40,099 nucleotides of DNA, from assembly GCA_003252375.1 (NCBI GenBank), contig QKEJ01000103.1, forward strand, positions 1-40,099. Reading direction: 5' to 3'. Below are positions 1-40,099 of the stretch, piece by piece (the stretch's first letter is position 1; every line of letters begins with the position of its first letter). Source of the stretch: Halodesulfovibrio sp. (GTDB taxonomy: Bacteria > Desulfobacterota > Desulfovibrionia > Desulfovibrionales > Desulfovibrionaceae). The translations under genes were made by a program, and so were the position numbers. The notes below the pieces were generated by a model. That model saw only the letters and a list, made by a program, of their open reading frames with translations, was not told the origin of the DNA and made no database searches.

Positions 1-259
1 CTCCTGCCATCGGAGCCACATCGCCATGGATGCGGCTGCCCTCCGTCTGCGGCAGCATGAACTGCGCCCCCGGAGCAACCGACTCATGCCGCACGTGCAC
101 CACGGGCACCCCATGACGCCGACAGGCGGCCAATGCCACCCCTGCCCTCTCTCCTGCGGTCTCGGCGCCGTCCAGTGCAAAGGCGCCTCCCGGATAATAG
201 TCGTTCTGGATATCGATGATCAGCAGTGCCGTGTGCACCATGTTTTCCGGATCAGCCAT
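1..259 (-). CDS. Isochorismatase-family cysteine hydrolase, C-terminus outside window
   Basis: Reading leftward from an ATG at 259, the protein begins with a short hydrophobic beta strand ending in the LLIIDIQNDY motif, the family signature; Asp16 would be the catalytic aspartate of the Asp-Lys-Cys triad. It continues into a second Rossmann-like strand (VPVVHVRHES). The Lys and Cys of the triad lie beyond the window edge, so the substrate class (nicotinamidase, isochorismatase or an uncharacterised amidase) cannot be told. A GGGAGG ribosome-binding site precedes the ATG at good spacing, fixing the start. The gene diverges from the GlxA-type regulator at 401; cysteine hydrolases are often neighbours of such regulators, so control of this gene by that regulator is a reasonable inference. 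Confidence 0.82.
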   Translation of the reverse strand, partial: MADPENMVHTALLIIDIQNDYYPGGAFALDGAETAGERAGVALAACRRHGVPVVHVRHESVAPGAQFMLPQTEGSRIHGDVAPMAG

Positions 260-286
260 GATACGTCCCTCCCTTGGTATGTAGGC

Positions 287-303
287 CGCGCCACCATGGC
301 GCG
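287..303. promoter_or_regulatory. Inverted repeat in the divergent intergenic region
   Basis: A perfect 7-bp inverted repeat (CGCGCCA, 3-bp centre CCA, TGGCGCG) lies between the divergent hydrolase and GlxA-type regulator genes, 28 bp upstream of the hydrolase start. Its place suits an operator for the hydrolase, but AraC-type regulators usually bind direct repeats, so its role is unproven. Confidence 0.35.
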
Positions 304-349
304 ACAGGGCAACCATAGGCGTACGGGCATCGGGGCGCGAGTGTCGCAT

Positions 350-378
350 TTGACAAATAAGAGGTGAAAACAGACAAT
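350..378 (+). promoter_or_regulatory. Sigma-70-type promoter of the GlxA-type regulator
   Basis: A perfect -35 box TTGACA (350-355) is followed 17 bp later by GACAAT (373-378; 4 of 6 matches to the -10 consensus). Transcription would start near 385, leaving a short leader with the AGGAGG ribosome-binding site just before the ATG at 401. Confidence 0.6.
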
Positions 379-400
379 ATGGTATTACACAGGAGGTCCC

Positions 401-1399
401 ATGCAGATTGCCATACTCGCCCTGGACGGCTGCCTGCACTCCGGCATAACCGGCCCCCGGGACATGTTCATGGTCGCCGATGCACGCCAACAACCAGCGC
501 CCCCGGCCGCACACAGCGAAGGTCACGACGCCCCCGGCCCCTTTCTTGTCTCGGTGCGCTCCGTGGACGGTACACCGGTGCAGACGTTCGGCGGGGTGCC
601 CGTTGAACCGGACGCCCCGCTCCTGACCACTCCGAATCCGGACGTGCTCATCCTCCCGGCCATTCTGGGCGACATCTCCCGGCACTGCCGCAACACGGCG
701 CTCCTTTCGGCCCTGCGCACCCTGCATGCCAAGGGAACGGTCATGGCCTCATTCTGTGCCGGAGCCTTCCTGCTTGCAGCTGCCGGGCTGCTGGACGGCC
801 GCGAGGCCACCACGCACTGGAATCTGGCCGCAGACTTCCGAGAACGGTTTCCCAAGGTACACCTCAGGGCTGAACGCATGCTGGTGGACGGAGGCGACTA
901 TCTCTGCGCCGGCGGCGTGACGGCCTATCTCGACCTTACGCTCTACCTCATCAGCCGCTATCGCTCCCCGCAGGAGGCCGCCCATGTCGCCCGCCTGATG
1001 CTCATCGATCCGCACCGGGAGCACCAGACGCCCTACAGTCTCGGCGGATACCGGACCAACCACGGCGACAAGGCGATTCTGCGGGTGCAGCAATGGCTGG
1101 AAGCCCACTATGCCGAACCGTGTCCGGTTTCCGCTCTCGCCGCCGAAGCCTGCCTTGGCGAACGCACCTTTCTGCGCCGTTTCCGGGCCGCCACCGGGGA
1201 GTCCCCCAAAGCGTACCTGCAACGGCTGCGCACCGATGCGGCCCGCCGCCTGCTGGAGTCCACCCCCCTGAGCTTCGAGGAGATAACCCCGGCCGTAGGG
1301 TATGTTGACGCGACATCCTTCCGGCGGATGTTCCGCCAGCATACGGGACTCACTCCCGGTCAGTACCGTGAACGCTTTGCCCTGCCCGCGTCCGGATAG
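401..1399 (+). CDS. GlxA-family transcriptional regulator (DJ-1/PfpI domain plus AraC-type HTH)
   Basis: The 332-residue protein has the two-part layout of the GlxA/FtrA family. Residues about 1-190 form a DJ-1/PfpI (class I glutamine amidotransferase-like) fold, with the nucleophile-elbow segment FCAGAFLLAAAG carrying Cys119, then the typical THWN segment. Residues about 225-325 hold the two helix-turn-helix units of an AraC/XylS DNA-binding domain, ending in VGYVDATSFRRMFRQHTGLTPGQYR. The amidotransferase-like domain in this family usually senses a small molecule rather than catalysing a reaction. The start is fixed by AGGAGG a few bases upstream. It diverges from the isochorismatase-like hydrolase, its likely target. 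The effector cannot be predicted. Confidence 0.9.
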   Translation: MQIAILALDGCLHSGITGPRDMFMVADARQQPAPPAAHSEGHDAPGPFLVSVRSVDGTPVQTFGGVPVEPDAPLLTTPNPDVLILPAILGDISRHCRNTALLSALRTLHAKGTVMASFCAGAFLLAAAGLLDGREATTHWNLAADFRERFPKVHLRAERMLVDGGDYLCAGGVTAYLDLTLYLISRYRSPQEAAHVARLMLIDPHREHQTPYSLGGYRTNHGDKAILRVQQWLEAHYAEPCPVSALAAEACLGERTFLRRFRAATGESPKAYLQRLRTDAARRLLESTPLSFEEITPAVGYVDATSFRRMFRQHTGLTPGQYRERFALPASG

Positions 1400-1448
1400 C
1401 GGGTGGCAGAAGGCTGTCGCGACCGACCGTTCTTGCATTGTCAACACG

Positions 1449-1477
1449 TTGCAACACGCCCCTGTTCGTGCCATACT
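1449..1477 (+). promoter_or_regulatory. Possible promoter of the aminopeptidase gene
   Basis: TTGCAA (1449-1454) and CATACT (1472-1477) are separated by 17 bp and lie about 50 bp upstream of the ATG at 1527. Each box matches the sigma-70 consensus only partly, so this is tentative. Confidence 0.35.
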
Positions 1478-1526
1478 CCTATAGATACCGACCGGCGCCC
1501 GTCCATGCACCACAAGGAGACCAGCC

Positions 1527-2957
1527 ATGTTTTCCGCCGCCACTTACTCCCAGCGCAGATCCACCCTCCTTCAGCAGCTTGCGGCTGAGGGGGCCCGGGG
1601 CATTGTCTTCATGCCCGGCAACGAAGAGGTTCCGCTCAACTACCGGGACAACACCTACCACTTCCGGCAGGATTCCACGTTCCTGTACTTTTTCGGACAC
1701 GATCAGGCTGACCTCAACGGCACGGTGGACCTGGACACGGGTGAAAGCGCCCTGTGGGGCGACGACCCGTCCATGGACGACATTATCTGGACCGGTCCCA
1801 AGCCGGACCTCGAAGCCCGTGCCGAGCGCTGCGGCTGCACGGCGGGCGGCACCAACAGCGCCCTTTCCGCAGCCCTGCAGGCCGCGCAAAAAGCCGGAAG
1901 GACCATTCATTTCCTGCCCCCCTACCGATTGGCCACCGCCTGCTGGCTGGCCCACTGCACCGGGGAGCACTTCAACACCACCTTGTCGGAGTGCGGGTGG
2001 GGCCTGCGTGACAAAGCCTCCCTGCCGCTCATTCGCAGCGTGGTCGCCCAGCGCTCTGTCAAAGGCATCGAAGAAATTGCCGAAATGGAAAAGGCCCTTG
2101 GCATCTCCTACGCCATGTACGCCAAGGCCATGGAGCTGGCCCGCCCCGGCCTTGGCGAACGCTGCATTGCCGCAGCGCTGGATTCCACCGTGGCTCTGGG
2201 CGGTGCGCACAACAGCTTCACCACCATCTGCTCGGTGCGCGGCGAGGTGCTGCACAACCACGACTACAGCCATACCATGCACCAGGGCGACCTGTTGCTC
2301 ATTGATTCGGGCGCGGAATCCGACCTGCACTACGCCTCGGACATCACCCGCACCCTGCCCGTGGGCGGCCTCTTTTCCAGCCGCCAGAAGGACGTGTACG
2401 CACTGGTCCTCGACGCCCAGCAGACCGCCATCCGCATGGCGGCCCCCGGCATTGCCTACCGCGATTGCCACATGGCCGCCGTCACCAGCCTCGCCGATGG
2501 CCTCCGGGCCATGGGCCTGCTGCGCGGCAACGTTGAAGACATTGTGCACAACGGGGCCCACGCGTTGTTCATGCCGCACGGACTGGGCCACATGCTCGGG
2601 CTGGATGTCCACGATATGGAGCACCTTGGAGAAGACCACGTGGGTTACGACGCCGCCCATACCCGCTCCGACCAGTTCGGCCTGCGCTCGCTGCGCTTTG
2701 CCCGCGAACTCTTCCCCGGCCTGACCCTTACGGTGGAGCCGGGCTGCTACTTCATCCCGGCCCTCATGGACAAATGGAAGGCAGAAAAGATCTGCAGGGA
2801 ATTTATCGACTTTGATGCATTGGAACATTTTCGCGACTTCGGCGGCATCCGCATCGAGGATGACATCCTCATCACCGCCACCGGCAGCCGCGTTCTGGGA
2901 CGCCCCATTCCCAAAACGCCAGAGGGGATCGAAGCGCGCATGCATGCCCGCTGCTGA
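1527..2957 (+). CDS. Aminopeptidase P family protein (M24, Xaa-Pro aminopeptidase)
   Basis: The 476-residue protein has an N-terminal AMP_N-type domain (about 1-160, with the RDNTYHFRQDSTFLYFFG segment) and a C-terminal pita-bread M24 metallopeptidase domain. The dinuclear metal ligands of the family are all present: Asp260 (LLIDSG), Asp272 (SDITRT), His351 (HGLGH), Glu404 (VEPG) and Glu444 (RIEDD). Such enzymes remove an N-terminal residue that precedes proline and act in the cytoplasm. Length is usual for aminopeptidase P. A GGAG sequence lies before the ATG at 1527. The gene stands alone between the GlxA-type regulator and the receiver/TPR gene on the same strand. All catalytic ligands present gives high confidence in class; the exact substrate range is unknown. 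Confidence 0.92.
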   Translation: MFSAATYSQRRSTLLQQLAAEGARGIVFMPGNEEVPLNYRDNTYHFRQDSTFLYFFGHDQADLNGTVDLDTGESALWGDDPSMDDIIWTGPKPDLEARAERCGCTAGGTNSALSAALQAAQKAGRTIHFLPPYRLATACWLAHCTGEHFNTTLSECGWGLRDKASLPLIRSVVAQRSVKGIEEIAEMEKALGISYAMYAKAMELARPGLGERCIAAALDSTVALGGAHNSFTTICSVRGEVLHNHDYSHTMHQGDLLLIDSGAESDLHYASDITRTLPVGGLFSSRQKDVYALVLDAQQTAIRMAAPGIAYRDCHMAAVTSLADGLRAMGLLRGNVEDIVHNGAHALFMPHGLGHMLGLDVHDMEHLGEDHVGYDAAHTRSDQFGLRSLRFARELFPGLTLTVEPGCYFIPALMDKWKAEKICREFIDFDALEHFRDFGGIRIEDDILITATGSRVLGRPIPKTPEGIEARMHARC

Positions 2958-3070
2958 TCGGCGAGGGGACACGAGACACCGGCCCCGCATCGGCCATGCG
3001 ATCCGGGGATGCCATTGCGCCACCGCACAACCGGGATGCGTTCCGGAATGATGCAGACAGGAGGTGCTCC

Positions 3071-4408
3071 ATGGACTATGCAGCACAGTTGCAGGGAGTC
3101 ATCCATGACTTCGCCGTGAACAACCACGGCATCTTCCTTGTCATTTCCGAAGACCCCATCTTCGTGAAGATGCTGCAGTCCGCGCTGTTCAAGCAACTGG
3201 GCATCCCCCATACCCATGTGCTCTTCCTCAAGGGCATCGAGAAACTGCTCGACGCCATCCCCGGGCATCTCGAGGCGGGCAGACAGCCCTTCATCATCCT
3301 CGAACAACGATTCCGGGGCCGTCCGCTCGACCAGTACGTCCAGAAGATCAAATCCATGTCCGCCCAGATCCGGGTCATCGTGCTGACCAACGATATCACG
3401 CGTGACGCCCTTGCCCTGCTCTTCGAGCTGGGCGTGGACAATACCATCGTCAAGCCCCTGTCTCTGAACACGCTTATCGAAAAGATCGCCAACGCCATCG
3501 ATCCGCCCGCCCGGCTGGGCAAGCTCATTGAACAGGCCAAGCTGCTGCTGGCGGAAGGGGATCCCGAATCGGCCCTGAGCATCACCGACAGCATCCTCGC
3601 CCTCAAGCCTGATTCCGCCTCCGGCCTGATGCTGCGCGGTGACGCTCTCCGCGACCTCGGCAAACCCGCAGAAGCCATCCTGCAATACCAGCAGGCCATG
3701 GAGGCGGCCCAGAACTACATGGGGCCGGTCCAGCGCCTTGCCACGCACTATGCCGAACACGGTGATACGGAGCGCGAACTCTACTACCTCGAAAAACTCG
3801 ATACCCTGAGCCCGCTCAATTACGAACGCAAGATCGACATGGGCAAGGCCAATCTGGTGCTCGGCCAGAAGGAGCGCGCGCATACCAACCTCGATTGCGC
3901 CGTGCGCATTGCCGGTCAGGGCGACACCCATCTGCTGGGCGAGGTGGCGACCCGACTGGCCGACTGCTGCATGGGCCAGTTTCCCGATGCCTGCGAGCCC
4001 CACCTGCGCACCATTGTCTGTCTCGGCGGCGCGGTCCCGGAATGCGTGCTGGCCGAGGTCTGGAACAAGCTCGGCATCGCCCTGCGCCGACAGGGGCGAT
4101 GGCAGGACGCCGTCATGGAATATGACAAGGCCATCGCCCGCGTGCCCCGCGATGAAAATCTCTACTTCAACCGCGCCCTGGCGCAGGCCGAAGGCATGCA
4201 GTTTGCCGCAGCAGCGGAGTCCGTTGACAAGGCGCTCTCCTGCAATCCGAATTTCGGCAAGCGAAACGCACCGCTGGCGGCGCGCCTCGGACGCATCTTT
4301 CATCTTGCAGGAACGGCGGACAAGGCACGCACCTACTACGAACTGGCCTTGCGCCTGGCCCCCGACACTCCCAACGTGAAGGACTGGCTGCAACAGCTTG
4401 GCCGGTAA
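3071..4408 (+). CDS. Receiver-like domain plus TPR-repeat protein with Glu at the phosphorylation site
   Basis: This 445-residue protein starts at the ATG at 3071, directly behind AGGAGG; an upstream in-frame ATG lacks such a site. Residues about 20-150 resemble a response-regulator receiver: acidic pair Glu27-Asp28, the VLTND strand and the IVKPLS segment with the conserved lysine. At the end of the third strand the phosphoacceptor Asp is replaced by Glu78 (FIILEQ), a change often thought to mimic the phosphorylated state. Residues about 165-445 are tetratricopeptide repeats, clear in GLMLRGDALRDLGKPAEAI, NKLGIALRRQGRWQDAV and ARTYYELALRLAP. No output enzyme or DNA-binding domain is visible, so it is probably a protein-interaction scaffold. 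Partner unknown. Confidence 0.85.
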   Translation: MDYAAQLQGVIHDFAVNNHGIFLVISEDPIFVKMLQSALFKQLGIPHTHVLFLKGIEKLLDAIPGHLEAGRQPFIILEQRFRGRPLDQYVQKIKSMSAQIRVIVLTNDITRDALALLFELGVDNTIVKPLSLNTLIEKIANAIDPPARLGKLIEQAKLLLAEGDPESALSITDSILALKPDSASGLMLRGDALRDLGKPAEAILQYQQAMEAAQNYMGPVQRLATHYAEHGDTERELYYLEKLDTLSPLNYERKIDMGKANLVLGQKERAHTNLDCAVRIAGQGDTHLLGEVATRLADCCMGQFPDACEPHLRTIVCLGGAVPECVLAEVWNKLGIALRRQGRWQDAVMEYDKAIARVPRDENLYFNRALAQAEGMQFAAAAESVDKALSCNPNFGKRNAPLAARLGRIFHLAGTADKARTYYELALRLAPDTPNVKDWLQQLGR

Positions 4409-4557
4409 CACGGCAGCCTGTTCCGCGCACCGACACGAAAAATTATTCATAACACAATGCATTCCGCCGCAGGCTGTGCTATGGGATTCAGAAATGACAA
4501 ACAGGCCCATACCGGGGCCATGAAACCGCAACACAACACCCCGCAAGGAGTCTACCC

Positions 4558-5091
4558 ATGGCAGACAAGGACCAGCGCAGACAGAACGTCATCGACGTAC
4601 TGAACAAGGCCCGCGGCATGGAACTGCAGGCCATCTCCCAGTACATGAACCAGCATTACGGCCTGGACGACATGGACTACGGCGAGCTGGCGGGCAAAAT
4701 GAAACTCATCGCCATCGACGAAATGCGCCATGCAGAAGCCTTTGCCGAACGCATCAAGGAACTGGGCGGCGAACCCACCACAGAGCCCACGGCCAAACCG
4801 CAGCGCGGCCAGGCCATCAGCACCATCTATCCCTTTGACTCGGAACTGGAAGATGACACCATCGACGTATACAACCAGTTCCTGCTCACCTGTCGCGACA
4901 ACGGGGACAGCGTCAGCATGAAGCTCTTCGAACAGATCATTGAAGAGGAACAGGCGCACTTCAACTACTTCGACGCCATTGCCGGCCATATCAAGGATCT
5001 GGGTGATTCCTACCTTGCCCGCATTGCCGGCACCCCCTCCGCCACGGGCCTGCAACCCCAGGGCTTCGTCATCACCGGCAAGGGCGCCTAG
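4558..5091 (+). CDS. bfr: Bacterioferritin, Desulfovibrio type (haem-binding ferritin)
   Basis: The 177-residue four-helix protein closely resembles, from memory, the Desulfovibrio desulfuricans bacterioferritin that carries iron-coproporphyrin III. The diiron ferroxidase ligands are complete: Glu22, Glu55, His58, Glu98, Glu131 and His134. Met56 in the DEMRHAE segment corresponds to the axial haem ligand supplied by each subunit of a dimer. The family forms a 24-subunit cytoplasmic shell that oxidises ferrous iron, stores it as mineral and lowers oxidative damage. The start follows AAGGAG. No convincing Fur or PerR box was seen in the 149 bp upstream. The gene is monocistronic, with a strong terminator just downstream. 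Confidence 0.95.
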   Translation: MADKDQRRQNVIDVLNKARGMELQAISQYMNQHYGLDDMDYGELAGKMKLIAIDEMRHAEAFAERIKELGGEPTTEPTAKPQRGQAISTIYPFDSELEDDTIDVYNQFLLTCRDNGDSVSMKLFEQIIEEEQAHFNYFDAIAGHIKDLGDSYLARIAGTPSATGLQPQGFVITGKGA

Positions 5092-5118
5092 CCCTCTCCT
5101 TCCCAGCCCCAAAACCAG

Positions 5119-5154
5119 CGCCCGGCTTCCTGCAGGAAGCCGGGCGTTCTCTTT
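5119..5154 (+). terminator. Rho-independent terminator after bacterioferritin
   Basis: A perfect 28-nt self-complementary stretch at 5119-5146 (arms CGCCCGGCTTCC and its complement around TGCA) is followed by TTCTCTTT. It lies 28 bp after the bfr stop codon. Confidence 0.8.
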
Positions 5155-5287
5155 GCATGCCCCCGCCCAAATGGAGAAAATGAGAGCAGGTACAGCATTT
5201 CCACGTGACACGGTTTTTTGTTTCGTGTAACCAAGTGCTACCAATTTTTATTTTTTATCCAATTCAAACTCACCCAAAGGAGCCGTC

Positions 5288-6070
5288 ATGGAGCGCATGC
5301 GCCGCAGTTTCACCGTCCTGTCCGTCACAGTTCTCACCCTGTGGGCCTCTGCCGCCATGGCCCATTTCGGCATGGTCATCCCGCAGGGTAATGTCATCAC
5401 CCCGGAACAGAAAACCGTCTCAATGGAACTGTCCTTCTCCCATCCCTTCGCCCTCATAGGCATGGACCTGGTCAAACCCAAGGCATTCTTCGTGGCCACA
5501 GAAGGCAAGAAGACGGATCTGCTCCCCTCGCTCTCGCCCACCAAGGTCATGGACCACGAAGCCTGGAAGGCCAGCTTCACGGCCAAGCGCCCCGGCGTTT
5601 ATACCTTCGGCATGGAGCCCGTACCGTACTGGGAACCCGAGGAAAACTGCTTCATCATCCACTACACCAAGACCGTGCTTGCCGCCTTTGGTGATGAAAG
5701 CGGATGGGATGAGCCCCTCGGCATGAAGACGGAAATCCTCCCCCTGACCCGCCCCTTCGGCAACTACGCCGGCAACAGCTTCACCGGCCAGGTCCTGCGG
5801 GACGGCGCCCCCCTGCCCAATGCCGAAGTCGAGGTCGAGTACTACAATCGTGACGCCCGTTTCGCCGCTCCCACCGACTACCACGTTACCCAGGTCGTGA
5901 AGGCTGACGCCAACGGCATCTTCACCTTCACCTGCCCCCTTGCCGGCTGGTGGGGCTTTGCCGCCCTCAGCACCGCCGACTTTCAGATGAAGGGACCGGA
6001 CGGTCAGATGAAAGACGTTGAACTCGGCGCTGTCCTCTGGATGCAGCTGGACGGCTGGAAAAAGAAATAA
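5288..6070 (+). CDS. DUF4198-type exported protein
   Basis: The 260-residue protein begins with a clear signal peptide (basic MERMRR, hydrophobic core, cleavage after AMA near residue 25), so the mature protein is periplasmic. The body resembles the DUF4198 family: an N-terminal HFGMVIP segment, a beta-rich middle, and a C-terminal Ig-like part (FTGQVLRDGAPLPNAEVEVEYYN followed by ADANGIFTFTCPLAGWWGF). Members of this family are often linked to nickel or cobalt uptake or to metal handling, but no transporter genes are next to it here, so the role is open. AAAGGAG precedes the ATG. It is flanked by terminators and probably forms its own transcript; the upstream region (5205-5270) is AT-rich. 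Confidence 0.75.
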   Translation: MERMRRSFTVLSVTVLTLWASAAMAHFGMVIPQGNVITPEQKTVSMELSFSHPFALIGMDLVKPKAFFVATEGKKTDLLPSLSPTKVMDHEAWKASFTAKRPGVYTFGMEPVPYWEPEENCFIIHYTKTVLAAFGDESGWDEPLGMKTEILPLTRPFGNYAGNSFTGQVLRDGAPLPNAEVEVEYYNRDARFAAPTDYHVTQVVKADANGIFTFTCPLAGWWGFAALSTADFQMKGPDGQMKDVELGAVLWMQLDGWKKK

Positions 6071-6104
6071 CCCCTGCCTGCCTCTTCTCCCTGCCTTCTG
6101 CCGC

Positions 6105-6140
6105 CAGGGCCCCTGCACACGCAGGGGCCCTGCTTCGTTC
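6105..6140 (+). terminator. Rho-independent terminator after the DUF4198 gene
   Basis: Arms CAGGGCCCCTGC (6105-6116) and GCAGGGGCCCTG (6121-6132) form a perfect 12-bp stem with a 4-nt loop, followed by a moderately T-rich stretch. Confidence 0.7.
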
Positions 6141-6196
6141 CTGTGGCCCGACAGCACCCGGTAGGCGTATAAATCGAACAGCGCACCTGTATTCAC

Positions 6197-6224
6197 TTGA
6201 AAACGATGCTCCATCTGCTATGAT
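6197..6224 (+). promoter_or_regulatory. Sigma-70-type promoter of the CheY-like gene
   Basis: TTGAAA (6197-6202) and TATGAT (6219-6224) with a 16-bp spacer, 5 of 6 matches in each box, 29 bp upstream of the ATG at 6254. Confidence 0.6.
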
Positions 6225-6253
6225 GCCCCCAAGCCGCTTATACAGGAGTATCC

Positions 6254-6649
6254 ATGCGCTTTCTCATTGTTGAAGACGATTTCACCAGCCGCCGGTTCAT
6301 GCAGAGCATTCTTACCCCCTACGGAGAATGCGACATCGCCGTTAACGGCGTTGAAGCCGTGGAGGCCTTTGCGGCCTCGCTGGATTCCACGCCGTACGAC
6401 CTGATCTGTCTGGACATCATGATGCCGGAAATGGACGGACAGGAGGCGCTCAAGCGTATCCGCGAAATCGAGAAAGCCAAGGGAATCCGCTCCTCAGCCG
6501 AGGTGAAGGTCATCATGACCACGGCACTGGACGACCCCAAGAACGTGGTCGAGGCCTACTACAAGGGGGGGGCGACCTCCTATGTTCCCAAGCCCATAGA
6601 CCGCCAGCTATTCCTGCAGCTGCTGAAAAGTCTGGCCATCATCGCCTGA
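6254..6649 (+). CDS. Single-domain response regulator (CheY-like)
   Basis: The 131-residue protein is a receiver domain and nothing else. Acidic residues Glu7, Asp8 and Asp9, the phosphoacceptor Asp54 (ICLDIMMPEMDG), the switch residue Thr89/Thr90 and Lys113 (YVPKPID) are all present, so phosphorylation should be possible. It lacks an output domain and would act by binding a partner. The AGGAG site is well placed before the ATG at 6254, and a good promoter sits just upstream. No chemotaxis genes are in the window, and no kinase is adjacent, so its kinase and target are unknown. Confidence 0.93.
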   Translation: MRFLIVEDDFTSRRFMQSILTPYGECDIAVNGVEAVEAFAASLDSTPYDLICLDIMMPEMDGQEALKRIREIEKAKGIRSSAEVKVIMTTALDDPKNVVEAYYKGGATSYVPKPIDRQLFLQLLKSLAIIA

Positions 6650-6711
6650 TCTGCGCAGGGCGCACCTGATGTGCCCCGCTCCCCTGCCGCGGGGTTGACT
6701 CGGCCCGCAAT

Positions 6712-7824
6712 ATGCGTACAGATGCAGGCATGCAGTACGCACCACTCATCGTCTCCCGACGGCGTCGCCCTGCCTCTCCGCTGGCGACCGTGTTTCTGGC
6801 AGCCTGGATGCTCCTTCCCCTTGCCTGCCCCGCTTACGCACTTCCCTCCAGTCCGGATGTCCAAGCCCGGTCGGAATTTACGCAAGACATGACTCCCATG
6901 CCTTCGGCCACGGACAAAAGCCAACAGGACCAAGGCATGCAGAGGCTTGACGTTCCCGAAGACCGGGGCCTTCTGCACGGACTGCTCTCCGGCACCCTGG
7001 TAGGCTCGCTGGTGTATGGAGAACCCTTTTCGGGTATCGGTGCCGCGGACATCCTGCTGGTGCTTCTGGGCGTTTCCGTTGTCCTGCGCCTGAAGCGCAG
7101 CGGCAGCGCCACACAGCAGCAGGGCAGAACGGACGGCAGGCAACGCAACGGCACGCCACGCCCCCCTGTGGACATGCAGAGCCATCCCGCCACCCGCAAC
7201 GCCAGGCAGCATGCAGCCTCGCATGACGAAGATGATGCCCGGCAGCCGCAACGCCCCCCCAGGGTACTGGATATCCCGGAGGACGAGGCAAACCCGCAGC
7301 TGTACGAACGCGCTGCCAGCATGTGGGACTATCTGAGTAGTGATACGGACACTCCCGCTCCCGCCCGCAAACTCTCCGAGGGCATCGCCGCCCCGACACC
7401 TGCCGATGGACGGACTGCGCGCGACGCCTATCGCGCCGACGCCGAAATCCCGGAGGATTTCGACAGTGAGGATTTCCTCAAGGGGGCCAAGCTGGTGTTC
7501 TCGCGGTTGCAGCACAGCTGGGACACACGGGACATGAACGACATCGCCCAGTTCACCACGCCGGAAGTGCTGGATGAAATCAGCCGCCAGGCCGCGCAGA
7601 CGCCTGCAACCTCCGTCTCCGAAATCCTGCTCGTGAATGCGCGTCTGCTGGAGGTCCGCGACGAAGACAACGGCCTGCTGGCAACCGTCTTCTTCGATGT
7701 CCTGATGCGGGAATCAACAGGTGGGGCAAAGACGGAACAGGTCCGCGAAATCTGGCATTTTCTCAAGGGGGATGTCACCGGCGGCATGTGGCGCCTTGAC
7801 GGTATAGAGCATCTCGCGGCCTAG
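6712..7824 (+). CDS. Tim44-like domain protein, membrane-anchored
   Basis: The 370-residue protein has an N-terminal signal sequence (RRRR followed by a hydrophobic stretch and an AYA-L cleavage-like site), a second hydrophobic helix around residues 108-127 (ADILLVLLGVSVVLRLK), and a long hydrophilic linker rich in Gln, Arg and Pro (about 130-215). The C-terminal 130 residues match the Tim44-like fold: FLKGAKLVFSRLQHSWDTRDM, then LDEISRQ and ILLVNARLLEV. In bacteria this domain occurs in exported or membrane-bound proteins of unknown role, not in mitochondrial-type import. The start is uncertain: neither the ATG at 6712 nor that at 6730 has a good ribosome-binding site. Confidence 0.78.
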   Translation: MRTDAGMQYAPLIVSRRRRPASPLATVFLAAWMLLPLACPAYALPSSPDVQARSEFTQDMTPMPSATDKSQQDQGMQRLDVPEDRGLLHGLLSGTLVGSLVYGEPFSGIGAADILLVLLGVSVVLRLKRSGSATQQQGRTDGRQRNGTPRPPVDMQSHPATRNARQHAASHDEDDARQPQRPPRVLDIPEDEANPQLYERAASMWDYLSSDTDTPAPARKLSEGIAAPTPADGRTARDAYRADAEIPEDFDSEDFLKGAKLVFSRLQHSWDTRDMNDIAQFTTPEVLDEISRQAAQTPATSVSEILLVNARLLEVRDEDNGLLATVFFDVLMRESTGGAKTEQVREIWHFLKGDVTGGMWRLDGIEHLAA

Positions 7825-7887
7825 GTTCTGGACTCCGGCCATGGAGCGCATCATGGGCAGTCGGAACATAGGGAACAGGCGGCCAGC

Positions 7888-9540
7888 TCAGCGCTCCCGC
7901 CGTGCGGCAACCGGCGCAGCCTCATCCGCGCCCCCGTCCCGATAGCGCTCGCCCACCTGCAGGAAATCCCGTTCACAACGCAGAAAGGCATCCACCACGG
8001 CCGGGTCGAAGTGCGTCCCCCGTCCCTCCAGAATAATGCCCTTGGCCTCCTCATGGGGCATGGCGGCCTTGTAGCAGCGCTTGGACGTCAGGGCGTCGTA
8101 CACATCCGCCAGCGCCATCAGCCGCCCGGAAACGGGAATCTCCTCTCCCTGCAGCCCCTGCGGATACCCCCTGCCGTCCCATCGTTCGTGATGGGTAAAA
8201 ATCACTTCCTCCGCCACGGTCAGGAATGAGTTCATTCCCAGCAGGCCCGTGGCGTTGGCCAGCACGTCCCTGCCGTACAGGGTATGCTTCTTTATCTCCT
8301 CAAATTCCTCGGACGTCACCCTGCCGGGCTTGCAGAGAATGGCATCGGGCACCCCGACCTTGCCTATGTCGTGCAGCGGCGCCGACTTGTACAGCTGCTC
8401 TATGCGCCGGGGTGTCAGATATTCCCGGAACCGGAAATGGCCGCTCAGCTGCAATGCCAGCAGCCGTACGTACTCGCGGGTGCGCAGGATATGGCTGCCG
8501 GTTTCGGGATCGCGCGTTTCCGCGAGGGACGCAAGGCTGAAAATCGCCGCATCCTGCGTGATCTGGAGCGAACGGACCGCAAGTCTGTGGCTTGAGGCCG
8601 TGGCATGCACGATATAGGCGGTGGATGTCAGTACCAGTATGAAGACCTGCAGAAGCAGAAGGGAATCGGGGTAGCCCAGCCCCACAAAGGGACCTGCGCC
8701 CTGAAGGGTGGCCCATACGGCATAGCCGCTGCCCAGAAGGACAACGGAGACAAGTTCCCGATGGCTCATGGTATAGGCGGCCCAGGCGAGCAGGGGCGCC
8801 ATCACGAAACCGAGGGGCCGATCCGACGTCATCCCCGCCTCGGAGGAACCAAAAATGAAATAGGCGGCGCACAGCAGGAGCGCCCATATGCCAAGCCGCT
8901 CCAAAGTGAGACGACCGATGCTCCGCCAGCCCTCCGCCACCCACACGAGAATGCACGAGGAAACCGTCATGGATCCGGTCATGCTGCCCAGCATCCAGAT
9001 ACACCAGGCATGTCCGGCCTCGGCAGGGCTGATCGCCCCGGACAGCTGCATGACAACGACCCCCACGGAAGCCGAGATTACGGCGGGCAGGCAAGCGGTA
9101 CACACCATGAACAGGACCGTGTTGCGTGGCTCGATGAAATATGGCGCGTCAAGGCGCAGGCGACGATACCAGACCACGCCCAGCCATACCCCCAATACGT
9201 TGCCGCATGCCAGGGTCACGGCACCCGGCATGGAATACAGCGGCAATGCCGTGGCCAGTTCCGCCAGCAGCAGAAAGGGCACGGCAACGCTGCCCAGCAG
9301 CCAGGTGGCGGCAACGGCGACACCCGTAGCAGGCCAGACAAGCCCCATGGGCAGGGCATACTGTGCCATGTGCATGCCAAGCTGCCCGAAAAAGTAGTAG
9401 AGTGCTCCGAAAAAGGCGGCGACCACATATCGGTCCGTTACCGACAGCCTTCCCGGCAGAAACGAGGAACAGGCTGCCGCCACAGGCCCCCTGCCCATGC
9501 AGCGCGCTCCCGCACCGCCGAGTTCCATGGATTCAATCAT
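7888..9540 (-). CDS. MASE1-like membrane sensor with HD-GYP phosphodiesterase domain
   Basis: About 550 residues from the ATG at 9540, which has AGGATGG upstream; the frame is open further but without a better start. Residues about 35-340 are a series of hydrophobic helices with the MASE1-like pattern (MGLVWPATGVAVAATWLLG near the start). The C-terminal 190 residues are an HD-GYP domain: LAETRDPETGSHILRT, the metal-binding HDIGKVGVPD, and HHERWDGRGYP. HD-GYP proteins hydrolyse cyclic di-GMP, so this is predicted to lower it in response to a membrane-sensed signal. It lies downstream of the NarL-type regulator on the same strand, possibly co-transcribed. Confidence 0.9.
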   Translation of the reverse strand: MIESMELGGAGARCMGRGPVAAACSSFLPGRLSVTDRYVVAAFFGALYYFFGQLGMHMAQYALPMGLVWPATGVAVAATWLLGSVAVPFLLLAELATALPLYSMPGAVTLACGNVLGVWLGVVWYRRLRLDAPYFIEPRNTVLFMVCTACLPAVISASVGVVVMQLSGAISPAEAGHAWCIWMLGSMTGSMTVSSCILVWVAEGWRSIGRLTLERLGIWALLLCAAYFIFGSSEAGMTSDRPLGFVMAPLLAWAAYTMSHRELVSVVLLGSGYAVWATLQGAGPFVGLGYPDSLLLLQVFILVLTSTAYIVHATASSHRLAVRSLQITQDAAIFSLASLAETRDPETGSHILRTREYVRLLALQLSGHFRFREYLTPRRIEQLYKSAPLHDIGKVGVPDAILCKPGRVTSEEFEEIKKHTLYGRDVLANATGLLGMNSFLTVAEEVIFTHHERWDGRGYPQGLQGEEIPVSGRLMALADVYDALTSKRCYKAAMPHEEAKGIILEGRGTHFDPAVVDAFLRCERDFLQVGERYRDGGADEAAPVAARRER

Positions 9541-9702
9541 GTCGTGTCCATCCTGATGCTTACGCCCCCGCAGGGAAATACCTGAAAGGGCTCGCATGGT
9601 GTGCCGGACACGTGACATTCTCATGTGAAGTCCGTGACGACAGAAGGCCGCAGCATGCCGGCGCACGATCACGGAATATGGACGGGAAGGGGAAAAGGAG
9701 GA

Positions 9703-10374
9703 TCAGCCAACGGTGCGGCGGCGCAGAACCATGCCCCGTTCCATGGCCAGGGCCCGCAACTCCGCGGCGGAATGCAACCCTAACTTCTGCATCAGGTTCG
9801 ATCGATGCTTCTCTACCGTCTTCACGCTGACAACAAGCATTTCCGCGATCTCCCGGTTCTTGTATCCTTCGGAGACCAGCTGGAAGATTTCCTGCTCACG
9901 GGCCGTCAGCTGCATCCATTCCCCGCCGCCTTCCTGCGAAACGGCACCCGTGAGATATCCTTTGACCACATCCCCGGCGATGCCGGGGGAGAGATAGGAT
10001 TTCCCCCGGAGCACACTCTGGATGGCCAGCGAAAACTCCTCGTTGGAAGCATCCTTAAGCATATAGCCGTCCGCACCGGCGGAAAGCGCCGAATAGACAT
10101 ACTCGTTGGCGCCATGCACGGTAAGCACCAGCACCTTGACTGCAGGCCAGCGTTTTTTAATGATTTTTGTAGCCTTGAGGCCATCCATGCGGGGCATGGA
10201 AAGATCCATGAGCACCATGTCGGGCTGGATGCTCTCACACAGGTCCACGGCCATCTGCCCGTCGCTGACCTCTCCCACCACCTGCACGTTGGGAAGCGAT
10301 TGCAACAACGACTTCAATCCTTCCCTGAGAAGGGTATGGTCTTCCGCGATGATGATGGAGTGCTGTCTGGTCAT
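9703..10374 (-). CDS. NarL/FixJ-family response regulator
   Basis: The 223-residue protein combines a receiver (Glu11, Asp12, phosphoacceptor Asp57 in VLMDLSMPRMDG, Lys in YMLKDAS) with a LuxR-type helix-turn-helix at the C-terminus (LTAREQEIFQLVSEG, NREIAEMLVVSVKTVEKHRSNL). All residues needed for phosphorylation are present. The ATG at 10374 has AGGAACGAGGA directly upstream; an in-frame TTG a little earlier is less likely. No kinase adjoins it. It diverges from the CII-like gene across a 251-bp region containing repeats, and lies upstream of the HD-GYP gene on the same strand, so it may control either or both. Confidence 0.92.
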   Translation of the reverse strand: MTRQHSIIIAEDHTLLREGLKSLLQSLPNVQVVGEVSDGQMAVDLCESIQPDMVLMDLSMPRMDGLKATKIIKKRWPAVKVLVLTVHGANEYVYSALSAGADGYMLKDASNEEFSLAIQSVLRGKSYLSPGIAGDVVKGYLTGAVSQEGGGEWMQLTAREQEIFQLVSEGYKNREIAEMLVVSVKTVEKHRSNLMQKLGLHSAAELRALAMERGMVLRRRTVG

Positions 10375-10443
10375 TCCTCGTTCCTGCAAAAAAAGGATCC
10401 TTCCCTGATGAACGATGACAGGGAGTGATGCAATACGGTCCCA

Positions 10444-10481
10444 CCTACCATGCGGGGGATATTCCCAAAAACCCTACCATG
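10444..10481. repeat. Repeated CCTACCATG element in divergent region
   Basis: CCTACCATG occurs at 10444-10452 and again at 10473-10481, 29 bp apart, each followed by a G-rich stretch (GCGGGGG and later ACGGGGAAT). The spacing and place between two divergent regulator genes suit an operator, but no protein can be assigned. Confidence 0.35.
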
Positions 10482-10625
10482 GAAATACGGGGAATCTCAA
10501 TCCCAAAATACAGTCCTCACCTAATTTACGGGTGTGCATACTTCATGGTCTATTCTCATTCAAGCTGGGCGGGTTTCCCCTCCCGCTTACAGGGTGCAAC
10601 CAAATTCTATCCGGAGGGTGGAGAC

Positions 10626-10895
10626 ATGAGAGAAACCGTAACCCGCGTTACCCAGAACATGGTCCTTGGTGCCCGTCAGTCCAAGTGGGTCGCCGAACAG
10701 ATCGGCAAGCCCTACCCCACAATGATGCGCGAGCTCAACCCCTATGACCAGTCCGCCAAGCTGGGTGCCGACACGTTGCTCGAAATCATGCGCGTGACCA
10801 AGGACATTTCCGCCCTTGAGTTCATGGCGCAGGAACTCGGCTACCAGCTCTCGCCCGTGGAGTCCCGCAGGGCCTCCGGCCTGGTACCCGAATAG
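10626..10895 (+). CDS. Small phage-CII-like regulator (Phage_CP76 type)
   Basis: The 89-residue protein has the pattern of the phage regulatory protein CII/CP76 family: ARQSKWVAEQIGKPYPTMMRELNPYDQSAKLGADTLLEIM looks like a helix-turn-helix followed by the conserved ELNP and KLG turns. The ATG at 10626 has GGAGGGTGGAG upstream; earlier in-frame starts in the AT-richer leader lack this. No integrase, repressor or structural phage gene is nearby, so it is either a domesticated phage regulator or a chromosomal member of the family. It diverges from the NarL-type regulator. DNA-binding is inferred; the target is unknown. Confidence 0.7.
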   Translation: MRETVTRVTQNMVLGARQSKWVAEQIGKPYPTMMRELNPYDQSAKLGADTLLEIMRVTKDISALEFMAQELGYQLSPVESRRASGLVPE

Positions 10896-11013
10896 TTCCC
10901 GCTATCTTGCAGCACGCCGCGAGGTGCCGTCCCTCTCCCCGGAAGTATCCTGATTCCGTGGGATTTGGTCTCCCATTCTCACGCTGAAACCTCGACAGGA
11001 CCCGGAGCTCAGG

Positions 11014-11421
11014 ATGAAAACCATACTCATCACCGAAGACAAACTCGAGGTGCGAGAGCTCATCAAGGTAACCCTGCGCTCCGAGGAGTACACGCTGCTC
11101 GAAGCCGAAAGTGGCGAGCAGGCCGTGACCATGTGCCGGGAGCACAAACCGGATCTTGTTCTCATGGACCTCATGATGCCGGGGACGATCGACGGACTCG
11201 AAGCGACCCGGCGCATCAAGAAGGACCCCGAGCTGCAACAGACCCTTGTCGTCATACTGACAGCCCGTGGTCAGCTTGAGGATGTGGCCGCCGGCGAAAA
11301 GGCCGGCGCCGATGCTTATTTCATCAAGCCGTTCAGCCCGCTGGAACTCATCCAGCAGGTTGAGCGACTGTTGCAGCACGAGGAGGCGGCATGGGATACG
11401 GAGATATTGACCGCGCCGTAA
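11014..11421 (+). CDS. Single-domain response regulator, first gene of a kinase/phosphatase operon
   Basis: The 135-residue receiver has Glu8-Asp9, phosphoacceptor Asp52 (VLMDLMMPG), Thr in VVILTARG and Lys in FIKPFSP, all the residues for phosphorylation. There is a one-residue insertion after MMPG (TIDGLEA). It overlaps the following histidine kinase gene by 31 bp, so the two are translationally coupled. With the phosphatase gene it forms a three-gene signalling operon. Without an output domain it probably modulates the kinase or the phosphatase. The ATG follows GGAGCTCAGG. Confidence 0.93.
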   Translation: MKTILITEDKLEVRELIKVTLRSEEYTLLEAESGEQAVTMCREHKPDLVLMDLMMPGTIDGLEATRRIKKDPELQQTLVVILTARGQLEDVAAGEKAGADAYFIKPFSPLELIQQVERLLQHEEAAWDTEILTAP

Positions 11422-12569
11422 GCCAGTCCCAATTCCTTCGATATGCCGAGGATCTTGCCGCCGTATATGACATGGAGCGGCAGCGCAGGACGCAGCTCAA
11501 GCAGGTGTACGAGGATATCGCCAACATCGTCCACATGATGCAGGAAGGGGCGCTCATCACCAACAATAAGGGGGTGGTCCGCGAGGTCAACCAGGCGGCC
11601 TGCGACATGCTCGACATGCCCCGTGCCCGCATGCTCGGCGGCAACCTTGAAGAACTGTTCCGCAAGGCCGGCGCATCCCACTCCGGTACAATCCATCCTG
11701 CGCAGACTCCCTTCTCGGCCAATCAGGTACAGACCATCATTCTTTCATCCGGGCGCATCATCAGATCCACATGCTGTTCCATGAAGAACAACTGGACGCT
11801 TTGCATGCTCCGTGACGCCACCAAGGAAGTGCAGATGGAAAACATCAAGCAGGACTTCTTTGCCCTGCTGTCACACGAACTGCGCACGCCATTGACCGGT
11901 GTCCTCGGATTCACGGAATTGCTGATGAGCCAGCAGGGAAGCAACCCTGCCCTGGAGGCCGAGGCTCTCAAAAGCATCCATGAATCAGGTCTGCGCATGT
12001 TCAAGATCGTGGACGAGCTCCTGCGCTTCGCCTCACTGCAGGGCGAGCGGCACGAAATGCAGCAGGAGCCCCTGCAGGTTCCCCTGCTCATCCGTAGCGT
12101 TTTCGAACTGCTCGAACCCGTTGCCGAGCGTAGAAACATTTCCCTGTTCATAGACCACGACCAGTCCAATCCGGTCATCCTGCGCGGCAATTCCGCCATG
12201 CTGCGCGAGATGCTTCGTCACATCATCCAGAACAGCATCGTGTTCGGCAAGGAAAACGGCAACGTCGCGATCAGAGTCCGCCAGTCACAGGGAAAGCAGG
12301 CTGTCATTGAAATTGAAGACGACGGCATCGGCATCCCGAGCAACCTTATGGACAAGGTGTTCGACAGTTTCTACCAGGTGGAGGATACCCTGAGCAGACG
12401 GCATCAGGGACTGGGACTGGGACTTTCCATCGCCCGGATCATCGCGCGCATCCACGGCGGCTCCATTTCACTGAGCAGCGAGGTTGGGCAGGGCACCACC
12501 TGCACCATAACGCTCCCCATGGGGAACCCCGCCCCCGAAAGGAACGCACAGCAGGAGGTGAAGGCATGA
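11391..12569 (+). CDS. PAS-domain sensor histidine kinase, soluble
   Basis: The 392-residue protein has a short coiled N-terminus, a PAS domain (about 42-145, EGALITNNKGVVREVNQAA), a HisKA dimerisation domain with His162 in SHELRTPL, and an HATPase_c domain with the N box (HIIQNSIVFG), DDGIGIP, and GLGLGLSIARII. No transmembrane helix is visible, so it should act in the cytoplasm. The H-box and ATP-binding motifs are intact, so it should autophosphorylate. Its start lies inside the receiver gene (31-bp overlap) and its TGA overlaps the ATG of the phosphatase gene, so all three are coupled. The adjacent receiver is the obvious partner. Confidence 0.92.
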   Translation: MGYGDIDRAVSQSQFLRYAEDLAAVYDMERQRRTQLKQVYEDIANIVHMMQEGALITNNKGVVREVNQAACDMLDMPRARMLGGNLEELFRKAGASHSGTIHPAQTPFSANQVQTIILSSGRIIRSTCCSMKNNWTLCMLRDATKEVQMENIKQDFFALLSHELRTPLTGVLGFTELLMSQQGSNPALEAEALKSIHESGLRMFKIVDELLRFASLQGERHEMQQEPLQVPLLIRSVFELLEPVAERRNISLFIDHDQSNPVILRGNSAMLREMLRHIIQNSIVFGKENGNVAIRVRQSQGKQAVIEIEDDGIGIPSNLMDKVFDSFYQVEDTLSRRHQGLGLGLSIARIIARIHGGSISLSSEVGQGTTCTITLPMGNPAPERNAQQEVKA

Positions 12570-13417
12570 GTCCGCTTTCTGACAGGAGCATGACCCCCGC
12601 CCTGCTGGGTGAACAACCCATGCAGCATGCCATGCGCTACGCGGACACGCTTTCAAGGCTTCACCGGCTGGAATCGCAGCATGCACGGGACCTGCATTCG
12701 GGGGCCATGATGCAGCAACGGTTTCTCACCCCCGCCGAGACCATCAGCACCATGCTCCGGCCCCACGGATTCGAAACCGCCATCTTCACCCATTCGCCCC
12801 ACGCCGTGTCCGGCGACTTTCTGAGTTCCCGCAGCGTGACGAACGGGCAGGCGGCACTGTTGCTGGGAGATACCACAGGCAACAGTCTGGCTGCAGCCAT
12901 GCTCTCCATGCGCATCTCGAATCTGGTGCAGACGCGGGCCGTTACCAGCCCGAGCGACTTCCTCTCCTACATCCACAGCGACATCGATGGCCTTCTCTCG
13001 TCCGGCCACTTTGTCACGGCAAGCTATGCCCTGATCGCACAAAGCCGCATTGTTCTCGCCAACGCCGGACAGCCCATGCCCATCCTGCTGCGAGACGGAA
13101 TCACCACGGAAATCGGCGCCAGCGGCATTCCCCTCGGCCTGCCGCTGGGAGCAGGACAGTATCAGGACATCTGCCTTTCCCTGCGCCCGAAGGACCGCAT
13201 CATCATGTACACGGACGGAGTCACCGCCATGCAGAAGCCGGACGGCAGCCCGTTCAGCCGCCTGCAGTTCAGGGATGAGCTGGAACGCTTCCACACCCTT
13301 GGCGTGCACGAAATGCTGGCCTGCATATCGTCCACCCTTGATCAGATGCTCTGCACCACCCCCTGCCGCAACGACATCTCCATCCTGATCATGGAGTATC
13401 AGCCATCTCCCTTCTGA
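12566..13417 (+). CDS. SpoIIE-type PP2C serine/threonine phosphatase
   Basis: The 283-residue protein matches the PPM/SpoIIE (RsbU-like) phosphatase domain. Metal-binding aspartates are visible in SGDFLSSR, LLLGDTTGNS, MYTDGVTA and RNDISILIM; NAGQPMPILL corresponds to the usual NAGHNP segment. The first 60 residues are probably helical and have no recognised sensor. Such phosphatases commonly dephosphorylate an anti-sigma antagonist or STAS protein. The start codon overlaps the kinase stop (ATGA), so synthesis is coupled. No STAS or anti-sigma gene is seen in the window, so its substrate must be encoded elsewhere. Confidence 0.9.
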   Translation: MSPLSDRSMTPALLGEQPMQHAMRYADTLSRLHRLESQHARDLHSGAMMQQRFLTPAETISTMLRPHGFETAIFTHSPHAVSGDFLSSRSVTNGQAALLLGDTTGNSLAAAMLSMRISNLVQTRAVTSPSDFLSYIHSDIDGLLSSGHFVTASYALIAQSRIVLANAGQPMPILLRDGITTEIGASGIPLGLPLGAGQYQDICLSLRPKDRIIMYTDGVTAMQKPDGSPFSRLQFRDELERFHTLGVHEMLACISSTLDQMLCTTPCRNDISILIMEYQPSPF

Positions 13418-13521
13418 TGCATACGGACACATCCGGTTCGTGACGGCAGACTTGCGCATTCCCCTGAAATGACGCAGTGTCTCCTCCATCCATCAACCGG
13501 AAGCAACACGTCCAGCGCACA

Positions 13522-14448
13522 ATGCCCACAGACCAGCCCGACATGCCAACCACCATCGTCCCCCCGGACATGCACGGCCAACGCCTTGATGCAGCCCTCG
13601 CCCTGCTCCTGCCGGATACCGGCATGCGCCAACGCCGCCGCTGTTTCGAGACGCACGAAATACTGGTCAACGGCATTCCCAGACCCAAGGGGTTCTGCGT
13701 TGCCCACGGCGACGAGCTCCGGCTTGTCCCGCGCCCGGCGCCCGACCGCCCGTCCGGTACCACGCCTCCCGTCAGCATCCTCTGCGCCACCCCGCACTTT
13801 GCCGCCGTGTACAAGCCGGGAGGCATGCACACGGCCCACATCGCCGGCGGACCGGATGATTCACTGGAAATGCTCCTGCCCTCCCTCTTCCCGCAGGCTG
13901 AGGACACGCCGATACTGGTGAACAGGCTGGACAGGCTGACCTCCGGCATGGTGATCGTGGCTTTCGGGCAGGAGCAGGCGGACCTGTTCCGACAGCTGGA
14001 GGATTCGGGCGGCGTGGAAAAACTCTACCTTGCCGTGGTGCACGGAAAGCTTGCAACTCCCTGCAATCTGGACAATGTCCTCGATACGGCCAAACGAAAG
14101 ACAACCCGGGTGCTGGACATGCCCAACGGGGACGCCCTGCGCCACACCGCGATACTGCCCCTTGGGGGCGTCTCTCTGCCGGACCGGGCGGACAGCTTCA
14201 CGCTGGTGCTCGCCTCCATACACAAGGGCGCCCGTCACCAGATCAGGGCCCACCTGTCCCATGCAGGCTTTCCCATCGCCGGTGATCCGCTCTACGGTCC
14301 CGAGCCTGCGCCGGACATGCCGCTCTTTCTGCACCACTACCACATTGAATTTGCCGACATCACGGCCACCTGCCCTCCTCCGCCGTCATGGACCGAATGG
14401 GATGCATGGCAGCGAGAGGGACTGGTGCTGCTCCCCCGACAGGCATAA
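13522..14448 (+). CDS. RluA-family RNA pseudouridine synthase
   Basis: From the ATG at 13522 the protein has 308 residues. It begins with an S4-like RNA-binding part (GQRLDAALALLLP to HGDELRLV, about 20-75), followed by the catalytic domain with NRLDRLTSG, in which Asp137 is the nucleophile; most members read HRLD, here Asn replaces His. KLYLAVVHG and the later HQIRAHLSHAGFPIAGDPLYG confirm the RluA family. It isomerises uridine to pseudouridine in rRNA or tRNA, target unknown. The start is unsure: GTG at 13477 and ATG at 13543 are alternatives and none has a strong ribosome-binding site. It converges with the RNA methyltransferase gene. Confidence 0.88.
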   Translation: MPTDQPDMPTTIVPPDMHGQRLDAALALLLPDTGMRQRRRCFETHEILVNGIPRPKGFCVAHGDELRLVPRPAPDRPSGTTPPVSILCATPHFAAVYKPGGMHTAHIAGGPDDSLEMLLPSLFPQAEDTPILVNRLDRLTSGMVIVAFGQEQADLFRQLEDSGGVEKLYLAVVHGKLATPCNLDNVLDTAKRKTTRVLDMPNGDALRHTAILPLGGVSLPDRADSFTLVLASIHKGARHQIRAHLSHAGFPIAGDPLYGPEPAPDMPLFLHHYHIEFADITATCPPPPSWTEWDAWQREGLVLLPRQA

Positions 14449-14452
14449 AAAA

Positions 14453-14473
14453 ACGGCGGAGAATCCCCGCCGT
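14453..14473 (-). terminator. Terminator between convergent RNA-modification genes
   Basis: ACGGCGG and CCGCCGT form a 7-bp stem. Read leftward it is followed by a run of seven T, so it should end the methyltransferase transcript; rightward there is no T run, though the stem lies just after the pseudouridine synthase stop. Confidence 0.75.
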
Positions 14474-14523
14474 CCTTGCGTCAACGTGTGCCACTGCTGT
14501 CCCGCCTTCACGGACAGCCAGCC

Positions 14524-15318
14524 CTATGCGTCGTCCCTGCCTGCATCCGCCTCGGATGCCGCACCCGTTGCAACCTCGGGAACTCCGGCCTTGTCAGCCA
14601 GCAAGCGGACCTGACGGCATATTCCCATGAGCATGGCAAACTCGTGCCGGCGCAGGGCCATCTTCTGCAGGAAGCGCCGTACGGGCAGCATGAAATAGTC
14701 CGGATTGTCCCGCCGCAGAAAATCTATGCGCAACAGGGTGTCACGCAGGGTGCGGATAACCGTCTCCTGCTCCCCATGCGTACACAACGGCGACTGGGCC
14801 CCGCTGGTTCCGGGAACCAGCGGCGTACGCACCCCGGACTTGAAGCACTCATACAGGACAATGAGCACGGCCTGCGCCAGATTGAGCGAACTGGCCTGCG
14901 GATTCACGGGAATGGTCAGCAGCTGGTTGCAGATCTCGGTTTCCTCGTTGGTCAGCCCCTTGTCCTCGGGGCCGAAGAGCACCGCCACCCGGCCCCCTTC
15001 CGCAATCTGCCCCGTGATCAGGGGAGCAGCCTTCTCGGGCGAAAGAATCTCGCTGCGCCAGCCGCCCGTGCGGGCCGTGGTGCCGTATACGTGATGGAAG
15101 CCGCTCAGGGCCGCGGCAAGATCGTCCTCAACGCGGATGGCGCGGGCCAGCTCGGTTCCCTTGGCCGTGGCGAGCGACTGGATGCGGTCCATGTCCCATC
15201 GTTCAGGTTGCACGACCACCAGTTCACCCACGCCCATGTTCACGCAGGCGCGCACTGCCATGCCAATATTTTCGGGGAACCGCGGCTTCACAAGCACAAC
15301 GGCAAGATTGTCCAGCAT
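14524..15318 (-). CDS. TrmJ-type RNA 2'-O-methyltransferase (SpoU/TrmH superfamily)
   Basis: The 264-residue protein starts with LDNLAVVLVKPRFPENIGMAVRACVNMG, the N-terminal motif of SPOUT methyltransferases, and has VAVLFGPEDKGLTNEE and IPVNPQASSLNLAQAV, the S-adenosylmethionine-binding knot motifs. The C-terminal about 90 residues form an extra helical domain like that of TrmJ, which methylates the 2'-O of nucleotide 32 in tRNA. The ATG at 15318 begins the conserved motif at once; a longer frame exists but is unsupported. It follows the DUF456 gene with a 114-bp gap on the same strand. Confidence 0.88.
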   Translation of the reverse strand: MLDNLAVVLVKPRFPENIGMAVRACVNMGVGELVVVQPERWDMDRIQSLATAKGTELARAIRVEDDLAAALSGFHHVYGTTARTGGWRSEILSPEKAAPLITGQIAEGGRVAVLFGPEDKGLTNEETEICNQLLTIPVNPQASSLNLAQAVLIVLYECFKSGVRTPLVPGTSGAQSPLCTHGEQETVIRTLRDTLLRIDFLRRDNPDYFMLPVRRFLQKMALRRHEFAMLMGICRQVRLLADKAGVPEVATGAASEADAGRDDA

Positions 15319-15432
15319 AGGTCCATCACTGTTTCGGTCTTGAGGGAAAAGGAAAGGAAGCGGCCGATCCGCGGCCCGTGCATACAATTCCGGGGCCGGA
15401 CTGTCCAGCCTGCAGGGATCGGGAAAAGATGG

Positions 15433-15942
15433 TCAGGGCCAGATCTGGGCAGCACCGAGTCCCACGAGGCAAACCCCGATGCCGAACTTGATTCCCAGCC
15501 CGAGAAACTTGCCGAAAAAGGCACCCTTGGCAGCCCGCGCCGCCACGTCAAAGGGCCGCCCCTGCCCTATCTCGAGCAGCAGACAACCGGCATAGGCCCC
15601 GCCCAAGGCTCCCGCAAGGGCGCCCAGTCCGAAAAAGAAGGGTGCTCCCAGCACGGCCCCCACAAGGGCACCGATAATACCCCCCACATTGCCTTTGCCG
15701 CTGCCACCGAAACGCTTGGCACCCAGCAGCTGCACGCCGAACTCGAGCAGTTCGCCCAGCAAAGCCAGCCCGCCGGCAATGATGAAGAACGTTGTGTCCA
15801 TTCCTGCGGCGGCTTCGGGATGAGAGATGCGCCACAGGACCATGAGCCCGAGGATAAGCCAGTTCCCCGGCAGGGAAAAGAGATGCAGGCCCAGAGAAAG
15901 GGCCATGAACAGTATGAAGACCGAACCGATGAGCAAATCCAC
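15433..15942 (-). CDS. DUF456 membrane protein
   Basis: The 169-residue protein is almost wholly hydrophobic with three or four membrane spans. The pattern FSLPGNWLILGLMVLW, then a glycine-rich central stretch (GGIIGALVGAVLGAPFFFG), matches the DUF456 family, whose function is unknown. It begins with GTG three bases after the stop codon of the paaK-like gene, so translation is probably coupled to that gene. No catalytic residues are visible. Confidence 0.85.
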   Translation of the reverse strand: MDLLIGSVFILFMALSLGLHLFSLPGNWLILGLMVLWRISHPEAAAGMDTTFFIIAGGLALLGELLEFGVQLLGAKRFGGSGKGNVGGIIGALVGAVLGAPFFFGLGALAGALGGAYAGCLLLEIGQGRPFDVAARAAKGAFFGKFLGLGIKFGIGVCLVGLGAAQIWP

Positions 15943-15945
15943 GTT

Positions 15946-17244
15946 CTATCCCTTGGGCCTGTTATCCACCACGCGCTGAGCCTTGCCCTCGGCCTTGGGC
16001 AGGCTGTTGTGCTGCACGAGGTCGATGCGGGGCGTAATGAGCACTTCATCACGCAGCTTGCCGGTAATACGCTTCTGCAGGTCACGCAGCACGCGCATGT
16101 CCTCAACGAAAAATTCTTCCTTCAGCTCCACCTTCACGCGGATCTGATCGATGAAGTTTTCCTGCTCCATCTCAATCTGATAGTTCTCGCCCACCTCGGG
16201 GAAGCCCATGAGCACCTGTTCGATCTGCATGGGATAGATGTTCACGCCCTTGATGATGAGCATGTCGTCCGCACGGCCAAGGATTCGGTCCATGCGGCGG
16301 TGCACCCTACCGCACGCGCAGGGGCCGGGAATGAAACGGGTGAGATCCTTGGTGCGGTAGCGCAGAATGGGCATGCCCTGGCGGCACAGGGTGGTCATGA
16401 CCAGCTCGCCCACCTCGCCTTCGGCAACGGGTTCCAGTGTTTCCGGATCCACGATCTCGGCAATGTAGGCGTCCTCCCATATATGCATGCCTGCCTGCTG
16501 CAGGCATTCGAAGGCCACTCCGGGGCCGTTCATCTCGGAAAGCCCGTAGGAGTTGTACGCCTTGACGTCCAGCAGTTCCTCGATACGCCCGCGCGTCTCT
16601 TCCGTATGCGGCTCGGCCCCGATCAGGGCGATGCGCAGGGCAAGATCCTTCGGATCCTGTCCGCTGTCACGCAGGGCCGCTCCGAAATAGAGTGCATAGG
16701 AAGGGATGATATGAGCCACGGTGGTCCTGAAGTCACGCATGAACTTCAGCTGGCGCGCCGTGTTGCCGGGACCGGCGGGAATGGTGAGGCAGCCCAGCCG
16801 TTCCGCTCCGTAGTGCAGCCCCAGACCGCCCGTAAACAGACCGTAGCCGGTGATGTTCTGGAACACGTCCTCCCGGCGCACCCCGACCATGTGCATGCTG
16901 CGCGCCATGAGATCCGCCCACAGGTTGATGTCGTTCTGGGTGTAGTGAATGACCGTGGGAGACCCCGTGGTACCGCTGGAGGCGTGCATGCGCACCATCT
17001 CGCTGACCGGCAGGGTGTTCAGGCCGTCGGGATACTGGGAACGCAGATCATCCTTGGTGGTGCAGGGAATGCGCCGCAGGTCATCAAGACTCCTCAGGGA
17101 ATCTGGGCTAACCCCGGCCTCCCGCAGACGGGCACCATAGAACGGAGACCGCATGGCCTGCGAGACCACGTTGCGCAGACGCGCCAGCTGGACGGTTGCC
17201 AACTCTTCCCGGGACAAAAACTCGGCCCTGTCAAAACACTCCAT
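15946..17244 (-). CDS. Phenylacetate--CoA ligase (PaaK-type, AMP-forming)
   Basis: The 432-residue length and motifs fit PaaK-type aryl-acid CoA ligases of the adenylate-forming superfamily: ASSGTTGSPTVIHYT (ATP-binding loop), NSYGLSEMNGPG, GELVMTTLCRQGMPILRYRTKDL and RADDMLIIKGVNIYP near the C-terminal hinge. It activates an aryl acid such as phenylacetate to the CoA thioester. In sulfate reducers such genes often serve aryl-acid recycling from amino acids (for example with indolepyruvate oxidoreductase), but no such partner is in the window. The ATG is preceded by GAGG. A strong promoter lies about 120 bp upstream. It is first in an operon with the DUF456 gene and perhaps the methyltransferase. 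Confidence 0.92.
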   Translation of the reverse strand: MECFDRAEFLSREELATVQLARLRNVVSQAMRSPFYGARLREAGVSPDSLRSLDDLRRIPCTTKDDLRSQYPDGLNTLPVSEMVRMHASSGTTGSPTVIHYTQNDINLWADLMARSMHMVGVRREDVFQNITGYGLFTGGLGLHYGAERLGCLTIPAGPGNTARQLKFMRDFRTTVAHIIPSYALYFGAALRDSGQDPKDLALRIALIGAEPHTEETRGRIEELLDVKAYNSYGLSEMNGPGVAFECLQQAGMHIWEDAYIAEIVDPETLEPVAEGEVGELVMTTLCRQGMPILRYRTKDLTRFIPGPCACGRVHRRMDRILGRADDMLIIKGVNIYPMQIEQVLMGFPEVGENYQIEMEQENFIDQIRVKVELKEEFFVEDMRVLRDLQKRITGKLRDEVLITPRIDLVQHNSLPKAEGKAQRVVDNRPKG

Positions 17245-17365
17245 GCCAAACCTCGTATTATGGAATCATGTCGCCGCCACAGCCACGTGTCTCACGGATG
17301 CCACCTTCAGGCAGCCTCCGGCAGAGTATCGGACGCGGTACACGGGATGGAAAAAACGATCGCCG

Positions 17366-17393
17366 ATTGTATCCGCCCGCACAATAATGTCAA
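17366..17393 (-). promoter_or_regulatory. Strong sigma-70 promoter of the paaK-DUF456 operon
   Basis: On the minus strand a perfect -35 TTGACA (17393-17388) is followed after 16 bp by TACAAT (17371-17366), 5 of 6 to consensus. Transcription would start near 17358, giving a leader of about 115 nt before the ATG at 17244. Confidence 0.72.
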
Positions 17394-17400
17394 TTTCGGA

Positions 17401-18459
17401 TCAGGCCGTCGCAGCCCCGGAAATCAGCCCGTAGCCCTTGAGCAGGCCGAAGCATCCGGCCAGCATCATGTCGCCGCCGGGCGCGATGAACTGCCCATGG
17501 CCCCGCAGCAGTTCACGGCGCGGTCCGAGAATGAAGGCGGGACGAAATCCTTCCGCCTCTTCGGGCAGCGGCAGGTTCATGCACCCGTGTCCACCCGAGG
17601 CGTGCACCATCTCGTTGGTCAGCCATCCTCTGCGGAATTCCACCAGATCCTCAACCAGCTTCTCCTGCTCGATCATCCCGGTATGATGCTCATACACACC
17701 AAGAACGCGCTCACGGTACACCAGGAAGGCCACGGTATGGCTGTTGCCCACGTTGACCACCAGCACCCCCTCACGATGGCTCCGGGAGGCGATCTCGGGC
17801 ATGAACAGGGCCCCCAGCAGAGCGGCAGCAGCCGAATCGGCCACGGGCCCGAATCCGGTTGCCCTCTGGATGGCAGCCAGCCGGGTCATCGGGGCCGGGG
17901 CTGTCTCATACAGCAGGGAGGACAATTCGCCGTCATGAGTGGTCAGCAGGTCCCGCCACAGGGAGAAACGGCCGACCCGGTTGCCTCCGGAAAAGATATC
18001 AGGATGGTAGCCGTGGTCCTGCGCAGCCGCGATGACCAGATCGGGATACGCAAGCCCGGCCATGCCCAGATAGGCCCGCCACCATGCGGGATCAAAATCG
18101 CTCAGCGCCACGGGAGCAAAGCCGCGGGGACAACGCTCCTCTATGGCAATGCCCCAGCTGCGCACCTTTTCCGGGTTGTCATGCAGGGCAAAGGCGGCAT
18201 CAGGGTGCACGGCAACCTGCAGGCCCGCCTCCATGTGCAGCTTCAGGGCGCGGAAGAACCCTCCTCCCATGTTCGAACCGTGCAGGTACACGGCCCTGCC
18301 GTTCCGGGTATGGTCCTCCACCTGCTGCGCCACCAGACGGGCCGGTGCGGGCAGGACGAATTTGGGGCAGTTTTCCAGTTCCCTGCCTGCAACATGATAC
18401 AGCACGTCCTGCGTGCCGCTGCCTATATCCAGCAACAACATGGTCTGGGGCATGAGCAT
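17401..18459 (-). CDS. DUF1786 protein (ASKHA-like fold)
   Basis: The 352-residue protein starts LLLDIGSGTQDVLY, an ATPase-like DIGSGT loop typical of the sugar kinase/Hsp70/actin fold, and has a second such segment, GVLVVNVGNSHTVAFLV, in the middle. These, together with HGSNMGGGF and SGGHGCMNL, match DUF1786, sometimes annotated as related to pyruvate formate-lyase activation. No CxxxCxxC radical-SAM motif is present, so that label is doubtful. The ATG at 18459 or a second ATG two codons on may be the start. It has its own orientation-matched space upstream, diverging from tRNA-Leu(GAG). Confidence 0.75.
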   Translation of the reverse strand: MLMPQTMLLLDIGSGTQDVLYHVAGRELENCPKFVLPAPARLVAQQVEDHTRNGRAVYLHGSNMGGGFFRALKLHMEAGLQVAVHPDAAFALHDNPEKVRSWGIAIEERCPRGFAPVALSDFDPAWWRAYLGMAGLAYPDLVIAAAQDHGYHPDIFSGGNRVGRFSLWRDLLTTHDGELSSLLYETAPAPMTRLAAIQRATGFGPVADSAAAALLGALFMPEIASRSHREGVLVVNVGNSHTVAFLVYRERVLGVYEHHTGMIEQEKLVEDLVEFRRGWLTNEMVHASGGHGCMNLPLPEEAEGFRPAFILGPRRELLRGHGQFIAPGGDMMLAGCFGLLKGYGLISGAATA

Positions 18460-18609
18460 TCCTCACGGATTGGGGTGATCTTCGCATGCACGAGCAGTGC
18501 ATGTCGGCCTGCATACCCCGAACACGCGGCCTTGGAAAGCCCAATGCAGCCCGAGGTTGCAGGCAAACGGAACGGCAGGAGGTAATTTCCATTTTTTTAA
18601 AAAAACCGC

Positions 18610-18639
18610 TTGCCAAGCCCTGCCGCTTTTGCCTATATA
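18610..18639 (+). promoter_or_regulatory. Promoter of tRNA-Leu(GAG)
   Basis: TTGCCA (18610-18615) and TATATA (18634-18639) with an 18-bp spacer, preceded by an A/T run that could serve as an UP element. The same TTGCCA and flanking bases occur before the second tRNA-Leu at 31379. Confidence 0.6.
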
Positions 18640-18683
18640 TCGCCTCCGCGCTGACACGGAAAAAGTCAGCCGAATGGAAACTT

Positions 18684-18770
18684 GCCGGGGTGGTGGAATT
18701 GGTAGACACGCTATCTTGAGGGGGTAGTGGGAGAAATCCCGTAAGGGTTCGAGTCCCTTCTTCGGCACCA
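18684..18770 (+). tRNA. tRNA-Leu (anticodon GAG)
   Basis: An 87-nt type II tRNA. The acceptor stem pairs GCCGGGG with CTTCGGC (two G-U pairs); the D-arm contains AATTGGTAGAC, the anticodon stem CTATC/GGTAG frames the loop TTGAGGG with anticodon GAG, there is a long variable arm (GGGAGAAATCCC) and a T-arm with GGTTCGAGTCC. The CCA end is encoded. It reads CUC and CUU leucine codons. Confidence 0.95.
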
Positions 18771-18778
18771 TTTGAACG

Positions 18779-18816
18779 CAAAGCGTCACATTCTTTCGAA
18801 TGTGACGCTTTTTCGT
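18779..18816 (+). terminator. Terminator of tRNA-Leu(GAG)
   Basis: AAGCGTCACATTC and GAATGTGACGCTT (18781-18793 and 18798-18810) make a perfect 13-bp stem with a TTTC loop, followed by TTTCGTTTG. Read leftward it may also stop transcripts of the lipoprotein operon that converges from 18862. Confidence 0.85.
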
Positions 18817-18861
18817 TTGTCGCAACATGACCGGGCAACACATCTGCCCATTGTATCTCGA

Positions 18862-19341
18862 CTACTGCCGCCGAACCTGCCCGGAAAGGATGACCAGATA
18901 ACTGCCGTCCAGCTGGTAGCCCTTGTCGATAATCTGGAATCCGGGCATGAGCACGGCCTTGGCCCTGCTCTCGATCAAATCCTGCTTGAGCACAAAATTC
19001 TCGGTCCGTGTAATCGACGAAATCTCAACCCCTGCCCGCTCAATGGCCTGCAGCTTGGCGTCCATGATCGCCTCGGTACGATCCTGCCCACGGCTTGTCT
19101 GCACGCCGTCATCATAGCCCTCTATCAGCACGTCCTGCACAGCCGACTTTTGCGCCGCCATGGCGTCGTAAGCGGCCTCATTGCTGGCCATGCGTTCCCG
19201 TTCGGCCTTGTACTGCGCATACCCATCATTGTGCACCACGGGAGGCGCAGGCTGCTCCGCCTGCTTTCCGGTCGTGGCACAGGCACACAGCCCGCATGCC
19301 AGACCAAGCACCACCATAGTACGGATGAATCGCATCTTCAT
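18862..19341 (-). CDS. Lipoprotein with LPP20/FlgT-N-like domain
   Basis: The 159-residue protein has a lipoprotein signal with the lipobox LCAC (Cys21). After an alanine-, glutamate- and glutamine-rich stretch, the last about 70 residues (EAIMDAKLQAIERAGVEI, then ITRTENFVLKQDLIESRAKAVLMPGF, then YLVILSGQV) resemble the LPP20/FlgT-N fold found in secreted and flagellar-associated proteins. GGGAGG precedes the ATG. It is third in an apparent operon of three lipoproteins and is predicted to sit in the outer membrane or periplasm. The exact role is unknown. Confidence 0.72.
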   Translation of the reverse strand: MKMRFIRTMVVLGLACGLCACATTGKQAEQPAPPVVHNDGYAQYKAERERMASNEAAYDAMAAQKSAVQDVLIEGYDDGVQTSRGQDRTEAIMDAKLQAIERAGVEISSITRTENFVLKQDLIESRAKAVLMPGFQIIDKGYQLDGSYLVILSGQVRRQ

Positions 19342-19368
19342 GCTTCCTCCCTGAATACCCCGTTGCGG

Positions 19369-20565
19369 CTATTGGCCGTACAGGAGACTGCTGAGAAATG
19401 TAGCCCGCCCCAGAAACCCGTTGCCCGCAGGCAGCAGTCGCACGGTTGTCGCGCCTCCCTGCACGACGCTGCCGGAACCATCCCGGAACACAACGGGCAG
19501 GGTCGCGGCGCACGGCACATGGGTGGTAACCACATGTATCCGGTTCGGCAGGTTGCGCCAAAACCGGGCGTCCACCCGGGCGTCCACGTTGGCGGCCATC
19601 ACCATCTGAGAAATGCCTATGAGGGTCAGCGCCGCCCCCACATATTTCGTTTCCTTTCGTGCGTCCTTGCGCATCCCGCTGGCCATCACGGCGGTTCCTG
19701 CCTGCGTCATGACCTTGCCCACGGACTCCTGCACCACCTTGAACTCGGCCTTCCCCCGGACGATCCTGTCCACCTCGCGCCCTCCACGGGTCGAGGCCTG
19801 CCAGTAGATATCCTCCATGGGATAGGCGGGCAGCCCCCGGACATCAACCCGGCTCACGCCCTGCGTTGCGCCCCGTCGAAACCGCAGCTCGGACATTTCA
19901 AGACCGGCAGCATACTTCTGCGGCGCGCCACCCGTTTCCAGAATGACCAGTGCGTTATCGTCCCTGGAAGGCGTAGCGAAGTCCGGCCGGAACTCCCTGA
20001 GCTGTCCGTACGCCTCGTCCGCGGCAGTATAGTCACCCAGCATCTGGCAACACCAGCCGATCATGAACATGTGCAGCGCAAAATCGCTCCGATTCTGCTG
20101 CTCCTCTGCAAAGGCATCCTGCTGCAGACCACTCTTGAACATGGCCCGGGCGTTTTCATAATCCCCGTCCCACATGTCCACGAGACCACGGTAGAAAAAG
20201 GCCATGGCCCGCTCGTAGGGCTCACCCTTGAAATCCTTGATGCTCTCCGCATACCATACGCTGCGGGCCTTTGCCGCAGCCTCGGTATCGGAGAAAACGC
20301 TCTCTATGCGCAGCAGCGCCTCATCAAAGGCGCTACGGGCCGTATCCGTATCCCCCAACTCAAGAGCGGCCAATCCGGCCTCCTCCCAATTGAGCACGGC
20401 GTTGCGCTCCCCCCCGGTCCGCACCCGCTCCATATACACCTGCAGGGCAGGAGCAACCGAGTCATACCGCGGATCAATAGCCAGGCGTTCGGGCTGGCCG
20501 GCGACACACCCCAGGAGGACAAGACACAGGCATGCTGCGACTGTCCTACTGATAAATGACATCAT
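19369..20565 (-). CDS. COG3014-like lipoprotein with TPR-type N-terminal part
   Basis: The 398-residue protein has a lipoprotein signal (LLGC, Cys20). Residues about 40-215 look like helical repeats (GLAALELGDTDTARSAFDEALLR, FFYRGLVDMWDGDYENARAMFKSGLQ, GWCCQMLGDYTAADEAYGQLRE). A later part is rich in beta structure (VVTTHVPCAATLPVVFRD). From memory this layout resembles the uncharacterised COG3014 lipoproteins that occur beside LpoB-like genes. It overlaps the end of the upstream LpoB-like gene by 20 bp, so they are co-translated. Probably a periplasmic scaffold. The ATG at 20565 is chosen because it begins the signal peptide. Confidence 0.75.
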   Translation of the reverse strand: MMSFISRTVAACLCLVLLGCVAGQPERLAIDPRYDSVAPALQVYMERVRTGGERNAVLNWEEAGLAALELGDTDTARSAFDEALLRIESVFSDTEAAAKARSVWYAESIKDFKGEPYERAMAFFYRGLVDMWDGDYENARAMFKSGLQQDAFAEEQQNRSDFALHMFMIGWCCQMLGDYTAADEAYGQLREFRPDFATPSRDDNALVILETGGAPQKYAAGLEMSELRFRRGATQGVSRVDVRGLPAYPMEDIYWQASTRGGREVDRIVRGKAEFKVVQESVGKVMTQAGTAVMASGMRKDARKETKYVGAALTLIGISQMVMAANVDARVDARFWRNLPNRIHVVTTHVPCAATLPVVFRDGSGSVVQGGATTVRLLPAGNGFLGRATFLSSLLYGQ

Positions 20566-21172
20566 GCTGTGCGGATTTCTTGAAGTCGTACAGCCCGCTC
20601 CAGGGAATGAGCCCCGTCTCCAGATCCACCATTTCGAAGAGTATCTGGTGGTAGCGTGACTGCGCGCCGGATTTGGGAGCAATGGCGTCGATGGTGGAAA
20701 TCCGGCCGCCCAGGCGATAATCCGCTCCGGCCTTGGTCCGGGTCATGGGCAGGGTACCGGTGTCCACTTCGCCGGCCCGCTTGCTGGCGCGCTCCGAATC
20801 GACCATGTCTCCGTAGTTCCGGGCAACAAACATGATACGTCCCGCCGCAGCCTTGTTCAGTTCGGCACGCAACCGGTCCGTGATCATGCGCTTGTCGATG
20901 CGCGAACTGCTCTCATTGTAGAAATACTCGGAGTCCATGACCACCCTGGGAGGACGGGGCGAATCCATGAGCACGGGATTGGCCAGCATATCCGCGACCA
21001 TGGCCTTGGTCATCCGCACCAGGTCCTGCGATTCGAACCCAATGCCCTGAACCTTGCCCTGCTCGGCGGTATCCTCATACTGGACGGATGGCGTGTAGCC
21101 CTTGCCAGACGCACAGCCCAGCAGGGACACGGCGGCAAGTACCGGAAGCAACATCTTGAAAATCATACGCAT
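20546..21172 (-). CDS. LpoB-like lipoprotein (penicillin-binding-protein activator family)
   Basis: The 208-residue protein has a lipoprotein signal (SLLGC, Cys20) followed by a short linker and a compact domain. The segments GIGFESQDLVRMTKAMVADML, VVMDSEYFYNESSSRIDKRMITDRLRAEL and the ADYRLGGRISTIDA strand match the LpoB/YcfM fold, in which an outer-membrane lipoprotein reaches through the periplasm to stimulate a bifunctional penicillin-binding protein. The linker here is short. It is the first gene of the three-lipoprotein operon. Whether it activates a synthase in this organism is an inference from fold only. Confidence 0.78.
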   Translation of the reverse strand: MRMIFKMLLPVLAAVSLLGCASGKGYTPSVQYEDTAEQGKVQGIGFESQDLVRMTKAMVADMLANPVLMDSPRPPRVVMDSEYFYNESSSRIDKRMITDRLRAELNKAAAGRIMFVARNYGDMVDSERASKRAGEVDTGTLPMTRTKAGADYRLGGRISTIDAIAPKSGAQSRYHQILFEMVDLETGLIPWSGLYDFKKSAQHDVIYQ

Positions 21173-21193
21173 TGTTCACCATGACCATGTCTG

Positions 21194-21210
21194 GCGGAGA
21201 GTCTCTCCGC
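21194..21210. promoter_or_regulatory. Hairpin in the leader of the lipoprotein operon
   Basis: GCGGAGAG, a single central base, and CTCTCCGC form a perfect 8-bp inverted repeat 22 bp upstream of the LpoB-like start. A second GC-rich hairpin (CCCC, TTCAC, GGGG) lies 15-20 bp further upstream. Either an operator or an RNA structure near the ribosome-binding site is possible. Confidence 0.4.
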
Positions 21211-21375
21211 AATGAAACCAACGCAGCCCCTTCACGGGGGGGCCGCTTACTTGTGCACTGCGTGCGCACATCTCCATGCATCATGGGTACCACCATCCAC
21301 GCGACGCAGGCAATGACATTTCCATATGAAAGACGCTGACGGGCGAAAAGATGTTACACCCCGAAGACACCGGGA

Positions 21376-22350
21376 TCAGGAGTTCTGCACCTTCAGGTAC
21401 AGGATCAGCCCGAGCAGGGTCAGGGCTATGCCTGCCCACCCAAGGGCATGCGGCAGAACGCCGTCCAGCAGGACAACCTCGCCGACCAGAGAGAAGACCA
21501 CTTCCATGGATTGGGTGCAGTCCGCTGCGGCAAGTTCCGCCGGGGTGCGGGCCATGTGCCGGGCACTGAGAAAAAGACTGGTCGCCGCAACGCCGGAAAA
21601 CACCGCCACCAGCAGGGTCCGCACCACCTGCCCCTCGGAGGGCAGCGACGGGGCGAAGACAGCAAGCAGGATCACCCACAGGGGAATGGAGCCCAACGTG
21701 AGCAGCAGCACTCTGCATATGGCATCCTGCATGGCGGCATCATCCAGCGCAGGAATAAACCGCCGCAGCAACGGCAAAGAGCCTTCGGCATCCCTCTGCC
21801 CTGAGGCAGCCTCGCGGGCTTCCCAGACCAGCTGGTTGCCGAACGGATAGGCAAAGGCCGCGCCCAGCACGGGCAAGGCTCCCAGCAAAACGTCCCCCAG
21901 CGGCGTATTCGATGCCTGTTCCGCATTGATGCACAGCACGCCCGCAAAGACGAGAAGGGTCAGCATGAGCGCCCGGAAGGATACCCGCCTGCCGAACCCC
22001 AGCAGCACGATGGGGGTGGCAAGGATGGTCATCTGCCAGGTCGCGGCCATGACCCACCCAGGCGCATAGGACGCACTGAAGCTGACAAGCGCATAGAACA
22101 CGCCAAATCCCACACTGCCCGCCACGGTCCAGAACACCCAGTGCCGCAGATAGAGGCGCAAGGCCTGCATGCCGAGGGCACGCCTGCCCGTACAGAGCAG
22201 CCACAACGCCAGCAGCACAAGCATCCATGCATACCGCAGCGAGGCGGTCCAGACCCAGTGGCCGCCATCAAGGCTCATGGCCCTGTTGAGCACGAAGGTG
22301 GAGCTGAAGAACAATGCCGCAAGAATACCGGTCGTCACAATCCTGAACAT
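21376..22350 (-). CDS. EamA/EmrE-type multidrug resistance efflux transporter family protein
   Basis: The 324-residue protein is hydrophobic with about ten predicted membrane helices in two halves, as in the drug/metabolite transporter superfamily. The N-terminal segment GILAALFFSSTFVLNRAMS and the later WQMTILATPIVLLGFGRRVSFRAL and CTQSMEVVFSLVGEVVLLDGVLP fit the multidrug resistance efflux transporter family (PF13536-like). The substrate cannot be predicted. The ATG at 22350 follows TGAGGACGG. It is monocistronic and diverges from the PP2C gene. Confidence 0.8.
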   Translation of the reverse strand: MFRIVTTGILAALFFSSTFVLNRAMSLDGGHWVWTASLRYAWMLVLLALWLLCTGRRALGMQALRLYLRHWVFWTVAGSVGFGVFYALVSFSASYAPGWVMAATWQMTILATPIVLLGFGRRVSFRALMLTLLVFAGVLCINAEQASNTPLGDVLLGALPVLGAAFAYPFGNQLVWEAREAASGQRDAEGSLPLLRRFIPALDDAAMQDAICRVLLLTLGSIPLWVILLAVFAPSLPSEGQVVRTLLVAVFSGVAATSLFLSARHMARTPAELAAADCTQSMEVVFSLVGEVVLLDGVLPHALGWAGIALTLLGLILYLKVQNS

Positions 22351-22653
22351 CCGTCCTCACCCATGGCTGCAAACACGTTTCCGGACAGGCCGCTCCGGCA
22401 CTGCCGGGCAGACGCAAGGCCAAATGCCAACACCTTGGGAATACAAACATTCACACCCATTATCCAGTAATCGTTTCCGCATTTTTCACAGCCAACTCTG
22501 CCCGATATGGCAGCCCCCTTTCATTTTGCGGGACGGCTCATGCCCGCCTCTCCGGAAGAAACGCACCACCAATCAGTTCAGCAAATAGCTATTTAACAAA
22601 TGGATACAGATTACCTATGCGACAACCTGCAGGCCGCACGGTATGTGTAGGAC
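22351..22653. other. Divergent intergenic region with a 12-bp palindrome
   Basis: This 303-bp space separates the EamA-type transporter and the PP2C gene. Its only clear structure is the palindrome AAATAGCTATTT at 22583-22594, about 65-75 bp upstream of the phosphatase start, within the most AT-rich part. No tRNA, conserved RNA or convincing coding frame was seen. Confidence 0.5.
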
Positions 22654-22659
22654 ATGCGA

Positions 22660-23532
22660 ATGCACGGTTTCCAGTCCACCCCGGCCATTTCGGTCCATCC
22701 CCCTGCCACGCCCCCCGAGGTGACCACCCTGCACGAGCAGGGATCGGGGGCCAGCAACGAGGACGCCCTGCTGTGCCAGGGGACTCTTCATGCCGTTTTC
22801 GACGGCGCTTCCAGTCTGTGCAAACGCACCTATGATGGACAGAGCGGTGCATGGCGGGCAGCCAACACCGCACGGGAAGTCATGCTGCGGCACGCCCGGA
22901 ACGAGGAAGCCCTTGCCCCGCTGGGCACCATGACCCTGCAGGCCAACGACGCCATACGTGACGCCATGCAGACATACGGTGTCGCCACGGAGAATCCGCT
23001 GCATCTCTGGTCCACAAGCATGGCGGCAGTCCGACTGATCGGCGATCGTCTGGAATATGCCCAAATCGGGGACAGCCTCATCCTGTGCATCACGAAGCAG
23101 GGCTTTTTTCTTCCTGCCCCGTACATGAACCACGACCAGGCGACCCTGTGCGCATGGAAGGACGCCAGTGATCGTGGCGTGCCGGACGTACGCGCGGCCC
23201 TGCACGAGACGATATGTGACGTGCGCAGGAAAATGAACAGGACGTACGGGGTATTGAACGGCATGCCCGAGGCGGCGCGGTTCCTCAAGACGGGAATCGT
23301 CGACCTTTCCGGAGTGGAGCAGGTGGTGCTCTTTACGGACGGGCTTCAGGTGCCCTCGGCATCACCGGAACAGGAACACGATTTTTCCCCGGCAGTCCGC
23401 GCATTGCGACGCGGAGGCATCCACGAGCTGCATGCCATGGTCCGGAAAATGGAAAAGGATGACCCCCACTGCCGCCGCTACCCGCGTTTCAAGCAGCACG
23501 ACGACATCGCAGCCATCCAGATATCCCTGTAA
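22660..23532 (+). CDS. Stand-alone PP2C-type serine/threonine phosphatase
   Basis: The protein of about 290 residues has PP2C motifs: SNEDALLCQGTLHAVFDGASSL (metal-binding Asp), WSTSMAAVRLIGDRLEYAQIGDSLILCI, VVLFTDGLQVPS and the terminal QHDDIAAIQI. The four metal-binding acidic positions are all present, so it should be active as a Mn/Mg-dependent phosphatase. TAGGA lies 7 bp before the ATG at 22660; the ATG at 22654 is too close to it. No Ser/Thr kinase is adjacent, so the partner is unknown. Its 3' end is 6 bp from the end of the convergent glycosyltransferase gene. Confidence 0.85.
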   Translation: MHGFQSTPAISVHPPATPPEVTTLHEQGSGASNEDALLCQGTLHAVFDGASSLCKRTYDGQSGAWRAANTAREVMLRHARNEEALAPLGTMTLQANDAIRDAMQTYGVATENPLHLWSTSMAAVRLIGDRLEYAQIGDSLILCITKQGFFLPAPYMNHDQATLCAWKDASDRGVPDVRAALHETICDVRRKMNRTYGVLNGMPEAARFLKTGIVDLSGVEQVVLFTDGLQVPSASPEQEHDFSPAVRALRRGGIHELHAMVRKMEKDDPHCRRYPRFKQHDDIAAIQISL

Positions 23533-23538
23533 CCGCTG

Positions 23539-24792
23539 CTATGCAGACCTGGCGCCGGCACGGGGAGCAGATTCCAGCTGACCGTACACCTGCTCCACAC
23601 GGCCGAACACGGCTGCCCACGTGCAGCTGTCCAGAACCGCCGCCACTGCCGCTCCGGACGGCAGCGAGACGGCCACGCGGCATTCCCCGGCCAGTGCGGC
23701 CAGCGCGTCGGCCAGCTGACCGACAAAGATCTCCTCATCCTCCGCAAAGGGCGAATCAACCTCGCGCAGGCGCGGGAGTTCCACCATGCGCATCGTTGAG
23801 GCCGGCAAAGCGGAAAAGACTTCCTCCACCCCCGGAAGCCGCGTCCCCACCAGCCTGCAGCCGCAGGCAAGCGCCTCCAGCATGACCAGGGGCAGTCCCT
23901 CGTAAAAGGAAGGCAACACGAAGACGTGGGCCTGCTGCATCACATGTGACAACGCAGCATGGTCCAAGTTGCCGTGCAGGGTCACACGCCCCCCCAATCG
24001 GACGGCATGCGCCACGATGGCATCCCGCTCCGGCCCTGCGCCGCTCCCGCAGAGATCAAGATGCACATCCGCCTCAAGCCGCTCGAAGGCCCGCAACAGC
24101 CAGGGAACCCCCTTGGCGGCGGACAATTTACCTGCATAGCAGATGCGGACCGGCGCGGCAGCTGGTTTGAGCTCGCAGCTGAACAGTTCGTCGTCGAATC
24201 CCACCCCCGTAACATGCACCCGCTCTTCCGGCAGGCCGTAGAGCTCGCAGATTTCCTGCCGCTGCAGCGAATGCAGGGCGCACACGGCATCCACGCTCCG
24301 GCACCCGGCCAGAACCCTATCTCGCAGGTGCGGATTGGTGCGAAACTGCCGCAGGTCGGAGCCATGGGACGAGACAACAACGGGGATATCCGGAAAAAGG
24401 CGACGGACAAGCGAAGACGCCAGCCACAGGTGATTTGCATGAATGATATCGGGTCTGAAGCAATGCACGGCGTCGCGCATCTGCGCGGCAAAACAGGCTT
24501 CATAGCTGGCAAGCTGAGAATCGGAAAGGTCCCGGAACCGTGTGGAGGGATAGGGCATGACGTCGCTCATGCCCACCACGTCGTGCGGCAGGCCGGCAGG
24601 GGCATCCGTTCCGAAACGGACCAGCCAGGTCCGGCTGCAGAACGGGGAGACAGGATGGCAGTAGTCGGCGGGCACACCGGCCAGCAGGGCGTTTTCATGC
24701 CCGGCGGCATGAGCATGCCGCATCATCTGGGTGATGTAGACCCCACTGCCTGTCTGCTCGGGGCGCTGAGAAAGAATATGTAATATCTTCAC
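23539..24792 (-). CDS. Glycosyltransferase family 4 protein
   Basis: The 417-residue protein begins at a GTG (24792) with GGGAG upstream; an ATG 60 bp earlier is in frame but lacks that site and would spoil the first beta strand KILHILSQRP. The family pattern is clear: GSGVYITQMMRHA at the N-terminus, HANHLWLAS, VVSSHGSDLRQF, ICYAGKLSAAKGVPWLLRAFE, VFVLPSFYEGLPLVMLEALACGCRLVGTRLPGVEEV. The last is the E-x7-E nucleotide-sugar-binding motif. It transfers a sugar from a nucleotide donor in the cytoplasm, acceptor unknown. It is downstream of the broken sigma-54 regulator with an 86-bp gap. Confidence 0.9.
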   Translation of the reverse strand: MKILHILSQRPEQTGSGVYITQMMRHAHAAGHENALLAGVPADYCHPVSPFCSRTWLVRFGTDAPAGLPHDVVGMSDVMPYPSTRFRDLSDSQLASYEACFAAQMRDAVHCFRPDIIHANHLWLASSLVRRLFPDIPVVVSSHGSDLRQFRTNPHLRDRVLAGCRSVDAVCALHSLQRQEICELYGLPEERVHVTGVGFDDELFSCELKPAAAPVRICYAGKLSAAKGVPWLLRAFERLEADVHLDLCGSGAGPERDAIVAHAVRLGGRVTLHGNLDHAALSHVMQQAHVFVLPSFYEGLPLVMLEALACGCRLVGTRLPGVEEVFSALPASTMRMVELPRLREVDSPFAEDEEIFVGQLADALAALAGECRVAVSLPSGAAVAAVLDSCTWAAVFGRVEQVYGQLESAPRAGARSA

Positions 24793-24878
24793 GGTACTGG
24801 CTCCCGCGGTACAGTGCACGTTTTGCAGGGAACGTGCAACCGCCATACGCATGGCAGCCCACCGGCCGGACCGCCGGG

Positions 24879-26325
24879 TTACTTGAAGTCCGTCGCGTCT
24901 ATGTCCAGACGGGAAAGAATCTTCTGCAGCGCCACGCGGGAGAGGTCGGAGATGCGGGCCGCTTCCGAAATATTGCCCCCCGTCGCGGTCAGCAGTTCCC
25001 GCACGTATCGATCCGTAAAGGCATCGGTGATCCGGCTCTTCGCCTCCTTGTAGGCTTCCAGCCGGAAATGCGGAATACCGGGCTCCTGCGCGGACAGCCC
25101 CTGCGCCTTGGCCCCCTGCTCCAGCAAAGCCACAACATCCATGGTCAGTTCATCATGCTGGCAAAAGACCACGAGGCGGCGAACATAACTCTGCAGCTCG
25201 CGCACATTGCCGGGCCACTGACGGGACTTCAGATACCCAACCACCTCGGGAGACACGCCCTTCTCGCCCAGGCCCATGTCATGGCAGGCAAGACGCAGGA
25301 AATGCTGTGCCAGCAGCGGGATGTCGTCAATGCGCTCCCGCAGCGACGGCACGGTCACCGACAGGACATTGAGCCGGTAGTACAGGTCCTCGCGGAACTG
25401 CCGGCTGGCGATGCGCCCTTCCAGATCCTGGTTGGTCGAGGCCAGCACGCGGGTCCGCACGGACAGGTTGGCGTTGGATCCGACCGGACGGATTTCTCCT
25501 TCCTGCAGCACGCGCAGCAGCTTGATCTGAATATTGGGGGAAATGTCGCCAATCTCGTCCAGCAGCAAGGTTCCCTTGTCCGCCGTGGCGAAGAGCCCCT
25601 TGCGGTCCTGCTCCGCCCCCGTAAAGGCGCCCTTGACGTGGCCGAAAAGCTCGCTTTCCAACAGGTGCTCGGGAATGGCCGGGCAGTTCACTGCCAGAAA
25701 CGGGTGCGCCGCACGCTGGCTGGCCCTGTGGATCATGCGGGCCACCACTTCCTTGCCGGTTCCGGACTCTCCCCGGATAAGCACCGTATATTCGGAATTC
25801 GCCACGGCCTGAATGGCAAACCGCAGGCGCTGCATCACGGCCGATTCGCCGATCATCTCCCCTGCCTGCACGCTGCCGACCAGCTCCCGCAGCCGCCTGT
25901 TCTCCATCAGTAACGCCGCCCGTTCGAGCCCCTTTTCCACAATGCGGAACAGGTGCTCCGGTTCCACGGGTTTGGTCAGAAAATCGTACGCTCCCACCTT
26001 GAGCGCTTCCACGGCTGTCTCAATGGTGCCGTGTGCGGTCAGCATGACCATGGATAAATCGGGTCTGCGCTCCAGCGCCTCACGCAGCAGGTCCATGCAG
26101 GTCCATGCCGGAAAGCTCCGGCATGCGCAGATCCGTCAGCATGAGGTGGTACTCCTGACTGCCGAGCATGGCCAGCGCCTCGGTGCCGCTGTGCGCCATG
26201 TCCACGCGCAGCCCCTTGAACCGACCTGCAATAAGGCGCGTCAGGCCGCGGGCAAAGTCCCGCTCGTCATCAACGATGAGGACACTGAGCCCTGTCTTGT
26301 CACTGGTTGCAATTGCTTCAGGCAT
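24879..26325 (-). pseudogene. Sigma-54-dependent response regulator broken by a 10-bp tandem duplication
   Basis: The gene would encode a 478-residue NtrC-type regulator: receiver (Asp19-Asp20, phosphoacceptor Asp65 in LMLTDLRMPELSG), AAA+ domain with GESGTGKE (Walker A) and VKGAFTGAEQDRKG (the sigma-54 contact motif), and a Fis-type helix-turn-helix at the end (GGNISEAARISDLSRVALQKIL). The frame is lost inside the receiver at 26087-26107, where a 10-bp unit occurs twice; removing one copy restores SGMDLLREALERRP exactly. As it stands, the first frame stops at 26080 after the phosphorylation site, and a second frame of 405 residues could begin at an ATG at 26096, overlapping by 17 bp. The second product would keep the AAA+ and DNA-binding parts but lack most of the receiver. 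The upstream kinase is its likely partner. Confidence 0.88.
26087..26106. repeat. 10-bp tandem duplication (GCAGGTCCAT x2) causing the frameshift
   Basis: On the plus strand the unit GCAGGTCCAT occurs at 26087-26096 and again at 26097-26106. One extra copy adds 10 bp, which is not a multiple of three, and so shifts the frame of the regulator at this point. Confidence 0.92.
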
Positions 26326-26349
26326 GCGAATTCGTCTTCCCTCTCATCA

Positions 26350-28839
26350 TTATTCCTGCTGGTCTCCCGCTACCGGGACAACGGGCACACGCATCACAAA
26401 CCGTGCACCGCCGAGAGACGCATCACGCCCGACGTCGATGGTCCCGCCCACTTCTGCCAGCATGCCATACACGATGGCAAGCCCCAGTCCGGTCCCTGCC
26501 CCGGGTTCCTTTGTGGTATAGAAGGGGTCGAAAATCCTGCTCCAGTCCGATTCGGGAACTCCGGGGCCGTTGTCCCTGACGGTGACATGCACGCCATCAC
26601 CCTCCTCCTGCACGTCCACAACCACCTCGCCCCGGCGGACAGGAACGGCATCCAGCGCGTTGAGCACCAGGTTGGAGAGCGCCTGTTCCAGTTCGTTCTC
26701 CCCTATGCCCGCCATCACCGGCTCGGACGGCGCCCTGCTCAGCAGGGATACGCCCTTCTTTGTGGCCTGCACCGAAAAGATCTCCGCAATCCGCGTCGCC
26801 ACGGCCCCGACATCACATGCCCCATGCGAAGACGACTTGGGACGGGCGAAATTGAGCAGATCCTTGAGCACCCGCTGGGCATGCCTCGTATGCCGCAGAA
26901 TGACATCCAGGTCCTGCAACGCTTGATCGTCACCAAGGTTCTGCCGGAGCAACTCGGCATAGCACAGGATGACTCCCAACGGATTGTTGATCTCGTGCGC
27001 GAGCCCGGCGGCCAGCTTGCCCACGGTGATCATTTTCTCGCTCTGCTGCATCTGTGACAGCATGCGCTTTTCACGCGTGGTTTCCCGGGCATAGACAACG
27101 ATCCGGCCAAGGGGACTGCGCGCCTGCCCGCTGGCCAATTCATCCAGCAGGTCACCTGCCTGCGGACCGTCCTGGCCGGGCATCTGCGAGACAATGGGAT
27201 ACATGTTCAGGGCAAAGCTCCTGCCGCTTTCCAGCACCACCTCTTCCACATGCGGCATCCCGCTGGCAAGAGTGGCCGAAATATGACAGTCCCCATGCGG
27301 TCGTGAACAGCCAAAGAGCTCCAACAGGGCCCCGTTGGTGACCTGACCGCCGGAAAGCTCCATCGCCAGATCCCGGGCCGCCTGATTGGCCGTAACCAGC
27401 CCGTACCCGGAATCCATCAGCACCAGCGGGTCGGTAATCCCCTCCACGATGGACTGCAGCGTCCCCTTCTGGCGCATCAGGTTATCAAGGGCGGTCATGT
27501 TCTCGGCAGCCATACCCAGCTGACGCCCCAGCGCCTGGAGCAGGCCGTAGTCCTGCCTGCGGGCCACCCTTGCATCATCCCAGCAGATGCACAGCAGGCC
27601 CTCGGCGTTCCCCTCGCTGGATTCCACGGGAATGACCGCCCTGTCGGCAGCCAGAAGCGTGCGGCTCTCGGTAAGCAGATCCACCCAGTTGTCCGGCAAC
27701 TCCGGCATGATGGACTGCTCCGGCCAGGAAAAATGATTCTGGGAGGCAAAGGTGCAGACATAGGAAACGCTGGAGGCCCGGAATCTCCGGCCGATCTCGG
27801 GCAGGGTCGAGCGCCACAGGTCGGCGCGGGTATTGCTCGAACGCATGTCCGCCAGCAGGTGCACAAACAACTCCACGTCGGCACGGCGTTCCTGCGCCTC
27901 GCGGAGCAGTTCGCCGGTCCGGTCCTCCACCATGCCGCGCAGGTTTTCCGCGTAGCCCTCCAGCTGGCGGCGGGCGTCCAGCAGGTGGCTGTTCAGCTCC
28001 TGCATCCCTGCTTCCAGCTCCTCTATCTCATCCCGCTCTACCAGCTTGTTCAGCAGTTCGGTTCCGCCGGTTACCTCAAGGTTGTCGCTGAACATGGCCG
28101 ACAGACGCCGGATGTTGTTCATGACCAATACCTTGAACAGCAGGTTGGTAATGGAGAAGAACAGGACGGCCCCAAGGGCGAAAAAGCCGAAATAGCCAAG
28201 GATGGTCCGCTGCAGGTTCGCCACGCTGTTGGTCACGGACAGGCCCACCAGGTCCACTCCGCCGATGGTGTCCTGCACATGGTTGAAGCCCCGGTCACCG
28301 TAGAGGGCCAGCAGTTCCTTGGGGGCATCGTCCCGTGCGCCGTGACAGCGCATGCACCCCTCTTCAAACACCACGGGGCGCGCCATGATGTAGAACTCGG
28401 CCCCGTCCACGTCGCGGTATCCCTGCCAGAGGGATTCCCCCGCATGCGTGCGGAAGTGATCGATAAGCTCACGCTCCAGCAGATTGGCTTCAAACTTGGG
28501 ATTGCGTGCGGAGATTGCCACACGACGATAGATGTGCCCGTCGTCTCCGCCCATGCCATCCATGATCTCCCGGGAGATATAGGAGGAACTCATGGCCTCG
28601 ATGACGAACTGGTCCGGCAGCACCTCGAACATGCGCGGGCGCAGTGTTGAGCGGACATACCGCTGCACGGCATCAACCTGATGGAAGATGAGGCGGGCCT
28701 TGCCGCGCACTTCGGCTTCCAGCACCGTACGCATGTGCAGGTAGAAGCCGACGGCAAAGGCGACGCCGAGAACCATGGTCGCCGTGGCAAGTCCCGAAAG
28801 GAATTTGGCCTGAAGTGTCGAGGGGCGGGGAAACTGCAT
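26350..28839 (-). CDS. Membrane sensor histidine kinase with CxxCH-bearing periplasmic domain
   Basis: The 829-residue protein has a first membrane helix (about 14-36), a predicted periplasmic domain (37-210), a second helix (about 212-236), a HAMP-like/coiled stretch (240-320), a GAF-like region (about 320-460), a PAS domain (about 470-590), a HisKA domain with His615 (LAHEINNPLG) and an HATPase_c domain (DNGPGVP, GTGLGLAIVYGM). The periplasmic part ends with GCMRCHGARDD, a c-type haem-binding CxxCH (Cys162, Cys165, His166), followed by GDRGFNHVQDTIGG, as in DUF3365/Tll0287-like sensor domains. It may sense redox state or a haem ligand. It lies 24 bp upstream of the broken regulator, its presumed partner. 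Confidence 0.9.
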   Translation of the reverse strand: MQFPRPSTLQAKFLSGLATATMVLGVAFAVGFYLHMRTVLEAEVRGKARLIFHQVDAVQRYVRSTLRPRMFEVLPDQFVIEAMSSSYISREIMDGMGGDDGHIYRRVAISARNPKFEANLLERELIDHFRTHAGESLWQGYRDVDGAEFYIMARPVVFEEGCMRCHGARDDAPKELLALYGDRGFNHVQDTIGGVDLVGLSVTNSVANLQRTILGYFGFFALGAVLFFSITNLLFKVLVMNNIRRLSAMFSDNLEVTGGTELLNKLVERDEIEELEAGMQELNSHLLDARRQLEGYAENLRGMVEDRTGELLREAQERRADVELFVHLLADMRSSNTRADLWRSTLPEIGRRFRASSVSYVCTFASQNHFSWPEQSIMPELPDNWVDLLTESRTLLAADRAVIPVESSEGNAEGLLCICWDDARVARRQDYGLLQALGRQLGMAAENMTALDNLMRQKGTLQSIVEGITDPLVLMDSGYGLVTANQAARDLAMELSGGQVTNGALLELFGCSRPHGDCHISATLASGMPHVEEVVLESGRSFALNMYPIVSQMPGQDGPQAGDLLDELASGQARSPLGRIVVYARETTREKRMLSQMQQSEKMITVGKLAAGLAHEINNPLGVILCYAELLRQNLGDDQALQDLDVILRHTRHAQRVLKDLLNFARPKSSSHGACDVGAVATRIAEIFSVQATKKGVSLLSRAPSEPVMAGIGENELEQALSNLVLNALDAVPVRRGEVVVDVQEEGDGVHVTVRDNGPGVPESDWSRIFDPFYTTKEPGAGTGLGLAIVYGMLAEVGGTIDVGRDASLGGARFVMRVPVVPVAGDQQE

Positions 28840-28918
28840 GTCTCTTCTCTCGGCATCGTGCCTTCGGCGAGCCGGACGACCGAACGCCCCTGTCGGTCAT
28901 GCCGTCAACGCGGAGGGG

Positions 28919-29194
28919 CTACTGCCCTTGGGCCATCCCCGGCACCGGGCCGGGACCGTGCGGCATATAGCGAAGGGTGTTGCTGATCTCGTGGTTGGCG
29001 TCGCCCACGGCCTCAATATCCGTGTAATAGTACCGGCTGGGATCGATATTGTCCTCTTCAAGCACCTGCGCCATATACTCCAGCTTGTCGCAGGACCGGG
29101 TCAGCGCCGGCAGAAAGACAATGGCAAAGAACAGCATGGCTATGGCGCCGATGATCAGCCTGCGAACCCGCACACGCAATGAAATCTCGTTCAT
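28919..29194 (-). CDS. Small membrane protein between transporter and sensor kinase
   Basis: The 91-residue protein starts at an ATG (29194) with GGGGGAA upstream. It has a basic N-terminus (SLRVRVRR), one membrane helix (LIIGAIAMLFFAIVFLPAL, about 12-30) and a hydrophilic C-terminal part containing CDKLEYMAQVLEEDNIDPSRYYYTD, probably periplasmic. I do not recognise a family. Its place between the UPF0324 transporter and the sensor kinase, on the same strand, suggests it works with one of them, for instance as a subunit or a ligand-presenting protein. The C-terminus is rich in Pro and Gly. Confidence 0.7.
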   Translation of the reverse strand: MNEISLRVRVRRLIIGAIAMLFFAIVFLPALTRSCDKLEYMAQVLEEDNIDPSRYYYTDIEAVGDANHEISNTLRYMPHGPGPVPGMAQGQ

Positions 29195-29255
29195 GGTTCC
29201 CCCGATCGGTCCGAAGGACCGTTTGGATGTATCACGCACCATCTCCTGATAAGGA

Positions 29256-29277
29256 GGGGGAGGCCGAAGCCTCCCCC
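29256..29277 (-). terminator. Hairpin after the UPF0324 transporter gene
   Basis: A perfect 9-bp stem (GGGGGAGGC with its complement) closes a tetraloop that reads TTCG on the minus strand, a very stable C(UUCG)G type. It is 22 bp after the transporter stop. The following bases are only moderately T-rich, so it may reduce rather than abolish read-through into the small membrane protein and kinase genes. Confidence 0.6.
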
Positions 29278-29298
29278 CACATTCTCAGAGAAGCGCTA

Positions 29299-31041
29299 CT
29301 AGATCTGCGCGGTGATCTCGGGGAACACCAGGTAGAACATAATGTAGGCCATGGTCAAGGTCAGCACGAGGTTGAGAGACTGGCCGCACACGTACAGGAT
29401 GAGCGGCTTGCCGCCCTTGAAGTAGTGGGCCAGCTCGCGGAAGTTCGTAGCCAGACCGATCGCAGCAAAGGAAAGGGCGAAGAACCAGCCGCGGAACAGG
29501 CGAGTGAAGCCGCGGATGACGCCCTGATCAAGCAGGGAGTAGCCCATGTCGTGGCCAAGGCTGCCGTCGACGATGGAGAACAGGACCGAAGCGGCCAGGA
29601 AGCCGAGCACGAACTTGGGGAAGCGGTGCCAGATTTCCATCCAGCCCACGGTCTTGCCGGCTTCGCATTCCACCTTGGTGCACCAGTACACGGCCACACC
29701 AAAGGCGGTCACGCCGATGAGCACGTTCTGGATCATCTTGATGGTGGCGGCCACATACAGGGCCTTTTCACCCAGGAAGGCGCCGGCTGCGGCAACGGCA
29801 CCGGTTGCGTCGATGGTACCACCCATCCAGGCGCCGCCCAGAATTTCCGGAATGCCCACGGCCTTGATGAAGGCGGGCATGGCGATCATCATGATGGCGG
29901 TGAAGACAAGGGACAGACCGACGGACAGGGTCAGTTCTTCCTTCTTGGCGCGGCAGGCGGCTGCCGTGGCAATGGCTGCGGAGGTACCGCACACGGACAT
30001 GTCAGCCGAAATGGTGATGTTCAGGGTCTTGGAAGGAATCTTCAGCACCTTCTGGCCGAAGATGAACGTGGAGATGAGCACGATGGGCGTCACAACCCAG
30101 GCAACAAAGATGCCCGGCACGCCGATGGCCACGATCTTGTTGAACATGACTTCCGCACCAAGCAGCACGAGGCCGGTCTTGATGTAGTATTCAACCTCGC
30201 ACCCCTTCTTGGCGAAATTGGGGGTACCCACGGTATTGGCGATGAGCATGCCGAGCGCCACGCCCCAGGCTTCGGCGCCGATGCCGTACTGCTTGGAGAA
30301 GGGCATGCCGCCCATGATGTACGCCAGTACCGAAACACCGAAGACAAAGACAAAGCCCTTCATGAACCCGAAGGTATCCTTGCCCATGAACTTGATACCG
30401 ATGCTGAAGAACAGCGCCAAGCCAACGCACAGGCCCAGCAGGGAAGGAATGTGGTTGTAGGGCTTGTGTGCGGTCTTGGACTTGGCCTTGCTGGCCTTGG
30501 AATGAGCGGCACGCCATTCGCCGATCTTGGCCTTGGCGTCCTCGTTCAGGGTTGCGTCCTGGAAGACCGCACCGGCGGCAGCGGCTTCGGCAGCCTCGGC
30601 TGCGGCGAAGGTTGCAACTTCCTTGGCCTTGGCTTCTTCATACTTGGGCGTAGCCTTGGCGTTCAGCTCGTCCGCACGTTCCTTGGACATGATGAACGTA
30701 TCAAGCGGGTTGCTCAGCTTCCAGGAAGCGGGCTTGCTGGTCCAGTACTTGACCACCTTGCCCACGTGGCTGCCGGATGCCTTGAGTTTCTTCTTGGCAT
30801 CTGCGGCCTTGTACCATGCGATGGTCTTGAAGGGCGCGCGAGCCGCTTCGGTTTCCATCAAGGCGTTTTCCTTGGCGATCTTTTCCTTGAACTCCCCTAC
30901 GGGAGAAAAGTTGAGATACAGGAAAAAGGCTGCGGCAATAATGAAGAACCCGAGCCAGATGGCCCAGTAGTCCTCCTTAGTCCACAGATCCGACCATGAC
31001 GACTGCCCATGGTCGACAACAACGTTTGATTCCTGAGACAT
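29299..31041 (-). CDS. UPF0324-family transporter (putative sulfate/sulfite exporter) with long Ala/Lys-rich insert
   Basis: The 580-residue protein starts at the ATG at 31041; AAAGGAGGAG lies upstream and an ATG nine bases earlier is too close to it. One membrane helix (about 26-45) is followed by about 148 hydrophilic residues rich in Ala, Lys and Glu, then about ten membrane helices forming the UPF0324/YeiH domain, with motifs [53 protein letters not shown] and [14 protein letters not shown]. Related proteins in taurine and sulfolactate degraders are thought to export sulfite or sulfate. Codon choice is strongly biased to C/G-ending preferred codons, in line with high expression. It heads the sensor/regulator locus. 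Confidence 0.88.
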
Positions 31042-31155
31042 AAATGACATCTCCTCCTTTACACAAACAATTGTCCGGCTGACCACAGGATCGCCCACTC
31101 CGCAGCACGCGACGTCAGCCAGTTCACACAGTGTTGCATCGAACGGAGCAGAATC

Positions 31156-31172
31156 TACAAAACCTGTGCCAA
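31156..31172 (-). promoter_or_regulatory. Sigma-54-type promoter candidate for the UPF0324 transporter
   Basis: Read on the minus strand it is TTGGCACAGGTTTTGTA: the -24 TTGGCAC is perfect, the GG-N10-GN spacing is right, and the -12 element is TTGTA instead of TTGCA, one mismatch. Transcription would start near 31144, about 100 nt before the ATG. A sigma-54 regulator gene in the same locus supports it. Confidence 0.6.
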
Positions 31173-31378
31173 GCAGCTTCCATAGACTAACCCACTGATA
31201 CAACAGACTTTCCCCAGCCACCCTTCGTGTACAGGATGTAAACCACACATATCACTGATAACTTGTCTTTGCATCAAAAAATGACAAAAAAAGTTGGCAC
31301 ATTGCAAAAAAATTACGGAGGCGTGCACGCATGCCCCCTCACGAGGCACGAAAAAAACACGCTGATGTAAAAAACAGC

Positions 31379-31407
31379 TTGCCAAGAGCTGACCCTTTCG
31401 CTTATCA
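31379..31407 (+). promoter_or_regulatory. Promoter of tRNA-Leu(CAG)
   Basis: TTGCCA (31379-31384) and TTATCA (31402-31407) with a 17-bp spacer, 41 bp upstream of the tRNA. The flanking bases resemble those before tRNA-Leu(GAG). Confidence 0.6.
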
Positions 31408-31447
31408 ATCCTCCTCGACGAACGGCACTGCCGTCCGCCCATCCCGT

Positions 31448-31534
31448 GCCCAAGTGGTGGAATTGGTAGACACGCTAGGTTCAGGGTCTAGTGGGGGTTC
31501 CCCCGTGGAGGTTCGAGTCCTCTCTTGGGCACCA
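31448..31534 (+). tRNA. tRNA-Leu (anticodon CAG)
   Basis: An 87-nt type II tRNA. The acceptor stem GCCCAAG pairs with CTTGGGC, the anticodon loop TTCAGGG within stem CTAGG/TCTAG gives anticodon CAG, followed by a long variable arm (GGGGTTCCCCC) and a T-arm with GGTTCGAGTCC. The CCA end is encoded. It reads CUG, the main leucine codon of this GC-rich genome. Confidence 0.96.
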
Positions 31535-31542
31535 TGGCACGC

Positions 31543-31575
31543 AAAAGGCTTCAGCACATGCTGAAGCCTTTTTTT
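31543..31575 (+). terminator. Terminator of tRNA-Leu(CAG)
   Basis: AAAAGGCTTCAGCA and its complement (31543-31556 and 31559-31572) form a perfect 14-bp stem with a 2-nt centre, ending in a T run. Confidence 0.9.
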
Positions 31576-31646
31576 GTTGCATGATTCTCCTTCAACGGCC
31601 GTGCGACCATTGCCTCAGAAGCCCTACTGATCCATGAAGTGCTGAC

Positions 31647-31676
31647 AAAAAAACGCCGTCCTCGGGACGGCGTTTT
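31647..31676 (-). terminator. Terminator after the Dus-family gene
   Basis: AAAACGCCGTCC and GGACGGCGTTTT (31650-31661 and 31665-31676) pair fully around a 3-nt loop. Read leftward it ends in a run of T, closing the dihydrouridine synthase transcript; it is nearly symmetrical and may work both ways. Confidence 0.82.
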
Positions 31677-31699
31677 CGTTTTCTCGGCACGGTCGCACG

Positions 31700-32779
31700 C
31701 TACATGGTGAACATGAGCATGTTGGGCCGTACGGAAACCTGCGGCACCTGGGCGAACTCTCGCTCCGCATTCTCGCGCATGCGCTCCATGGTCTCCCCGG
31801 CAATGAGCCGCCCAAACAGGCGGTTGCCATACGTGAAATTGGCGGCGTAGTAGAGCACGTACTTCTTGTACAGCTTGATGGCGCGGCTGGGGATATTCCA
31901 TTTTTCAATGGCATCCAGAAAGGCAAACAGGGTTTCCCGGTAGGTTTCCTCGGTGGGGACAAAGCCCCCGGTCCATTCGGCGAACACCCAGGGACGGGCA
32001 ATGCCGATACGGCCGAGCGAGATCCCGTCGCACCCGGTGCTGTCCAGCACCCGCACGCAGTCCTCGGGCGTGAAAACGTTGCCATTGCCGAAGACCGGCA
32101 CGCCCACGGCCTTCTTCACCAGACGGATATGATCCGTCCGGGGGGGCCGGCTGCGCCGGTCCGGGGCCACGCGGGGATGGAAGGTCAGGGCATCGGCTCC
32201 GGCCTCTTCCAGCATGCGGGCAAAGGCGACCGCCGGTTCCGGTTCCGGCTGCCAGCCGGTACGAAACTTCACCAGCACGGGGATATCCACGGCAGCCCGC
32301 ACCCGCTCCACCATGCGGCAGGCCCTTTCGGGATCACGCATGAGATCTGCCCCGCACCCGCGCAGGACTATGGGGGAAACCGAACAGCCCATGTTGATGT
32401 CCACGCCCCAGAACCCTTCGGCCTGAATGCGCTCCGCCGCCCGGGCCATATCGTCCGGGTCGGCACCAAAGATCTGGCATACCAGGGAGGAGAGTTCTTC
32501 GGGACGCCAACTGAAAACAGGAGATACCGAGGGCTTTTCCGTGGGCACGGCGCGGGCGCTGCACATACCGGTAAAGGCAAGGCCGCAGCCACCGAAGCGA
32601 GCCGCAACCTCGCGGAACGCCACATGGCCCAGACCGGCCATGGGCGCCAGCCACAGACGGTTGGCAAGGGTCTTGCCCCGGATGTTCAACGGCCGGGTAA
32701 GCCGTTCGGCCAGAGACGGGGCAGCCTGCGACGATACGTTCTGCACGGTGCAGGCAATGGGGTCCGGGCAATTGCTCAT
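31700..32779 (-). CDS. tRNA-dihydrouridine synthase family protein
   Basis: The 359-residue flavoenzyme reduces specific uridines in tRNA to dihydrouridine using NAD(P)H. The FMN-binding barrel is seen in WLAPMAGLGHVAFREVAARFGG, the catalytic cysteine Cys132 in DINMGCSVSP (usually NxGCP; here Ser replaces Pro), VLVKFRTGW, LTFHPRV, and VPVFGNGNVFTPEDCVRVLDSTGCDGISLGRIGIARPWVF. The C-terminal helical domain is present. The subfamily (DusA, B or C) is not clear. It lies just downstream of the phosphoesterase gene on the same strand (28-bp gap). Confidence 0.9.
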   Translation of the reverse strand: MSNCPDPIACTVQNVSSQAAPSLAERLTRPLNIRGKTLANRLWLAPMAGLGHVAFREVAARFGGCGLAFTGMCSARAVPTEKPSVSPVFSWRPEELSSLVCQIFGADPDDMARAAERIQAEGFWGVDINMGCSVSPIVLRGCGADLMRDPERACRMVERVRAAVDIPVLVKFRTGWQPEPEPAVAFARMLEEAGADALTFHPRVAPDRRSRPPRTDHIRLVKKAVGVPVFGNGNVFTPEDCVRVLDSTGCDGISLGRIGIARPWVFAEWTGGFVPTEETYRETLFAFLDAIEKWNIPSRAIKLYKKYVLYYAANFTYGNRLFGRLIAGETMERMRENAEREFAQVPQVSVRPNMLMFTM

Positions 32780-32807
32780 AGGGGCCTACGATAAAGAGGA
32801 TAGCGCG

Positions 32808-33365
32808 CTAGGCGCAGAGCCCGTACAGGCAGCGTTCCAGCACGACTTCCCCGGCAAGCGTGATGACGCGGAAAATGCCGTCTTCGAAAAGACCGTAGGA
32901 TGGCTCGTTGCCCTCCTTGGGCAGCGAAATGGAACCGGGGTTCCACACGCCGATGCCATTCACGACATGGGCACGCGGCACATGGGTATGCCCGTAGACG
33001 AACACATCACCTTCGCACAGGGGCGGCATATCCGTCTCGCTCCACAGATGCCCGTGGGTCAGGAAGAGCCGCATGCCGTCAATGAACAGCCAGGAGTAGT
33101 CCGTGCGCATGGGGAACTGGAGCAGGGTCTGGTCCACCTCGGAATCGCAGTTGCCGCGGACGGCGATGATGCGGTCCCGGTACATGTTCAGAAAGGCGGC
33201 CGTGGATTTGGGGTCGTACCCCTCGGGCAGGGGATTGCGCGGGCCGTGGTAGAGAATGTCCCCCAGCACGACCACAGCGTCGAGCGTTTCCGGCTCGGCG
33301 GCGGCGAACACGGTCTGCACGCGGGGCAGGGAACCGTGAATATCGGAAACGAACAATATCTTCAT
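32808..33365 (-). CDS. YfcE/MJ0936-type metallophosphoesterase
   Basis: The 185-residue length is the usual one for YfcE. Metal-binding motifs of the calcineurin-like family are complete: DIHGSLP, VVLGDILYHGPRNP, VRGNCDSEVD, LTHGHLW and VYGHTHVPR, followed by NPGSISLPKEG. Such enzymes hydrolyse phosphodiester bonds in small molecules; the physiological substrate is unknown. It is the first gene of a two-gene unit with the dihydrouridine synthase. The ATG at 33365 starts directly with the first beta strand KILFVSDIHG. Confidence 0.92.
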   Translation of the reverse strand: MKILFVSDIHGSLPRVQTVFAAAEPETLDAVVVLGDILYHGPRNPLPEGYDPKSTAAFLNMYRDRIIAVRGNCDSEVDQTLLQFPMRTDYSWLFIDGMRLFLTHGHLWSETDMPPLCEGDVFVYGHTHVPRAHVVNGIGVWNPGSISLPKEGNEPSYGLFEDGIFRVITLAGEVVLERCLYGLCA

Positions 33366-33548
33366 TGGTCTTGTCTCCCAACAATGACGCCACCGCCCAT
33401 GGGGCGCGGCATCCTCTCCATTAATCTCTCACCGGAAACAGACCGGAAAGGAACATTGCCGCACGACAGCGGCGCAGGCGGGTCTATACCCATTGCCGCC
33501 GTAAGGCAACCCCCGGATCCGGAGCGGCGACGAAAGAGAAAGGGACGC

Positions 33549-33917
33549 CTACAGCACCTCTATTGTGATGCGTCTGGGCACCTGCTCCTCACGGCGGGGA
33601 ATGAAGATGACGAGCACCCCGTTGGCAAGCTGGGCGGCAATGCGCGATTTGTCCATGGTATCCGTCAGCGCGAACTGGGCGCTGTACTCCACATCGCCGA
33701 ATTCCATGGCGTGTACCCGTTCGCCGTTGCACAGCTGGTGGCTGGTGCGGGCATTGATGGTCAGCTCGTCATCCTCAATGTGCACCACGAGATCCTCGCG
33801 GCGCACACCGGGCATGTCGAGATACAGGTGGAAGCCGTCCTCGCGTTCCACAAAGTCTGCGGCGGGACGGATTCGCGGAGCCATGCCGCATCGGTCAGGC
33901 ATCTGATTCTGGTGCAT
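33549..33917 (-). CDS. Hsp20/alpha-crystallin small heat-shock protein (second of pair)
   Basis: The 122-residue protein is an alpha-crystallin domain with short extensions: DGFHLYLDMPGVRREDLVVHIEDDELTINA, then SAQFALTDTMDKSRIAAQLANGVLVIFIPRREE. The typical A-x-x-x-N-G-V-L motif is present. The C-terminus has the conserved I-x-V (ITIEVL). It keeps unfolded proteins soluble as an oligomeric ATP-independent chaperone. AGGGGGTGAT precedes the ATG. It follows the other Hsp20 gene with a 19-bp gap, so they are one transcript and may form mixed oligomers. Confidence 0.92.
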   Translation of the reverse strand: MHQNQMPDRCGMAPRIRPAADFVEREDGFHLYLDMPGVRREDLVVHIEDDELTINARTSHQLCNGERVHAMEFGDVEYSAQFALTDTMDKSRIAAQLANGVLVIFIPRREEQVPRRITIEVL

Positions 33918-33936
33918 GCAATCACCCCCTGCGGCG

Positions 33937-34350
33937 TTACCGGGATTCTATGTGGATTGTCTGAGGACGCTCGGCAGTTGCCTTGGGCAGCAGCACTTCC
34001 AGCACACCGTCCCGCATGGTGGCGCGGACCTTTTCGGCACTGACGGGCATATTGATGCGCACCACCCGCTGGAACGGCCCCGTGGGACGTTCCTGCCGAT
34101 AGTACTTCCCCTTGGCGGGCTTGAGCTCACCCTTCAGCACCAGCGTCTTGTCGGTCAGGGTAAGCTCCACGTCGGCAAGATCGGCGCCGGGAATAAGCGC
34201 CCGGACAACCACTGCCGCCTCGCTTTCACCTATGTAGAGCGGGGGAAAGGCCACCTGCCTGCCGCCAGCCGTGTACGGCTGGGACATTTCGCCCATCATG
34301 CGATCAAGCAGATGCGGGAAATCGTAGAACGAGCCGAAATCAATGACCAT
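33937..34350 (-). CDS. Hsp20/alpha-crystallin small heat-shock protein (first of pair)
   Basis: The 137-residue protein has an aromatic N-terminal stretch (DFGSFYDFPHLLDRMM) and an alpha-crystallin domain: VVVRALIPGADLADVELTLTDKTLVLKGE, then GPFQRVVRINMPVSAEKVRATMRDGVLEVLLPKA, with the DGVLEVLLPK signature and C-terminal IHIE. CAGGAG lies before the ATG. No CIRCE element was seen in the 67 bp upstream, and no heat-shock promoter can be named with confidence. It pairs with the Hsp20 gene downstream. Confidence 0.92.
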   Translation of the reverse strand: MVIDFGSFYDFPHLLDRMMGEMSQPYTAGGRQVAFPPLYIGESEAAVVVRALIPGADLADVELTLTDKTLVLKGELKPAKGKYYRQERPTGPFQRVVRINMPVSAEKVRATMRDGVLEVLLPKATAERPQTIHIESR

Positions 34351-34417
34351 GCTTCATTCTCCTGCCTGTTTGCGGGCCAGCCGCCACCGGCGGCACCCGC
34401 CCGCGTGCATACCGGAG

Positions 34418-34618
34418 CTACTTGACGCTACGCTCACCCTTCTCCCACCGTTCGACGGGCACGGCTTCCTCGATGAGCATCACGGGGATCTCGTCACGGA
34501 TGGGGTACACGGTCTTGCAGGCGGCACAGGCAAGGCCGTCCTTGCCATCCACCAGGGTTACGGACTGCCTGCACTTGGGGCAGGCAAGAATGGTCAGCAG
34601 ATCGGGATTTATGGCCAC
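34418..34618 (-). CDS. Trm112-family small zinc-finger-like protein
   Basis: The 66-residue protein begins at GTG (34618) with AAGGAGA upstream. It has two CxxC pairs, CPKC and CAAC, as a zinc ribbon-like fold, then the conserved YPIRDEIPVMLIEEA. This is the UPF0434/Trm112 family; in other domains Trm112 activates methyltransferases, and in bacteria its role is unsettled. It lies 67 bp upstream of the Hsp20 pair on the same strand. Confidence 0.9.
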   Translation of the reverse strand: MAINPDLLTILACPKCRQSVTLVDGKDGLACAACKTVYPIRDEIPVMLIEEAVPVERWEKGERSVK

Positions 34619-34783
34619 GGAGAATCTCCTTGTCGTTGTATGGGCAGCACCGCCGGGCGGCGCAGCAACTCCTTCCATCATATACACTTGGACGGGATTT
34701 CTCAAGTCGCCCGCTCCTGCAAATCCCCCACGCATGCAGCACCGCATTTGACATGCCCGGCCCGAAAAACATACATTTCCATC

Positions 34784-35650
34784 ATGGCACGCACCTACAT
34801 TGATCTGCACACGCACTCCACCGCCTCGGACGGCAGCGACTCTCCGGAAGACCTCATCCGGCAGGCCAGGAAGGCGAACGTCACCACGCTGGCCCTCACG
34901 GACCATGACACCACCGCCGGGGTGGAAGAAGCCATGGAGACAGGGCGCGAGGTCGGGGTTGAGGTCATTCCCGGCTGCGAACTGAGCGTGGGCACCGAGT
35001 ACGGGGAACTGCACATCGTGGGATTGTGGATCGCCCCCAAGGCCCCCGCACTGGCCGAGGCCATGCAGCTGCTGCGGGACCACAGGGCCACGCGCAACAT
35101 CCGGATTGTCGAAAAACTGCAGGAGCTCGGCTACGCCATCACCTATGACGAGGTGCTGGAGCTTGCCGGCGAAGGCTCCGTCGGCCGCCCGCACATTGCA
35201 CGGGTCCTTCTGAACAATGGCTTCCGGGGCACTCTGCACGACGTGTTCTCCAGCCTGCTCGGCGATCATGGCAAGGCATACGTCCCCAAGCGCATCCTTT
35301 CACCCGAGGAAGGAGTACGCCTGCTCAAGCAGGAAGGGGCCACGGTGTCACTTGCACACATGTACCTGCACGGCTATCCCGACGAATGGCTCCAGGACAT
35401 GGTCGCCACCCTTGCAGCCCAGGGAATGGACGCCATCGAGGCCTATCACAGCGAACACGACAGCCGCTCCACGCGGCGCGCCGTGGACCTTGCCGCACGA
35501 CACGGCCTTGCCCTGACCGGCGGTTCGGACTATCACGGCGCGGTCAAGCCGAACATCATGCTCGGACGCGGCAAGGGCGGACTCTACGTGCCCCCCTTCG
35601 TACTCGACGACCTCAAGACCCTGCGGCGCTCCCAGGGCCTGCCGGCCTGA
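34784..35650 (+). CDS. PHP-domain phosphoesterase
   Basis: The 288-residue protein has the PHP metal-binding motifs in order: DLHTHSTASDGSDSPEDL, LALTDHDTTAGVEEA, GCELSVGTEYGELHIVG, a central helical insert with GSVGRPHIARVL, and TGGSDYHGAVKP near the end. This matches the YciV/TrpH-like group, some of which remove nucleotides from short RNA or hydrolyse 3',5'-bisphosphonucleotides. No clear ribosome-binding site is seen before the ATG at 34784. The U32 gene follows after 32 bp, so the two are probably one operon. It diverges from the Trm112-like gene. Confidence 0.9.
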   Translation: MARTYIDLHTHSTASDGSDSPEDLIRQARKANVTTLALTDHDTTAGVEEAMETGREVGVEVIPGCELSVGTEYGELHIVGLWIAPKAPALAEAMQLLRDHRATRNIRIVEKLQELGYAITYDEVLELAGEGSVGRPHIARVLLNNGFRGTLHDVFSSLLGDHGKAYVPKRILSPEEGVRLLKQEGATVSLAHMYLHGYPDEWLQDMVATLAAQGMDAIEAYHSEHDSRSTRRAVDLAARHGLALTGGSDYHGAVKPNIMLGRGKGGLYVPPFVLDDLKTLRRSQGLPA

Positions 35651-35682
35651 CCCTCACCTTTCACCACCGGATCTTTCTGCTC

Positions 35683-36975
35683 ATGCCTATTTCCCTGCCG
35701 GAACTTCTCTGTCCTGCCGGCGACATGGATCGCCTTGACGCCGCCCTGACATACGGGGCCACCGCCTGCTATCTCGGCGGCAAGTCGCTGAGCCTGCGGG
35801 CAGGAACCGGCGGCTTCGACTGGCCTGAGCTTGAGACGGCCTGCAGCAAGGCGCACGCACAGGGCGCATCCATCTATTATACATTGAACGTGCTCCCCCA
35901 CGAGACCCACCTTCCGGGCATTGCCGAATCCCTTGAGCGGCTCGCGGACTCCGCTGTGGACGGGCTGATCATTGCCGACCCCGGCGTCCTGCGCATGGCC
36001 CGGCGCTATGCCCCGGACAAGCCCGTGCATCTGAGCACACAGGCCAACACGGCCAACAGCGAAGCCGTGGGGTTCTGGTACGACCTGGGCATCCGGCGGG
36101 TGAATCTTGCCCGGGAACTGGGCGTACGCGCCATGCGCGATCTGCTCCGCACCTACCCCGACATGGAATTCGAAATCTTTGTCCATGGCGCCATGTGCCT
36201 TGCCCTGTCGGGCCGCTGCCTGCTCTCCGCATGGCTGAACCGTCGCCCGGCAAACCTTGGCGAATGCACGCACCCATGCCGTTTCGAGTATCGTGCCACC
36301 GAACTCTCCGGCCGCTGCCACGACTGCGCCGACGGACTGGGCGAACCGCACGGACATGCGGGCGAAATGCGTCTTGGGGTCGAGGAACGTTCCCGGGACG
36401 AAGGCACCATGTGGGAGATCACCCGGGAGGAACCCTACAGCGCTTTCTGGGCTCCGGAGGATCTCTGTCTGGTGCGCTACATGCCGTGGTTTGTCCGCAA
36501 CGGCATTGCCTCGCTCAAGATCGAGGGGCGCATGAAGACGCCGAGCTACGTGGCACACGTCACGGATGCCTACAGGACGGCCCTTGATGACGTGGCGGCC
36601 GGACGCTTCAGACCGGACCGCTATCTCTTCGAACTGCGGAACACGGCCTCCCGCAACCTGAGTACGGGATTCTTTCTGCCCGGCGGCAAGCGAATATCGC
36701 TCCCCCCGCTGCCCGCCGAAGAACGCCGCCCCATTGTGGCGCAGGTGCGTGAACAGGTCGGCAACGCCGCATGGCGCATCTCCGTCCGCTCCCCATGGGA
36801 GCTTCAACGGCCCATCCAGATCATGCAGCCCGGCCTGCGCCGCCCCGAACTGGCGGCCGGAACCTACGGACTGGAAAATCACCGGGGCGAGGCCTGCACC
36901 CTGCTGCATCCGGGCATGGACGGCCTGCTGCGCTGCGACTCCGACCAACTGGCAGAAGGATTGTTCCTGCGCTAA
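35683..36975 (+). CDS. U32-family protein (TrhP/RlhA-like)
   Basis: The 430-residue protein has the U32 signature: EIFVHGAMCLALSGRCLLS, then NLGECTHPCRFEY, with cysteines that in relatives hold an iron-sulfur cluster. The N-terminal PELLCPAGDMDRLDAALTYGATACYLGG and the later SLKIEGRMKTPSYVAHVTDAYR are typical. Although called peptidases, characterised bacterial members (TrhP, RlhA) are needed for hydroxylation of tRNA or rRNA with prephenate-linked chemistry. Here the target RNA is unknown. It lies after the PHP gene and 63 bp before the hybrid kinase. Confidence 0.9.
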   Translation: MPISLPELLCPAGDMDRLDAALTYGATACYLGGKSLSLRAGTGGFDWPELETACSKAHAQGASIYYTLNVLPHETHLPGIAESLERLADSAVDGLIIADPGVLRMARRYAPDKPVHLSTQANTANSEAVGFWYDLGIRRVNLARELGVRAMRDLLRTYPDMEFEIFVHGAMCLALSGRCLLSAWLNRRPANLGECTHPCRFEYRATELSGRCHDCADGLGEPHGHAGEMRLGVEERSRDEGTMWEITREEPYSAFWAPEDLCLVRYMPWFVRNGIASLKIEGRMKTPSYVAHVTDAYRTALDDVAAGRFRPDRYLFELRNTASRNLSTGFFLPGGKRISLPPLPAEERRPIVAQVREQVGNAAWRISVRSPWELQRPIQIMQPGLRRPELAAGTYGLENHRGEACTLLHPGMDGLLRCDSDQLAEGLFLR

Positions 36976-37038
36976 CCCCCTGCCGCGTTTGCCGAGCGCC
37001 TCTTGCCATGCCGACACAGCAACGCTAGAGTCCCCCCC

Positions 37039-38616
37039 ATGACAGAGCATACCAGCCCCATACGCCCGCCCCAGCACCGGGAAGAGCATGACGTCCGCAG
37101 TTTCTTCGACAACGCGGTCGAAGGCATGTTCCGCAAATCCCGCTCGGGCACGTTTCTGCTGGTCAACCCCGCCATGTCCCGCATCTTCGGCTACCCTTCC
37201 CCCGGGGCCATGCTGCAGCAGTTTCCGCAGGACCGGCAGAGCATCCTGCTGGACGCCCCCAAGTTCCTCGACATGCTGGACCAGCTCAAGACCCACGGCA
37301 GCATCCACAATTTCGAACTCCAGTTCCGCCGCAAGGACGGACGGCTGATATGGGCCCTCATCAACGCCCGAGCCGTCTACACGACCAAGGGCTCCATACG
37401 CCATTACGAAGGCACCCTCGTTGACATCACGCAACGCAAGGAAACCGAATTCCAGCGCGCCTTCATTGAGGAACAGCTCCGCCAGGCCCAGAAGCTGGAA
37501 GCCGTGAGCATTCTTGCGGGCGGCATGGCCGCCGACTTCGGCGCCCTGCTCCCCCCCATCATCAGGAACACCGAGGAAGCACTCCGCGCCCTGCCGGAGA
37601 ACCACACCGTGCGCCGCAACCTGAACGAGGTGCTCGGGGCGGCCAACCGCGCCAAGGCGCTGATGCACCAGGTCCTCACCATCAGCCGCCAGCGCGAGGG
37701 AGACAAGCGCCCCGTGGCCATGGCTCCCATTGTCACGGAGGCCCTCGACGACATTCGCCCCCTGCTCCCTCCCGGACTGCTGCTGCGCGAAGACCTTTCC
37801 GCCCAGCCCGATACCGTGCTGGCCGATCCGACCCAGATACGGCAGGTGCTGGACAACCTGATGAGCAACGCCATGCGGGCCGTGGAGGATGACGGCACCA
37901 TCAGCATCAGCCTGCGCAATGTTGAGCTGGACGAACGCACGGCCGCCTTCAGGGCGGACCTCAGCCCGGGACACTATATCCGGCTGACCGTACAGGACAC
38001 CGGCTGCGGCATGTCCGAACAGGTGGCCACACGCATTTTCGACCCCTTTTTCACGACCGAGACCAGCAGGGGAGCACAGGGACTGGGCCTCTCCGTGGCC
38101 CACGGCATTGCCCGCGCCCACGACGGTGGCATCACCGTGCTTTCCGAACAGGGACTCGGCTCCACATTCTGCCTGTACCTGCCCTCCCATGCCCGGGAAG
38201 TGGACCAGAGCCAACCGCTGGCCCCGGCACCGCGCCTGGGCAGCGAACGCATTCTGGTTGTGGACAATGACCCTCGCGAACTCCGCAAATGGCGGGGACT
38301 GCTCGCACCACTCGGCTACCGGCTCGACACCATTTCAGGGAGTGTGGAGGCCCTGCGGGTCTTCATGGAGGCTCCAGCCACCTTCGACCTCGTGGTCACG
38401 GCCTTCGGCATGCCCCAGATGGACGGACTGGAGCTGGCCCGTACCATGCTGGGCATTCAACCCACGGCCAGAATAGCCCTGTGCCGGGACGCCGCCGATG
38501 CGGTCACGCCGGACCTTGCCCGGGAATCGGGCATCTGCTGCATTTCGCGCAAGCCACTTGATTCACAGGACATGCTGCACCTTCTGGAGACAGCATTGGA
38601 CGCCACTGCGGACTAA
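37039..38616 (+). CDS. Hybrid histidine kinase lacking the phosphoacceptor His and receiver Asp
   Basis: From the ATG at 37039 the protein has 525 residues: PAS (about 18-135, FFDNAVEGMFRKSRSGTFLLVNPAM), a dimerisation helix region (about 145-220), an HATPase_c domain (about 255-385) and a receiver (about 400-520). The H-box, usually LAGGIAHDFNN, reads LAGGMAADFGA: the histidine is Ala165. ATP-binding motifs are kept (LDNLMSNAMRAV, DTGCGMS, FDPFFTT, GAQGLGLSVAHGI). In the receiver, DND and a lysine (SRKP) remain but the phosphoacceptor is Ala455 (VVTAFGMP). It should bind ATP without normal phosphotransfer. The sigma-54 regulator follows after 24 bp. An earlier ATG (37003) is less likely. Confidence 0.9.
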   Translation: MTEHTSPIRPPQHREEHDVRSFFDNAVEGMFRKSRSGTFLLVNPAMSRIFGYPSPGAMLQQFPQDRQSILLDAPKFLDMLDQLKTHGSIHNFELQFRRKDGRLIWALINARAVYTTKGSIRHYEGTLVDITQRKETEFQRAFIEEQLRQAQKLEAVSILAGGMAADFGALLPPIIRNTEEALRALPENHTVRRNLNEVLGAANRAKALMHQVLTISRQREGDKRPVAMAPIVTEALDDIRPLLPPGLLLREDLSAQPDTVLADPTQIRQVLDNLMSNAMRAVEDDGTISISLRNVELDERTAAFRADLSPGHYIRLTVQDTGCGMSEQVATRIFDPFFTTETSRGAQGLGLSVAHGIARAHDGGITVLSEQGLGSTFCLYLPSHAREVDQSQPLAPAPRLGSERILVVDNDPRELRKWRGLLAPLGYRLDTISGSVEALRVFMEAPATFDLVVTAFGMPQMDGLELARTMLGIQPTARIALCRDAADAVTPDLARESGICCISRKPLDSQDMLHLLETALDATAD

Positions 38617-38640
38617 TCCGCAACGCAGTCCGGAGCATCC

Positions 38641-40099
38641 ATGGCACGAATTTTCATCATAGATAGCGACGCCGTCTTCTGCGAAGCCCTCGGGGCCATC
38701 GTTGCAGGCCTCGGCCACACGGCTGAGCACGCCTGCTCCCTTGCATCCGCCCTCAATAGTCCCGGCCTGCGCGGCGCCGACATCATCTTTCTGAACACCC
38801 TGATGCACGACGGCAACGGCCTTGATCTCCTGCCCCGCCTGCGCACGGCCCCGGGCAGGCCCGAAGTGATCATGGTTACGGATGCGGCCACGGCGGACGG
38901 CGCGGAACGCGCCATTCGCAACGGCGCCTGGGACTACGTGGCCAAGCAGGGCGCAGTGGACCGCATGGTGCTCCCCCTCATCCGGGCGCTGGAATACCGC
39001 GGCCGCAGACCCAACAAGCGCGAGGAAGTCCGCCTCAAGCGCGACTCCATCATCGGCAGCAGCCCGGAACTGACCCGCTGTCTCGACATTGTCTCGGAAG
39101 CAGCCGCCTCCGACGCCTCCGCGCTCCTGTACGGAGAGACCGGCGTGGGCAAGGAAGTCTTCGCCCGCGCCATCCACGACAACAGCCAGCGCCATTCCGG
39201 GCCGTTCGTGGCCGTGGACTGCGCCTCGCTTTCACGCACGCTCGCCGGCTCCACGCTCTTCGGCCACCGCAAGGGGGCCTTCACGGGTGCGGACAAGGAC
39301 AGGGACGGCCTTGTGGCGCAGGCGCACAGGGGCACCCTTTTTCTGGATGAAGTGGGCGAACTGCCCATTGCCATGCAGAAGATCTTCCTGCGGGTACTGC
39401 AGGAACACCGGTTCCGTCCCGTGGGCGGACGTGCCGAGATCACCTCGGACTTCCGGCTCATATGCGCCACCAACCGCAATATCGAGGAGATGGTCTCGCG
39501 CGGCACCTTCCGCAGCGACCTGCTCTTCCGCATGCGCACCGTGGTCATGCATATCCCGCCGCTGCGAGAACGCGACGCGGACATTCCCGAACTGGCAGAG
39601 CACTACATCCGGCGTATCTGCGGCAAGTACGGCATGGGCTCCAAGGGCATTTCCACGGACTTCACCTCGGCCCTCAGACAGTACCAGTGGCCGGGCAATG
39701 TCCGTGAACTCATCCATACGCTGGAGCGGGCCGTCCTGGCCGCGCAGGACGACCCGAAGCTCTTCTCGCGCCACCTGCCGGATCATCTCCGCATCAGCAT
39801 TGCCCGCGCAGCCGCCATGGCCGGAGCACAGGGAGACCGGGAAACGCTGCCCGGCACCCCTGCCCCTGCTACAGGCACGCAGCCGGATTCCATCCCCGGT
39901 AAGGAGAGCCCGGCCGCTGCATGGCCTCCTCCCCTTGCAGACGATACACACGGTGACACATTCACGCCGCCCCTGCGCCCCGGCGCTGCGTGTTCCATCG
40001 CCGATGCCACCGACATGGGCCATGCCCAGCAGGCAGCCCCGGCAGGCGTGACAGGAGCGAAACAGCGCGCATCAGGCGGAAATCAGACAGCCCCCGCCT
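38641..40099 (+). CDS. Sigma-54-dependent regulator with Asn in place of receiver Asp, C-terminus outside window
   Basis: The visible 486 residues comprise a receiver-like domain (about 1-120), a sigma-54 AAA+ domain (about 140-380) and a long linker rich in Pro, Ala and Gly after residue 385; the DNA-binding helix-turn-helix is expected past the window edge. In the receiver the phosphoacceptor is Asn52 (IIFLNTLMHDGNG) and the lysine is followed by Gln rather than Pro. The AAA+ motifs are intact: GETGVGKE (Walker A), RKGAFTGADKDRDG, GTLFLDEVGEL (Walker B), RFRSD-like FRSDLLFRM and WPGNVREL. It should be able to activate sigma-54 promoters, with control other than phosphorylation of Asp. GGAG precedes the ATG. 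Confidence 0.9.
   Translation, partial: MARIFIIDSDAVFCEALGAIVAGLGHTAEHACSLASALNSPGLRGADIIFLNTLMHDGNGLDLLPRLRTAPGRPEVIMVTDAATADGAERAIRNGAWDYVAKQGAVDRMVLPLIRALEYRGRRPNKREEVRLKRDSIIGSSPELTRCLDIVSEAAASDASALLYGETGVGKEVFARAIHDNSQRHSGPFVAVDCASLSRTLAGSTLFGHRKGAFTGADKDRDGLVAQAHRGTLFLDEVGELPIAMQKIFLRVLQEHRFRPVGGRAEITSDFRLICATNRNIEEMVSRGTFRSDLLFRMRTVVMHIPPLRERDADIPELAEHYIRRICGKYGMGSKGISTDFTSALRQYQWPGNVRELIHTLERAVLAAQDDPKLFSRHLPDHLRISIARAAAMAGAQGDRETLPGTPAPATGTQPDSIPGKESPAAAWPPPLADDTHGDTFTPPLRPGAACSIADATDMGHAQQAAPAGVTGAKQRASGGNQTAPA

Follow-up and report, generated by a model that had tools for sequence, protein, structure and literature searches.

A pseudo hybrid histidine kinase adjoins a sigma-54 regulator with a pseudo-receiver in Halodesulfovibrio

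Results

Domains and lost phosphorylation sites of the kinase-like protein

The window, by which we mean the whole 40,099-nucleotide stretch of Halodesulfovibrio DNA that was analysed, ends with two adjacent genes, for a kinase-like protein and for a sigma-54 regulator, preceded by a gene for a U32 peptidase (Table 1). The kinase-like gene is a single frame running from an ATG through to a stop codon. In its product, Pfam recognizes PAS_9 (residues 30–132) and PAS (18–130), HATPase_c (263–383; 1e-22) and Response_reg (405–516; 2.5e-9). The highest 19-residue hydropathy mean is 1.51, so that the protein is probably cytosolic.

Table 1. Positions in the window of the gene pair, its domains and replaced phosphorylation sites, and the upstream gene
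Feature	Position	Strand	Basis
Upstream U32-peptidase gene (start codon uncertain)	35386–36975	+	ORF; directly precedes regulator in sister genus
Pseudo hybrid histidine kinase, 525 aa (PAS, DHp, HATPase, pseudo-receiver)	37039–38616	+	Translation, Pfam
PAS domain, residues ~18–135	37090–37443	+	Pfam
Codon 165, GCC (Ala), H-box His position	37531–37533	+	Alignment
HATPase_c (ATP-binding) domain	37825–38187	+	Pfam
C-terminal pseudo-receiver of kinase-like protein	38251–38586	+	Pfam, alignment
Codon 455, GCC (Ala), receiver phospho-Asp position	38401–38403	+	Alignment
Sigma-54 regulator with pseudo-receiver, truncated by contig end	38641–40099	+	Pfam, ORF
Codon 52, AAC (Asn), regulator phospho-Asp position	38794–38796	+	Alignment
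Sigma-54 AAA+ domain of regulator, GAFTGA motif	39049–39546	+	Pfam

The H-box of the kinase-like protein reads AGGMAADFGALL, compared with AGGVAHDFNNLL in CckA (5idj); in the alignment, AGGMA-A165-DFGALL faces AGGVA-H-DFNNLL, and residue 165 is Ala instead of His. Likewise, the receiver, DLVVTAFGMPQMDG, has Ala instead of Asp at residue 455, which in the stretch DLVVT-A455-FGMPQMDG aligns with the phospho-Asp position of 24 canonical kinases. All 24, of which 20 come from other genera of the family and 4 from the same genome and which were picked by similarity instead of at random, retain both His and Asp. Alignment to CckA and to these kinases thus bears out what a sequence-only reading of the window had claimed, namely that both sites are replaced by Ala in an intact 525-codon hybrid kinase. 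The Asp is not the receiver's only loss. In one clade DD2 has become N, A, G or P, and the other clade has S-P as its DD pair; R or A stands in place of the conserved Thr. The Lys is retained. With D, Thr and DD2 all lost, the domain still matches Response_reg.

The ATP-binding HATPase motifs are present. Asp166, which follows the His site, and N277, D320, G322, G324, G348, G350 and L351 are invariant among 32 aligned kinases, pseudo and canonical. The G2 box, however, reads AQGLGL in all ten genomes of the genus, versus mostly GTG(M/L)GL in canonical kinases. The ATP-binding half is thus kept, as the sequence-only reading had held, with Ala in place of the first Gly of G2.

Orthologues in the genus and distant relatives

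Each of the ten genomes of the genus that were analysed, that of the window included, has one orthologue of the kinase-like protein, and the other nine are 58–85% identical to it. The two residues expected of a catalytic hybrid histidine kinase are missing throughout: the His and Asp sites hold Ala and Ala in four genomes and Ser and Thr in six. Because the nine further genomes also lack both residues, their loss in the window is neither chance nor a sequencing or assembly error. The sequence-only reading had suggested testing whether Ala is conserved at 165 and 455; the absence of His and Asp is general, and the occurrence of a canonical His and Asp in related genomes, which would have spoken against retention of a changed protein, was found in none of the ten, but Ala itself is confined to four. 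When the two clades are compared, PAS is the best-conserved domain, with 70% identity.

A family search with the kinase, in which the best seven candidates per genome were scored, gave matches in 32 of 199 genomes at E ≤ 1e-75; the nearest relative outside the genus, among these best seven candidates per genome, is 37% identical. A search of genome contigs returned distant kinases only. In the tree, the ten kinase-like proteins cluster together with 100/100 support and are joined to the rest by a long stem (1.36). We also searched 348 genomes of the order with the DNA pattern AGGxA[A/S]DF, which covers Ala or Ser at the His site in that exact context only. It matched in 21 genomes, ten of the matches being the orthologues, and no kinase was found among the matched frames read by eye in the other 11: those of the six g38 genomes all represent a single unrelated protein that by eye resembles a glycosyltransferase, and the remaining five are short or unrelated frames.

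Selection on the kinase-like gene

Ratios of nonsynonymous to synonymous change (omega) were calculated by NG86, with a normal sibling hybrid kinase, which precedes its own sigma-54 regulator in G000, G002 and G009, as the control in the same three genomes, using stop-to-stop frames. Whole-gene omega of the kinase-like gene was 0.054 (G002–G009), 0.130 (G000–G002) and 0.112 (G000–G009), against 0.061, 0.117 and 0.116 for the sibling kinase, and in these pairs none of the four domains (PAS, DHp, CA, receiver) reached 0.15. Pairs with G004 gave 0.18–0.20, with a higher 0.26–0.30 in DHp. Second-clade pairs are near saturation at synonymous sites, and we place no weight on their omegas.

Since these omegas equal those of the sibling kinase, loss of the phosphorylation sites did not relax selection, which is as strong as on the normal protein. 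A dN/dS well below 1 across homologues, which the sequence-only reading had named as a sign of constraint, was thereby observed (0.054–0.130 versus 0.061–0.117 for the sibling), and, taken with ten intact orthologues and invariant ATP-site residues, it upholds the earlier view of selected retention as opposed to decay. The constraint is only suggestive of a continued part in signal transduction.

The adjacent sigma-54 regulator

In the window, 24 bp separate the regulator from the kinase-like gene before it; the other nine genomes have gaps of 3 or 10 bp. Such short gaps suggest co-transcription of the two genes. At its phospho-Asp position it has Asn52 in all ten genomes, and so lacks the Asp usual in NtrC-type regulators. 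At the second acidic-pocket (metal-binding) position stands S, A, G, N or H, with Thr and Lys both retained. A helix-by-helix test for a kinase docking face on the regulator showed that other elements had changed as well. The domain that would act on sigma-54 is well kept, with a Sigma54_activat match of 2.8e-62 in the window and the motif GAFTGA in nine of the ten copies (GSFTGA in G005).

By alignment, the relay has thus lost each of its three usual phospho-acceptors, across the kinase-like protein and the regulator, in ten of ten genomes. That the regulator should be non-phosphorylatable at the usual Asp is a stronger fact than the kinase changes alone, and was absent from the finding of the sequence-only reading.

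Between the AAA+ domain and the C-terminal tail, the nine complete copies of the genus have a linker of 118–333 residues. It is unusually long and variable, and by eye it abounds in Pro, Ser, Ala and Thr; the regulators of the sister genus have a long linker as well. The tail looks HTH-like by eye; no Pfam HTH was found in it at E 0.001 in three of three full-length proteins. The best plasmid matches of the regulator are from Nitratidesulfovibrio vulgaris, with 42% identity.

Gene neighbourhood

The gene directly upstream of the pair is the U32 gene in the window and in G004 and a Memo-family gene in the six genomes of the second clade; G002 and G009 have neither there. The kinase-like gene and the regulator are side by side in all ten genomes although the upstream gene differs between clades; the constant part of the locus is the kinase–regulator unit. 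Downstream of the pair, a CbiK gene is found in nine of nine relatives. A cobalamin riboswitch stands just before CbiK in the four loci searched, directly 5' of the CbiK/FecCD cluster and in both clades (L041, L043, L044 and L047), and CbiK is therefore not an obvious target of the regulator. With our own sigma-54 promoter consensus, the surroundings of the pair gave only matches with 2 mismatches, none convincing. A stand-alone sigma-54 activator of 341 residues that has no receiver is encoded about 4 kb upstream of the pair in the second clade (L047, 4223–5245, + strand).

A sister genus with the regulator and no adjacent kinase gene

Among 149 genomes of the family searched with the regulator, orthologues with 64–65% identity were found in one other genus, g38, in six of its eight genomes; the two g38 genomes with no match are assemblies of more than 800 contigs. 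In all six g38 regulators, Ala occupies both the phospho-Asp and the second acidic position, and the Thr is missing. Both acids (D and DD2) are thus gone in 16 of 16 regulators, ten from the genus of the window and six from g38; the receiver of the window's regulator still matches Response_reg. In the regulator tree these 16 lie on one side of a branch with 100/100 support; on the other side are 24 canonical regulators, all retaining both acids. As dead-receiver regulators are common to both genera, the dead receiver is probably older than their split.

In all six g38 loci, the regulator lies 86–145 bp directly behind the same U32-peptidase gene as that of the window (55–56% identical), and no kinase gene or remnant of one was found between the two. 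Weak kinase matches lie 4–6 kb downstream on the opposite strand in three of the six loci. A check for a kinase gene that had moved gave 22 kinase matches in the eight g38 genomes; 16 were read, of which 15 have the His and one showed no motif. Either the kinase-like gene was lost in g38 or it was gained in the genus of the window.

Structural model and comparison with known systems

A structure model of the kinase-like protein built from 32 sequences has a mean pLDDT of 80.1 and a pTM of 0.42, which allows its domains, though not their packing, to be interpreted; a model from 10 sequences reached only pLDDT 49.9. Kinases with bound ADP or ATP are matched by the CA part, and DivL (4q20) by the DHp–CA part, with Z 21.4 and an rmsd of 3.8 over 195 aligned residues. 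The NifL chain of the NifL–NifA complex (9qq6) is at Foldseek rank 15, with many ordinary kinases ranking higher. All these matches are evidence of fold only. The complex matches both the kinase-like protein and the regulator, as one of many fold matches.

NifL, according to PMC12540587 and PMC8219145, is a PAS protein of kinase-like build that binds ADP through its GHKL domain and, depending on nucleotide, holds the sigma-54 activator NifA trapped in a complex. The window pair resembles NifL–NifA in combining a PAS domain and a kinase-like core that has a nucleotide-binding domain with a sigma-54 activator as partner. NifL acts on NifA without phosphotransfer. The nifLA gene order is sensor and then activator, which is also the order of our pair. 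The two systems differ in that the kinase-like protein has a receiver, absent from NifL, and in that NifA has a GAF domain where our regulator has a pseudo-receiver. The kinase-like protein is not a member of the NifL family: it scores 55.2 bits on TIGR02938 versus a cut-off of 242.45, and other kinases of the genome score higher.

DivL, a Caulobacter pseudo-kinase, functions without kinase or phosphatase activity and binds ATP weakly (PMC4211667). It too is a kinase fold without the phospho-His that is retained for signalling. Its site holds a Tyr, however, and its partner is a working, phosphorylated single-domain regulator; the kinase-like protein, unlike DivL, has Ala or Ser at the site, a hybrid pseudo-receiver and an adjoining sigma-54 activator whose receiver is dead. 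Assignment to DivL by a Tyr at the phospho-His position thus failed.

For the regulator, the closest likeness in kind is to FlbD and DVU1063, sigma-54 regulators with atypical receivers for which phosphate is perhaps not needed (PMC3333781); like them, it is a sigma-54 activator whose receiver lacks active-site residues. Identity with FlbD or DVU1063, and with it a flagellar role, was rejected, as the regulator scores 241.7 bits on the FlbD model (cut-off 750), while a different gene in its genome reaches 426.7. We infer that this better-scoring gene is DVU1063. The best FlbD-like protein is another gene in each genome tested. These best FlbD-like regulators (G000, G002, G007 and G073; L115–L118) match the FlbD model from about position 84–120 onward only, and their receiver part thus looks diverged too.

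Within the same genome, a canonical sibling pair (G000:C22) is arranged in the same order as our pair and likewise comprises a kinase core, a receiver and a sigma-54 regulator, the regulators being about 54% identical. The sibling pair, in contrast, keeps the His and both Asp residues, and the N-terminal part of its kinase is longer and by eye includes hydrophobic stretches, where the kinase-like protein has a single PAS domain.

Discussion

By the definitions given in a 2025 review (PMC12632262), the kinase-like protein, which has a DHp–CA fold and no His, is a pseudo-histidine kinase, that is, a kinase fold missing at least one normal function; and both its receiver and that of the regulator are pseudo-receivers, having a Response_reg profile without key phosphotransfer residues. 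The review puts the absence of phosphorylation sites at 0.9% of HisKA domains (His) and 2.0% of receiver domains (Asp), and calls the manner in which pseudo-receivers switch on and off a mystery. Pseudo-kinases and pseudo-receivers are each already known. The open-access PMC literature searched held no description of this pair, nor of any constrained adjacent pair with all acceptors lost.

The sequences across the genus show lost phosphorelay residues, intact genes and a constrained kinase-like gene. For these features we lean slightly toward one explanation: the pair would descend from an ordinary hybrid-kinase/NtrC-type pair, with the phosphorelay residues gone, no phosphate passed, and the activator controlled by contact. 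In such a pseudo-two-component pair, the PAS domain would sense a cytoplasmic signal, the CA domain would still bind ATP or ADP, and the activator would be governed through direct, nucleotide-tuned binding in the style of NifL–NifA. Nucleotide binding, the PAS signal and direct contact we infer by analogy. The kinase-like protein may be an anti-activator docked on the pseudo-receiver of the activator, where both the sign and the docking point are guesses. It could plausibly work, as the sequence-only reading proposed, as an allosteric switch that depends on ATP and acts on the neighbouring regulator. One kinase clade on a long stem together with one regulator clade would fit a new function that became fixed a single time and was maintained thereafter. 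Also in favour of the contact switch are the invariant ATP-site residues, the omegas level with those of a canonical sibling kinase, the short gaps between the two genes, and the fold match of the NifL–NifA complex to each partner. Several observations count against control by contact: the regulator occurs in the sister genus with no adjacent kinase gene, so that it can presumably work alone; the G2 box is AQGLGL in all ten genomes, the pseudo-kinase DivL being a weak ATP binder; 9qq6 is one of many fold matches; and omega in the DHp is raised in pairs with G004.

More tentatively, and at somewhat less than even chances, the whole pair may have been converted as a unit to a phosphate-free switch like NifL–NifA, as a second, independent evolution of that logic. 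PAS signal and nucleotide state would then gate the sigma-54 activator by contact, a logic that would have evolved separately from NifL–NifA and out of a hybrid phosphorelay.

The main rival to the contact switch that we favour is that the kinase-like gene is a leftover heading for loss, the regulator having become independent of phosphate first and now acting alone, either constitutively or as set by its expression level. The g38 loci speak for this, since in six of six the regulator with the dead receiver directly follows the U32 gene, no kinase gene intervening, and since 15 of the 16 kinase loci read in that genus are canonical at the His and one showed no motif; there the regulator seems to act alone. 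Yet all ten frames in the genus of the window are intact, the ATP-site residues are invariant, and in all four domains (PAS, DHp, CA, receiver) omega is as low as for a working sibling kinase, where a leftover should drift; we regard this account as unlikely.

Still less probable, in our estimate, is an action like that of DivL on other working kinases or regulators, through mixed dimers or competition, with the adjacency to the regulator being historical. Possible partners are plentiful (79 kinase-type matches in the genome at E ≤ 0.001), the DHp–CA fold matches that of DivL, and DivL is active with neither kinase nor phosphatase activity (PMC4211667). However, the adjacent regulator has lost its own Asp too, an indication that the pair changed jointly, and the two genes stay side by side in ten of ten genomes despite the differing upstream gene. 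That an unusual phosphorylation persists, for example on Ser/Thr or on another His/Asp, seems highly improbable: Ser and Thr occupy the two sites in six of the ten genomes, and the ATP-binding residues and Asp166 are retained, but the other four, the window included, have Ala at both sites, and the regulator carries Asn in this genus and Ala in g38, with the DD2 acid lost in 16 of 16.

Here a pseudo-kinase and a pseudo-receiver activator adjoin as a constrained pair, for which the sister genus provides a natural comparison with no adjacent kinase gene. Control of a pseudo-receiver through direct contact thereby becomes testable in one small system, which, if the favoured contact switch is true, would be an example of a phosphorelay turning into such a switch.

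Elsewhere in the window, kinase-like and sigma-54-regulator-like matches lie at 24903–27090 (− strand) and 11829–12521 (+ strand), and the kinase-like match at 26095–27090 has stops inside the matched span.
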